Assembly (NCBI GenBank): GCA_017625695.1
Contig: JAGAKI010000062.1
Span: forward strand, 1 to 34,328
DNA from: Clostridia bacterium
GTDB lineage: Bacteria; Bacillota; Clostridia; UMGS1840
Length of the DNA: 34,328 nucleotides
Direction of reading: 5' to 3'
Numbering within the stretch: position 1 is the first letter of the stretch; each line of letters starts with the position of its first letter. The notes beneath the pieces were generated by a model. The model made no database searches, was not told the DNA's origin, and saw nothing but the letters and a program-made list of their open reading frames with translations. Positions 1 through 34,328 of the stretch are shown here, one piece after another. The translations under genes were made by a program, and so were the position numbers.

Positions 1-1007
1 TTTCAAAATGCGAGTTTAGAACTTTTCAAAATTTTCAGGAAGTGTTTGGGGACGAATACTACCTGTGGAATGTTGAGCCGAATCGTAACCAGAATTCCAG
101 TCAGTTTCTCCAGGAAATGATACATAAGCTTTTGTATGAAAACGAATGTTTGATTTTGGATGTGGGAGGAAAACTTATTGTCGCCGATGGCTTTTATCAG
201 GAAGAGTATGCGGTTAACGCCAACCGTTTCAGCCGGGTACACAAAAATAATTTTACTTTTTCCAAGACGTTTTCGATGGATGAAGTAATGTATCTGAAGT
301 TGAATAATGACAGTATCAAAGATTTGTTTTCTGAACTGTGTCGTGGGTATGAAAAACTTTCCGGAGAAGCGATTGAAAAGTATATCAAATCCGGTGGCAA
401 TAAAGGGATTTTGAAGATTTCTTCTATTGCCAAAGGAAAGCCTGATTTTGAAGAAAATTATAAAAAATTGATGAACGACTATTTTTCTACGTATTTTAAC
501 GGTAAGAATGCTGTTCTCCCGTTATTTGAAGGTTATGATTTCACACAGCCTGCGGGAGACGGTACCAAGAAGTCAACATCCGAGATTGATGATATCAGAA
601 AAATTACCGATGCAGCTTTTGAAAAGGTCGGCCAGGCTTTTAAAATTCCGCCTGCTTTGATGCGGGGCGATATCGCAGATGTGGAAAATGCCACTGATAA
701 TATGCTGACGTTTGCTATTGATCCTCTTTGTGATATGATTCAAGAAGAGGCGAATCGTAAACGATACGGAAAGGATGTTCTCAAAGGAGACTATCTGATG
801 ATTGATACTAACTGTATCAAACACATTGATATTTTCCAGAAAGCAGAACAAGTTGACAAGCTTATTTCGAGTTCAATGTATTGTGTTGATGAATTACGAA
901 GAAAGGCAAGAGATGCCGAGCTTCGTACCGGATTTGCAAAAAAATATTTCATAACCAAAAATTATGAGGAAAACAAAGAGAATGGAGGTGGAGAAGGTGA
1001 AGCATAA
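1..1007 (+). CDS. Portal protein (3' part; gene begins at 34046)
   Basis: HK97-type portal, the dodecameric ring at the capsid vertex through which DNA is packaged and ejected. The gene is split by the arbitrary break of a circular genome. Joining the TTG start at 34046 to this end gives one frame with no stop and a 382-residue protein, normal for the family. The C-terminal half has a typical portal pattern: the RGDIADVENATDNML stretch, then a DPLCDMIQEEANRK helix before an Asp/Lys-rich segment. It sits directly between large terminase and a ClpP-like protease, the classic order. An internal GTG at 42 is not a real start. The product is confident from order plus sequence. Confidence 0.93.
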   Translation, partial: SKCEFRTFQNFQEVFGDEYYLWNVEPNRNQNSSQFLQEMIHKLLYENECLILDVGGKLIVADGFYQEEYAVNANRFSRVHKNNFTFSKTFSMDEVMYLKLNNDSIKDLFSELCRGYEKLSGEAIEKYIKSGGNKGILKISSIAKGKPDFEENYKKLMNDYFSTYFNGKNAVLPLFEGYDFTQPAGDGTKKSTSEIDDIRKITDAAFEKVGQAFKIPPALMRGDIADVENATDNMLTFAIDPLCDMIQEEANRKRYGKDVLKGDYLMIDTNCIKHIDIFQKAEQVDKLISSSMYCVDELRRKARDAELRTGFAKKYFITKNYEENKENGGGEGEA

Positions 1008-1728
1008 AAATACGGTAATGCGTTATGGAGTGCGACAGGAATCGGATGTGTTAGACCTTTTCATTTACGACTACGTAGAAGGTGATTCTTATGATTGGTG
1101 GACCGGTCAAAAGATTGAATCGGAAACCTCTGCTAATTTCATTATGCAAAAGCTTTCCGAACATGAAAATGTTTCTCAGATTAACGTGTACATCAATTCA
1201 TATGGTGGCAGTGTAAAAGAAGGTCTTGCTATTTATAATCAACTGCTTCGTCATAAGGCGAATAAACACGTGTACATTGATGGCTATGCCTGCAGTATTG
1301 CTTCAGTGATTGCAATGTGTGGCGATACCATTACGATGGCAAAGAATGCGTTAATGATGATTCATAACGCTTCGATGGGTGTGTTTGGTACTTCTGAAGA
1401 ACTTCGCAAATCAGCGGATGATTTGGATGTCATTAACCGTGCAAGTTGTTCCACTTATCTGGACAGAGCCGGAGATAAGCTGACGGAAGAAAATCTGAAA
1501 GAAATGCTGGACAAAGAAACCTGGTTAAATGCGGAACAATGTATTGCTTTTGGTCTTGCTGATGATGTTCTGCAGAAAAAATCTGCCGGCACAGATAATG
1601 TGGAGCAGGCATATCACGAATATGTAGAACAAGCAAGACAGGCACAAAAACGCTTCAGCGGACAAGCTCCGCAAAATCCGACCAATGGGAAAAATCCTTT
1701 TGGAAGTTTTTTCAGCAGTGTTGAGTAA
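997..1728 (+). CDS. Prohead maturation protease, ClpP-like serine protease
   Basis: Cuts the scaffold (delta) domain from the capsid protein during prohead maturation. The ClpP fold is visible: an oxyanion-hole motif NSYGGSV (about residues 68-73), nucleophile Ser100 in GYACSIAS and His123 in MMIHNAS. The C-terminal Gln/Pro-rich tail looks disordered. I chose GTG at 997 because GGAGGTGG lies 8 bases upstream. In-frame ATGs at 964 and 982 have no such site and would lengthen the overlap with portal, which is 11 bases with this start. The length of 243 residues is usual for phage ClpP proteases that precede a capsid gene with an N-terminal scaffold domain. Confidence 0.93.
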   Translation: MKHKNTVMRYGVRQESDVLDLFIYDYVEGDSYDWWTGQKIESETSANFIMQKLSEHENVSQINVYINSYGGSVKEGLAIYNQLLRHKANKHVYIDGYACSIASVIAMCGDTITMAKNALMMIHNASMGVFGTSEELRKSADDLDVINRASCSTYLDRAGDKLTEENLKEMLDKETWLNAEQCIAFGLADDVLQKKSAGTDNVEQAYHEYVEQARQAQKRFSGQAPQNPTNGKNPFGSFFSSVE

Positions 1729-1753
1729 AAAAATATTTTAGGAGGTCTAAACA

Positions 1754-2938
1754 ATGAAAAATTTAGATGCAATCAAACAGAAAAAAGTTGAATTCGCACA
1801 GAAATTGCAGGAAGCTGTTAATGGTGGTGAGCCGGAACAGCTGGCAGGTGTTATCGCAGACTTTGCAGATGATCTGCAAGATTCCATTTTGCAGGAAGCA
1901 AGAGAATTGGCACAGAGAAATGATTCGTTAATTCTTTCTCAGAGAGGATGCCGTCAGCTGACCGATGCAGAGCAGAATTTCTATGAAGCTACTATTTCAG
2001 CAATGAGAAGCAAGGACCCGAAACAGGCAATTTCCGATATTGAAATTGCAATGCCGGAAACTGTGATTGATTCTGTATTTGATGATATCAGAGAGGACCA
2101 TCCGCTTTTGGGATTGGTTGATTTCAGAAATACAATGGGCAAAATCAAAATGGTGGTAAACAAAACCGGTGTCGAACTTGCGGCGTGGGGTGCGTTAACC
2201 GAAGAAATTACAAAAGAGATTTCTGCTGCGATTGGAGTTGTAGATACCGGGTTGATGAAATTAACAGCATTCTTACCGGTTTCCAAAGCAATGCTGGATT
2301 TAGGTCCCGTTTGGTTAGACAGATATGTAAGAGAGATTTTATCTGAAGTCATTGCGGCATCTTTAGAGACTGCTATTGTTTGCGGTGATGGTAAAAACCA
2401 GCCTATCGGTATGATCAGAAGTGTTGGGGATGATGTTTCTGTAACCGGCGGGGTATATCCGGAAAAAGAAGCAATCCCGGTAAAAGACTTAAAGCCTGCA
2501 ACTTATGGCGGTTTGTTGTCTAAAATTGCGGATGGTCCAAACGGCAAATCAAGAAAAATTTCAAATCTGATTTTGGTTGTAAATCCCAAAGATTACTTCA
2601 ATAAATTGATGGCGTGGACTACCTTCCGTAAGGGCGATGGAACCTATGTCAACGACATTTTGCCTTATCCTACCGTGATTGTTCCGGTTACTGCATTACC
2701 GGAAGGAAAAGCGGTGTTAGGTCTTTCTAAAAGATATTTTGCTGCTTTAGGTTCCACAAAAGAAGGTAAGATTGAATACGATGATTCCGTCCGTTTCCTG
2801 GAAGATGAAAGAGTATACGCTGTTCGATTATACGGAAACGGTCAGCCTCTGGATGATAATGCTTTCTTAGTTCTGGATATTTCCGGCTTAAAAGCACCTG
2901 TCAAAGAAGTTAAGGTTGTAGATGGTGCATCAGAATAG
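1754..2938 (+). CDS. Major capsid protein, HK97 fold
   Basis: Forms the icosahedral shell. The 394-residue protein starts with about 100 residues of Glu/Gln/Lys-rich helix, consistent with the removable delta scaffold domain processed by the upstream protease. The HK97-like capsid core follows, with the recognisable segment around KMVVNKTGVELAAWGALTEE and a later VVNPKDYF element. GGAGGT 7 bases before ATG gives a strong start, expected for the most abundant virion protein. It follows the protease by 25 bases. Position and architecture leave little doubt about the role. Confidence 0.94.
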   Translation: MKNLDAIKQKKVEFAQKLQEAVNGGEPEQLAGVIADFADDLQDSILQEARELAQRNDSLILSQRGCRQLTDAEQNFYEATISAMRSKDPKQAISDIEIAMPETVIDSVFDDIREDHPLLGLVDFRNTMGKIKMVVNKTGVELAAWGALTEEITKEISAAIGVVDTGLMKLTAFLPVSKAMLDLGPVWLDRYVREILSEVIAASLETAIVCGDGKNQPIGMIRSVGDDVSVTGGVYPEKEAIPVKDLKPATYGGLLSKIADGPNGKSRKISNLILVVNPKDYFNKLMAWTTFRKGDGTYVNDILPYPTVIVPVTALPEGKAVLGLSKRYFAALGSTKEGKIEYDDSVRFLEDERVYAVRLYGNGQPLDDNAFLVLDISGLKAPVKEVKVVDGASE

Positions 2939-2948
2939 GTGATTTGGT

Positions 2949-3236
2949 ATGCTGGAGAAGGTAAAGAGAAAAATCAATATATTCTTTGATGATGAAAAAA
3001 CCGATTCAGCGATTTCCGAAATGATGGAACGGGGAAAACGCTTCCTGCTGGACGTAGCAGGAAGCGAATCTCTGAACTTTGAGGAGCCGGGTGCTGAGCA
3101 GGAGCTTTTGCTGGAATACTGTTTGTATGACTGGAACGAAAAATTGGCAGAGTTTAAAAAAAGCTATGTTGAGGAATTAAACGCCCTAAGGCAACGGGAG
3201 CAGGTGAAACAATATGTTTTTAAAGAAACCGAATAA
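2949..3236 (+). CDS. Head-tail connector, gp6-like adaptor
   Basis: A 95-residue, mostly helical acidic protein placed directly after the capsid gene, as expected for the HK97 gp6-like adaptor that docks on the portal. The sequence has helices around DSAISEMMERGKRFLLDVAG and ELLLEYCLYDWNEKLAEFKKSY, the usual compact helical pattern of this family. It overlaps the next gene by 23 bases, indicating translational coupling. The assignment rests on size, helix pattern and synteny; no catalytic motif is expected. Confidence 0.75.
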   Translation: MLEKVKRKINIFFDDEKTDSAISEMMERGKRFLLDVAGSESLNFEEPGAEQELLLEYCLYDWNEKLAEFKKSYVEELNALRQREQVKQYVFKETE

Positions 3237-3561
3237 TTTTTCTTTTTACATATTGCAATGTACCGGGTATGACGATGATGCCGATGAACCGTTGTATGAT
3301 AAGATTGCCTCTGCAGGCCAACCGATTGTATTTTTGGGTAACCGTCAAAATGCTTTCGGTGCAGAAGTGTATGAAGCACAAGCGATTGGTGCAGAGGAGG
3401 TTGCTACCATAACTGTTGGATATCATCCGGATATTTCAGCAGATTGTCGTCTATTGGCGTATGATACCGGTGTTGTATACGAAATCATCGGTACCCCTGA
3501 CAATGTCGGAATGAAAAACAAATTGCTTCAGTTTAAAATCAAGAGGTATCAAAATGGCTGA
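3214..3561 (+). CDS. Head closure / head-tail joining protein
   Basis: A 115-residue, beta-rich protein in the position of the stopper (SPP1 gp16 / HK97 gp7-like) that seals the connector after packaging. The family-like features are beta segments ATITVGYHPDIS and CRLLAYDTGVVYEIIGTPDN, close to the joining-protein pattern of a small beta-barrel ending in a hydrophobic strand. The ATG lies inside the end of the adaptor gene, with GGGAGCAGGTG upstream as a possible ribosome site. It overlaps the following gp10-like gene by 8 bases. Confidence 0.7.
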   Translation: MFLKKPNNFSFYILQCTGYDDDADEPLYDKIASAGQPIVFLGNRQNAFGAEVYEAQAIGAEEVATITVGYHPDISADCRLLAYDTGVVYEIIGTPDNVGMKNKLLQFKIKRYQNG

Positions 3562-3985
3562 TACAAGAGGAAATACTGGGTTTGACTTTGGGATTGATTA
3601 TTCTGAGTTTGATGCTTTGATTAAGCAGGTGGAGGGATTGGTCGAGGATACCGATGAAATCGCAAAAAGTGTGATTGAAGCGGGTATTCAGGCTGCACAA
3701 CCGAAATTTATTGCCAACGTTCCGGTGGGTGACGGAGCCAATCCGCAAGGCAGAGCCAAGGATAATGTAACGGTATCAGGGCTGAAAACCTCGAAACACG
3801 GTACCAAGTATAGACTGATATCCTTTCGGGGTGACAGAAGTTATCTCTATATGATAGATCAGGGAACTTCGAAGCTTCCGCCACATCCCTGGCTGGATAA
3901 AGCAAGGGCAGAAGCCGGTCAAGCGGCGGTAAATGCTATGTCTGAACGGCTGAAGCAAGAAATCAAAAACAGAGTAGGTGAATGA
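3554..3985 (+). CDS. HK97 gp10-like neck/tail-joining protein
   Basis: A 143-residue protein with the HK97 gp10 family layout. There is an N-terminal helical part (SEFDALIKQVEGLVEDTDEI), a middle with PVGDGANPQGRAKDNVTVSG, then YLYMIDQGTSKLPPHPWLDKA. The last segment, with its PxPWL-type turn, is the most recognisable mark of gp10-like proteins. The protein works at the neck where the tail tube meets the connector. The gene overlaps its neighbours on both sides by 8 bases, consistent with a tightly coupled head-to-tail module. Confidence 0.8.
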   Translation: MADTRGNTGFDFGIDYSEFDALIKQVEGLVEDTDEIAKSVIEAGIQAAQPKFIANVPVGDGANPQGRAKDNVTVSGLKTSKHGTKYRLISFRGDRSYLYMIDQGTSKLPPHPWLDKARAEAGQAAVNAMSERLKQEIKNRVGE

Positions 3986-4352
3986 TTTGCGAGAAGTGAT
4001 CAAAGACTATTTGAGAAGTGATAAGGAATTGATGGAACTTCTGGGTGGACAGACCGATAAATTTAGACGGGTATATTCCGTGGTGTCGAACATGGAGGAA
4101 TTTCCACGTTTGATTGTGGTCGAGCTTTATTCTTTTCCGGAAGGTGGTGCTGACAATGAAGCTATCTTAGAAAACGGTGCATATCGTATCACTTTATATT
4201 CCAAAAATAAAAACTACTCTGAAATCCTCAAAAGAATTCGTAAGGTACTCGGGAATCGTTTCCCGGATTCTGTGATATCTGTAGATTCTGACGGTTACGA
4301 AAAGGATACCAAAGTGTATTCCAAATCATTGAAAATTGAGATTATGATGTAA
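3978..4352 (+). CDS. Tail terminator / tail completion protein
   Basis: A 124-residue protein in the slot before the major tail protein, where tail terminator (gpU/gp17-like) proteins lie. It alternates helix and strand: an N-terminal helix (LREVIKDYLRSDKELMELLGG), central strands (FPRLIVVELYSFPEGG) and a final strand pair with KSLKIEIMM, fitting the small alpha/beta terminator fold. The start is GTG 3978 or TTG 3987. The TTG has AGGTGA 5 bases upstream and may be the real one, shortening the protein by three residues. Function is inferred mainly from order. Confidence 0.65.
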   Translation: MNDLREVIKDYLRSDKELMELLGGQTDKFRRVYSVVSNMEEFPRLIVVELYSFPEGGADNEAILENGAYRITLYSKNKNYSEILKRIRKVLGNRFPDSVISVDSDGYEKDTKVYSKSLKIEIMM

Positions 4353-4371
4353 TACTATGGAGGTTATTGTT

Positions 4372-5097
4372 ATGGAAAAAGTATTTACCAATGGACTTGA
4401 CAAATTTCATTTTGCGAAATTAACAAGTGATACAGAAAAAGCGACTACATATGACGTTCCGGTTCCTCTGCCAAATGCACAGCAGGTGAGCGTTACTCCA
4501 AAATCCAACACAGGAGATATTGATACTGATAACACTACTGAAACCTACGAGCAGGTAAGCGGTTCTGATGTATCTATTCAGAAATCCAGCTTATCGTCGG
4601 ATGAACTTACCTTATTGCTCGGGGAAAAAGTAACCGCAGACGGTATCAAAACATCAGGGGAAGCACCTTACGGTGCGTTTGGTTTCCGCCGTTCGTTCTC
4701 TAACGGTGTTCAGAGATTGGTTTGGGTGCTGAAAACCAAATTTAAGCAGCCTACCGATACAGTCAATACTAAAGCGGCAAACAGCTTTAATCCTCAGTAT
4801 GATACGATTGCCGGCACTTCTACCAGAAGAATTTCTGATAATGAGTGGAAAATTTACAAAGATAGTACAGAAAATGGTTTTACTGCTGCGGAAGTGTCAA
4901 ACTTTTTCTCTAAAGCCACTCTGGAAAAACTGTATAATGTAGCCACTACTGTTTATGGCGAACCGGCATCAGTTACAATTGTAGATGTGCTTCCTTCGGA
5001 AGGTATGGCAGGTGTGATTTATGTGGTTGACAGCGCAACCGAGTGTACCACACATTACTGGGATGGTACCAAATTTATTGAAAACACCCCCGATTAA
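4372..5097 (+). CDS. Major tail tube protein
   Basis: Builds the tail tube. The beta-rich body includes PVPLPNAQQVSVTPKSNTG, the VSGSDVSIQKSSLSSDELTL region and FGFRRSFSNG with a following WVLKTKFKQP strand, typical of phi13-type major tail proteins of Gram-positive siphophages. I chose ATG 4372 because GGAGG ends 8 bases upstream; the in-frame ATG at 4357 overlaps that site. About 40 residues at the C-terminus (after TTVYGEPASV) form an extra segment ending in THYWDGTKFIENTPD, a module type seen at the ends of tail and baseplate proteins. It is probably a surface decoration on the tube. Confidence 0.88.
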   Translation: MEKVFTNGLDKFHFAKLTSDTEKATTYDVPVPLPNAQQVSVTPKSNTGDIDTDNTTETYEQVSGSDVSIQKSSLSSDELTLLLGEKVTADGIKTSGEAPYGAFGFRRSFSNGVQRLVWVLKTKFKQPTDTVNTKAANSFNPQYDTIAGTSTRRISDNEWKIYKDSTENGFTAAEVSNFFSKATLEKLYNVATTVYGEPASVTIVDVLPSEGMAGVIYVVDSATECTTHYWDGTKFIENTPD

Positions 5098-5109
5098 GAA
5101 GGCTGATTT

Positions 5110-5427
5110 ATGCAGGATAGAGTTAGTATACAATTAGACAATGAAGTGGTTTTTTCCAAACGGTTTGATATGCGATGCTATCGTATGATGCACGAACTGA
5201 GAACGGAGGGAAAGGATAACCTTGAGGTGTCGGAGGCTCTTTTGTATGAGATGTTTGATGGGACAAAGGTTACGAATGAAATTCTTTCTCTTCTTTCAGC
5301 AGCGGAACGTGTATTCCTTTGTGGAGAGATTCAGAAAATTTGCATCAGTGTGATGGAAAGGTTGCTGGCACTAAAAAACGCAGAAAGCCCGCCAGTTATC
5401 AAAATAACGACGGGCACGGAATCGTAG
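5110..5427 (+). CDS. Tail assembly chaperone, short form (gpG-like)
   Basis: Short product of the tail-chaperone pair that coats the tape measure protein during tube assembly. It is 105 residues and mostly helical, with FDMRCYRMMHELRTEG, an acidic LLYEMFDGTK region and a helical end. It lies in the invariant position between major tail protein and tape measure. The stop is read when ribosomes do not shift at the A AAA AAC heptamer at 5373-5379. ATG 5110 has only a weak upstream site (AAGGCTGATTT), acceptable in a coupled operon. Confidence 0.82.
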   Translation: MQDRVSIQLDNEVVFSKRFDMRCYRMMHELRTEGKDNLEVSEALLYEMFDGTKVTNEILSLLSAAERVFLCGEIQKICISVMERLLALKNAESPPVIKITTGTES

Positions 5428-5564
5428 GAATTTACTCTGAATTGTTTAAAAAACACGGAATATTGCCGAGGGAGCTTGACAATCAACATCCGGTAGATTT
5501 TTTCTGGATGCTGTATGATTTGGAACCTTCTGCGGAACCAGACTATTACGGTATGGGATTGTAG
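5110..5564 (+). CDS. Tail assembly chaperone, long form by -1 frameshift (gpGT-like)
   Basis: Predicted 151-residue fusion: 90 codons from 5110 to 5379 in the first frame, then re-reading from 5379 in the -1 frame to the stop at 5562-5564. The added part contains GIYSELFKKHGILPRELDN and FFWMLYDLEP, typical of gpT-type extensions that recruit tube subunits. The extension frame has no ribosome site or start of its own near its conserved part. A canonical slippery heptamer and a downstream hairpin are present, so translation by frameshift is the best reading. The ratio of short to long form normally controls tail assembly. Confidence 0.83.
5373..5415 (+). promoter_or_regulatory. Programmed -1 ribosomal frameshift signal
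   Basis: The heptamer A AAA AAC occupies 5373-5379 in the correct phase of the chaperone frame. After a 7-base spacer an RNA hairpin spans 5387-5415. Its outer stem is GCCCG (5387-5391) with CGGGC (5411-5415), and its inner stem is GTTAT (5395-5399) with ATAAC (5404-5408) around a CAAA loop. Slippery site, spacer length and hairpin are the standard three parts of a -1 shift signal. Confidence 0.88.
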
Positions 5565-5565
5565 T

Positions 5566-5593
5566 AAAAAAGCACCCGAGAGGGTGCTTTTTT
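5566..5593. terminator. Bidirectional terminator between tail chaperone and hicB
   Basis: A perfect 12-bp stem, AAAAAAGCACCC paired with GGGTGCTTTTTT around a GAGA loop, lies exactly between two convergent genes. The T-run on each strand makes it work for both. It ends the hicAB transcript and should weaken late transcription before the tape measure gene. Confidence 0.85.
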
Positions 5594-5594
5594 G

Positions 5595-6008
5595 TTATTT
5601 GAGATTTAGTTTTTCTATCAATGCGGTTTGCAGAACCTGAGAAAAATTGATGTTGTTTTCCAGTGCTTTTGCATTGAGCCATGCCGGAAGAGTCACGGTG
5701 CGATTAATAGATTTATTTTCTTGTGCAGCGCGAATAGAAGGCATGAATACATCAATCACGCTAATGCATTCGTTTGAATCCAATTCCTCCATTAAAGATT
5801 TGACAGAGGTTGGCTCCGGAATGATATCTCCATCCTGTTCCATTCCGAACAAATGTAATCCTAACGCTTCTTTGGCACACAGAAGTGCTTCTGCTTCGGT
5901 TTCTCCGCTGGTGGCACATCCGGGTAAATCCGGAAATGTAACTGCAATTTCATATCCTTCTTCGAATGTTAAAATTGCAGGATAAATATAGTTGGTTGGT
6001 TGTTTCAT
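5595..6008 (-). CDS. hicB: HicB antitoxin
   Basis: Antitoxin that binds HicA and represses its own operon. The 137-residue protein has the HicB N-terminal fold with the hallmark VTFPDLPGCATSGETEAEAL (about residues 24-43). The C-terminal region (NRTVTLPAWLNAKALENNIN, then FSQVLQTALIEKL) looks like a ribbon-helix-helix DNA-binding domain. Its start has AGGAG 8 bases upstream, a stronger site than that of hicA, which would favour antitoxin excess. It is second in the operon, 42 bases after hicA, in the usual toxin-first order. It lies antisense to the late tail operon. Confidence 0.92.
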   Translation of the reverse strand: MKQPTNYIYPAILTFEEGYEIAVTFPDLPGCATSGETEAEALLCAKEALGLHLFGMEQDGDIIPEPTSVKSLMEELDSNECISVIDVFMPSIRAAQENKSINRTVTLPAWLNAKALENNINFSQVLQTALIEKLNLK

Positions 6009-6050
6009 AACCTAAGCTCCTTTCGATTATGCGGGGGGAAAGCGGGATTC

Positions 6051-6245
6051 TTAAAACAGAATCCCTGCTTGCTTTCCAATACTTTTTAAGGTTTTTGGTG
6101 GTATATCCTTACATGGATGTTTTATTGTGACCTTGCCTTGCTTTACATCATGTTTGAATTGGTGGTGACTTCCTTCTATAGCTACCAGATACCAACCATC
6201 CTCTTGCAGTATTTTGATTACCTCTCTTGAAGAGTAGCTTTTCAT
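6051..6245 (-). CDS. hicA: HicA toxin, mRNA interferase
   Basis: A 64-residue HicA toxin, an RNA-degrading protein with a double-stranded-RNA-binding-like fold. The diagnostic elements are all present: SSREVIKILQEDGW at the N-terminus, the catalytic GSHHQF motif with His27, KVTIKHP, and the closing IPPKTLKSIGKQAGI. It appears intact. A weak ribosome site (GGGAAAG) precedes the ATG. It is the first gene of a leftward two-gene operon driven by a consensus promoter at 6270-6298. It probably acts as lysogen-borne cargo (stability or anti-phage); that role is inference. Confidence 0.92.
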   Translation of the reverse strand: MKSYSSREVIKILQEDGWYLVAIEGSHHQFKHDVKQGKVTIKHPCKDIPPKTLKSIGKQAGILF

Positions 6246-6269
6246 ATCTTTCCCTCACTTCTTGATATT

Positions 6270-6298
6270 ATTATAACACATATTCTTATATTTGTCAA
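6270..6298 (-). promoter_or_regulatory. Promoter of hicAB
   Basis: On the minus strand TTGACA (6293-6298) and TATAAT (6270-6275) are separated by 17 bp. Both hexamers are perfect sigma-A consensus. The start codon of hicA lies about 25 bp beyond the -10 box. Confidence 0.85.
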
Positions 6299-6306
6299 TA
6301 GCTTTT

Positions 6307-6328
6307 AACAAATATTTTTATATTTGTT
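6307..6328. promoter_or_regulatory. Inverted repeat beside the hicAB promoter, likely HicB operator
   Basis: AACAAATAT and ATATTTGTT form 9-bp arms around TTTT. The site begins 8 bp upstream of the hicAB -35 box. A further half copy, ATATTTGT, lies at 6287-6294 and overlaps that -35 box. HicB C-terminal RHH domains are known to autorepress through such palindromes, so this is the natural candidate; the assignment is inference. Confidence 0.5.
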
Positions 6329-6348
6329 TATCTTTTTTTGTATTCTGG

Positions 6349-6375
6349 ATCGTTCTCGTGGTCAGTGGGAACGAT
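6349..6375 (+). repeat. Inverted repeat in the tape measure leader
   Basis: ATCGTTC and GAACGAT are 7-bp arms around a 13-base loop, ending 16 bases before the ribosome site of the tape measure gene. It could fold in the mRNA leader or be a protein site. No convincing rightward promoter was found between 6246 and 6404, so how the tape measure gene is transcribed past hicAB is open. Confidence 0.35.
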
Positions 6376-6403
6376 ATCATAAAAATTGATTGGAGGCGAT
6401 TTT

Positions 6404-9400
6404 ATGAGCAATCCAAATATTGGCGTATCTTTTAATGCAAAAAACTTTAATGCGGAAGTCAGAAGCATGAAAGAAGAGCTGTCCGGTGCTAAAAAAGAAT
6501 TTCAAATCACGGATGAACAGTTGAAACGGACCGGTGGCACAATTGACCAATTAAAAAGTAAAGTTGAAAAATATGGTGACATTCTCAATAAACAAAGTGG
6601 ATTAACACAAAAGTATCGTAGTGGAATTGATGGTTTGAATCAGTCGTTGTCTGATGCTAAAGAGAAGCAACGGAAAGCGACTGAAGAATTAACAAAAGCT
6701 CAGAAAGCAAAAGATACTGACGAAAAGACTTTAAAAAAGCTGAACCAGGAGGTTCAGAAAGCAAATCGTCAGGTAGAGACCTATGAAAAGAAGCTTACTG
6801 CAATGAAGAAAAGCTTGCAGGATAGTACGCTTCAGGAAGAAAAACTGAAGACTACTCTGAAAAATACAAATGATGAGCTGAAAAAACAAGAAAGCTTTGT
6901 GGGCCGGGTTAAATCACAACTTGATGAATATAACAAAAAAACAAAAGACATTACCAGGGGATTGGATTCTGCCGGGAATGCTTTGACTAAAAGTGTAACC
7001 GTCCCGTTAGTTGCTGCAGCCGGTGCTGCTGTTAAATTTTCGACAGATTTTAACGCTTCTTTAGCTAATATTTCGACTTTAGGTGTATCTACGGAAAGAG
7101 TTGTGGAATTAAAGTCTGGTATTCGGGAGTTAGCTGTTGAAGTAGCAAAGGATACCGGTGATATTTCCAATGGTGTTTATAATGTCATTTCTGCGATTGG
7201 TGATTCAAATGAGACATTGAAAATTACAAAAATCAACGCAAAGGCAGCGGCAGCGGGGTTAGCGACAACTGAAGAAGCGATTGGACTGACTACCGCAGTT
7301 ACCAAAGGTTATAACGACATTACAGCAGATGCATTTCAAAAAGCAAGTGACTTAGCCTTTGTAACCGTTAAATTAGGGCAGACAACTTTCCCGGAATTGG
7401 CGAATGCTATTGGCAGAGTTGTTCCTGCCTCTAACGCTCTTGGAATTTCCCAGGAGGAATTATTTACTGTATATGCGACTCTGACCGGGGTTACAGGGAA
7501 GGCATCGGAGGTTTCTACACAATATGGTGCAATTTTATCCGGGCTTATGAAACCATCTGAATCTATGAAAAAGATGCTTTCACAGTTAGGATATGAAAGC
7601 GGATTTGCAATGGTGAAAACCTTGGGACTGAAAGGAACCTTGGATGCTTTGACAACTGCAACAGGCGGAAGCGAAGAAAAACTATCTGATTTGGTTTCTT
7701 CTAAAGAAGCTGTTACTGCTATGCTTGCGTTAACGGGAGCACAGGCGGAAAACTTTACCAATAAGTTAACTGCAATGAATGAAGCTGCAGGGGCAAGCGA
7801 AGAAGCGTTTGCAGCTCAAAGTGATGGCGTGAATAAAGCCGGATTTCAGTTTCAGCAATCTATGGTAAGTATGCAGGTAGCTGCACAAAAGTTTGGGGAT
7901 GCCGCTGTTCCTTATATTGATAAAGCTTCTGATGCCATATCCGGTCTGGCAGACTGGCTGAACAGCTTGTCAGATGAACAGCGTGATGCGGTATTGAATG
8001 TTGGTCTTTTTGCTGCAGCACTGGGACCGACGTTGAAAGTTACATCCGGATTAATTACAAATGGTTCAAAGATATTAGCGGTATTGAAGGCAATCGGTCC
8101 AACCACAGCTACTGCAGCTGCTGGGATGACTGCGACTGCCAGTGGAGCGACTGCGTTAGGCAGTGCGATGACTGCTTTGTCCGGGCCGGTTGGTTGGACG
8201 ATTGCTGCACTTGCTGCACTTACTGTTGGTGGAATCGCACTGGCAAAAGGATTGGATGAAGCTGATAAGGCTTTTTACAATATGGGAGATGCCGCTGAAG
8301 AAGCAGCAGCGAAGCTTGATGAATGTGAACAGCGGACTGCGACTGTGGATGAAATGGCTGAAAAATATGCCAATTTAAAAGAACAAATTGCCTCCGGAAA
8401 GCTGACTGAGCAAGAATTAGAGCAGGCGGAAGCTCAGCGGAATGAAACGGAACAATGGTTTATTGAAAATTACGGGGACTTTATTTCTGCAGAAGAACAG
8501 AAAAACGGGATTCGTGACAAAAGCGTCGAAAAAATCCAACAGTACGTTGCTTCACTTAGAGAACAAAGCAAATTGGAATTACAGGCAACGGTTATGGAAA
8601 ATAGTGCCAAGGAACCAAAATTGCGTCAGGATATTTCTGATTTAGAGGCTTCTAATGTTGAACTCGAAAAGCAGAGAGATATTGCTCTAACAAATAAAAT
8701 TGCACTGTTGGAATTGCGAAATGAAATTAAAGCTTTAAATTTAGCGGAAGCTGAAGGAAAAGACGTAACAGAACAGCGGAATGCAGTTGCACAAAAAGCT
8801 TATGAACTAACGGGTGTACGCACTGCAATCGAAGCAGATATAATACAGCTTGCGAATAATCAAACGATTGCAGTTGAAAAACTGAATGCCGAGATTGAAC
8901 AAAACAACCAAAAGGTTGAAGACGGAAACGAAACCTTAGAACAAAATGCTTTAGTAAAAAAACGCTTGATAGAATTAGCTTCCGGCTTGGATGGTTCCAT
9001 TGAGAAGAATACTGAAAAGCTTAAGAACTTGAAGAAAGCAGAGGATGAATTCAATAAAGCCGGAAAAATTTCTGAAGAAACTCTGGATAAGCTGGTGAAA
9101 AAATTCCCAGAATTGGGGGATATGAAGAAAAATCCGGAATTGCTCAAAGATGAAATTAAAAAGCTGGAAGAAGGACTTGCACTTGCTGATGAAAAAGCGA
9201 CAGAGCTTGGAACTACACTTGATGGCTATCCTAAGGAAATCGATACTAAAGTGAAAGTTAGCTTTTCTGCAGCCAATTGGGAAGGTTTTAAAGCACGATT
9301 GGGACCAGTAGCCAATCAGGTAAATTACACATTGCTTCCGGGTGCGGCTGATGGCGGTGAAATTCAGCGGAATGAATTGTCTTTTGTAAATGAAGAAGGT

Positions 9401-11284
9401 CTGGAATTTATAGAGGACAAAAACGGGAGGTTCCGTTATGTTCAATCTGATGGGCCGGCATTAACCAAACTTTTGCCTGGCGATAAAGTGTACACGGCTG
9501 AAGAATCACGCAGAATGATGAATGCTAAAAGCGTGTATGTTCCGGGTTTCAAGAAGGGGACTGAAGAAGAAAAACGCCTCGAAAGGGTTAAAGCGTATGA
9601 GGTAGGAATTACTGATTTTGAGGCAGATGATGTCAGATGGCAAAAGCTTCAGGAAGGGTATGGAACATATACAGATAATGATTATGAATATGGGTTGAAG
9701 CAACGCATTCAACGATATCAAAGCTATATCAAAGAAATTTTGACGCTGGATTATATGACAGCAGAAGAAAAAGAAAAACTGATTGGTAAATACACCGACA
9801 TCGTTGAAGATACCCAACTGGAGTTGTTTAAACACACCAAAAAGGTAGGAAAGAATTCGCTTGATGAACAGCTTAAACTGTCAGAAAAATATGTATCTGA
9901 ATTAGCCAAAAGCGGTGATTTAGCAGGAGATTCCTGGGAAGCCATTATCGGAAGGGTCAGTGCAAGATATAATAAAGCTGTTGAAGACGGAAAAATGACA
10001 GCTGAAGAAGCTGCTGAAGCTATTGCTGGTTTTACAGATTTTGTTTATGAAGAACGAACTACTGCGGGTAAGCGATACGATGAGAGAGTTTCAGCCATTG
10101 AGGCAGACGATTCACGGTGGCAAAGTCTTCAGGAGGGTTATGGTAATTATACAGATAATGATATTTCGTATGTTTTAGCAGAACGAATTCGTCGTTACCA
10201 GGGCTACATTAACGAAGTAATGGCGATGGATAATCTGACTGAAGAAGAAAAAGAACGTCTGATTGGAAAATATCAAGATATTGTTGAAGATACTCAGTTG
10301 GAATTGTTTCAGCATAACAAAGAGAGTGCAAGAGATACGCTTGATGAACAACTCAAACTGTCAGAAAAATATGTGTCTGAATTAGCCAAAAGCGGCGATT
10401 TAGCAGGAGATTCCTGGGAAGCCATTATCGGAAGGGTCAGTGCAAGATATCATAAAGCTGTTGAAGACGGAAAAATGACAGCTGAAGAAGCTGCTGAAGC
10501 TATTGCTGGTTTTACGGACTTTGTATTCAGTTCAAGAATCAGCAATGCGGAAAAGTCGATAGATAACGAAGTCTTTTATGGGCGCCTGAACCTGCCAGGA
10601 CAAATTGCAGAATGGACTAAAGTACTGCAAATAGCCATAGAGGAAGGTAATACCGAAAAAGCGGATGAAATTTATAAAACCATTTACAAGCTGAAAACTG
10701 ATTATGCACAGGATTACTTCGACAGTATTATGACTGATATGCAGAAGTATTATGATGCAGAACGTCAGGAGATTCTTGATAAATATGATGAAATCGACCG
10801 TTTGGAAGCTGAAGAGGAACGCGCTGAAAAAAAAGAAAATATTTTAGAGGAATTAAAGCTGTACAAAAATGCGGTTACTGTTGAGGGGAAAAATCGCTAT
10901 AATGAGCTTTTGGATGAACTTGAGGATATCGAAAAGGAAGAAGAAAGGGCAAAGCGTGAATCGAAAAAAGAAGCTGAACTCGAAGAACTGGATGATGCGT
11001 GGGAACGCTATCAAGCTTCTTCTTCTACCATTTTGGAGAATCTGATTCAAAGCTATGGTATTGCCGGAGGATCTGTCGGCGAAATATCCAGAGGTGTTGA
11101 AGAAATCATTATTGATGTTCTGAGCCGGTTAAACCAATTGAATTTGGATGTGTTTGGTACTCCTTTGTCAACTGTGGTGAATTATAATAATTATTATCAA
11201 ACAAATAATCAAAGAATATCAGATCCCGGTCTTGCCAGTATGTTTGCCGGCTATTCTATTAATCAGTTTAAATTGGGGGTGTAA
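6404..11284 (+). CDS. Tail tape measure protein
   Basis: Sets tail length and is ejected with the DNA. At 1626 residues it predicts a tail near 240 nm by the family rule of about 0.15 nm per residue. Order of parts: Lys/Glu-rich coiled coil (about 15-175), the conserved tape-measure core with KFSTDFNASLANISTLGV and GVYNVISAIGDS, an Ala/Gly/Thr-rich hydrophobic stretch (about 565-625) likely to enter the host membrane, more coiled coil, then two tandem 160-residue repeats (from about 1073) and a Glu/Lys-rich end. I chose ATG 6404, 7 bases after GGAGG. The TTG at 6386 would lie upstream of that site. Confidence 0.95.
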   Translation: MSNPNIGVSFNAKNFNAEVRSMKEELSGAKKEFQITDEQLKRTGGTIDQLKSKVEKYGDILNKQSGLTQKYRSGIDGLNQSLSDAKEKQRKATEELTKAQKAKDTDEKTLKKLNQEVQKANRQVETYEKKLTAMKKSLQDSTLQEEKLKTTLKNTNDELKKQESFVGRVKSQLDEYNKKTKDITRGLDSAGNALTKSVTVPLVAAAGAAVKFSTDFNASLANISTLGVSTERVVELKSGIRELAVEVAKDTGDISNGVYNVISAIGDSNETLKITKINAKAAAAGLATTEEAIGLTTAVTKGYNDITADAFQKASDLAFVTVKLGQTTFPELANAIGRVVPASNALGISQEELFTVYATLTGVTGKASEVSTQYGAILSGLMKPSESMKKMLSQLGYESGFAMVKTLGLKGTLDALTTATGGSEEKLSDLVSSKEAVTAMLALTGAQAENFTNKLTAMNEAAGASEEAFAAQSDGVNKAGFQFQQSMVSMQVAAQKFGDAAVPYIDKASDAISGLADWLNSLSDEQRDAVLNVGLFAAALGPTLKVTSGLITNGSKILAVLKAIGPTTATAAAGMTATASGATALGSAMTALSGPVGWTIAALAALTVGGIALAKGLDEADKAFYNMGDAAEEAAAKLDECEQRTATVDEMAEKYANLKEQIASGKLTEQELEQAEAQRNETEQWFIENYGDFISAEEQKNGIRDKSVEKIQQYVASLREQSKLELQATVMENSAKEPKLRQDISDLEASNVELEKQRDIALTNKIALLELRNEIKALNLAEAEGKDVTEQRNAVAQKAYELTGVRTAIEADIIQLANNQTIAVEKLNAEIEQNNQKVEDGNETLEQNALVKKRLIELASGLDGSIEKNTEKLKNLKKAEDEFNKAGKISEETLDKLVKKFPELGDMKKNPELLKDEIKKLEEGLALADEKATELGTTLDGYPKEIDTKVKVSFSAANWEGFKARLGPVANQVNYTLLPGAADGGEIQRNELSFVNEEGLEFIEDKNGRFRYVQSDGPALTKLLPGDKVYTAEESRRMMNAKSVYVPGFKKGTEEEKRLERVKAYEVGITDFEADDVRWQKLQEGYGTYTDNDYEYGLKQRIQRYQSYIKEILTLDYMTAEEKEKLIGKYTDIVEDTQLELFKHTKKVGKNSLDEQLKLSEKYVSELAKSGDLAGDSWEAIIGRVSARYNKAVEDGKMTAEEAAEAIAGFTDFVYEERTTAGKRYDERVSAIEADDSRWQSLQEGYGNYTDNDISYVLAERIRRYQGYINEVMAMDNLTEEEKERLIGKYQDIVEDTQLELFQHNKESARDTLDEQLKLSEKYVSELAKSGDLAGDSWEAIIGRVSARYHKAVEDGKMTAEEAAEAIAGFTDFVFSSRISNAEKSIDNEVFYGRLNLPGQIAEWTKVLQIAIEEGNTEKADEIYKTIYKLKTDYAQDYFDSIMTDMQKYYDAERQEILDKYDEIDRLEAEEERAEKKENILEELKLYKNAVTVEGKNRYNELLDELEDIEKEEERAKRESKKEAELEELDDAWERYQASSSTILENLIQSYGIAGGSVGEISRGVEEIIIDVLSRLNQLNLDVFGTPLSTVVNYNNYYQTNNQRISDPGLASMFAGYSINQFKLGV
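9620..10523 (+). repeat. Tandem 480-bp duplication inside the tape measure gene
   Basis: Two in-frame units offset by exactly 480 bp (160 codons). Both begin with a Glu-Ala-Asp-Asp segment followed by a shared RWQ(K/S)LQEGYG motif. The second part (9858-10043 against 10338-10523) is nearly identical in DNA, with only a few differences, while the first part has diverged clearly. This suggests duplication followed by local homogenisation. Confidence 0.9.
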
Positions 11285-11288
11285 AAAA

Positions 11289-12122
11289 TTGGATGGATTT
11301 ACTTTTAATGGGCGCCACACCAACGAATTCAGTTCGTATTGGAAAACAAATACTCGACCGTTTTTACCAACCAGAAAAACGGTTATTGAGAATTTGCCTG
11401 AACGGGATGGAGAATATGATTTTTCAGAAGTCAATATTGATGGCCGTGCTCATTATGAAAATCGTGCTTTCAGCGGTGTTCTGACTGTGAAAGCATCAGA
11501 CATGAATGACTTGCACTACAGATTTACTGAAATTGCAAATTGGCTGTGTGCAGGATATTGTGATTTGATTTTTGATGATATGCCAACAACTGTATGGACG
11601 GCTAAAGTTGAGAATATTGAACAGGTAACCTATGAACTTCGCAGATTAGGAAGAATTCAACTGACATTTACCGTTAAACCTTTCTCAAGATATTTGTATA
11701 ACCGGCCGTCTGAACCGATAATTTTAGATAGCAATACTGTTTTGGATACACCGTTTGCTTTGGACGGAGAAGACTACCAACATAGTGTTAATGGGGAACA
11801 AAATATTTTGGTGAGAAACTATGGCGATTGGTATTCAGCACCTTCTATTACTGCGACAGGAAATTGGGGGTATCTTGAAATCAAGTGTTCGGATTCTAAA
11901 AAGATTCGGTATTACGGCGGGTGTTCAGATGGGGATGTTGTTTCGTTTGACTTTGAAAATAACCAGGTTCTTAAAAATGGGATTCCGGATAATACTAAGA
12001 GTTTAGGTCATTATTGGGATTTTACACCTGGAGAAAATCTAATTACAGTTTTGACAGATGGCACAGCAAATCTTGACATCTTTATGGAATTCTATTTTAA
12101 GTATGGGGCGGTGATGGAATGA
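11289..12122 (+). CDS. Distal tail protein (Dit)
   Basis: Forms the hexameric hub ring at the tail tip. The 277-residue protein begins (M)DGFTFNGRHTNEF, the standard Dit opening in Gram-positive siphophages. It continues with RDGEYDFSEVNIDGRAHYENR and a DLIFDDMPTTVWTAKVENI strand region of the belt domain, then a galectin-like C-terminal half with VRNYGDWYSAPSITATGNWG. I chose TTG 11289, preceded by GGGGGTG, because the family N-terminus starts there. Upstream in-frame codons would overlap the tape measure gene. It follows the tape measure gene by 4 bases and overlaps Tal by 4. Confidence 0.9.
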   Translation: MDGFTFNGRHTNEFSSYWKTNTRPFLPTRKTVIENLPERDGEYDFSEVNIDGRAHYENRAFSGVLTVKASDMNDLHYRFTEIANWLCAGYCDLIFDDMPTTVWTAKVENIEQVTYELRRLGRIQLTFTVKPFSRYLYNRPSEPIILDSNTVLDTPFALDGEDYQHSVNGEQNILVRNYGDWYSAPSITATGNWGYLEIKCSDSKKIRYYGGCSDGDVVSFDFENNQVLKNGIPDNTKSLGHYWDFTPGENLITVLTDGTANLDIFMEFYFKYGAVME

Positions 12123-14143
12123 TTCGTGTTTATTCTCCTGGTACCTCATTGGATGATATGAGGCTATCAAATGGACTTTGTACGCTGAATGAAGCTACGG
12201 ATATTTGTATATCACAAGAAATAAATGCAACACCTGTTTTGACTTTTTCGTTGCCGACAGACGTTGGAAAGTGGAAGTTTCTTCGTCAAGGCTATCTGAT
12301 ACTGTGTGAGGGACAGATTTATAAAATATATAAAAAAGCACGAAAAAAATCAGGTGCAACAACCAGAGAGGTTAAAGCTTTGCATATTGTTTCGGAAGCC
12401 GGACAAAAGCTTTTGCTTACCTTTCCGAAGCAAATAGGGAAAACCCCACGACATATTATGACGGTAGCGTTTTCGGATACAGAGTTTAATGTTACGACAC
12501 ATTTGCCAAATGGAATGGAATGGGTAGACACACCAACAGACTTTTTAGATGATTTATCAAAAGTTACACCATTGAAGATTGTCAAAACACTGATAGAAAA
12601 AAACGGAGAGGGAGAACTTTATATTGATAATTATAACATCGCTTTGGTGAAAAAATTGGTTAGTAATGCCGGAACAATGAATGTATCAACCAAATTTAAT
12701 GCAAAATCTATTGCTGATGAAGAGGATGGTAGTGATATCGTGACACGGCTATATCCTTTTGGTAAAAATGATATGCCGCTGTCCGGGGAACTTCCTTACA
12801 TAGATTCTCCTCTTCTTGATGTGATTGGGTTACGGGAAGGATATAGGGAATATAAGGATGTAACGGATCCTGAAATTCTTCTACAAAAAGCGGAGTATGA
12901 GTTTTCAGAAGATAATCCAAAACGAATTGATATGCCGAACTTATCTTATAACATCAGTCTGGTCGATTTATATAAACTTTATGGTGATAGCTATAAGATT
13001 GGATTGGGGGACAGTTTGAAAATTACAGATTATGATTTGGAAATTGATACTGTTCAAAGGGTAGTAAAGTCAACGTATTATCCGTATTCGACTCAGAATT
13101 CATCTGTAACCTTAGGTAATCCTCCGAAAAGTTTTTCGGAAACACTAAAATCAATAGTTTCTTCAGAAGAGAAATTCTCCAATGCGTTAAATGGAAGCGG
13201 TGTTCTTAAAGCTTCATTTATAGAAAATCTTTTAAAGAATAAAAGTGAATATATTACAGATGCGCTTGCAGCAAATGAGGTTACTGTCCATAAGACGGGA
13301 GATTTATGGTGTTTTGAAGACGATGCCGGGAACAGAGGAGCGATTGCAATCGTGGATGGGCAACTTGCTATTTCGGACACCAAAAATGCTGATGGAACTT
13401 GGGTCTGGACTACATTTATCGATGGGAAAAGCGTAACGGCTGATGTTATCAATTCAGGAACGTTGAATACGGATTTGATTGAACTTAAGAGTACTTACGG
13501 TGAAACCTATCTTCATGGGAATGAGTTCAAAATGGTGGCAGAAGATGGTGCAATGGTTTCCATACGTGCTTCTGATGGCAAAAACGGATTAAAAAAAGGA
13601 CTCCAGATTATTGAACAATTCTATGCAGATGGAACTCCGAAGAATTACAGTATTTATGATTCGAACGGATATCGGCGTTACATCGACGGTAATCGAGTGC
13701 AGACATATTCGATTGCATCTTGCGGATTTTGCGAGGCTCATGAAACAAACACTGACACAATTTATCAGTTAAGTTTGCAATGTGCCGGCGAATATTTCTA
13801 CAAATTCGCAACCGCTTATAACGCTAAAAATACAAATGATGCCATGAAACAACAAATGTTTCAGTGGATTTGTAATAACGTGACAACAAATAGCACTAAC
13901 CTACCACTTGAGTTTAGCAATTTAAAGTTTGTTGAAGTACGTGCAGTTAATAAAGGGGATCATGTTCAATATAGAGATGGCAGTACATCCTACTTTATCA
14001 TTGCTGAACGTGGAGCGGTGTTTATATGGACTGCATTGTGCTACAAAAGGATTGATCGTGGAACTTATATTGACCATACGGGATATATCCCTGAGGCGAT
14101 TGCATACGTAAATACAACGATGGATGTGGAGGGATTAAGTTAA
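12119..14143 (+). CDS. Tail-associated lysin / endopeptidase tail protein (Tal)
   Basis: A 674-residue tail spike at the tip below Dit. The N-terminal about 370 residues match the prophage endopeptidase tail family (gp27/gp44-like hub): FSLPTDVGKWKFLRQGYLI, VKALHIVSEAGQKLL, LYPFGKNDMPLSG and a YKIGLGDSLKITDYDLEI region. After a helical linker (GSGVLKASFIENLLKNKSEY) come beta-rich repeats (KTGDLWCFEDDAGNRGAIAI, GETYLHGNEFKMVAEDGAM) typical of shaft domains. A distinct C-terminal domain from about residue 500 may bind the receptor or cell wall. The ATGA overlap with Dit indicates coupling. No peptidase active site can be assigned with confidence. Confidence 0.85.
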   Translation: MIRVYSPGTSLDDMRLSNGLCTLNEATDICISQEINATPVLTFSLPTDVGKWKFLRQGYLILCEGQIYKIYKKARKKSGATTREVKALHIVSEAGQKLLLTFPKQIGKTPRHIMTVAFSDTEFNVTTHLPNGMEWVDTPTDFLDDLSKVTPLKIVKTLIEKNGEGELYIDNYNIALVKKLVSNAGTMNVSTKFNAKSIADEEDGSDIVTRLYPFGKNDMPLSGELPYIDSPLLDVIGLREGYREYKDVTDPEILLQKAEYEFSEDNPKRIDMPNLSYNISLVDLYKLYGDSYKIGLGDSLKITDYDLEIDTVQRVVKSTYYPYSTQNSSVTLGNPPKSFSETLKSIVSSEEKFSNALNGSGVLKASFIENLLKNKSEYITDALAANEVTVHKTGDLWCFEDDAGNRGAIAIVDGQLAISDTKNADGTWVWTTFIDGKSVTADVINSGTLNTDLIELKSTYGETYLHGNEFKMVAEDGAMVSIRASDGKNGLKKGLQIIEQFYADGTPKNYSIYDSNGYRRYIDGNRVQTYSIASCGFCEAHETNTDTIYQLSLQCAGEYFYKFATAYNAKNTNDAMKQQMFQWICNNVTTNSTNLPLEFSNLKFVEVRAVNKGDHVQYRDGSTSYFIIAERGAVFIWTALCYKRIDRGTYIDHTGYIPEAIAYVNTTMDVEGLS

Positions 14144-14144
14144 T

Positions 14145-15536
14145 ATGAATTATTTTGAACCAAAATATAAGAAGGGACGCGATTATACCGGCAAGACGAC
14201 CTTAAGACAGTTTTGGAAACAGATGGCGGCAAATTTTGAAGATATGGCCGATGGGGTTGCTGGTTGGACAAAAAAACATATTGATGCTGCAGAGTTGGAC
14301 CATGCGGATGGTTCGGTAACGAAGAGAAAACTTGCTTCCGAAGTGTTAGATATGCTTGGTTCCAGTAGTGTATCACCCGAACAGATTCAAGAAGCGGTAG
14401 AAGAATACTTGACCAATAACCCTATTATAGAAGAAATCGAAGAAGAAGAAATCGACAGAGTTTTCAATTTTGGTATATACAAGATAGCAATTCGTCGTAG
14501 CATAGGCAGTTCAATTTTGAACTATGGACCTGAATTGTTGTTCGTGACATATGACGGTTTGGTGTCGAATAGTGGTGACGGTATACAAATTAGAATCACA
14601 GGCACAGGCGTTTTGTACCGCAACAAAGCACCAGGAGTTCCAGGGGAACCGAGAGTGTGGGAAAGCGAATGGAAGGAATACGGCGGAAGCGTAGACCTAA
14701 GTAATTACTACACCAAGGACGAAACAAAAGAACTTGTCAATTCTTCCGTGACGAAAGAAACTATTTTATACGAAGATGTGGTAAACCCTCCCGAATGGAC
14801 GAACCAACCTACCTATGAAGGAACGCTTGATTCTGCATTCAATACAACTGATTTTTATTATGTTACTTTAAAGGATGCAAGCGGCAATACCCTTCCGAGC
14901 GGTCAGTTTATGTTGAAAGATTCCAGAGGAACAAATGCGACAATATATTCAACGGTATTTTCTTTTTCGGTGCCGGCTTCTGGTGTTCTTGTTGAAAACT
15001 TCCCCGTTGAGTTTACGGAAATTGGGGAAACCGTCAAAATGAGGGACGCAGGCGTATGGAGAATAGCGTACACTCCCGAAACGTGGAATCTAAAAGGAAG
15101 CACGGGTTCTATGAAAATTAAAGTCATAGGAGAATTCGTGCAGAGAGAAGACAACGCGTATTTCTTACCTGTATTTGGAACAAGACAAAATGTTTCAAAC
15201 TATCATTCCGGACACAAAACGGCAATGCAATCAGCATCAGCAAAGCAGATTATTCCATTTGCAAGTTTATCAGCAAATTATAAGACAAACCGTTTTTATG
15301 AGGAAAGTGTATTGGAACGGAATGGGGATAAGAACTTCACATTCAAAAGACGGGGATTTTTGCGATACATCAAAGATGGTGACACAACATATTCGATAAT
15401 TGATTATGACACTGTTGGTTATGGTGATATTTTAACCGAAACAGAATTGTCAAGCGTTGCAATACAAACCGCGTCAAAAGAAACAAGAGGTATGATTCGT
15501 AACGGAACTATTATAAGGGTGTCGGAGGTGGTATAG
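14145..15536 (+). CDS. Tail fibre / baseplate receptor-binding protein
   Basis: A 463-residue protein after Tal, where the host-specific fibre is expected. The N-terminus (FEPKYKKGRDYTGKTTLRQF) probably attaches to the tail tip. An acidic helical stretch (SPEQIQEAVEEYLTNNPIIE and the Glu run after it) may be a trimeric coiled coil. The rest is beta-rich with a DLSNYYTKDETKELV linker, common in fibres as a short trimerising stalk, followed by globular domains. GGAGG lies about 13 bases before ATG, a long spacing, but the gene abuts Tal so coupling is likely. No chaperone domain was seen. Host range depends on the C-terminal part (inference). Confidence 0.75.
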   Translation: MNYFEPKYKKGRDYTGKTTLRQFWKQMAANFEDMADGVAGWTKKHIDAAELDHADGSVTKRKLASEVLDMLGSSSVSPEQIQEAVEEYLTNNPIIEEIEEEEIDRVFNFGIYKIAIRRSIGSSILNYGPELLFVTYDGLVSNSGDGIQIRITGTGVLYRNKAPGVPGEPRVWESEWKEYGGSVDLSNYYTKDETKELVNSSVTKETILYEDVVNPPEWTNQPTYEGTLDSAFNTTDFYYVTLKDASGNTLPSGQFMLKDSRGTNATIYSTVFSFSVPASGVLVENFPVEFTEIGETVKMRDAGVWRIAYTPETWNLKGSTGSMKIKVIGEFVQREDNAYFLPVFGTRQNVSNYHSGHKTAMQSASAKQIIPFASLSANYKTNRFYEESVLERNGDKNFTFKRRGFLRYIKDGDTTYSIIDYDTVGYGDILTETELSSVAIQTASKETRGMIRNGTIIRVSEVV

Positions 15537-15537
15537 T

Positions 15538-15759
15538 ATGATGATTTTAAAGAACGGAAAATATGTCGCTGATGCCGAAGAACAGACCATCGAAGAAATT
15601 GTGATTCCTTATGACGAAAAGGTGGTTTCGCTGATTCGTCAAAAGTATTCCATTGATGAGGAATTAGCTATTCAACGGCAGAGAGACACAAAACCCGAAG
15701 AATTCAACGAGTATTTCGTTTATTGTGAAGAATGTAAACTGAAAGCAAGGGAGGAATAA
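15538..15759 (+). CDS. Small acidic phage protein between fibre and amidase
   Basis: A 73-residue, soluble, Glu-rich protein that I recognise only as a type often found at this position. It has a small beta opening (MILKNGKYVADAEEQTIEEI), a helical middle (DEKVVSLIRQKYSIDEELAI) and a pair of cysteines near the end (FVYCEECKLKAREE). The start may be either of two adjacent ATGs; GGAGGTGG lies about 7 bases upstream. It is located 1 base after the fibre gene and 2 bases before the amidase. A role with the fibre or tail tip is guesswork. Confidence 0.7.
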   Translation: MMILKNGKYVADAEEQTIEEIVIPYDEKVVSLIRQKYSIDEELAIQRQRDTKPEEFNEYFVYCEECKLKAREE

Positions 15760-15761
15760 CA

Positions 15762-16487
15762 ATGAAAATACTTTTAATTGCAGGACACGGACAAGGTGAC
15801 CCTGGAGCTTGTGCTTTGGGATATCAGGAAGCTACATTGACAAGGGAAGTTGTTGCTTCTCTTGCGAATAAGTTGAAACCGTATGCAGAGGTTGAGGTTT
15901 TCGACACATCCAAAAATATGTATAAGTTTTTAAAATTGCTTACGTTCAATTTTAAAAAATACGATTATGTTTTAGAAGTGCATTTCAATGCCGCCGCAAA
16001 TGATAAAAATGGCAATGGAAAAACTACAGGTACAGAAGTCCTTGTTCACACTTCTGAAAAAGCCGTTACTGTTGAACAGCTAATCGTAAATAACATTTCA
16101 GAACTCGGTTTTACCAATCGAGGTGTGAAGCTCCGTTCTAATTTACAGAATATGAATGTTTGCAAAGGGAAACAGGGTGTAAGTTATGCTTTGGTTGAAG
16201 TTTGCTTCATTGATGATTTGGATGATATGAAACTGTATCAGGCAAAGAAGGAGGAAGTTGTTACGGCTATTGCCGATGGTATTTTAAAAGGGCATGGTAT
16301 TCAAAAGCAGGAGAAAGAAATTAAAGAACATAAAGGGCTTACATCAGTCAATGACATTGTTTGGGAACTTTCCAATCGTGGCATACTTTCAGATAAAGCA
16401 TTGTGGTTAAAAAAATTGGAAGATGATTCCAACGATTATTGTTTGGCGAAAAATTTTGTTGAATATCTGATTGAGAAAGGAATATAA
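15762..16487 (+). CDS. Endolysin, N-acetylmuramoyl-L-alanine amidase (Amidase_3)
   Basis: Cleaves the bond between MurNAc and L-alanine at lysis. All family residues are visible: Zn ligands His9 (AGHG), Glu23 (YQEATL) and His74 (VLEVHFNA), and catalytic Glu146 (ALVEVCFI). The catalytic domain takes up about 175 residues. A charged linker (KQEKEIKEHKG) leads to a 45-residue C-terminal segment (SVNDIVWELSNRGIL ... FVEYLIEKGI) of the kind found at the ends of clostridial phage lysins, probably a wall-binding or oligomerising unit. There is no signal peptide, so release depends on the adjacent holin. GGAGG precedes the ATG. Confidence 0.95.
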   Translation: MKILLIAGHGQGDPGACALGYQEATLTREVVASLANKLKPYAEVEVFDTSKNMYKFLKLLTFNFKKYDYVLEVHFNAAANDKNGNGKTTGTEVLVHTSEKAVTVEQLIVNNISELGFTNRGVKLRSNLQNMNVCKGKQGVSYALVEVCFIDDLDDMKLYQAKKEEVVTAIADGILKGHGIQKQEKEIKEHKGLTSVNDIVWELSNRGILSDKALWLKKLEDDSNDYCLAKNFVEYLIEKGI

Positions 16488-16492
16488 ACAAT

Positions 16493-16879
16493 ATGATGAA
16501 ATTGATTAAAGTGATGATAGGAGCTGTATGCGGTATGTTGCACTTCTTATTCGGTGAATTTGACATTCTTCTGATTGCTTTACTGGTGTTGGTAATTGTT
16601 GACTACATAACAGGTGTATTTGCAGCCATTTATGAAAAACGATTGAATTCCGGTACAGGCTTCCGTGGAATTTTGAAGAAGGTGGCAATTCTTTTGGTTG
16701 TAATGGTGTCGCAAATCATCGGACAAGTTGTTGGCGTTGAGTGGCTCCGTTCTGCTGTGATTGGTTTTTACCTTGCCAATGAAGCAATCTCTATTTTGGA
16801 AAATGCCGGGAAGCTTGATATTGGTATTCCGCAAAAACTGCTTGATGTGTTGGAACAACTGAAACAGGATAAGGAATAA
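16493..16879 (+). CDS. Holin, phage_holin_4 family
   Basis: A 128-residue membrane protein of the toxin-secretion/phage-lysis holin family. It has an N-terminal hydrophobic helix (MIGAVCGMLHFLFG), a second helix with the family hallmark LLIALLVLVIVDYITGVFAA, the conserved KRLNSGTGFRGILKK loop, then two further hydrophobic helices (ILLVVMVSQIIGQVV; AVIGFYLANEAISILENAG). The polar C-terminus is cytoplasmic. Two adjacent ATGs open the gene; an internal ATG at 16514 could give a shorter form. The order lysin then holin is the reverse of the most common one. Confidence 0.93.
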   Translation: MMKLIKVMIGAVCGMLHFLFGEFDILLIALLVLVIVDYITGVFAAIYEKRLNSGTGFRGILKKVAILLVVMVSQIIGQVVGVEWLRSAVIGFYLANEAISILENAGKLDIGIPQKLLDVLEQLKQDKE

Positions 16880-16881
16880 GG

Positions 16882-16912
16882 AAAAGAGGGACCGAAACGG
16901 TCCCTCTTTTTT
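16882..16912 (+). terminator. Terminator of the late operon
   Basis: A 13-bp stem of AAAAGAGGGACCG with CGGTCCCTCTTTT around AAA, followed by more T residues, placed 3 bases after the holin stop. It is a strong intrinsic terminator. The A-run on its left flank could also serve the convergent leftward gene. Confidence 0.9.
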
Positions 16913-16915
16913 GTG

Positions 16916-17095
16916 CTATTGGTTTTTCTTCAGGTATTCATCTACAAAATTATTGATGATAGAGTAAATGCTTTCTCCGTTTGCCTGGGTGGCAGATTTT
17001 AGCTGTTCATATTTTTCTGAATCCAACCATACCCGAAGCTGTTTTTTCTTTGATAAATAATTTTTTTGTGGAGAATAATCAGGCTTTTGAGACAT
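16916..17095 (-). CDS. Small ribbon-helix-helix-like DNA-binding protein
   Basis: A 59-residue protein with basic N-terminal residues (QKNYLSKKK), a beta strand QLRVWLDSEKYEQLK, and helices around GESIYSIINNFVDEYLKK. The strand-helix-helix order and size fit the Arc/CopG ribbon-helix-helix class. I chose ATG 17095 (AAAGGAT 7 bases upstream). A longer reading from 17146 adds 17 unlike residues that overlap the upstream gene. It is last in a leftward cluster starting at the promoter at 17463-17491. That promoter contains a palindrome which this protein might bind (inference). Confidence 0.65.
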   Translation of the reverse strand: MSQKPDYSPQKNYLSKKKQLRVWLDSEKYEQLKSATQANGESIYSIINNFVDEYLKKNQ

Positions 17096-17100
17096 TAGGG

Positions 17101-17265
17101 TTATCCTTTCTGTTTGATGGTTTGAATGATGCGGACAATGAGCCATACAAGTACCAAAGCATAGAATAAAACAGACCAGATGGATGCATTGTCAGATGAA
17201 ACTGCGTGTAATAATACCAACAAAGGTATCAGTAAATCGTTCATTTTTGAAAAAAATACTTGCAT
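17101..17265 (-). CDS. Small two-helix membrane protein
   Basis: A 54-residue predicted membrane protein with two hydrophobic segments (NDLLIPLLVLLHAV and LFYALVLVWLIVRIIQ) and a basic end KQKG. I chose ATG 17265, preceded by an A/G-rich stretch (AAGAAAG). A longer frame from 17352 would overlap the 26-residue peptide gene and contains polar, unconvincing residues. It ends 5 bases before the start of the RHH-like gene, so the two are likely co-transcribed. Its start overlaps the -35 box of an opposing rightward promoter. Function unknown. Confidence 0.5.
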   Translation of the reverse strand: MQVFFSKMNDLLIPLLVLLHAVSSDNASIWSVLFYALVLVWLIVRIIQTIKQKG

Positions 17266-17288
17266 CTTTCTTTTTTGTATGGTATACT
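17260..17288 (+). promoter_or_regulatory. Rightward promoter facing the 26-residue peptide gene
   Basis: TTGCAT (17260-17265) and TATACT (17283-17288) are 17 bp apart. Transcription would begin near 17295 and run antisense through the small peptide gene. Confidence 0.55.
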
Positions 17289-17294
17289 GTAGAT

Positions 17295-17418
17295 GGAAGG
17301 GGAGCAAGCTCCCCGTTCCGTCCAGGCTACTACTTGAGTTTGAGTATCGCATTGACGATGGTTGCGATTCCGATTATCAACTCCAGGGTAGCCATTATTT
17401 TTTCTACCATATTTTTTC
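17295..17418 (+). ncRNA. Candidate antisense RNA to the 26-residue peptide mRNA
   Basis: A predicted RNA of about 120 nt that starts with a strong hairpin (GGAA-GGGGAGC / GCTCCCC-g-TTCC, 17295-17319). It covers the whole peptide frame and ends at a weak hairpin with GGTAG/CTACC arms followed by T-rich sequence near 17409-17418. The ends are inferred from promoter and hairpin positions only. The layout is like known type I antitoxin RNAs that converge on their toxin mRNA. Confidence 0.4.
17330..17410 (-). CDS. 26-residue hydrophobic peptide, type I toxin-like
   Basis: A short reading frame with an excellent ribosome site (AAAGGAG, 7 bases before ATG) and a perfect consensus promoter 53 bp upstream. 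The peptide reads MVEKIMATLELIIGIATIVN and ends in Leu/Lys-rich residues: one membrane-spanning helix with a basic tail. This resembles the general build of type I toxins (TxpA/BsrG/holin-like toxins), though it lacks their exact family motif. A facing promoter at 17260-17288 could make an overlapping antisense RNA. A leader-peptide role is the main alternative. Confidence 0.55.
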   Translation of the reverse strand: MVEKIMATLELIIGIATIVNAILKLK

Positions 17419-17462
17419 TCCTTTCGTAATACTTGGGTTTGTTTCCCTCACCCTGTATCTAT

Positions 17463-17491
17463 ATTATACCATATAGGGCACTATATGTCAA
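17463..17491 (-). promoter_or_regulatory. Promoter with embedded palindrome for the leftward small-peptide cluster
   Basis: On the minus strand TTGACA (17486-17491) and TATAAT (17463-17468) have a 17-bp spacer, a perfect consensus promoter. The palindrome ATATAGGGCACTATAT (17471-17486) fills the spacer, an ideal position for a repressor that blocks polymerase. Confidence 0.8.
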
Positions 17492-17541
17492 TACTTTTTT
17501 GAAAAAAAGTTTAAAATTTTTTATATTTTTTTGGTAGTGAA

Positions 17542-17577
17542 AAGCCGGAAGTTTCAACGCTTCCGGCTTGTTTTTTT
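17542..17577. terminator. Terminator at the end of the lysogeny operon
   Basis: AAGCCGGAAG (17542-17551) pairs with CTTCCGGCTT (17560-17569), followed rightwards by GTTTTTTT and leftwards by TTTT. It sits just past the leftward membrane protein gene and can end transcripts from both sides. Confidence 0.8.
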
Positions 17578-18385
17578 ATGTTTGTGATTTTTTAGCTTCC
17601 AGTTCTTGTACAATGTCGATTGCTTCTTTGGCACTTTCCAACTCTTTCAACAGCTCGGTTGGAGTTCTTTCGGAGAAAGTAAATAAGTTTTCAATGTTTA
17701 CTGCAGACAAATATGCATTTTTTGCTTTTTTATAATAGAAATTGATTTGCTTAGGTTCCTCTGCAGTCAGTAAGGACATAGTAGCTTTGTGTGCGGTATT
17801 GAGGTGGCGGCATAAAATATCCGATGCATTGATGAGGGTGTCTAAGCTTAGCGGAATTTTTCTTGTTTGATTAACTTCTTTTTTTACGGAAAAGACATAG
17901 CAGATTTTTTGTATCAGTAACCCGGTAGATATAACTGCCATTGCATATAGGAAAAAGTGTGCAAAATTGAAATCGTAATATGGTATGTCAGATGTATAGA
18001 TAGAAAATCCGATGCTCATACACCAGGCGACTGCTCCTACCAGAGAATAGGCGACTATCCATTGCTTGAACTGTCTGAGGTCATATTTTGGAATTTGTCC
18101 CCAATCGGCATATTCTTTGACGGGATGAGCGGAGCCGGAAGGAGAAGCAGAGGTTCCGCTGCTGCTTGTTGAACTTCCCAAAATGCTGTCTGCTACATCA
18201 TAGGAACTGACAGTAGTTTTATTATAAACTTTATTGTAGACGGCTTTTTTTGGGTTGTTGAGATATCCCATTCCTTTTTTACCGTATGCCGGGTTAAAGG
18301 TACTTTTGACACTCCTTGTTATCCGCCCGGTAGTTCTTGCTTTGATGGAACGCTTTACAGACGGGGTTCTCATTCCTATTTTCAT
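17576..18385 (-). CDS. Basic two-helix membrane protein of the lysogeny operon
   Basis: A 269-residue protein. I recall the type from Firmicutes prophages but know no function for it. The N-terminal about 60 residues are very basic with KIGMRTPSVKRSIKARTTGR and NPAYGKKGMGYLNNPKKAVY. A Ser-rich linker (about 68-85) follows, then two membrane helices (WIVAYSLVGAVAWCMSIGF; FFLYAMAVISTGLLIQKICY) and a cytoplasmic helical C-terminus ending in ELESAKEAIDIVQELEAKK. I chose ATG 18385 (GGAGGA 8 bases upstream) rather than the longer frame from 18499. It is expressed leftwards after repressor and peptidase, so it is probably made in lysogens. Superinfection exclusion is a reasonable guess but unproven. 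Confidence 0.75.
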   Translation of the reverse strand: MKIGMRTPSVKRSIKARTTGRITRSVKSTFNPAYGKKGMGYLNNPKKAVYNKVYNKTTVSSYDVADSILGSSTSSSGTSASPSGSAHPVKEYADWGQIPKYDLRQFKQWIVAYSLVGAVAWCMSIGFSIYTSDIPYYDFNFAHFFLYAMAVISTGLLIQKICYVFSVKKEVNQTRKIPLSLDTLINASDILCRHLNTAHKATMSLLTAEEPKQINFYYKKAKNAYLSAVNIENLFTFSERTPTELLKELESAKEAIDIVQELEAKKSQT

Positions 18386-18443
18386 AGCGGGATTCCTCCT
18401 TTTTATATTATAACAGCAAACAGACAATCCCTTTTGTTTTTTG

Positions 18444-19124
18444 TTACGGGTTACATACCTTGCAGGGAGTATACACTTCCGGGAGACTGCTTTTATCAAC
18501 GGGGAACCCGTTCACTCTGATATATTCGCAGTATTGGGTGTGATACTTTTTCCCGGTAGGGGTGATGTAAACCGTTTCGGTAATTGCTATGTTTTCTGTT
18601 ATGGTGTTTGTTTTTGTTTCTTGCTCTGCGACTGTAGGAACAGCCGCATTGTTTTCGTTGCGTTGTGTAAATGTGAATAGTAACAATAGAATCAGCAGAA
18701 TCCAGCCCAGCCAAGAAAAGAACTGTTTGAAGAACCAAAATAACGGATAGCAGTTTTTATGATATTTTGCTACATAATAAACAAAGTTTTCTGCCTCCAG
18801 TTCGTTTCGTTTCCGTGGCTTTTCCAGGTAGGAAAGACGGTAGGAATGTTTGATAAAATGGCAGAATTCGTGTAAAAGTGCTTCCGTTTTATCGGGTTCA
18901 GAGCAGGCTTCGTCGATAAAGATAAAACAAGTCTGATTCCCGTAATAGATAAAACCGGGAGTTTTTTCATCGGGGGTAAGCTCGTATATCAGTTCCGGGT
19001 CTTCCTGATAGGCTTTGATTCTTATTTTGGTATGGATATGAATGTAGTGCTTGAGATTTTCATAGGTCAGCTTTTCAGGAAACTGAAGGGCAAATCTCAG
19101 GGCTTCTATTTTGATGGCAAGCAT
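18444..19124 (-). CDS. ImmA/IrrE-like metallopeptidase with membrane helix and Cys/His-rich tail
   Basis: The N-terminal domain carries the zinc peptidase motif HEFCH (His85-His89) with a downstream Glu pair near 110 (NELEAENFVYYVAKYH), as in ImmA/IrrE proteins that cleave phage repressors or partners. Unlike simple ImmA, it has a membrane helix (about 137-152, LGWILLILLLLFTF). Its C-terminal domain has TGKKYHTQYCEYIRV ... YTPCKVCNP, a H-x3-C ... C-x2-C zinc-binding pattern. It is the second gene of the leftward operon after the repressor. AGGAG precedes its ATG. It likely acts on the neighbouring XRE repressor after a signal; that link is inference from family and position. Confidence 0.8.
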   Translation of the reverse strand: MLAIKIEALRFALQFPEKLTYENLKHYIHIHTKIRIKAYQEDPELIYELTPDEKTPGFIYYGNQTCFIFIDEACSEPDKTEALLHEFCHFIKHSYRLSYLEKPRKRNELEAENFVYYVAKYHKNCYPLFWFFKQFFSWLGWILLILLLLFTFTQRNENNAAVPTVAEQETKTNTITENIAITETVYITPTGKKYHTQYCEYIRVNGFPVDKSSLPEVYTPCKVCNP

Positions 19125-19173
19125 TGTTGCGACTCCTTTCAGAAGAAAAAGGATGCCTGAATGCTGTTATAGA

Positions 19174-19614
19174 CTACGATTGTTTCAACTCCCTTTTTAA
19201 CATTTCCAATTCGGTAATATCTTTGGTTTTCTTTTCTTGCCCTGTTTTAGCGACAGATTTTGCAGTGAGAGAAGCTTCCTCATCGGCAAGCTCATAGGCG
19301 TAGTTTAATACCTTGACTTTGTTCTGTGAATTCAACTTTTGGTAAACGGTTACTAATTCATTGGTGTATGTATCAGTATTTACTGATTTGCATTCAATAG
19401 TGGAATTTGTTTCGCTTATTAAATGTTCAGGTGTAACACCAAATGCGTTGGCGATAGCAATTATTTTGTCCATCGCTGGCTGAGTTTCATTTTGTTCAAG
19501 GTCGTAAATAAAATTTCTGTTAATACCGCATTGTTCTAGGACAGACTTTACTGATATTTTTGTTTGTTTTGAAACTGCTCGGATGTTGTTGGCAAGTTGT
19601 TTGGTTGATAGCAT
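19174..19614 (-). CDS. XRE-family lysogeny repressor (CI-like)
   Basis: A 146-residue regulator with an N-terminal helix-turn-helix (LSTKQLANNIRAVSKQTKIS, then INRNFIYDLEQNETQPAMDK IIAIANAFGV) and a helical C-terminal part suitable for dimerisation (VYQKLNSQNKVKVLNYAYEL). There is no LexA-type self-cleavage Ser/Lys domain, which fits induction through the adjacent ImmA-like peptidase. ATG 19614 has AGGAGAT 6 bases upstream; a frame from 19725 has a poor extension. It faces a rightward promoter with an 18-bp palindromic operator 31 bp away, the same operator class recurring at 21759-21806. It is the best candidate to bind both. Confidence 0.88.
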   Translation of the reverse strand: MLSTKQLANNIRAVSKQTKISVKSVLEQCGINRNFIYDLEQNETQPAMDKIIAIANAFGVTPEHLISETNSTIECKSVNTDTYTNELVTVYQKLNSQNKVKVLNYAYELADEEASLTAKSVAKTGQEKKTKDITELEMLKRELKQS

Positions 19615-19639
19615 TTTTTCATCTCCTATATAAAAAAAC

Positions 19640-19668
19640 TTGACATACAGAAATATCTGTATTATAAT
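19640..19668 (+). promoter_or_regulatory. Rightward promoter with repressor operator, copy 1
   Basis: TTGACA (19640-19645) and TATAAT (19663-19668) have a 17-bp spacer, a perfect consensus. The 18-bp operator ATACAGAAATATCTGTAT spans 19645-19662. A minus-strand TATAAT at 19661-19666 may serve the repressor gene, with only a weak -35. Confidence 0.85.
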
Positions 19669-19686
19669 ATAATTAACAATTATTTT

Positions 19687-19714
19687 ATGAGAATGGGGGT
19701 GTGGATGTGTATAT
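19687..19714 (+). repeat. 28-bp direct repeat holding a translation start, copy 1
   Basis: Identical to 20300-20327. The unit carries a GGGGG ribosome site, two GTG codons and the first codons of each gene. The Tad2-like gene starts inside this copy; a Cys-rich membrane protein starts inside the other. Confidence 0.9.
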
Positions 19715-19928
19715 TCATAAAGCAATCAAGCGTGCACTGAGACATGGAAGGTGTATTTGCCGCAGAAGCAGATTGCGCGGACATTATATGAAATATAAAC
19801 CAACCCATAGCAGAGATTGTATTCTGATGGTTTGGCGGGACAATGGGGAAATTGTCCGGCAGACAAAACCCAGATGGAATCCGACTGTTGAAGATTTGAT
19901 GGCAGACGACTGGGTAGTCATTAGTTAA
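19707..19928 (+). CDS. Tad2-like (DUF2829-like) small protein, putative anti-Thoeris
   Basis: A 73-residue protein resembling the Tad2/DUF2829 fold. The N-terminal helix HKAIKRALRHGRCICR matches the pattern 'Ai..al..Gk.i.R'. The C-terminal hallmark RWNPTVEDLMADDWVV matches the family's 'W.P...DL.A.DW.v' ending. Tad2 proteins bind and sequester the cyclic ADP-ribose-type signal of Thoeris defence; known members act as small oligomers. GTG 19707 has GGGGG 7 bases upstream and aligns best with the family N-terminus; GTG 19701 is possible. It is the first gene behind the operator-controlled promoter, where early counter-defence is expected. Its exact ligand cannot be read from the sequence. Confidence 0.62.
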   Translation: MYIHKAIKRALRHGRCICRRSRLRGHYMKYKPTHSRDCILMVWRDNGEIVRQTKPRWNPTVEDLMADDWVVIS

Positions 19929-20275
19929 ATGAATGAAATTAGACTTTTTACTTGATTTATGTGTTCTAAGATGGATGCTAAATTGTTGGAAAAGCGATGT
20001 TCCATATAAATAACTCCATCGTCTGTGAGTTGTGCATTGGTGATGGTGTTGTCCCCAGTTTCGCATATTAACAACCCGGCACGATGTAATTCCAAGCAGG
20101 TTTCTTCAATGTCTTCCGGTAACCAGTTTTTAAGAGATAGTTTTTCTATGATTCGACTTAGGTTGCCGAAATTTCTTGCCTGTACCTTTGGTATTTTGGT
20201 TTTTCTGTTATTTAGATAGACATGATATAATTCGCAGATTAAATAGTCGGCTTCTTTGGTTAATGAAATATTCAT
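19925..20275 (-). CDS. Winged-helix-like prophage protein (first of three)
   Basis: A 116-residue protein with a likely winged helix: SLTKEADYLICELYHVYLNN, a helical block with WLPEDIEETCLELHRAGLLI, and the wing/closing motif NAQLTDDGVIYMEHRF. It ends in a hydrophobic helix (SILEHINQVKSLISFI). I recognise the type from clostridial prophages but no function is established to my knowledge. Its stop overlaps the Tad2-like stop by 4 bases, and its start lies only 44 bp from the start of the rightward 53-residue gene. AAAGGAT gives its ribosome site. It is antisense to any long transcript from the 19640 promoter. Confidence 0.75.
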   Translation of the reverse strand: MNISLTKEADYLICELYHVYLNNRKTKIPKVQARNFGNLSRIIEKLSLKNWLPEDIEETCLELHRAGLLICETGDNTITNAQLTDDGVIYMEHRFSNNLASILEHINQVKSLISFI

Positions 20276-20299
20276 AATAAATTATCCTTTCAATTTAGA

Positions 20300-20327
20300 A
20301 TGAGAATGGGGGTGTGGATGTGTATAT
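20300..20327 (+). repeat. 28-bp direct repeat holding a translation start, copy 2
   Basis: Exact copy of 19687-19714, placed 613 bp downstream, at the start of the 53-residue gene. Confidence 0.9.
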
Positions 20328-20481
20328 AACATGTATCGGGTGCTCACATAGACAAGAATGCAAGAAAAAAAAGATTTGGCAGACTTCATGCGAAAAGTTT
20401 CGTGAGCGCAGACGATGGATTTCATTTTTTATATCCTGTTTCTGTAGCTTATTAGCAATGATTATACTTCTTTTTTGTTAG
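20320..20481 (+). CDS. 53-residue Cys-rich protein with C-terminal membrane helix
   Basis: Starts in the duplicated 28-bp initiation unit (GTG 20320; GTG 20314 also possible). The N-terminal part MYITCIGCSHRQECKKKK has a C-x2-C ... C pattern that may bind metal. A very basic middle (EKFRERRRW) is followed by a hydrophobic C-terminal helix (ISFFISCFCSLLAMIILLFC). Such a tail-anchored build suggests a membrane-attached accessory protein. There is no recognised family. It is transcribed in the same direction as the Tad2-like gene. Confidence 0.5.
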   Translation: MYITCIGCSHRQECKKKKIWQTSCEKFRERRRWISFFISCFCSLLAMIILLFC

Positions 20482-20500
20482 AAAGTGAGTGATGAGATTT

Positions 20501-20590
20501 ATGTATCCGAAATTACCTTGGTGGGCATGGGTTCCACAATGTATTATGAGTATTACTGCAATTATTATTGCTTTATGTAAGCTAATATAG
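20501..20590 (+). CDS. 29-residue membrane peptide
   Basis: Reads MYPKLPWWAWVPQCIMSITA and continues as an Ile/Ala-rich helix, a single membrane span. The ribosome site is poor (GTGAG / GATGAG), so translation is uncertain. It begins 19 bases after the previous gene. Its last 26 bases overlap the end of the convergent winged-helix gene. It may be translated by coupling or be spurious. Confidence 0.35.
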   Translation: MYPKLPWWAWVPQCIMSITAIIIALCKLI

Positions 20591-20873
20591 CGACAATCAA
20601 TGCTACGATAGAGATGATAGTCGGAAACCAGAATCGGAAATTTTCTTTTTGCACGGTTTCTTCGGCGGTTATTCCTTTCTCGATAATAGCTACCGTATGC
20701 TTTGCCCGCGAGCTGTTTGAGGAGTCCAATAGGATATATTTCTTTGTTACCAGTTTTTCATATTCTTCGTCATAGTCTTCGGAAATTTTAAATTTCTTAT
20801 AGAATTTGACTGCATTATATTCGCCTTTCCGATAGAGAAAGCGAAGCATTTTTCGTTGTCGATTGTTTAGCAT
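20565..20873 (-). CDS. Winged-helix protein with C-terminal membrane helix (second of three)
   Basis: A 102-residue protein with an N-terminal helix-turn-helix-like region (RQRKMLRFLYRKGEYNAVKF, then ISEDYDEEYEKLVTKKYILL), a wing and closing segment (KHTVAIIEKGITAEETVQKE), and a C-terminal membrane helix (WFPTIISIVALIVAILAYI). This small wHTH-plus-membrane-anchor design recurs in Firmicutes mobile DNA. The ribosome site CGAAAGGAA precedes the ATG. Only 28 bp separate its start from the start of the divergent rightward gene. Function unknown; a membrane-tethered regulator or sensor is a plausible reading. Confidence 0.75.
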   Translation of the reverse strand: MLNNRQRKMLRFLYRKGEYNAVKFYKKFKISEDYDEEYEKLVTKKYILLDSSNSSRAKHTVAIIEKGITAEETVQKENFRFWFPTIISIVALIVAILAYIKQ

Positions 20874-20901
20874 AATAAAATTCCTTTCGGGAGGTGATAA
20901 A

Positions 20902-21120
20902 ATGCTATATGCACTGATAGCGGTGATTGTAGTTGAAATTGCGCTGCAAATGATTCTCAGCGAGGCGATAGACCTTTATAAAGCTTGGTATAAATCCATA
21001 CTCAATTATGTCCGATTGGAATGGGATAAACATTTTTTAGAAAGAGATATTAGGGTGTGGTTTCATAATCGTAAAAAGAAAGAGAAAGCACTGAAAAAGG
21101 TTTTTAAATTATCAAAATAA
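20902..21120 (+). CDS. 72-residue membrane-anchored basic protein
   Basis: An N-terminal hydrophobic helix (MLYALIAVIVVEIALQMIL) is followed by a long amphipathic and basic stretch (YKAWYKSILNYVRLEWDKHF, then WFHNRKKKEKALKKVFKLSK). The ATG at 20902 has GGGAGGTG 4-5 bases upstream, an excellent site. A frame from 20863 would run through the divergent gene. Its stop overlaps the stop of the third winged-helix gene by 9 bases. Unknown function; topology suggests one span with a basic cytoplasmic domain. Confidence 0.65.
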   Translation: MLYALIAVIVVEIALQMILSEAIDLYKAWYKSILNYVRLEWDKHFLERDIRVWFHNRKKKEKALKKVFKLSK

Positions 21121-21465
21121 TTTAGATGCGACAGCAAATAGTTCCGCAGCTGTTTTGACGCCATCAATCACTTTATTGATTCGTTCGATGGTTTCCGGAG
21201 AAATGGAATTCTTTGTGTATTCTATACCTTTTCTTGTCACCTGAATGATGACATATTCGGTTGTGTTATCGCTGTTTACTGTCCCGAGCTTTAAACATTC
21301 TTCCGATTCTAAAATCAGGAGATATGTTTTGATTTGTTCGGGGGAGCAGGGAGTTTGTTCGGAAATCATCTCATAGATATCAGAATCGGAGTATTCCTTG
21401 TTGAATAATGGAAGTCTGCGGACAGTATTCATTACCTTAAATAATAAATCTTCATCAATTTTCAT
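21112..21465 (-). CDS. Winged-helix protein, DUF2513-like (third of three)
   Basis: A 117-residue protein with the pattern of a winged helix: KIDEDLLFKVMNTVRRLPLF, the helix pair SDIYEMISEQTP/SPEQIKTYLLILESEECLK and the wing strand EYVIIQVTRKGIEYTKNSIS. The last resembles the ITwkGheF hallmark of DUF2513, though the match is loose. The C-terminal helix (VKTAAELFAVASKLF) is amphipathic and hydrophobic. AAAGGAT precedes its ATG, with 32 bp to the start of the divergent rightward gene. It repeats the layout of the other two leftward genes of this segment. Function unknown. Confidence 0.72.
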   Translation of the reverse strand: MKIDEDLLFKVMNTVRRLPLFNKEYSDSDIYEMISEQTPCSPEQIKTYLLILESEECLKLGTVNSDNTTEYVIIQVTRKGIEYTKNSISPETIERINKVIDGVKTAAELFAVASKLF

Positions 21466-21497
21466 TTTATTATCCTTTCTGAAAGCGAGGTGTAATT

Positions 21498-21680
21498 ATG
21501 AAGTACATACTTTTTGCAATTATGGTTTGGTTAACTATTCAGATTTTATGCAATATTAGTGCGCTTATAGTTTTTTATTGGCGATTCCGTATTGCAATAA
21601 AATTTGTCCGGGGAAAATATAACAGCGACTTTCATCCGGGAGATATTATGGCGTATTTACCGATGAAATACCAATGTTAA
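21498..21680 (+). CDS. 60-residue membrane protein
   Basis: An N-terminal membrane helix (ILFAIMVWLTIQILCNISAL IVFYW in outline) with a basic follow-on (RFRIAIKFVRGKY) and a short polar end. GCGAGGTG about 6 bases before ATG supports translation. It is the last rightward gene of the alternating segment and is followed by a terminator. No family recognised. Confidence 0.6.
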   Translation: MKYILFAIMVWLTIQILCNISALIVFYWRFRIAIKFVRGKYNSDFHPGDIMAYLPMKYQC

Positions 21681-21711
21681 CCATCCGTTGTCAGATAATA
21701 ATTTATTTTGT

Positions 21712-21742
21712 GCAACCTCAACAAAATTGGGGTTGCGTTTTT
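21712..21742 (+). terminator. Terminator closing the alternating control segment
   Basis: GCAACCTC (21712-21719) pairs with GGGGTTGC (21729-21736, one G-T pair) across a 9-base loop and is followed by GTTTTT. It would end rightward transcripts from the 19640 promoter just before the second operator cluster. Confidence 0.75.
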
Positions 21743-21758
21743 GTATTGTTTTCGAGAA

Positions 21759-21812
21759 ATACAGAAAAAACTGTATTCCTATATTGACATACAGAAAAAT
21801 CTGTATTATAAT
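21759..21812 (+). promoter_or_regulatory. Early rightward promoter with two repressor operators, copy 2
   Basis: TTGACA (21784-21789) and TATAAT (21807-21812) have a 17-bp spacer. The operator ATACAGAAAAATCTGTAT (21789-21806) fills it, one base different from copy 1 at 19645. A second operator, ATACAGAAAAAACTGTAT (21759-21776), lies 30 bp upstream, on the same helix face about three turns away. This should drive the lytic early operon under repressor control. Confidence 0.87.
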
Positions 21813-21823
21813 ATGGTTAAATC

Positions 21824-21871
21824 ATCATAAAATGGTTTATGTTTCTTTCAGTATATCATACATTTTATGAT
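21824..21871 (+). repeat. 11-bp inverted repeat in the early leader
   Basis: ATCATAAAATG and CATTTTATGAT are perfect arms 26 bases apart, between the early promoter and the Cro-like gene. It may fold in RNA or be a binding site for the Cro-like protein. There is no T-run, so it is not a terminator. Confidence 0.6.
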
Positions 21872-21903
21872 AAATCAATACACATTTTTTTAGGAGGTGT
21901 ACT

Positions 21904-22113
21904 ATGGATATTAAGGTAAGGCTCTTGATTCTTGGAAAAAAGCAGGTAGACCTTTTGGGAGAGATTCAGAAACGTGGTTTTCCGAAGCTTTCCTTCAGTC
22001 AGTTTTCCCGATATGTGAACAAACGTGAGATTTCTCCCCAGGGAAACAAGGTTCTGGATCTTTCCGACGCGATTCTGGAAGAATGGGAATCAAAGGCAAT
22101 TTTTACCGAATAG
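21904..22113 (+). CDS. Cro-like small regulator
   Basis: A 69-residue helix-turn-helix-type protein (KVRLLILGKKQVDLLGEIQK; LSFSQFSRYVNKREISPQGN). It matches a short Cro/XRE-like type common as the first early gene of Firmicutes phages. AGGAGGTG is 5 bases before ATG, a very strong site. It is the first gene behind the operator-bearing promoter and likely turns down the repressor or the early promoter. The inverted repeat in its own leader is a possible target (inference). Confidence 0.75.
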   Translation: MDIKVRLLILGKKQVDLLGEIQKRGFPKLSFSQFSRYVNKREISPQGNKVLDLSDAILEEWESKAIFTE

Positions 22114-22170
22114 GGTATCATTCGGACAAGCAGGTGTTACATAGGATAGAACAGAAAGGAGAAAATAGGT

Positions 22171-22446
22171 ATGACAGCAAGTGAAAAGTATAAGGATTTA
22201 ATGGCGCAGGTATCGCCGCTGTCCTCACTTACAGCAGAGGATTATGTGCGTGCGGGGGTTGATTTGGATCATGCGGATGTTTTGTACAGTGGTCCCGGAG
22301 AATATGCCCGTTGTGTCACAATTATGGCACCGAATAATCTTTCACCGGAAGAAATTCAGCGCCGTAAGGATGAAACCATGAGGATTGTTAACATGATGCA
22401 TCAACACAATTTAGCACGCAGGGCGTACCCGTTTCAGCAGCAGTAG
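22171..22446 (+). CDS. Early phage protein of unknown function
   Basis: A 91-residue soluble protein (MTASEKYKDLMAQVSPLSSL, then AEDYVRAGVDLDHADVLYSG) with a helical C-terminal half (SPEEIQRRKDETMRIVNMMH) and Gln/Arg-rich end. AGAAAGGAG precedes the ATG. I do not recognise the family. It has no membrane helix and no Cys cluster. It is second in the early operon and ends just before the GC-rich structured element at 22471. Confidence 0.7.
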   Translation: MTASEKYKDLMAQVSPLSSLTAEDYVRAGVDLDHADVLYSGPGEYARCVTIMAPNNLSPEEIQRRKDETMRIVNMMHQHNLARRAYPFQQQ

Positions 22447-22470
22447 TTTAAATTAAAAAAATGTCTTTCT

Positions 22471-22573
22471 TTTGCGGAGTGGGGGACAATCTGCCGCGGA
22501 GCGGGGTGAGGGCCGTTCCGCACCGAAGTATTCTTCCCTCTTCGGGAGTGTGGGTTGTTTCCCGCTCCGCAAA
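22471..22573 (+). ncRNA. Predicted three-way-junction RNA element in the early operon
   Basis: A GC-rich block in AT-rich surroundings. The closing stem joins 22471-22490 with 22554-22573: 20 consecutive pairs if G-U is allowed (16 Watson-Crick, 4 G-U). Inside are stem 2, GCGGAgCGG with CCGtTCCGC (22496-22504 / 22513-22521), and stem 3, CCGAAG with CTTCGG (22523-22528 / 22540-22545). The four wobble pairs form only in plus-strand RNA; minus-strand RNA would have A-C mismatches. The element ends 12 bases before the ribosome site of the next gene. Confidence 0.6.
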
Positions 22574-22600
22574 GGGCGGACAAGCAGGAGGTATTTATCT

Positions 22601-22768
22601 ATGTCAACAAAAGTAATTACATTGGAAAATGTAAGGGTTACATATGGTATCAAAAAACAAAAGCTTCACCGGGATCTTCTGGAAGGGTTGAAGCTGATAG
22701 TCGGGACAGGCTGTTTATTCTTTGGCATTATGGTGTTTTGGATGATTGCTTATGCGTTAGGTGGCTGA
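22601..22768 (+). CDS. 55-residue protein with C-terminal membrane helix
   Basis: A polar, basic N-terminal part (STKVITLENVRVTYGIKKQK) and a C-terminal membrane span (LIVGTGCLFFGIMVFWMIAY ALGG in outline). ATG 22601 has CAGGAGG 9 bases upstream. Reading further upstream would translate the GC-rich structured element and is rejected. It lies immediately after that element, so its expression may depend on the RNA fold. Family unknown. Confidence 0.65.
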   Translation: MSTKVITLENVRVTYGIKKQKLHRDLLEGLKLIVGTGCLFFGIMVFWMIAYALGG

Positions 22769-22790
22769 TATGAAATTTTTATGTAAAAAA

Positions 22791-22851
22791 GAAAAAAGCC
22801 CGTATGCTCGGCAAAGCACACAGGCACACCCGATTGGGTGAAAAAAAACTC
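22791..22851 (-). ncRNA. Short leftward RNA gene, OOP-like in layout
   Basis: A complete transcription unit on the minus strand. A consensus promoter lies at 22858-22886, and the predicted start is near 22851. A small hairpin CACCC-AATC-GGGTG (22827-22840) follows. A terminator hairpin then joins GCCTGTGTGC with GCATACGGGC (22816-22825 / 22798-22807), which pairs perfectly (with two G-U) only in minus-strand RNA, followed by TTTTTTCTTTTTT. The RNA would be about 60 nt with no reading frame. It lies opposite to the early operon, like lambda OOP RNA. Confidence 0.7.
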
Positions 22852-22857
22852 AGTTAC

Positions 22858-22886
22858 AGTATAGCATACTAAATAAAATATGTCAA
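22858..22886 (-). promoter_or_regulatory. Promoter of the short leftward RNA
   Basis: On the minus strand TTGACA (22881-22886) and TATACT (22858-22863) are 17 bp apart. The -35 box sits within the leader of the rightward gene that starts at 22900. Confidence 0.75.
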
Positions 22887-22899
22887 GAGGTGAAATTGT

Positions 22900-23514
22900 A
22901 TGGTGAAGGAATATTCCTTCGGGGAGCAGGAGACAGAGTTTTCATTAGAAGCGAATAAAATGATTCCCGTGGAAAAAACACCGGAGTATGAAATGTCGAA
23001 GCGGAAAGTGCTTGAACTTTTGGAAAAAAACAAGGTGTTAACAGAAAATGATTTCTGGATTCTGAAAAAAGAAGCGAAAGACCATTCTGTTATCCGATAT
23101 CTTAACTTGGTGATTAAGCATACAGGATGTCTGAAGCTGAATGATAAGGCATCTGCAGCGCAAAAATTTGACCCGATGAGTGTTTCGCTGGATAAAAGCG
23201 GATATCGTGACAGTCTGGTATATACATACCGAAATCAGGAACAGGGGATTTTTGAAGTTGGGGAAGCCAGCCGGCGAAATTGTAAAAACGGATATCCGTA
23301 TGCAACTGCACTCAAGCGATTGTTTGACCGTGTAGTTCTTCGTATTGCAAAAATCAGTTTTGAATGCATCCATTCGGAATCGGAAGCAATGGAAGATGAA
23401 TTTGTGGAACTTCCGACCGATGAGAAAGCAAAAGACCATAGCGGGGAGTTCGAGTTTCCGTCAGCGGCGGATGCATTTAAACAGGTGACAGGCAATGAAA
23501 GTCAATGTTCATAA
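22900..23514 (+). CDS. Putative DNA recombination protein (single-strand-annealing-like)
   Basis: A 204-residue protein opening the DNA-metabolism cassette. N-terminal helices (KRKVLELLEKNKVLTENDFW) are followed by a mixed region with LNLVIKHTGCLKLNDKASAA, strands DSLVYTYRNQEQGIFEVGEA, then the helix NCKNGYPYATALKRLFDRVV. The last recalls the 'KnAvTDAlKRAlr' helix of Rad52-fold annealing proteins, and the gene lies beside NinB-like, HNH and SSB genes where an annealing protein is expected. That resemblance is weak and no established motif proves it. The acidic C-terminal tail (EDEFVELPTDEKAKDHSGEF) may bind partners. It overlaps the next gene by 20 bases. Confidence 0.4.
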   Translation: MVKEYSFGEQETEFSLEANKMIPVEKTPEYEMSKRKVLELLEKNKVLTENDFWILKKEAKDHSVIRYLNLVIKHTGCLKLNDKASAAQKFDPMSVSLDKSGYRDSLVYTYRNQEQGIFEVGEASRRNCKNGYPYATALKRLFDRVVLRIAKISFECIHSESEAMEDEFVELPTDEKAKDHSGEFEFPSAADAFKQVTGNESQCS

Positions 23515-24025
23515 ACCGACCTTTCGGATCAATCCGTTTGGGTTGTTGGAAATCGCTTTTCCCGTCTGCTACGAATACAGAAATGTGTTTGATGGTATCG
23601 AGTTTAACAAAGACGTTTATGAGCTGGATATCAAAAAACTACGAAAGCACCGTTCACTGGATGCAAACCGTTATTTTTGGGCGTTGGTTCGTGAGATTGC
23701 GCTTCTTCTTAGGACTTCGGAAGATGAAGTGTATTTAGGAATGTTGGAGCGATACGGTGTTTTTGAAATCTTTCCCATTGCACCGGAACCCGAAAAAATG
23801 GAATCCTTGAAACGAAAGTGGCGTTTAGTTGTGGATATGGGCGATTGCGAAGTCAACGAAACCAAGATGCGGAAAGTGAAATGCTTTTACGGCAGTAGTC
23901 AGTATGACACCGTAGAAATGGCACATCTGATTGACGGGACTATTTCCGAATGTCAACGACTTGGGATTCCCACTCTGCCGCCCGAGGAAGTGGAAAGGAT
24001 GGTGGAAGCTTGGGGAAAAGCATAG
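23495..24025 (+). CDS. NinB-like recombination protein
   Basis: A 176-residue protein with the pattern I associate with NinB-type proteins of Gram-positive phages: KKLRKHRSLDANRYFWALVR (about 45-64), then EVYLGMLERYGVFEIFPIAP, and the strong C-terminal hallmark CFYGSSQYDTVEMAHLIDGT followed by ECQRLGIPTLPPEEVERMVE. Lambda NinB binds single-stranded DNA and takes part in recombination. The ATG has AGGTGA about 7 bases upstream, inside the previous gene, so translation is coupled. The family name is from memory of the pattern and could not be checked here. Confidence 0.6.
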   Translation: MKVNVHKPTFRINPFGLLEIAFPVCYEYRNVFDGIEFNKDVYELDIKKLRKHRSLDANRYFWALVREIALLLRTSEDEVYLGMLERYGVFEIFPIAPEPEKMESLKRKWRLVVDMGDCEVNETKMRKVKCFYGSSQYDTVEMAHLIDGTISECQRLGIPTLPPEEVERMVEAWGKA

Positions 24026-24300
24026 TACAAACGGAAAAGGTTTGTTATATTACCGGTTCGCCGTTTGGACTGCATGAACATCATGTTTTCTACGGAAATG
24101 GACTTCGGAAAATATCGCAACAATATGGTCTGAAAGTCTGGCTTCGTGCCGATTGGCACAATGCTTCTGATTACGGAGTGCATTTTAACAAATCATTAGA
24201 TACCTGGTTAAAACAAAAGGTTCAGCGAATTGCTATGGAGCATTACGGCTGGACGGTAGAAGAATTTATTGAAAAAATAGGGAGGAATTATCTTGAATAA
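24010..24300 (+). CDS. HNH-type nuclease-like protein of the recombination cassette
   Basis: A 96-residue protein with CYITGSPFGLHEHHVFYGNG (Cys then His-His, an HNH-like start) and LRADWHNASDYGVHFNKSLD with further His residues. It resembles small phage nucleases near ninB genes (Ref/NinG-like group) by position and His pattern. One Cys of the usual zinc pairs is missing, so activity is uncertain. I chose TTG 24010 (GGTGG upstream). An ATG at 23950 lies deep in the NinB-like gene and adds unrelated residues. It overlaps SSB by 8 bases at its end. Confidence 0.6.
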   Translation: MGKSIVQTEKVCYITGSPFGLHEHHVFYGNGLRKISQQYGLKVWLRADWHNASDYGVHFNKSLDTWLKQKVQRIAMEHYGWTVEEFIEKIGRNYLE

Positions 24301-24658
24301 GGTTTGCTTGCTCGGGAGATTAACAAAGGACCCTGAGTATACTATGACTACAGCCGGGATAGCTGTAGCAACCTTTTCCATAGCGGTTCGCCGGGATGCG
24401 GAGAAAGCAGATTTTTTTGATATGGTAGCTTTTAAAGGGACTGCTGAACATATTCGTAAATGGTTCCGGAAAGGACAATTATGTGCCATTACCGGAAAGC
24501 TATCCCAGAGAGTCTGGGAAAAGGATGGGAAGAAGTATTCTAAAGTAGAAGTTATTGTAGAAGAAATTGATTTTGCGGGAAGTAAAGAGCCGGCAGAATC
24601 CGCATCATCTGACAGCGGTGAATTTATGGCTGTCGAAGATGGTCGACTGCCTTTTTAG
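24293..24658 (+). CDS. ssb: Single-stranded DNA-binding protein
   Basis: A 121-residue SSB. The OB-fold signature is clear: NKVCLLGRLTKDPEYTMTTA, GIAVATFSIAVRR, DFFDMVAFKGTAEHIRKWFR, KGQLCAITGKLSQRVWEKDG. The C-terminal tip DGRLPF is a variant of the DDDIPF/DDDLPF tip that recruits replication proteins. TTG start with GGAGG 7 bases upstream. It covers single-stranded DNA at replication and supports annealing-type recombination with its neighbours. Confidence 0.95.
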   Translation: MNKVCLLGRLTKDPEYTMTTAGIAVATFSIAVRRDAEKADFFDMVAFKGTAEHIRKWFRKGQLCAITGKLSQRVWEKDGKKYSKVEVIVEEIDFAGSKEPAESASSDSGEFMAVEDGRLPF

Positions 24659-24667
24659 GTGATTGCT

Positions 24668-25111
24668 ATGAGAAAAAATGAATGTATTCACGATTGGTTG
24701 GCAATCAAAAAAATGACATTGCATCAGTTGGCGGACTTGCTTGGTTCAAGTGCTGAAAATGTGTCTAAGAATCTTCGGCATCGGGAATTGGTGCAAGCAG
24801 AAAAGGACATTATTTATCAGGCGATAGCAACCGGGAAAAAACAGGAATTTCGGTTCTGGTGTGAATGCCGACGTTGCGGTGAAGTTTTTGAACGGGTAGC
24901 GAAAGAATATCTATGCCCGGCGTGTGCGAGGAAAGCAAATATCAAACGTGAGCCGATAAAACGGCTCAGAAAGCATCAACCTGAATTCACCATAAGTCAA
25001 ATGGCAATTGCTGCACGAAAGCTGGGATTGTCTTACGGTGAATTGGTAGATAAAATGTCTCGTGGTCTGATTGACCGTGAGGTTGTTGAAAAAAAGATAA
25101 AGGAGAAATAA
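24668..25111 (+). CDS. HTH and zinc-ribbon phage protein
   Basis: A 147-residue protein in two parts. The first about 55 residues look like an XRE-type helix-turn-helix (HDWLAIKKMTLHQLADLLGS, then NVSKNLRHRELVQAEKDII). A zinc ribbon follows: CECRRCGEVF ... YLCPACARKA (two C-x2-C pairs), then a basic stretch and a C-terminal helical segment (ISQMAIAARKLGLSYGELVD) that may be a second DNA-binding unit. The start at ATG 24668 follows AGGTGA; GTG 24659 is inside that site. Likely DNA-binding accessory to replication, given its place between SSB and the initiator; the specific role is unknown. Confidence 0.65.
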   Translation: MRKNECIHDWLAIKKMTLHQLADLLGSSAENVSKNLRHRELVQAEKDIIYQAIATGKKQEFRFWCECRRCGEVFERVAKEYLCPACARKANIKREPIKRLRKHQPEFTISQMAIAARKLGLSYGELVDKMSRGLIDREVVEKKIKEK

Positions 25112-25112
25112 T

Positions 25113-26012
25113 ATGGCTCGTCCTATTACCAAAGGACTTGCTTACTTTCCTTTTGATACAGATTTCTTTTCTGACCGGAAGATAAAAAGTCTCCGGGGAA
25201 AATATGGCGCAGATGGTATTGTAGTTTATTTATACATACTGACCGAAATATACAAGGAAAACGGCTATTATTTAAAGATTGATGGAGATTTTTATTTGGT
25301 AGCTTCCAATGACCTTAATATGAGCGCCGATAAAATAGAGCAGATAGTAGTATTCTTATGCGAGCGGTCGATGCTGGACAAGCAGCTTCTCGTGTCGGAC
25401 GATGTGCTGACTGCTCACAGTATACAGCGTCGATATCAGAAAGCGGTTTCTGAAAGAGGACAGAAACGCATTATTGAGGTTGACCGAAAAATATGGGTTC
25501 TGAAAGAAAATGAGACGGAACCTTTTATTAAGTGTACCTTGTTTTTGGATTCTTCCGAGAAAAACCCGAGTTATTCCGAGAAAAACCCGAGTTATTCCGA
25601 GAAAAACCCGCCTAAAGAAAATAAAAGAAAAGAAAATAAAAGTAAAGTAAGTAAGAAAGAAAGTGAGAGTGCACTTTCCTTCGACTCTATGATTGATAAT
25701 TACACCCAAAATGAAGAATTGCGTTTCGTACTGAAAGAGCATTTGAAAACGAGGAAAGCAAAGACTAAAGCAGCACTTACCAATTATGCGATTGAACTCA
25801 GTTTTAAAACTTTGGATAAGTTATCTAACAGCGATGATGGAAAAATTCGCATTGTAAAAAAATCTATTGAGCGTGGTTGGATAGGATTCTTTCCCGAGAA
25901 GAAAGACAATACACCAACCAAGGCAGGTCCGCTTAACAATTTTCATCAGGATATACCTGACTTTGACGCCATCACAAAAAACATCATAGAAAGGCAGATG
26001 AGTGATGGGTAA
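25113..26012 (+). CDS. Replication initiator, Lin1244/Lin1753-like (DUF4373) protein
   Basis: A 299-residue replisome organiser. Its N-terminal domain is characteristic: KGLAYFPFDTDFFSDRKIKS, GIVVYLYILTEIYKENGYYL, then VLTAHSIQRRYQKAVSERG, a winged-helix domain that binds origin DNA. A low-complexity linker holds three repeats (SEKNPSY units) encoded by 21-bp iterons, then a Lys/Glu-rich run. The C-terminal domain (about 190-270) has DnaD-like helices (LKEHLKTRKAKTKAALTNYA; VKKSIERGWIGFFPE). No helicase loader gene follows, so host loading proteins are probably used. AAGGAG precedes the ATG. Confidence 0.82.
   Translation: MARPITKGLAYFPFDTDFFSDRKIKSLRGKYGADGIVVYLYILTEIYKENGYYLKIDGDFYLVASNDLNMSADKIEQIVVFLCERSMLDKQLLVSDDVLTAHSIQRRYQKAVSERGQKRIIEVDRKIWVLKENETEPFIKCTLFLDSSEKNPSYSEKNPSYSEKNPPKENKRKENKSKVSKKESESALSFDSMIDNYTQNEELRFVLKEHLKTRKAKTKAALTNYAIELSFKTLDKLSNSDDGKIRIVKKSIERGWIGFFPEKKDNTPTKAGPLNNFHQDIPDFDAITKNIIERQMSDG
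25553..25610 (+). repeat. 21-bp iterons in the initiator gene, candidate replication origin
   Basis: Two full 21-bp units (25553-25573, 25574-25594) and a third of 16 bp (25595-25610) are identical and directly repeated. Each contains TTCCGAGAAAAACCCG. They are followed by about 60 bp of A-rich purine sequence on the plus strand, suited to melting. Iterons inside the initiator gene next to an AT-rich tract are the classical phage origin design. Confidence 0.65.
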
Positions 26013-26196
26013 ATTGGGAATCAATCAACGGTGTGGCAGCTGTAAGCGGGAATATCATTATATTATTAAATGCCCTGCAACCAAAAATAGATATGTGTGT
26101 CGTAGCTGTTGTATTAAGAATTGTCATTTTGCAGAGTTGGCAACAGAACCGTTGAACGGTGTGAAATGTACATATGAAGAGGAATGTAATATTTAA
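26005..26196 (+). CDS. Cys-rich putative zinc-binding protein
   Basis: A 63-residue protein with many cysteines: RCGSCKREYHYIIKC, RYVCRSCCIKNCHF and VKCTYEEEC. The pairs suggest one or two zinc knuckles. The ATG at 26005 overlaps the end of the initiator gene by 8 bases; an adjacent in-frame GTG at 26002 is also possible. I do not recognise the family. The position in the early operon suggests a nucleic-acid or host-protein binding role, which is only inference. Confidence 0.65.
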   Translation: MGKLGINQRCGSCKREYHYIIKCPATKNRYVCRSCCIKNCHFAELATEPLNGVKCTYEEECNI

Positions 26197-26211
26197 GAAA
26201 AGAGGGAGACT

Positions 26212-26676
26212 ATGAAAGAATTAAAAGACCGTCTCACCATCAAAGAAAAAGATGGCAAAATCAAGGTTTGTGGTATGGACGAGACGAACGAATTAGAGAA
26301 AATTACTGCCTGCGTGCAGAAATTATATGAATATGAAGATTTAGGGTTTTCGCCTGCAGATATCGAGTTGTTGTTAAAACTCTATGATGGTATGGTAGAA
26401 CGCCAGGATAAACTTCTGGCCACGATTGAGAGATATACACATTCCAATAAGCTGTTGGAAAAGGAATTACAAGATTACCGGAATAGTAAAGCTTCCTGGA
26501 TAGATGTAACGGAGAAACTTCCTGACGAGAATGTGAGGTGTCTGGTATGCTGCCAAACGCAAAAAGGGTTCCGCTCTCATAATCTTGCCTATTATGCTGA
26601 CGGACATTGGCACGGTACCGGTTCTATGAGTGGTGTCACCCATTGGAGAGAACTGCCGATTTTACCGATTGAATAA
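26212..26676 (+). CDS. DUF551-containing phage protein
   Basis: A 154-residue protein whose C-terminal about 60 residues match DUF551: SWIDVTEKLPDENVRCLVCC, then AYYADGHWHGTGSMSGVTHW and RELPILP. The N-terminal part (LKDRLTIKEKDGKIKVCGMD; ITACVQKLYEYEDLGFSPAD) plus a short coiled coil is the usual clostridial phage extension ahead of this domain. GAGGGAG 4-5 bases before ATG. The function of DUF551 proteins is unknown; they are common cargo of the accessory part of early operons. Confidence 0.82.
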   Translation: MKELKDRLTIKEKDGKIKVCGMDETNELEKITACVQKLYEYEDLGFSPADIELLLKLYDGMVERQDKLLATIERYTHSNKLLEKELQDYRNSKASWIDVTEKLPDENVRCLVCCQTQKGFRSHNLAYYADGHWHGTGSMSGVTHWRELPILPIE

Positions 26677-26687
26677 GGAGTTATGAA

Positions 26688-27038
26688 ATGAAAGCAATTA
26701 TTATCACTGCAGATGGGAAAATTTCTCAATGCGATGTAGAAAAAAATGGGGAACCGTTGTATCAGCTGGTGCGTGATACCATTGATGGATTTATGGAGCA
26801 TATTTATTTTCCCGACTTTCCCGGTTTCATCGGAACGGTGGACGAAGAAGGAAAGCTGAAAAATAAGCTGGTGAATATTTTGGCCACACGATTGTATCGG
26901 AATCCGTTGGACTTTTTGATTGGTGATGTTATCATTCTGAAGTATGGTACTTACAAAGGTGATTCCGACATCGTGGGAATTCCTGATGAGGAAGCAAACA
27001 GACTGATGAATAAAATCCGAGAGGTGGTTTCTGGGTGA
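26688..27038 (+). CDS. DUF3846-like phage protein
   Basis: A 116-residue protein that fits DUF3846: an opening strand MKAIIITADGKISQCDVEKN, then LYQLVRDTIDGFMEHIYF, and the hallmark VDEEGKLKNKLVNILATRLY with NPLDFLIGDVIILKYG. This family is widespread in phages and plasmids; its function is unknown. AAGGAG precedes the ATG. The stop overlaps the start of the next membrane gene (GTGA). The C-terminal about 20 residues (PDEEANRLMNKIREV) are variable. Confidence 0.75.
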   Translation: MKAIIITADGKISQCDVEKNGEPLYQLVRDTIDGFMEHIYFPDFPGFIGTVDEEGKLKNKLVNILATRLYRNPLDFLIGDVIILKYGTYKGDSDIVGIPDEEANRLMNKIREVVSG

Positions 27039-27181
27039 AACCGGAACAGATATTACCAACCGTACTGATAGCCATTCAGCTATTGGCATCAGTGCCGTAT
27101 TTTGTGAAGAAAGATTATTTCAGTGCATTCTATTGGCTCTTTGCAGGGTTGTTGAATGTAACTGTTACTTTTAGGAGGTAA
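27035..27181 (+). CDS. 48-residue membrane protein
   Basis: Reads MKPEQILPTVLIAIQLLASV, then a short polar loop (KKDYFSAFYW) and a second hydrophobic segment (LFAGLLNVTVTF). Two short membrane helices in a hairpin. The type, with an opening KPEQILPTVLI and a closing TVTF, is familiar from clostridial phages. GTG start with GAGGTGG upstream; the start overlaps the previous stop by 4 bases. Its last codons contain the AGGAGG site of the next gene. Function unknown. Confidence 0.68.
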   Translation: MKPEQILPTVLIAIQLLASVPYFVKKDYFSAFYWLFAGLLNVTVTFRR

Positions 27182-27183
27182 AT

Positions 27184-27432
27184 ATGAAAATATTAAAACG
27201 AAACAACAATGTGACAGAATCTATCAGCACAGCGGACCACAATCAGGATGAGTACCTTCCGAACTGTCAGGCAAGCTTTAATTCAGATGGTTGTGTCACT
27301 CTTCGCAATTATGACCGTTCTGATAGAAGCAAGGATGAAATCATCATTCTGTCTACATCGGAAACGGAAGCACTCTTTGAATTATTCAGCAGAATCAGCC
27401 TGAAACTGAAAAATCATACTTTACCGTTTTAA
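27184..27432 (+). CDS. Small phage protein of unknown function
   Basis: An 82-residue soluble protein with a polar N-terminus (NNNVTESISTADHNQDEYLP), a strand region DGCVTLRNYDRSDRSKDEII, and a C-terminal helix (SETEALFELFSRISLKLKNH). AGGAGG lies 4 bases before ATG. No family recognised. The strand-then-helix layout with a terminal hydrophobic TLPF resembles small accessory proteins of this operon type. Confidence 0.65.
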   Translation: MKILKRNNNVTESISTADHNQDEYLPNCQASFNSDGCVTLRNYDRSDRSKDEIIILSTSETEALFELFSRISLKLKNHTLPF

Positions 27433-27450
27433 GAGGGGGCAGAAGAATGA

Positions 27451-27762
27451 TTGAGATTAAATGCTCATTTAAGCGACAAGGAAATTATGGATTATCTTGG
27501 CAACGGAAAACAAGGGTGGGGTTGGCACATATCCGACCTTGTAATCTATGACAAGCCGAAAGAGTTGAGTGAGTTTTTTATATATTGTGGAGATAACCCA
27601 ACAAAGTGCGAGGGGTGTGAGGCGCATTATTATAGCAATACCGAATGTGGCAAAGAAGATTATTGTTGTTCGGTTATAGAAGGACATAGACCGCTAAAAA
27701 GACCACCACAGAGTTGGTGCTATGCTGACCACCCAACCGATGAAGGCGGTGGCGAGGAATGA
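27451..27762 (+). CDS. Truncated ASCH-family-like protein (C-terminal part only)
   Basis: A 103-residue frame that matches the C-terminal half of longer phage ASCH-domain proteins: LSDKEIMDYLGNGKQGWGWH followed by ISDLVIYDKPKELSEF, a variable Cys-rich segment (CEGCEAHYY ... CGKEDYCC), and RPPQSWCYADHP. The usual N-terminal half with the nucleic-acid-binding ASCH core is absent. The start is unclear: TTG 27451 is in frame, but the strong site (GAGGGGGC) better serves ATG 27448, which opens MIEIKCS in another frame and stops after 34 codons. This looks like a deletion junction joining the start of one gene to the end of another. It may be a remnant or a surviving short protein. Confidence 0.5.
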   Translation: MRLNAHLSDKEIMDYLGNGKQGWGWHISDLVIYDKPKELSEFFIYCGDNPTKCEGCEAHYYSNTECGKEDYCCSVIEGHRPLKRPPQSWCYADHPTDEGGGEE

Positions 27763-27893
27763 TTGAGTGTATATTGAGTTGGATAATGTTATTTATGGGA
27801 ATTGTAACAACCAACGCAAATTATTTTATCGCAAGCGGTGTGTTTGCGGTTGCTTCACACCTTTATCGAATGAGGAAAGGCGGTGAGGGGTGA
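27759..27893 (+). CDS. 44-residue membrane protein
   Basis: Reads MIECILSWIMLFMGIVTTNA then NYFIASGVFAVASHLYRMRK. Two short hydrophobic helices with the turn N-x-N-Y-F-I-A-S-G typical of small phage membrane proteins, and a basic end. ATG overlaps the previous stop by 4 bases (ATGA), with GGCGAGGA just upstream. It was probably left out of simple gene calls for its size. Function unknown. Confidence 0.65.
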   Translation: MIECILSWIMLFMGIVTTNANYFIASGVFAVASHLYRMRKGGEG

Positions 27894-27899
27894 TACCAA

Positions 27900-28295
27900 A
27901 TGACAGATAACGATATTATGACCTTTGAAAAAGCAATGTTTATATTGCGACACGGAAGCTGTGAAGGTGAGCGTAAGTATTTAGAAGCCGTTTTAGTGAT
28001 AGAAGAAGAAGTCAACCGACAAAAAGCAGAGATTGAGAGGTTGAAAGAGGAAAACAAAAAGCAAAAATTAGTCCTTGAAAATATCAATGACACAATACAC
28101 CCATTACCTTTCGTAACAGATTTTGATGTGGCTATGAGCCAAGCCAAATCCGAAGCAATCAAAGAGTTTACTTCCAGGATAGAGGGTGTGCTATCTCTGC
28201 ATCCGGCACAGGCAAAGTATTATTATGAAATAAAAAAAGAATACATAAAGGAGAATCAAAATGAAACAAATGGAAGGTGTATTAACCTATCATGA
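27900..28295 (+). CDS. Coiled-coil early protein
   Basis: A 131-residue protein. The first part (TFEKAMFILRHGSCEGERKY LEAVLVI) is followed by a clear coiled coil (EEEVNRQKAEIERLKEENKK). The rest contains SQAKSEAIKEFTSRIEGVLS, a pattern shared by many phage coiled-coil proteins of unknown role. The ATG follows GAGGGGTGATACCAA. The C-terminus overlaps the next gene by 35 bases, so the last residues may have been altered by that overlap. Confidence 0.68.
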   Translation: MTDNDIMTFEKAMFILRHGSCEGERKYLEAVLVIEEEVNRQKAEIERLKEENKKQKLVLENINDTIHPLPFVTDFDVAMSQAKSEAIKEFTSRIEGVLSLHPAQAKYYYEIKKEYIKENQNETNGRCINLS

Positions 28296-28728
28296 AGCAG
28301 GAACTTACATCAGACAAGTGAAAATGATGCTAAAGCGTGTGAAAGCATTGGAGCATTTTATCGAAATCAACACGAAAACGCATGAGCAACTTCTAAGAAT
28401 TGCAAAAACATTCGGGAAGAAGAATGCTTTGCTATCTTTTTCCGAATATCGAGATACAGACTACGATGCTGCGTATGATGAATACTGTGAAGAACTTGAG
28501 ACAAGCCTTCATAGAGCAAAATATTTATATGAGAAAACTGTGGATGCGTGGAGTAGGGTTCCGGACGAGTGGGTACGAAATACCCTGTGGTATTATTATG
28601 CAGAAGGTCATAATATTGAAGATACTGCTGAACATATGTTGTTCAGTGCCAGTTCCGTAGCCAGGTATAAAAAAATTGGTTTAGCCCAGATGGCGGAGCA
28701 AATGTTTGGTGTTTTGATTCAGGTATAG
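28261..28728 (+). CDS. Sigma-region-4-like transcription regulator (ArpU/RinA-like)
   Basis: A 155-residue helical protein with a C-terminal helix-turn-helix. Residues about 100-150 read VRNTLWYYYAEGHNIEDTAE then HMLFSASSVARYKKIGLAQM, a pattern like sigma-70 region 4 and ArpU/RinA phage late activators. The N-terminal half is a long helical region. AAGGAG precedes the ATG. The position at the end of the early operon fits control of the late promoter near 31.4 kb. Family assignment is moderate; the target is inferred. Confidence 0.65.
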   Translation: MKQMEGVLTYHEAGTYIRQVKMMLKRVKALEHFIEINTKTHEQLLRIAKTFGKKNALLSFSEYRDTDYDAAYDEYCEELETSLHRAKYLYEKTVDAWSRVPDEWVRNTLWYYYAEGHNIEDTAEHMLFSASSVARYKKIGLAQMAEQMFGVLIQV

Positions 28729-28739
28729 GAGGAACTGTT

Positions 28740-28898
28740 ATGAAATGGTGTAAAAATCAGAGCAAAAGAAATGGGCGTACTTATTGTCGTACATACCACG
28801 ATTATCCGAAAGACGGTAAATGTAGCATCCGGTGTAACCGTATGATTCCTACGTTTTGGTGGAAGTTGAAAGTAGTGTTGGAAAGAAGGTGTAAATAA
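28740..28898 (+). CDS. 52-residue basic Cys-containing protein
   Basis: Reads MKWCKNQSKRNGRTYCRTYH then DYPKDGKCSIRCNRMIPTFW. The spaced Cys/His residues (Cys4, Cys16, His20, Cys28, Cys32) suggest a small zinc-binding fold. It is strongly basic, so nucleic-acid contact is plausible. AGGAGG lies 6 bases before ATG. Its stop overlaps the next start (TAATG). Too short for a family call. Confidence 0.6.
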   Translation: MKWCKNQSKRNGRTYCRTYHDYPKDGKCSIRCNRMIPTFWWKLKVVLERRCK

Positions 28899-29317
28899 TG
28901 AAAGTCTATCAAGCAAAAAAAAATCCTTACAGATTGCCTAATTATTTGTATATGAGAATGGTGTACGTTATTAGAGATTACGAGAGAATGAAAAATGCCG
29001 ACGGTGATATAGAAAGCGATTTGCGAGATGCAATAGGGCACAGTCTCAATGGGTATGTCAGTGTAAATCAGCTGGATAACATAGCGGAATCAATATCAGA
29101 AAAATTAATAAGTAGTGGATTTATTTTCTTTCCGAATGAAACAGAGGTTGAAGCTGTTGAAAAAGCTATGGATAAAATTCCTGAATTTTATAGAGAGCCA
29201 ATTTATAATAATATTATTAGCGGGGACAGATACCCGACCGGGGCCGATGAACGGACATTCCGACGATATAAACAAAAATTTATTTACTATGTTGCAAAGT
29301 ATTTGAATAAACGCTAA
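28898..29317 (+). CDS. Second sigma-like phage regulator
   Basis: A 139-residue protein with N-terminal helical segments (LPNYLYMRMVYVIRDYERMK) and a C-terminal half like a sigma-region-4 helix-turn-helix: VEKAMDKIPEFYREPIYNNI, then YPTGADERTFRRYKQKFIYY VAKYL. I recall the YP..ADERT.RRYK ending from phage regulators upstream of late genes. AAAGAAGGTG precedes its ATG. With the 28261 gene it gives two regulators in a row, which may act together or stepwise. Its own target is unknown. Confidence 0.6.
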   Translation: MKVYQAKKNPYRLPNYLYMRMVYVIRDYERMKNADGDIESDLRDAIGHSLNGYVSVNQLDNIAESISEKLISSGFIFFPNETEVEAVEKAMDKIPEFYREPIYNNIISGDRYPTGADERTFRRYKQKFIYYVAKYLNKR

Positions 29318-29341
29318 TCAATGGATTGAGGGGAGAAAAGT

Positions 29342-30832
29342 ATGAAAGTTGCAATCTATTTGAGAAAGTCGAGGGCAGAAGAACATCTGGATACTGCAGA
29401 GGTGTTACAGAGACATCGGGAGCAGTTGTTAGCTTTGGCTAAATCAAAGGGCTATACGGTTGTAAAAATATATGAAGAAGTTGTCAGCGGTGGTAAATTG
29501 GAAATGCGACCGCAAATGCTAAACCTGTTGGATGATGTGCTTAACGGATTGTACGATGCTGTTCTGTGTATGGATATTGACCGTTTGGGACGTGGTTCTA
29601 TGTCAGAGCAGGGATTGATTATGGAAACATTCCAAGAGTCAGAAACTTTGATTGTTACACCAGATAAGGTGCATAATTTATCTGATGAATCAGATGAAAC
29701 TGCAGTTGAATTTGAAGCATTTATAGCACGAATGGAATATAAAAAAATTGCCAAGCGTATGAAGGTTGGAAAAATAAAAACTATTCGTGATGGTTATTGC
29801 TTGTCTGAGCCAAGTTACGGTTACGAGAGGGATTATATAAATGGTAGACCTACTCTTAAGGTTAATGAAGAACAAGCTAAAATTGTTAAAATGATTTTTT
29901 CTTTGTATACTGTGGATCATTTGGGATGTCAAAGGATTGCAAATTACCTGAATTCATTAAGTGTTAAAACCAGAAAAGGAACGCCTTTTACCAGGACATC
30001 TGTTCGTCATATTTTAAAAAATGAAACATATATCGGAAATGTCATCTATAATAGAATAAATTATACATATAAAAACGGAAAAAAAGTTCGGAAGAAAGTG
30101 AACAGCCGTGAAGATTGGATTGTGGGGAAGGGGACTTTTCCAAAACTTATAACCGAAGAACAATTTGCAAAAGCACAAGAACTTATGAAGCAAAATTCTT
30201 CTGTTTCTTTGCCGCATGAGAAAAGTGCCAATAATCCAATGGCTGGAATTATCGTTTGTGGAAAGTGTGGCAGAAATATGCAAAAACAGGGATATAAACA
30301 AAATGGATCCAATGTCTTATTGTATTGTGTAAATCCTGGCTGTCAGCGCGGAAATCGTTTTGATTATGTTGAAGCAGAAATTCTAAAACAATTACGTGAA
30401 TTCTTGGATACGGAGTTTGAAGGTGAAAACAATTTTCAAAATGCATCGGACGATAACATTGATAAAGTTGATGTTATTGACGGTGAACTGAAGAAATTAT
30501 TTATTCAAAAAGAGAATCTGCATAATTTATTGGAACAGGGCGTTTATGATATTGAAACTTTTGTAGAGAGAAATAAGGTTATATCTGATAGAATAGATAC
30601 GTTGCATCAGGAACTTCAAACTTGTAAAAAAGGTGAGGCTGTCATTGATTATGCAGCAACAAAAGAGAGAATTCGGTATGTTTTAAGCATATACGATTCT
30701 TCGAATATATCAGATAAAAATGTTTATATGAAATCAATTTTAGAAAAAGTGGTGTACAATAAAGAAAAGCATTGGTCTGGTTCATCAGCGTTTGAGCTTG
30801 GTATTTATATAAAATATTCATATGTTCAATGA
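29342..30832 (+). CDS. Large serine integrase
   Basis: A 496-residue large serine recombinase. The catalytic N-terminal resolvase domain shows IYLRKSRAEE with Arg8 and Ser10, Arg56 in EMRPQML, and DIDRLGRGS (Asp80, Arg81, Arg84). The recombinase domain follows (DGYCLSEPSYGYERDY; GTPFTRTSVRHILKNETYIG), then a zinc ribbon (VCGKCGRNM ... CVNPGCQRG) and a coiled coil at about 380-450 with a final domain. It inserts the phage circle at attB by a cut-and-rotate mechanism. A GAGGGGAG site precedes ATG. It is on the plus strand at the end of the early operon. No separate excision factor is recognised. Confidence 0.95.
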   Translation: MKVAIYLRKSRAEEHLDTAEVLQRHREQLLALAKSKGYTVVKIYEEVVSGGKLEMRPQMLNLLDDVLNGLYDAVLCMDIDRLGRGSMSEQGLIMETFQESETLIVTPDKVHNLSDESDETAVEFEAFIARMEYKKIAKRMKVGKIKTIRDGYCLSEPSYGYERDYINGRPTLKVNEEQAKIVKMIFSLYTVDHLGCQRIANYLNSLSVKTRKGTPFTRTSVRHILKNETYIGNVIYNRINYTYKNGKKVRKKVNSREDWIVGKGTFPKLITEEQFAKAQELMKQNSSVSLPHEKSANNPMAGIIVCGKCGRNMQKQGYKQNGSNVLLYCVNPGCQRGNRFDYVEAEILKQLREFLDTEFEGENNFQNASDDNIDKVDVIDGELKKLFIQKENLHNLLEQGVYDIETFVERNKVISDRIDTLHQELQTCKKGEAVIDYAATKERIRYVLSIYDSSNISDKNVYMKSILEKVVYNKEKHWSGSSAFELGIYIKYSYVQ

Positions 30833-30833
30833 G

Positions 30834-30861
30834 AAAAGCGGGCAAACGCCCGCTTTTTTTT
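30834..30861 (+). terminator. Terminator of the early operon after the integrase
   Basis: GCGGGC and GCCCGC pair around AAAC, extended by A-run/T-run pairs and followed by eight T. It begins 2 bases after the integrase stop. Confidence 0.9.
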
Positions 30862-30879
30862 AAAAAAACTCGAAAATGC

Positions 30880-30907
30880 TTGATTTTTGTCGAAAGTATG
30901 ATATAAT
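30880..30907 (+). promoter_or_regulatory. Promoter for the gene after the integrase
   Basis: TTGATT (30880-30885) and TATAAT (30902-30907) are separated by 16 bp. Nothing else upstream in this gap could transcribe the DUF6514-like gene after the terminator. Confidence 0.65.
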
Positions 30908-30941
30908 ACATTTAGGAAGTGGAATACACTTTCACATATCA

Positions 30942-30983
30942 ACAAAGGTGCACAGTCTTTTGAAATAGATTGTTCACCTTTGT
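30942..30983 (+). repeat. Long imperfect palindrome near the integrase gene
   Basis: ACAAAGGTG (30942-30950) pairs with CACCTTTGT (30975-30983). After one mismatch a further 7 pairs (one G-T) continue inward to an 8-base loop. It lies in the mRNA leader between promoter and start. It could be an RNA structure, an attP-associated site or an accessory site for excision. Confidence 0.7.
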
Positions 30984-31018
30984 AGATGACAAAAAAGTTG
31001 ACGAAGGGAGGTGTAAAA

Positions 31019-31234
31019 ATGCAATATGAAGTCAATGAAATGATTATTGAAGTCGAAGGCCATTCCCTCATGACATTCGGCATCACACACCCAGAAGTAT
31101 CGCTGTATGATATTTCGGTTGACAGGCAGGCAGTAGCCGTTCTGGTTGGGATACTTAATGCTATTAATTTAGCACCGGACTTACTGCAAGCTTTTGTAGA
31201 ACTCTGCTTAGAAAAAGCGGCGTATCTCTTTTAA
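31019..31234 (+). CDS. DUF6514-like small protein
   Basis: A 71-residue protein with a beta start (MQYEVNEMIIEVEGHSLMTF GI), then VSLYDISVDRQAVAVLVGIL and a helical end NAINLAPDLLQAFVELCLEK. The 'yGI ... disvd...v..lv...N...L.p.hl...ve' layout resembles DUF6514 of Clostridia. GGGAGGTG about 5 bases before ATG; a frame from 30986 is longer but lacks a site. The gene has its own promoter and terminator, so it is a stand-alone moron-like unit between integrase and late region. Function unknown. Confidence 0.6.
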   Translation: MQYEVNEMIIEVEGHSLMTFGITHPEVSLYDISVDRQAVAVLVGILNAINLAPDLLQAFVELCLEKAAYLF

Positions 31235-31248
31235 GAGATAAGAAAAAG

Positions 31249-31283
31249 AGGCTGGAAAAAACAAAATTTCCAGTCTTTTTTTT
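31249..31283 (+). terminator. Terminator after the DUF6514-like gene
   Basis: AGGCTGGAAA (31249-31258) pairs with TTTCCAGTCT (31267-31276, one G-T) and is followed by a long T-run. A second perfect hairpin, TATCTCTT with AAGAGATA (31223-31230 / 31233-31240), covers the stop codon just before it. Confidence 0.85.
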
Positions 31284-31454
31284 TGCCTACGGAGGGGAAA
31301 AAATGTGTGGTGTAAATCACGATAAATAGGAAGCATGTATTTGCAAAAAAAAGTTGATTTATCAATGGTAATCAGCTATGCCAAAAGTAGAAACAACATA
31401 ATGCACTCAGGTACAAAAAGTTGCCCACAGAGGGGAAGAAATATGTGTTATAAT
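31283..31454 (+). promoter_or_regulatory. Late promoter region with duplicated element
   Basis: No gene is seen in 31235-31516. It holds two related elements 138 bp apart, TTGCC(T/C)AC(G/A)GAGGGG at 31283 and 31421, each followed by an A-rich stretch and TGTG. Only the second leads into a consensus -10 box TATAAT (31449-31454), and no TTGACA sits 17 bp upstream of it. An activator-dependent late promoter for HNH-terminase-capsid genes is the likely reading. Confidence 0.5.
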
Positions 31455-31472
31455 AGATAGTAAGAAATGAAA

Positions 31473-31493
31473 ATGTGCTTCCATCAAGCACAT
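31473..31493 (+). repeat. Hairpin in the late leader
   Basis: ATGTGCTT and AAGCACAT are perfect 8-bp arms around CCATC. It would lie just after the predicted late transcription start. There is no T-run, so it is not a terminator. A role in leader stability or antitermination is possible. Confidence 0.6.
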
Positions 31494-31516
31494 AGGGGTA
31501 AGTACCACACAAATAA

Positions 31517-31867
31517 ATGTTGGCCGGAGGAGGGGGCAGTGGTAATATAACAGAAGAATTTTTAGAGTGGCTTACTTCATTGATTCAAACCGGATGTTTA
31601 GACGAGTTTTATTTTTGCTATCAATGGAGAAAGTTGTCGCACAAGGTTGCAGAAAAACAAAAAAAAATATGCCAAAAATGTAAGGCTCTTGGGATTGTAA
31701 AAAAATATAAGGTCGTTCATCATATTCATCCCGTCAAAGAAACGCCGCACTTAGCTTTGTCTGAATATGACGATGAAGGTAATTTGAATTTGATTGCCTT
31801 ATGTGAAGAATGTCATTATATGGAACATCACAAGAGAACTGGATATATAAACGAAGAACGGTGGTGA
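31517..31867 (+). CDS. HNH endonuclease of the packaging module
   Basis: A 116-residue HNH nuclease next to terminase. The motif is clear in ICQKCKALGIVKKYKVVHHI HP (Cys pair and His-His), NLNLIALCEECHYMEHHKR (Asn, second Cys pair and His). In cos phages such HNH proteins work with terminase for specific end cutting (established for HK97-like phages). The start is unusual: the ATG at 31517 has no ribosome site, while GGAGGAGGGGG lies just inside the frame. The next candidate start (TTG near 31578) is far away. The real start may therefore be a rare codon after that purine run. Confidence 0.9.
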   Translation: MLAGGGGSGNITEEFLEWLTSLIQTGCLDEFYFCYQWRKLSHKVAEKQKKICQKCKALGIVKKYKVVHHIHPVKETPHLALSEYDDEGNLNLIALCEECHYMEHHKRTGYINEERW

Positions 31868-31964
31868 CACCCCCGGGTCAAAAAAATGGAAAAAATTTGG
31901 AACGGGATTCAGCGGGGCGGTTTCAGACAAAGGGGATGTTATTGCGCATAAGGGGGGTGGGGTA
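31868..31964 (+). other. Candidate cos region
   Basis: The 97-bp gap between HNH nuclease and small terminase is GC-rich at its ends. It opens with ACACCCCCGGGTC and contains GGAACGGGATTC, GCGGGGCGG and a late AGGGGGGTGGGG run. Cos sites of HNH-carrying siphophages lie here. No reading frame is evident. The exact cut cannot be located from sequence alone. Confidence 0.5.
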
Positions 31965-32339
31965 GTGTCTAAGTCAAAAAAAGATGAGTATGAGATTACA
32001 GGAAATGTGACTGCAGAAAGTCTGAAGAAAACAAAAATCTATAAGGAAATTAAAGACGGTTTATATCAACAGTTGCAGTTCAAAAATGCATATATCCCAG
32101 TCTTCATCAGCTTGGTTGAAGATTATATGAATCTTTGGGTAACAAAGGAATTACTTGCAGCTGATATTCGGAAACGTGGTGTCATTGTTACTTACAATAA
32201 CGGTGGAGGTCAGGAAGGAACAAAGTCTAACGACAGCGTTGATAAACAACATCGTGTGTCTGCTCAGATGACAAAGCTTCTTGCGGAAATGGATATCAAA
32301 ACAAACACAATAATCAGAGATGGTGACGATGAACTCTAA
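31965..32339 (+). CDS. Terminase small subunit, P27-like
   Basis: Recognises the packaging site and recruits the large subunit. The 124-residue protein has the P27-family pattern: an N-terminal region (ESLKKTKIYKEIKDGLYQQL), the helical core FISLVEDYMNLWVTKELLAA DI, the turn RKRGVIVTYNNGGGQEGTKS and the C-terminal helix SAQMTKLLAEMDIKTN. GTG start behind a G-rich stretch. It overlaps the large subunit by 20 bases. Confidence 0.87.
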   Translation: MSKSKKDEYEITGNVTAESLKKTKIYKEIKDGLYQQLQFKNAYIPVFISLVEDYMNLWVTKELLAADIRKRGVIVTYNNGGGQEGTKSNDSVDKQHRVSAQMTKLLAEMDIKTNTIIRDGDDEL

Positions 32340-34032
32340 CGCCAAACAGAAACCGACAACCATCGGGAAATATACTGCAGGACAATATCATCCGGCAATT
32401 CAGGAATATATGGATATTGTGCGAAATGAATCGGTAAGAGTTTGTAAGGAACAGGTTTTGCTTTGTGATTTGATAGACCGTGTTTTTCATCATGAAGATA
32501 TTTATTTGGATGAAGAACAGCTTGAAAAGTATTTATCACTTGAAAAGTATTTTGAATTTAAACTTTTTCCATGGGAAAAATTTGTATTTGCACTTCACAA
32601 TTGTGTGTATAAGACAGATGGTGAGCTTCGATGGCCGCATTTGTTTATCCTTGGTGGACGAGGCTTGGGGAAAAACGGATATTTAGCATTTGAAGATTTT
32701 TGTTTGTTGACTCCGATTAATGGAGTGAAATATTATCATATCGATATTTGTGCAAATGCAGAGGATCAGGCAAGAACTACCTTTGACGATGTGTATCAAG
32801 TTTTGGAAAACAATCAACAGAAATTGAAAATGCACTTTGTTTGGACAAAGGAAAAGATTGAAAATATTAAGACAAAATCAGTTCTCCGTTTCCGAACTTC
32901 AAATGCAAAGACAAAAGATGGTGGACGACCCGGGAAAGTTGATTTTGACGAAGAACACGCTTACGAGGATTACAAGAGTATCAACGTGTTTAAGACCGGC
33001 TTGGGGAAGAAAAAACACCCGAGAACAACAACGGTTACCACCAATGGGGATGTCAGAGACGGACCACTTGATCACCATCTTGAGAGGGCGAATCAAATCT
33101 TGAATGGAGAAATTCCAGACAACGGTTTTCTTCCGTTTATTTGTAAGTTGGATGATAAGGAAGAAGTACACGATGTTAAAAATTGGGATAAAGCAAACCC
33201 GTCTTTGCAATATCTTCCAACTTTGTTGACGGAGCTTCTGAACGAATATGAGGATTTCAAGTTTGATAATTTGGGGAATTCCTCTTTTATGACAAAACGA
33301 ATGAATGTTCCGATGGGGAATGTCGAGAATGAGGTAACCTCTTGGGACAATATCCTGGCAACAAAACGAGAAGTCCCAAATCTTGTCGGAAAAACCGGCG
33401 TATTCGGAATTGACTCTGCTTCTACTAACGACTTTTTTTCAGCCGGAATATTGTTTTATGTAGATGAAATGTACTACTGGATTACACATACCTGGGTGTG
33501 TAAACATTCCGCTGATTTAGGACGAATCAAGTATCCGATTCGAGAGGCAGAGAGCAATGGTTTGCTGACGATTGTTGATACGCAGGAAATAGATGAAGAT
33601 TTGGTTGTCAGCTGGATTGACGAACAGGCAGAAAAGTATAACATCATCGTTGGCGGATTGGACTTATATCGTTACAGTTTAATAAAAAAACGTCTTGCAG
33701 CTTCCGGGTTTATCTACAATAAAAAAGACGGGAATCTTAAGACTGTGCGGCCGTCCGATATTATGCTTGCTGCACCGAAGATTACCAGGGTATTCAATCA
33801 ACATAAAATCATTTGGGGAGATAATTCCCTGATGCGGTGGTATGTGAATAATGCAAAAAAAATACTGGATTCCAAAGGAAACATTTCTTATGGGAAGATA
33901 GAACCAAAGTCCAGGAAGACGGACGGATTTATGGCAATGGTTGCGGCGTTTTGCTGTAGTGAGATATTGGAAGAACTTGCCGAAAGCAGCGCATCTGTTG
34001 CTCATATTGATATGAGTCCGAGAACATATTGA
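32320..34032 (+). CDS. Terminase large subunit
   Basis: ATP-driven packaging motor and nuclease. The 570-residue protein carries Walker A GGRGLGKNG (112-120), a Walker B-like VDFDEEH (207-213) with the catalytic Glu, and a C-terminal RNase H-like nuclease with acidic residues Asp365 (FGIDSAS), Asp448 (GGLDLYR) and a late Asp in SRKTDGFMAMVAAF. The Walker A ends Lys-Asn instead of Lys-Ser/Thr, a variation also seen in other Terminase_1 members. ATG 32320, GTG 32323 or ATG 32329 are possible starts; GGTGA supports 32329 weakly. It ends 13 bases before the portal start. Confidence 0.95.
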   Translation: MVTMNSNAKQKPTTIGKYTAGQYHPAIQEYMDIVRNESVRVCKEQVLLCDLIDRVFHHEDIYLDEEQLEKYLSLEKYFEFKLFPWEKFVFALHNCVYKTDGELRWPHLFILGGRGLGKNGYLAFEDFCLLTPINGVKYYHIDICANAEDQARTTFDDVYQVLENNQQKLKMHFVWTKEKIENIKTKSVLRFRTSNAKTKDGGRPGKVDFDEEHAYEDYKSINVFKTGLGKKKHPRTTTVTTNGDVRDGPLDHHLERANQILNGEIPDNGFLPFICKLDDKEEVHDVKNWDKANPSLQYLPTLLTELLNEYEDFKFDNLGNSSFMTKRMNVPMGNVENEVTSWDNILATKREVPNLVGKTGVFGIDSASTNDFFSAGILFYVDEMYYWITHTWVCKHSADLGRIKYPIREAESNGLLTIVDTQEIDEDLVVSWIDEQAEKYNIIVGGLDLYRYSLIKKRLAASGFIYNKKDGNLKTVRPSDIMLAAPKITRVFNQHKIIWGDNSLMRWYVNNAKKILDSKGNISYGKIEPKSRKTDGFMAMVAAFCCSEILEELAESSASVAHIDMSPRTY

Positions 34033-34045
34033 CAGGAGTGATATT

Positions 34046-34328
34046 TTGAATTTTGTCGATAGACTGAAACGGTTATTCAACGGTAAGAAAACCGTTTATT
34101 TAACAGAAAAATTTTCTTCAGATGTTATGGAACTTGCGATTACAGAATTTGCTATCAATGTGGCAATCAGTCTGATAGCCGGAGCGGTTTCAAAATGCGA
34201 GTTTAGAACTTTTCAAAATTTTCAGGAAGTGTTTGGGGACGAATACTACCTGTGGAATGTTGAGCCGAATCGTAACCAGAATTCCAGTCAGTTTCTCCAG
34301 GAAATGATACATAAGCTTTTGTATGAAA
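34046..34328 (+). CDS. Portal protein (5' part; continues at position 1)
   Basis: TTG start 5-6 bases after ACAGGAGTG. The protein opens MNFVDRLKRLFNGKKTVYLT then FAINVAISLIAGAVSKCEFR, the usual portal N-terminus with a hydrophobic helix. It continues without a stop to the window end, where the last 141 bases equal positions 1-141. Across the junction the frame matches the rest of the gene exactly. It must be counted as one gene with the entry at 1-1007. Confidence 0.93.
   Translation, partial: MNFVDRLKRLFNGKKTVYLTEKFSSDVMELAITEFAINVAISLIAGAVSKCEFRTFQNFQEVFGDEYYLWNVEPNRNQNSSQFLQEMIHKLLYE
34188..34328 (+). repeat. Terminal overlap identical to positions 1-141
   Basis: All 141 bases match the window start. 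This is the mark of a circular assembly, and 141 is a k-mer length used by a common metagenome assembler. It lies inside the portal gene, so a true terminal repeat or attachment site is unlikely. Confidence 0.95.

What the first reader, a model, noticed from the sequence alone, without database searches (positions are those of the whole stretch)
17260..17491. Possible type I toxin-antitoxin unit: 26-residue membrane peptide with a facing antisense promoter
A strong leftward promoter with a palindrome in its spacer and a strong ribosome site drive a 26-residue single-helix peptide with a basic end. A rightward promoter (TTGCAT, 17 bp, TATACT) points back at it, and its RNA would start with a stable hairpin and cover the peptide frame. 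This is the convergent layout of TxpA/RatA-like systems. It differs in being followed by a membrane protein and an RHH-like gene, one of which might regulate the palindromic promoter.
Basis: partly seen in the sequence, partly recalled or inferred. Interest (0 to 1): 0.7.

Follow-up and report, generated by a model that had tools for sequence, protein, structure and literature searches.

The report
Phage membrane peptide with antisense RNA
A bacterial virus carries a tiny membrane peptide gene whose strong promoter faces a second, opposing promoter, so it looks like a self-silenced toxin of a known general kind, but nobody has yet shown that the peptide is toxic or that the silencing RNA is made.

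Summary
In a circular 34-kb temperate phage, a consensus leftward promoter (17491-17463) with a 7-4-7 palindrome in its spacer drives a 26-residue single-helix peptide (17410-17330) with a strong ribosome site. A rightward promoter (17260-17288) opposes it. Its RNA would start with a stable hairpin, cover the whole peptide gene and its leader, and end at a rightward terminator (17542-17577). A promoter model trained on 40 host promoters places both among the seven sites that stand out in the window. Only 2 of 7 strong-ribosome-site small ORFs in the window are hydrophobic; this is one. Downstream lie a small membrane ORF without a good ribosome site and a well-supported ribbon-helix-helix gene (ParG/Arc-like).

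The type I toxin-antitoxin reading is plausible but unproven. The peptide has no relative in any collection searched, and phages related through neighbouring genes lack the unit. TxpA/RatA is not the best match: the predicted antisense RNA spans the whole gene, not the 3' end. Layout is closer to the polycistronic yonT-yoyJ/SR6 system of SPbeta. The RHH gene plus internal antisense promoter recalls P22 immI (Arc, sar RNA). I commit to an RHH-autoregulated, antisense-silenced membrane peptide, probably toxic, at about 0.5.

The parts
17463..17491 (-). Pleft: TTGACA-17-TATAAT, extended -10 (TATGGTATAAT)
   Evidence: 12 of 12 consensus matches; top score of host-trained model
17470..17487 (.). 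palindrome CATATAG-TGCC-CTATATG in the Pleft spacer; candidate RHH operator
   Evidence: only exact copy in window; chance about 1%; role inferred
17417..17424 (-). ribosome site AAAGGAGA of the peptide
   Evidence: sequence
17330..17410 (-). 26-aa peptide MVEKIMATLELIIGIATIVNAILKLK, one predicted membrane helix
17295..17319 (.). hairpin: 5' end of the rightward RNA, and on the other strand just after the peptide stop
   Evidence: folds on both strands
17260..17288 (+). Pright: TTGCAT-17-TATACT with extended -10 and upstream A-tract (17244-17259)
   Evidence: 7th distinct site among 68,536 positions in the host-trained model
17295..17577 (+). predicted antisense RNA, about 283 nt, covering the peptide frame, its leader and Pleft
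   Evidence: promoter plus terminator; fold z -6.1; transcript not observed
17542..17577 (+). intrinsic terminator of the rightward RNA
   Evidence: found on + strand only; 11-pair stem then GTTTTTTTAT
17101..17265 (-). 54-aa membrane ORF (start uncertain; start codon overlaps the Pright -35)
   Evidence: hydropathy 2.43; no good ribosome site; no homologue
16916..17095 (-). 59-aa ribbon-helix-helix protein, ParG/Arc-like
   Evidence: Pfam ParG above cut-off; phrog_3180; PDB 1p94 E 1.7e-4
16882..16910 (-). intrinsic terminator ending the leftward operon (perfect stem, facing the holin gene end)

Best explanation
A self-contained cargo unit of a temperate phage. A strong promoter transcribes a 26-residue membrane peptide, a small membrane ORF and an RHH protein as one RNA. 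The RHH protein binds the palindrome in the promoter spacer and represses its own operon. An opposing promoter inside the operon makes an RNA complementary to the peptide message, which blocks its translation and leads to RNase III decay. The peptide is probably toxic to the membrane when the antisense RNA runs out, so the unit works like a type I toxin-antitoxin system that helps keep the phage. Shown: the two promoters as strong sequence matches, terminators, frame, ribosome site, hydropathy and RHH homology. Inferred: both transcripts, RHH autorepression, silencing and toxicity.
For: Both promoters are among the seven outstanding sites of the window under a host-trained model. Of the other five, one lies just upstream of hicAB, two carry the same ATACAGA-TCTGTAT palindrome in the spacer, and one precedes a terminated RNA. 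The terminator at the far end faces rightward although neighbouring genes run leftward. No + strand ORF with a strong ribosome site follows Pright. Strong ribosome site plus hydrophobic frame: 0 of 3,000 shuffles. RHH. A palindrome in the promoter spacer seems to be how this phage places operators.
Against: No relative of the peptide anywhere searched: phages and plasmids by tblastn, 9 genomes of the order, 391 of the class (7 others, E 0.007-0.71, in open frames of 68-1165 aa), 388 of the phylum. So no conservation test. Pright has a poor -35. The RHH relative sits without peptide or palindrome. No transcript or toxicity data.
Confidence: 0.5

Rival explanations
1. The peptide is incidental or a mere leader; the unit is an RHH-autoregulated cargo operon for a membrane protein (exclusion or lysogenic conversion), and the opposing promoter tunes RHH and membrane-protein levels by interference.
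For: RHH is the best-supported gene; membrane ORF is strongly hydrophobic; operon ends in a clean terminator.
Against: The peptide has a strong ribosome site and the membrane ORF has none; the antisense RNA covers the peptide, not the membrane ORF start.
Confidence: 0.25
2. The peptide is a phage membrane-active protein (a small holin-like or lysis-timing peptide) next to the lysis genes, kept off in the lysogen by RHH and antisense RNA.
For: It lies 450 bp beyond the holin gene.
Against: Opposite strand to the lysis genes and bounded by its own promoter and terminators; the phage already has a Phage_holin_4_1 holin (E 3.2e-37).
Confidence: 0.12
3. Pright is inactive, and the layout is a chance facing of a strong promoter and an A-rich extended -10 sequence.
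For: Only 3 of 6 in the -35; without the A-tract shuffles give a mean of 1.9 such sites per window.
Against: With the A-tract no shuffled window matches it, and a rightward terminator follows.
Confidence: 0.13

Closest known systems
yonT-yoyJ/SR6 of prophage SPbeta (Bacillus subtilis; passages of PMC5848175)
   Same: Prophage type I unit on a polycistronic mRNA: toxin first, second small gene next with a poorly placed ribosome site; antisense promoter between them; both promoters have extended -10 boxes.
   Different: SR6 is 100 nt and overlaps only about 65 nt of the yonT 3' end and 30-40 nt of yoyJ; here the RNA would be about 283 nt, span the whole peptide gene and miss the second ORF. Peptide is 26 aa, not 58. 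An RHH gene ends the operon.
TxpA/RatA and the convergent Clostridioides difficile type I units (passages of PMC6563280)
   Same: Convergent toxin and antisense genes, mostly on prophages; small hydrophobic peptide with a charged end.
   Different: No family match; 26 aa is below the 28-60 and 34-59 aa quoted there; whole-gene overlap.
P22 immunity I region: arc, mnt, ant and sar RNA (passages of PMC2629481 and PMC7968456)
   Same: Cargo region with an Arc-type RHH gene and an antisense RNA that blocks translation of a gene of the operon. Arc acting between the -35 and -10 of its promoter is recalled, not looked up.
   Different: No antirepressor; RHH gene is last, not first; target is a membrane peptide; sar lies in the arc-ant intergenic region.
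ParG of plasmid TP228 (PDB 1p94; the plasmid name is recalled)
   Same: Closest solved sequence to the RHH protein (E 1.7e-4).
   Different: No ParA-type P-loop in any frame of the window, so not a partition pair.

Membership tests
type I toxin-antitoxin systems (general) | toxin under 60 aa, hydrophobic, membrane helix, charged C-terminus | tested here: met
   26 aa, hydropathy 2.16, ends KLK; definition from PMC6563280
type I toxin-antitoxin systems (general) | antisense RNA made from the toxin locus | tested here: inconclusive
   promoter and terminator predicted; no RNA data
type I toxin-antitoxin systems (general) | peptide toxic, RNA neutralises it | not testable with these tools
   needs experiment
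TxpA/RatA | sequence match of toxin or RNA to a curated family | tested here: not met
   no peptide hit in Pfam, PHROGs, NCBIfam up to E 1; no Rfam hit at gathering score nor a type I antitoxin among 12 weak ones. That RatA has an Rfam model is recalled
TxpA/RatA | overlap confined to the 3' ends (recalled) | tested here: not met
   the only rightward terminator after Pright in 16700-17800 is at 17542-17569, beyond the whole gene
yonT-yoyJ/SR6 | polycistronic mRNA with second small gene at the antisense promoter | tested here: met
   by prediction: no terminator between peptide and RHH gene; Pright -35 overlaps the membrane ORF start
yonT-yoyJ/SR6 | YonT or YoyJ sequence homology | not tested
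   no direct alignment made
P22 immI-like control | Arc-type RHH protein in the operon | tested here: met
   phrog_3180 Arc-like repressor E 3.7e-6
P22 immI-like control | RHH protein binds an operator in the promoter | tested here: inconclusive
   palindrome present, absent upstream of the Ructibacterium relative
P22 immI-like control | antirepressor gene in the operon | tested here: not met
   only the three small ORFs lie between promoter and terminator
ParFG partition | ParA-type ATPase partner | tested here: not met
   no KGGxGK[ST] in six frames

The most novel reading that the evidence does not exclude
A two-layer bistable switch: an RHH autorepressor and a head-on antisense promoter in one operon, so that repression of Pleft frees Pright from collision and locks the toxic peptide off, while loss of RHH flips it on. 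This would join type II-style (RHH) and type I-style (RNA) control in one phage addiction or abortive unit.
Probability: 0.2. Interest if true: 0.65.

Novelty: new variant of a known kind. Interest (0 to 1): 0.4.

Why it matters
Type I toxins are short and often lack homologues, so homology searches miss many; this locus was found by anatomy alone and gives a candidate with no relative in any collection searched. If the RHH protein does repress the promoter, it would be a type I-like unit with its own protein autoregulator. A search of open-access full texts for 'type I toxin-antitoxin', 'ribbon-helix-helix', 'antisense RNA' and 'prophage' together listed 7 papers, none with a title on such a unit (listing only, not a proof of absence).

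Tried and rejected
Homology for the peptide: none beyond chance. Membrane ORF: none in viral contigs, phages or plasmids; 42 other genomes of 391 gave weak hits; the best (G191, E 0.0012) lies on the strand opposite a long gene and is chance; the other 41 were not looked at one by one. Two viral-contig scans and a first genome-contig scan with the RHH found nothing.

Synteny: 14 of 21 loci found with the holin (of these L017 has almost no DNA beyond the holin) and 21 of 22 found with the gene at 17576-18388. None shows the peptide or this unit by the filters used (small ORFs with a ribosome site, and larger ORFs); weak or differently built units could be missed. The metallopeptidase at 18444-19124 found no relatives.

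Inverted similarity of the two promoter regions (77-78% over 22 and 27 nt) looked like a duplicated promoter. Host promoters share much of it (56 matches against 3 for the reversed pattern), so a shared promoter type explains it.

Plasmid partition rejected: no ParA. Structure of the RHH as a monomer (pLDDT 76.6) shows three helices, not the ribbon; it neither confirms nor excludes the fold. No fold search was run. Rfam weak hits are below every gathering score. A paper search for Arc and its operator gave nothing used.

Caveats of the promoter test: the training pattern was written with both promoters in view, so the -10 part favours them and the rank of Pleft is by construction; dinucleotide shuffles do not keep A-tracts, which helps Pright. 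My second checkpoint note says all 21 holin loci were examined; it was 14 of 21, as above.

Full report
Setting. The window is one whole contig (C50) of a 1.97-Mb draft genome in a small order (9 genomes held). Its two ends share exactly 141 bp, inside one open frame near the terminase that I read as the portal gene, so the contig is a circle of about 34,187 bp. It holds tail, endolysin and holin genes, a Cro/C1-type repressor gene, a serine recombinase and a terminase (endolysin, portal, tail and terminase are named from reading, not from a family search). It is a complete temperate phage, seen as a circle rather than inside the chromosome.

The unit lies between the lysis genes, which run rightward and end at 16879, and the lysogeny genes, which run leftward and end at 17576. 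It runs leftward, from a promoter at 17491-17463 to a terminator at 16910-16882. The promoter matches consensus at all 12 positions and has the TG of an extended -10. A perfect 7-4-7 palindrome fills its spacer at 17470-17487. By simulation about 1% of random spacers hold as good a palindrome, and 1 of 40 host promoters does: suggestive, not strong. Two other phage promoters (19640 and 21784, +) carry ATACAGA-4-TCTGTAT palindromes in the same place, probably operators of the phage repressor, so this phage does seem to place operators in spacers.

The first frame is the 26-residue peptide MVEKIMATLELIIGIATIVNAILKLK (17410-17330), with AAAGGAGA just before the ATG. The window holds only 7 ATG frames of 20-60 codons with such a site on either strand; 2 of the 7 are hydrophobic enough for a membrane helix, this one and one at 22601-22768. 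Of 3,000 shuffles of the leader-plus-frame stretch, 21 gave any such frame and none a hydrophobic one. I take the peptide as a real product, with toxicity unknown.

The opposing promoter (17260-17288) has a poor -35 and an excellent extended -10, TATGGTATACT. A plain consensus scan misses it. I built a model from 40 promoters of the same genome that includes the A-tract upstream. Seven distinct sites in the window stand well above the rest: 17491-, 6298-, 21784+, 30880+, 19640+, 22886- and 17259+ (scores 34.7 to 21.2; the next separate site scores 12.8). None of 20 shuffled windows has a site as good as the last. Without the A-tract the same site is 9th and shuffles give a mean of 1.9, so the support leans on the A-tract, which shuffling does not preserve. 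The training pattern was also written with both promoters in view.

The RNA from this promoter would begin at about 17295 with a hairpin of -16.5 kcal/mol. It would have no frame with a strong ribosome site and would end at 17542-17577, where an 11-pair stem is followed by GTTTTTTTAT on the + strand. The scan found this terminator only in the rightward sense, although all genes nearby on that side run leftward. That asymmetry is further support for a rightward RNA. The same hairpin on the sense strand follows the peptide's stop, so the two RNAs would show each other complementary loops; whether they kiss is inference.

Downstream are a 54-residue membrane ORF without a proper ribosome site, whose likely start codon overlaps the opposing -35, and the RHH gene with a good site. 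The RHH protein passes the Pfam ParG cut-off (29.2 against 21.4 bits), matches an Arc-like phage family, and its nearest solved sequence is ParG. There is no ParA. In Ructibacterium gallinarum a 59-61% identical RHH gene lies beside a CRISPR array with a short hydrophobic ORF before it, but no matching peptide and no TATAG-CTATA palindrome. That weakens, but does not exclude, the idea that RHH, palindrome and peptide belong together.

Mechanism. I think the RHH protein represses its own operon through the palindrome, and the antisense RNA silences the peptide message. The peptide is probably membrane-toxic when silencing fails. The nearest worked example of the layout is yonT-yoyJ/SR6 on SPbeta (PMC5848175, abstract and passages seen): toxin first on a polycistronic RNA, a second weakly translated gene next, antisense promoter between, extended -10 boxes on both. 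It differs in the length and reach of the antisense RNA. The nearest example of the control logic is P22 immI, with an Arc-type RHH protein and sar RNA (PMC2629481 and PMC7968456, passages seen; PMC5415839, passages seen, only names sar). The C. [quoted passage not shown] it only removes the best test.

Verdict. Observation confirmed with small corrections; interpretation partly supported. This is a good candidate for a variant type I-like unit, not an established one.

Noticed in passing
window 22601-22886: A second hydrophobic 55-aa ORF with strong ribosome site (22601-22768 +) faces a strong leftward promoter (22886-22858) that would make a 66-nt, terminated, well-folded RNA (22851-22786; -26.9 kcal/mol, z -5.05) antisense only to its 3' UTR.
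   Followed up: partly
window 19640-19668 and 21784-21812: Two promoters with the same palindrome ATACAGA-4-TCTGTAT in the spacer, probable operators of the phage repressor at 19174-19611.
   Followed up: no
window 5595-6245: A leftward hicAB toxin-antitoxin pair (HicA 6.4e-22, HicB-like 2.4e-14) inserted among rightward tail genes, with one of the seven outstanding promoters.
   Followed up: no
window 1-141 and 34188-34328: Exact 141-bp terminal overlap within an open frame near the terminase: the contig is a circular phage genome.
   Followed up: yes
window 17489-17560; L005 around 2206-2277: 72 nt of terminator, A-tract and -35 have a 90% copy on host contig C6 after a small ORF and near a phage-like gene.
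   Followed up: partly
L067 4739-5700: In the Ructibacterium gallinarum relative the RHH gene sits beside a CRISPR array with cas1, cas2 and part of a cas9-like gene (named from reading), preceded by a 30-aa hydrophobic ORF.
   Followed up: partly

Follow-up and report, generated by a model that had tools for sequence, protein, structure and literature searches.

A probable noncontiguous operon of three tail-to-tail gene pairs in a temperate phage from Clostridia

Noncontiguous operons and the layout of the locus

Noncontiguous operons have been shown in few phages, and recently, and the criteria by which they are recognised (Saenz-Lahoya 2019; Rostol et al. 2024, PMC11087260) are an opposite-strand gene within an operon, overlapping transcripts, and a promoter belonging to the opposite gene. 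In S. aureus phage 80alpha they comprise tha/ith and the early-region gene orf11, and direct RNA sequencing of the switches of this phage revealed that lysogenic and lytic expression are exclusive, partly by antisense transcription (PMC11087260). In the 80alpha annotation, the overlap is 64 bp between tha and ith and 26 bp between orf11 and its lytic neighbour. The same arrangement was described for tai/ati of phage phi80 (PMC11364771) and for phage phi13 (PMC9694928). By our analysis, the block of genes considered here is most likely a longer, three-unit array of this known kind. The original prediction had suggested that the block might be a cassette not described before, a novelty it loses to the noncontiguous operons of 80alpha (PMC11087260), phi80 and phi13; its other suggestion, a mutually exclusive switch, is supported as far as the likeness of layout to 80alpha, phi80 tai/ati and phi13 reaches.

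The window, i.e., the whole 34,328-nucleotide stretch that was analysed, has identical first and last 141 bases, so the molecule is circular and complete, with a length of 34,187 bp; its genes for a terminase, a major head protein and an integrase of the serine type show it to be a temperate phage. The window is one contig of a metagenome-assembled genome of 1.97 Mb. On one side of the block lies a CI-like repressor gene on the leftward strand (19174..19617, HTH_26 / HTH_3), located past the leftward genes when these are read in their own direction, and on the other a rightward gene in the Cro position (21904..22113), so called because of its position as the first gene after promoter 2, whose product matched no family among the Pfam and PHROG profiles. 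The genes of the block run in the strand order Tad2-like (+), 116 aa (-), 53/55 aa (+), 29-33 aa (+), 102 aa (-), 72 aa (+), 117 aa (-) and 60 aa (+). The alternating strands, the convergent stop overlaps of 4, 26 and 9 bp, and the divergent start gaps of 38-44, 28 and 32 bp (28-44 bp in all) were present base for base as originally predicted, and the rightward promoter and rightward terminator said to bracket the block were both found as sequence, with repressor binding presumed. This interleaved organisation is real and recurrent.

Two copies of a lytic promoter module flank the block, and a terminator closes its right end. Rightward promoter 1 (19640..19668, + strand) is a sigma-A site, TTGACA-17-TATAAT, that agrees with the consensus at 12/12 positions and contains an operator palindrome, ATACAGAAATATCTGTAT (19645-19662, +), to which the repressor presumably binds. 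The palindrome recurs at 21759 (an additional operator copy, 21759-21776) and at 21789, where it forms the operator (21789-21806) of rightward promoter 2 (21784..21812, +), which has the same promoter and operator as promoter 1 and is where the main early operon begins. The intrinsic terminator (21710..21738, +) is rightward and has no U-run in the leftward sense; on the rightward strand from 19640 to 21710, terminator-like sites occurred at chance level only. An exact 28-nt repeat covers the translation start of the Tad2-like gene (19687..19714, +) and the start of the 53-55-aa gene (20300..20327, +), with 0.04 occurrences of its core expected by chance. Rfam searches near the block returned only far-sub-threshold matches.

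On the other strand, the best leftward site between cI and the Cro-position gene was a candidate promoter, TTGATT-17-TGaTATACT (21850..21878, - strand), which lies upstream of all three leftward genes and ranks 7 of 68,596 positions; sites as good were found in 8-11% of shuffles of the sequence, and as the leftward promoter of the block it is suggestive only. A perfect leftward promoter at 22886-22858 was dropped as the driver of the block due to an intrinsic terminator within ~65 nt downstream. Close upstream of the window's three leftward genes, no extended -10 was found in any case. Among relatives of the first of these genes (PHROG 750, see below), such an element lies at most 70 nt upstream in 18/21 distinct viral loci and in 12/27 cellular loci, with a background rate of ~4%, and the relatives' leftward genes would appear to have their own promoter in the lysogenic direction. 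That the short divergent gaps leave no room for promoters, as had been supposed, agrees with the lack of such an element at the window's three leftward genes and fails as a general rule, given the extended -10 that sits in the gap in those 18 viral relatives.

Set against the criteria above, the window has opposite-strand genes inside an operon; passage of the operon transcript through these genes is predicted, given the chance-level terminator-like sites before 21710; as to a promoter of the opposite gene, the relatives carry an extended -10 and the window has the distal candidate only. The likeness to 80alpha consists of opposite-strand genes whose transcripts overlap (by prediction, in the window), an interleaving of lysogenic with lytic genes, and convergent small genes that overlap at their ends, and extends to orf11, which is leftward within the early lytic operon. 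The differences are that 80alpha has single antisense genes per site, with an HEPN RNase (Tha), whereas the window has three successive pairs and other protein families, and that the window's leftward genes have no near promoter. With tai/ati of phi80, the likeness is that of a gene expressed in lysogeny and oriented against a lytic operon carrying its counter-gene, although the phi80 operon is a late one under Q, its proteins are others, and a dedicated inhibitor has been shown for it.

Products of the interleaved genes

The first leftward gene (19925..20275, -), whose stop overlaps that of the Tad2-like gene by 4 bp, encodes a 116-aa winged-helix protein with a full-length profile match to phrog_750 (residues 3-115 of 116, E 2.1e-31). 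Its AlphaFold model, built with 36 homologues, reached a pLDDT of 90.7 and has a helix-strand-helix-helix-strand-strand winged helix followed by two C-terminal helices. Fold searches with this model returned generic winged helices only (MukE and MarR types) and, in the viral set, the Bacillus phage SalinJah protein A0A173GCB0 (E 6e-4); a sequence search of solved structures gave no significant match. Most members of the family have an acidic recognition helix (mean net charge -2.1), making DNA binding doubtful, and averaged over the family the protein as a whole is acidic too. Profile comparison of PHROG 750 with DUF2513 (E 1.6e-5, probability 79%) supports a putative single design for the two; a literature search found no paper naming DUF2513.

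The second leftward gene (20565..20873, -) encodes a 102-aa protein with a C-terminal membrane helix (RFWFPTIISIVALIVAILAYI) and one distant homologue, L013:1492-1797, which has its own 20-bp convergent overlap. The product of the third (21112..21465, -) is an orphan of 117 aa, possibly a winged helix, with a poor model (pLDDT 56), a weak match to DUF4364 (E 0.003), and no homologue in 391 class genomes. It had been labelled DUF2513-like, a label that gained no support, there being no PF10711 match and no significant profile comparison (E 0.11); its likeness to PHROG 750 was not significant either, and that candidate kinship was also set aside. Of the three winged helices that had been proposed, then, only the PHROG 750 protein is a confident one. 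None of the 102-, 117- and 72-aa proteins was matched among 50,697 phage records, the leftward proteins showed no HEPN domain by Pfam and PHROG profiles and no match to the PADLOC defence profiles, and NCBIfam gave no match above cut-off.

Among the proteins of the block, only the Tad2-like one (DUF2829) belongs to a known (counter-defence) family, whose hallmark is sequestration of the Thoeris signal. Its gene, the first after promoter 1 (19701/19707-19928, +), encodes 73-75 aa matching Pfam PF11195 (E 3e-9, 37.7 bits, above the curated cut-off of 25) and PHROG 643 (E 4e-15). The two genes that follow it on this strand are tentative calls: a Cys-rich protein of 53-55 aa with a C-terminal hydrophobic helix (20314/20320-20481, +) and a poor codon score, and a hydrophobic peptide of 29-33 aa (20489/20501-20590, +) that has a 26-bp overlap with the stop of the next leftward gene and weakly matches phrog_22254 (E 9e-4). 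The last two encode small membrane proteins of 72 aa (20902..21120, +, with a 9-bp overlap with the next leftward stop) and 60 aa (21498..21680, +). Codon use gave the best support to the 117-, 102- and 72-aa genes and the least to the 53-aa ORF, in whose frame it is unlike that of the phage's other genes. A hydrophobic helix, judged by eye, is present in 4/5 rightward products, in keeping with the proposal that the leftward genes face small, mostly membrane proteins, a proposal weakened by the Tad2-like protein, which has no such helix, and by the weak 53-aa and 29-33-aa calls.

Tail-to-tail overlap and exchange of partners

PHROG 750 was detected by tblastn in 84 phage records (Staphylococcus, Streptococcus, Paenibacillus, Listeria), and further loci, viral and cellular, came from profile-guided scans. 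There were 48 distinct loci, 44 with a scorable convergent partner and 4 without. The stop of the PHROG 750 gene overlaps a lytic small gene by 4-32 bp in 41 of the 44, and other convergent pairs at the same loci, used as a control, overlap in 23/70 (Fisher p = 4e-11, a value that overstates the case, as related loci are non-independent samples). The tail-to-tail overlap of this gene is not chance, for which changes of partner are a better argument than the p-value. Among the partners at least five families are represented, with no recognisable likeness to one another: Tad2-like and those we have named DPFGL, IHIDL, LEWL and Cys-rich. Placed on a tree, the partner label changed 6 times in all, with at least four changes forced for the Tad2-like label, and the partner family changed at least five times; the tail-to-tail geometry outlasts the identity of the partner. 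Such exchange of partners also makes it less likely that each leftward protein has an inhibitor dedicated to it (cf. Ith for Tha).

The head-to-head neighbour of PHROG 750 differs from locus to locus, and since the tail-to-tail arrangement is kept while this neighbour varies, the conserved unit is the tail-to-tail overlap. The module envisaged in the original prediction, a head-to-head pair of winged-helix and membrane-peptide genes, is contradicted by this variation; homologues do keep their pairs together, as it had required, in the overlap retained at 41/44 loci. This conservation of geometry is established for one pair, that of PHROG 750, the other two leftward genes being orphan or nearly so. 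The cassette also occurs among late genes, where one locus (L103) keeps the overlap (17 bp) and another, near the terminase (L099), has lost it.

Arrays were found in other genomes, and for those named here the gene calls were made in this analysis. The early region of S. aureus phage 3A (AY954956), which we did not find discussed as an array in the literature, has three leftward genes interleaved with rightward ones: PHROG 750 against a DUF2829 gene (32-bp overlap), DUF2513 (PF10711, E 3e-25) against a small gene (14-bp overlap), and a third without overlap. Its likeness to the window lies in leftward PHROG 750 and DUF2513 genes that alternate with rightward genes including a DUF2829/Tad2-like one; it differs in the longer, 32-bp overlap, in having a true DUF2513 member, and in the extended -10 before the DUF2513 gene. 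A Clostridia prophage-like locus (L098, Lapin-023 bin87) has genes for DUF2513, PHROG 750 and a membrane-helix protein that point in the lysogenic direction and overlap one lytic small gene apiece (by 12, 23 and 32 bp), together with three copies of a 121-nt module that contains a lytic promoter and a terminator. There the array is downstream of cI, whereas in the window it is between cI and cro, and the repeated module supplies the lytic genes with a promoter and terminator of their own. Two further loci (L109 and L113) have two-unit arrays. Close relatives of the block itself were found neither by DNA in phage records, by protein in viral contigs, or by the 28-nt repeat, nor in same-family or same-order genomes; literature searches on excludons and prophages, and on Tad2 and antisense, found nothing on such arrays. 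A search of the genome contigs for an ImmA-type peptidase gene found nothing.

A proposed lysogeny/lysis switch and its alternatives

We read the block, with a probability of about 0.62, as three tail-to-tail overlapping pairs forming a noncontiguous operon of two interleaved, mutually antisense units. The layout, overlaps, signals and conserved geometry were observed, and it is the transcript ends, exclusivity and functions that we infer. As the window's leftward genes have no near promoter and a distal candidate, the block is best read as two polycistronic units, in preference to single antisense genes each with a promoter. The rightward genes, Tad2-like first, would be transcribed as one unit that starts at the repressed lytic promoter (19640) and stops at the terminator (21738), and their transcript would be antisense to each of the three leftward genes. 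In the lysogenic direction, the leftward genes would most likely form one unit from ~21845 through the block toward cI, in turn antisense to all of the rightward genes. As long as CI represses the lytic promoters, winged-helix/membrane products would be made from the leftward genes, and upon induction or fresh infection the rightward transcript would come first and silence the leftward genes, via RNA-polymerase collision and/or sense-antisense pairing. The leftward products would probably be accessory factors that act during lysogeny, in superinfection immunity or related regulation, a defence role being plausible, and the rightward products immediate-early lytic factors, including a counter-defence protein of the nucleotide-sponge type.

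Compact packing is an improbable account, in which the leftward genes are “morons” inserted between early genes and the overlaps save space and have no regulatory meaning. Phage gene ends do often overlap, as did 23/70 of the other convergent pairs at the same loci, and many PHROG 750 overlaps are just 4 bp, but the excess at PHROG 750 over that control, overlaps of up to 32 bp, and the survival of the overlap through partner changes and in a late-gene setting (17 bp in L103, though lost in L099) all speak against it, and the similarly shaped genes of 80alpha do switch (PMC11087260). The notion that the leftward proteins are transcription regulators tuning the CI/Cro decision is the least probable of those considered. 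It draws on the PHROG 750 winged helix, its profile relationship to DUF2513 and the position of its gene next to cI here, and it has to contend with a recognition helix that is mostly acidic across the family and a protein acidic on average, unlike typical DNA-binding winged helices, with another leftward protein that ends in a membrane helix, and with PHROG 750 among late genes at L099 and L103.

Dedicated pairs on the model of Tha/Ith and Tai/Ati, in which every defence gene has an inhibitor of its own that is expressed from the lytic side, are doubtful, albeit ahead of packing. The convergent overlap resembles that of tha/ith, a gene set against a lytic operon resembles tai/ati, and one partner is from a counter-defence family (Tad2-like). 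Tad2 proteins, however, sequester nucleotide signals and are not known to bind winged-helix proteins; furthermore, the PHROG 750 partners come from at least five families that do not recognisably resemble one another, and the leftward proteins match no PADLOC defence family.

The reading of the block as mutually antisense units can be widened, tentatively and with less than even odds, to a Bacillota-wide modular lysogeny/lysis switch of stacked tail-to-tail cassettes of PHROG 750, DUF2513 and winged-helix-membrane kin with exchangeable lytic partners, in which the leftward gene would be a superinfection-defence factor and, in Lachnospiraceae, lysogenic transcripts might carry a dedicated 5' leader hairpin. 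A pattern search for the leader hairpin in 291 class genomes returned none, with a gap setting so narrow that the window's own copy was missed too. The strongest new point is that PHROG 750 follows a tail-to-tail rule across the Bacillota even as its partners are exchanged: with the overlap kept and the partner swapped at least five times, it becomes testable whether the overlap itself, and not the partner protein, is the switch. Used as a rule on sequence, the overlap also allows accessory genes (possibly for defence) that are expressed in lysogeny to be picked out within lytic operons, in which such genes usually remain annotated as hypothetical.

Leader hairpins on the lysogenic strand

The lysogenic strand carries a short 5' leader hairpin of the form UAC-A-GG(N)..(N)CC-RA-GUA, which begins ~5 nt past the -10 element. 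A covariance model of this hairpin matched one site in the window, at 17418-17457 (-), and 17 in the fetched relative loci, all of the latter on the lysogenic strand and preceding either genes of PHROG 750 (a predicted winged-helix family) or other leftward genes; in L119 the model found it three times. The hairpin pattern was seen on that strand in L101, L102, L107-L109, L111-L113, L119, L120, L122 and L123. In the underlying alignment, assembled from sites picked by eye, 92% of cells were paired and covariation exceeded that of all 500 shuffles, and a scan of eight loci against Rfam gave no match.

A second leader form, UUAU-CNGC..GYNG-AA-AUAA, lies upstream of PHROG 750 in L028, L033, L039, L104 and L110. 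In the early genes of Staphylococcus phages (80alpha gp11, SpT99F3 013), the leader hairpin has the ribosome-binding site as its 3' arm.

Repeats near lytic and candidate leftward promoters

Between promoter 2 (21784-21812 (+)) and the Cro-position gene, an 18-nt inverted repeat (83%) at 21817-21878 flanks the candidate leftward promoter on both sides, and is possibly a second regulator site. In L098, a Clostridia prophage-like locus, a 121-nt module comprising a promoter on the lytic strand together with ribosome-binding sites and a terminator occurs three times (4875-4995, 5710-5830 and 6719-6839), interspersed with the array genes, which suggests that this array grew by cassette duplication.

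Contig ends and other leftward units

The two 141-bp ends of the contig (1-141 and 34188-34328) are identical and show it to be a closed circle; it sits in the bin of a bacterial genome. From its sequence, 22785-22886 (-) is a candidate phage small RNA, placed between early genes in antisense orientation: downstream of a perfect leftward promoter (TTGACA-17-TGnTATACT, 22886-22858) come ~65 nt that hold a small hairpin as well as a strong intrinsic terminator (fold -26.9 kcal/mol). A perfect leftward promoter also precedes a HicB-like antitoxin gene (PHROG 497) and its small upstream gene, a pair situated at 5595-6298 (-) within the tail-gene region.

Follow-up and report, generated by a model that had tools for sequence, protein, structure and literature searches.

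Genomic context of the locus

The window, by which we mean the whole 34,328-nucleotide stretch of DNA that was analyzed, makes up an entire contig of its genome and encodes a serine recombinase, terminase genes, and a Cro/CI-type repressor. Its ends are identical over 141 bases (1-141 and 34188-34328), and we therefore take it to be a temperate phage genome that was assembled complete and circular, with a length of ~34.19 kb. The host belongs to a sparsely sampled Clostridia-type order, its class being judged from the named relatives of its genes. The rightward early promoter (TTGACA-17-TATAAT, 21784-21812, plus strand) carries the palindrome ATACAGAAAAATCTGTAT as its spacer. The motif ATACAG-N6-CTGTAT occurs only at 19645, 21759, and 21789 (plus strand), inside or beside rightward promoters, with two copies placed exactly in the spacers of perfect rightward promoters (19640 and 21784); this placement suggests that these motifs are likely repressor operators. 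Just right of the early promoter, at a position like that of lambda pRE, the minus strand bears a promoter-like TTGATT-17-TATACT with an extended -10 (21878-21850), which matches the small-RNA promoter described below at 25 of 49 positions.

The early operon includes a 55-aa ORF (22601-22768, plus strand) with an AGGAGG Shine-Dalgarno sequence and one C-terminal transmembrane segment (Kyte-Doolittle 2.27). Its C-terminus (...AYALGG) has no positively charged tail, it has no family match, and no promoter lies directly before it, placing it within the operon; the ORFs upstream of the small RNA are unclassified. In the gap before the 55-aa ORF (22463-22581), the plus-strand RNA folds as a single, very long hairpin (-75.6 kcal/mol, z -6.2, versus only -47.2 kcal/mol for the minus strand) for which we found no homologue, and which may serve as an RNase III site or in antitermination. 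The next cistron, a 204-aa ORF (22900-23514, plus strand), has homologues in Clostridia phages and no match in Pfam, PHROGs, or NCBIfam. Because a homologue in a Monoglobus plasmid record comes after a Gam gene, we treat this ORF, by context, as a recombination-module gene. Farther downstream are NinB-like, SSB, and Lin1244-type replication initiator genes, the last of which (Lin1244_N/phrog_2562) starts at 25113, 2.2 kb beyond the small RNA. Within the initiator gene, 2.8 perfect copies of a 21-bp repeat (25553-25610, plus strand) are probable origin iterons.

A predicted leftward small-RNA gene between two early cistrons

The 131-nt gap between the 55-aa and 204-aa ORFs holds a compact unit on the opposite strand. 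Read on the minus strand from 22886, the order is TTGACA (22886-22881), the 17-nt spacer TATTTTATTTAGTATGC, TATACT (22863-22858), GTAACT, and GAGTTTTTTTTCACCCAATCGGGTGTGCCTGTGTGCTTTGCCGAGCATACGGGCTTTTTTCTTTTTT. The original prediction of a perfect TTGACA, a 17-bp spacer, and TATACT read leftwards is thus borne out by the sequence, with a -35 hexamer that matches at 6/6 positions and adjoins the ribosome-binding site of the next plus-strand gene, and a -10 hexamer that matches at 5/6. In addition, the spacer ends in TGC, creating an extended -10 (TGC TATACT, 22858-22866, minus strand) that the prediction had not mentioned. This element sits inside the imperfect palindrome AGTATAGCATACT, which we considered as an operator and rejected: near-identical sequences were found at other promoters, and AGTATAGCATACT for that reason probably just reflects the extended -10. 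The operator motif ATACAG-N6-CTGTAT is absent from the leftward promoter, and the whole window contains no LexA-type box (GAAC-N4-GTTC).

The predicted RNA is ~65 nt long (22785-22851, minus strand), both ends being inferred rather than mapped, with the start set 7 nt past the -10 and the end taken from the U-tract. The sequence 3' of the promoter, GAGUUUUUUUUCACCCAAUCGGGUGUGCCUGUGUGCUUUGCCGAGCAUACGGGCUUUUUUCUUUUUU, folds into two hairpins. Hairpin 1 is CACCC AATC GGGUG (22827-22840, minus strand), and the second is an intrinsic terminator (22785-22825, minus strand), composed of a 12-pair stem and then U6CU6. The stem (22825-22798) has G-U pairs at two internal positions and is closed by a U-G pair; TTTTTTCTTTTTT follows it, reaching ~22785. 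As minus-strand RNA the region has a minimum free energy of -26.9 kcal/mol (z -5.7), and none of 200 shuffled sequences was equally stable. The plus-strand fold reaches only -18.3 kcal/mol, with the second stem broken by mismatches and the T-run missing. Since the stem is intact and followed by a T-run only on the minus strand, the unit is directional, in agreement with the earlier claim that the terminator is fully paired, with G-U pairs, only as minus-strand RNA. The anticipated anatomy of about 60 nt with two hairpins and a U-rich terminator also holds, although the RNA ends slightly past the proposed position of 22791, at ~22785. The RNA contains no ATG ORF and only GTG or TTG starts, none with a Shine-Dalgarno sequence, and so, as predicted, no credible reading frame.

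In silico, the locus is thus a complete and self-contained small-RNA gene with a near-consensus extended promoter, a two-hairpin RNA, and an intrinsic terminator, and we consider it very likely that 22886-22785 on the minus strand is genuinely transcribed as a unit. The predicted RNA would pair without mismatch with the stretch of early mRNA that separates the 55-aa and 204-aa ORFs, and it overlaps neither coding sequence nor ribosome-binding site: its 3' end lies ~17 nt past the stop codon (22768) of the 55-aa ORF, and its 5' end (~22851) is 49 nt away from the downstream start codon, leaving the ribosome-binding site at 22885-22892 uncovered.

Comparison with chance expectation and with known phage RNAs

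Promoter-like sites by themselves are not in excess in the region (22 found versus 22.2 expected); those matching at least 11 of 12 positions number 5 versus 1.9 expected. Pairing of such a promoter with a strong terminator within 110 nt was seen in none of 40 Markov-shuffled windows, and relaxing the promoter threshold to at least 9 of 12 gave 0.075 pairs per shuffled window. Leftward in the window, the small-RNA unit is the sole promoter-terminator unit of this kind. As positive controls, the same scanner recovered lambda OOP (38711-38604), among three hits in lambda, and P22 oop (32374-32279), the sole hit in P22; the promoter match score of the window's unit exceeds that of both. The scanner missed P22 sar and returned one hit in each of two Firmicutes phage records.

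The likeness to lambda OOP is extensive. OOP is a short leftward non-coding RNA with its own sigma-70 promoter and an intrinsic terminator, opposite the rightward early operon, and the same arrangement is predicted here. Each RNA forms two hairpins (77 nt for OOP, ~65 nt in the window) and is intercistronic in an early operon, with its promoter next to where the following gene begins. Hence, the proposed resemblance to OOP holds for size, for the pair of hairpins, for direction, and for where the promoter lies, as well as for recovery by the same scanner, whereas the claim that the RNA occupies the same place as OOP is only approximately correct. OOP lies between cII and O, while the RNA in this Clostridia phage is flanked by a membrane-protein ORF and a recombination-type ORF, with the initiator 2.2 kb away. 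The 3' part of OOP is antisense to the 3' end of cII, whereas the window's RNA reaches no coding sequence; the OOP promoter is LexA-controlled, whereas the small-RNA promoter lacks a LexA-type box; and the RNA shares no sequence similarity with OOP of either lambda or P22.

P22 sar offers a second precedent: by annotation it is a leftward RNA of 68-69 nt that fills an intercistronic gap, its promoter lying where the downstream gene begins. It differs in covering the ant ribosome-binding site, and sequence similarity is again absent. Because no ribosome-binding site is covered by the window's RNA, its mechanism is not sar-like. By anatomy, then, the RNA is predicted to work like OOP or sar, but it is not established as an OOP: cII-type overlap, LexA control, and sequence homology were each looked for and not found. 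Most documented OOP-type countertranscripts come from lambdoid phages, and we regard this predicted transcript as a credible orphan addition to a known kind, the short countertranscript of a phage early operon.

Distribution of the element among related phages

We found no DNA homologue of the RNA body in genomes (sets of 99, 9, and 391, the last drawn from the class), in viral contigs searched by pattern, or in phage and plasmid records. All DNA matches outside the phage in these genome sets were short (24-39 nt). The matches inspected (L002-L005) and most of the others cover only the promoter, lie in unrelated contexts, and share an extended -10, TRTGNTATACTG, that is common. In viral contigs, pattern scanning gave two chance matches (L006 and L066), and phage and plasmid DNA gave one promoter-only match in a human-gut phage contig (L068) besides weak noise. 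Rfam returned only sub-threshold noise for the small RNA and gave no credible match for lambda OOP either.

To follow the site itself, relatives were gathered with the 204-aa protein and then with a three-sequence alignment, yielding 17 genome loci and 39 viral loci. Together with other loci, these form 48 groups that are 29-52% identical to the 204-aa query. None of the 48 groups carries the cassette at the equivalent site; the relatives among which conservation of the promoter and stems was sought, mostly only 40-52% identical in the neighboring protein, lack the element there. This distribution, with relatives that have no element at the site and no detectable conservation, would fit a functionless or decaying cassette, in which a promoter and a terminator were left by recombination or accessory insertion. 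Decay would be expected to spoil some part of the unit, yet the two hexamers, the stem at its full length, and the U-tract are intact together; we consider this explanation very doubtful.

Leftward-only promoter-terminator units of similar length and unrelated sequence do occur elsewhere in three of the relatives (L008, L024, and L032). Those in L008 (the same as L020/L040; 160-249, minus strand) and L032 (3302-3392, minus strand) lie farther upstream and would encode RNAs of ~60-70 nt in early gaps, while the L024 unit is in a different context. Leftward cassettes in L025, which has a bidirectional terminator, and in L012 and L060, which overlie ORFs, were dropped, and a search for relatives of L032 itself found none.

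In L008, L032, and the window, the unit comes after a small membrane-protein ORF. A leftward terminator follows 3 of 58 small membrane ORFs versus 2 of 389 other small ORFs, a weak association that is post hoc and built on tiny numbers (Fisher p 0.017 when the window is counted, 0.08 when it is left out). It would be a long extrapolation, and we give it little credence, to suppose that Clostridia temperate phages recurrently place unrelated leftward RNAs of ~60-75 nt just after early small membrane-protein genes, as a convergently evolved class of membrane-protein cistrons under RNA control, between OOP and type I antitoxins.

The same association bears on a type I antitoxin-like role, in which the RNA would pair with the 3' end of the message for the 55-aa membrane ORF and lead to its decay, as RatA pairs with the 3' end of the txpA message and causes its decay. 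Type I antitoxin RNAs such as RatA, SR4, and the C. difficile RCd RNAs are likewise convergent antisense transcripts with their own promoters and an adjacent small membrane-protein ORF, and the upstream neighbor here, like those of the L032 and L008 cassettes, is a small membrane ORF, in this case of 55 aa with one membrane segment. However, type I antitoxins overlap the toxin mRNA 3' end extensively, by about 120 nt for RatA (PMC3531473), whereas the window's RNA, ending ~17 nt past the stop codon, pairs with a polycistronic message only beyond it. Type I toxins also have their own promoter and a charged tail, the positively charged C-terminal tail being a mark of C. difficile prophage toxins (PMC7699646); the 55-aa ORF, as part of the early operon, has neither. 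These differences, and the small numbers behind the membrane-ORF association, make such a role quite unlikely.

Proposed function of the small RNA

Three further readings concern what the transcript or its synthesis would do, of which we tentatively favor a constitutive, phage-encoded counter-transcript that pairs with the early mRNA and triggers its cleavage, although we would put this at somewhat short of an even chance. Because the small-RNA promoter lacks the likely operator found at both strong rightward promoters, it may be on while the early promoters are off, and the RNA would then be made both during lysogeny and ahead of early transcription. In this phage, two further strong leftward promoters drive accessory-type genes (HicA/HicB from 6298 and a small-peptide locus from 17491), which fits leftward promoters being expressed in lysogeny. 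The RNA would pair with the early mRNA in the gap between the two cistrons, probably starting at the hairpin loops, and the duplex could be cut by RNase III, in line with the RNase III-dependent cleavage that OOP brings about in cII mRNA (PMC5869508, PMC12197685). Cleavage would separate and destabilize the two halves of the early message, so that leaky or superinfecting early expression may be dampened, much as lambda OOP does to the cII-O mRNA. Counting against this role, relatives with a homologous downstream gene do without the small RNA, and, since the RNA overlaps no coding sequence or ribosome-binding site, an effect on expression is not obligatory.

A strong promoter without an operator would equally suit a trans-acting small RNA of the prophage, one that pairs with host or other phage mRNAs and for which the antisense position is incidental. 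The RNA's compact fold of two hairpins and its unpaired, U-rich 5' end are also in keeping with such a role, and UUUCACC, which resembles an anti-Shine-Dalgarno sequence, is complementary to GGUGAAA of the neighboring ribosome-binding site (22889-22895). On the other hand, the RNA targets the phage's ribosome-binding sites no better than shuffled RNAs do (best z ~-2), the neighboring gene is outside the top predicted target sites, CACCC is locked in hairpin 1, and conservation beyond this phage was not found. We judge trans-action unlikely on this evidence.

Alternatively, leftward transcription itself rather than the RNA could matter, with polymerase collision tuning rightward early transcription as proposed for lambda pO versus pR. 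The convergent layout and strong promoter agree with this idea, and there is precedent in that lambda pO lowers pR transcription (PMC3985674). Termination after 65 nt, however, leaves a short interference zone, and the iteron-like repeats at 25553-25610 are 2.7 kb away, a distance that prevents the lambda origin link from being transferred to this phage. Interference as the main function is accordingly rather improbable, while under the favored counter-transcript reading RNA polymerase moving convergently may reinforce the effect of pairing.

If the counter-transcript reading is true, an OOP-like layout exists in a phage of Clostridia whose regulatory circuit differs, implying that the layout arises repeatedly, and the locus would provide a single-locus test of whether such RNAs silence early operons during lysogeny. 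Should the cassette prove to be a solitary one, its product would be no more than an ordinary phage small RNA.

Other leftward units of the phage

The HicA/HicB toxin-antitoxin cassette (5595-6298, minus strand) lies within the rightward tail-gene region and has its own perfect TTGACA/TATAAT promoter and a terminator. At the second locus, a perfect leftward promoter (17491-17463, minus strand) precedes a 26-aa hydrophobic peptide (17330-17410, minus strand) with a Shine-Dalgarno sequence (MVEKIMATLELIIGIATIVNAILKLK), which from its sequence looks like a type I toxin candidate. An opposing weak promoter with an extended -10 lies near this peptide locus, at ~17260-17290 on the plus strand.
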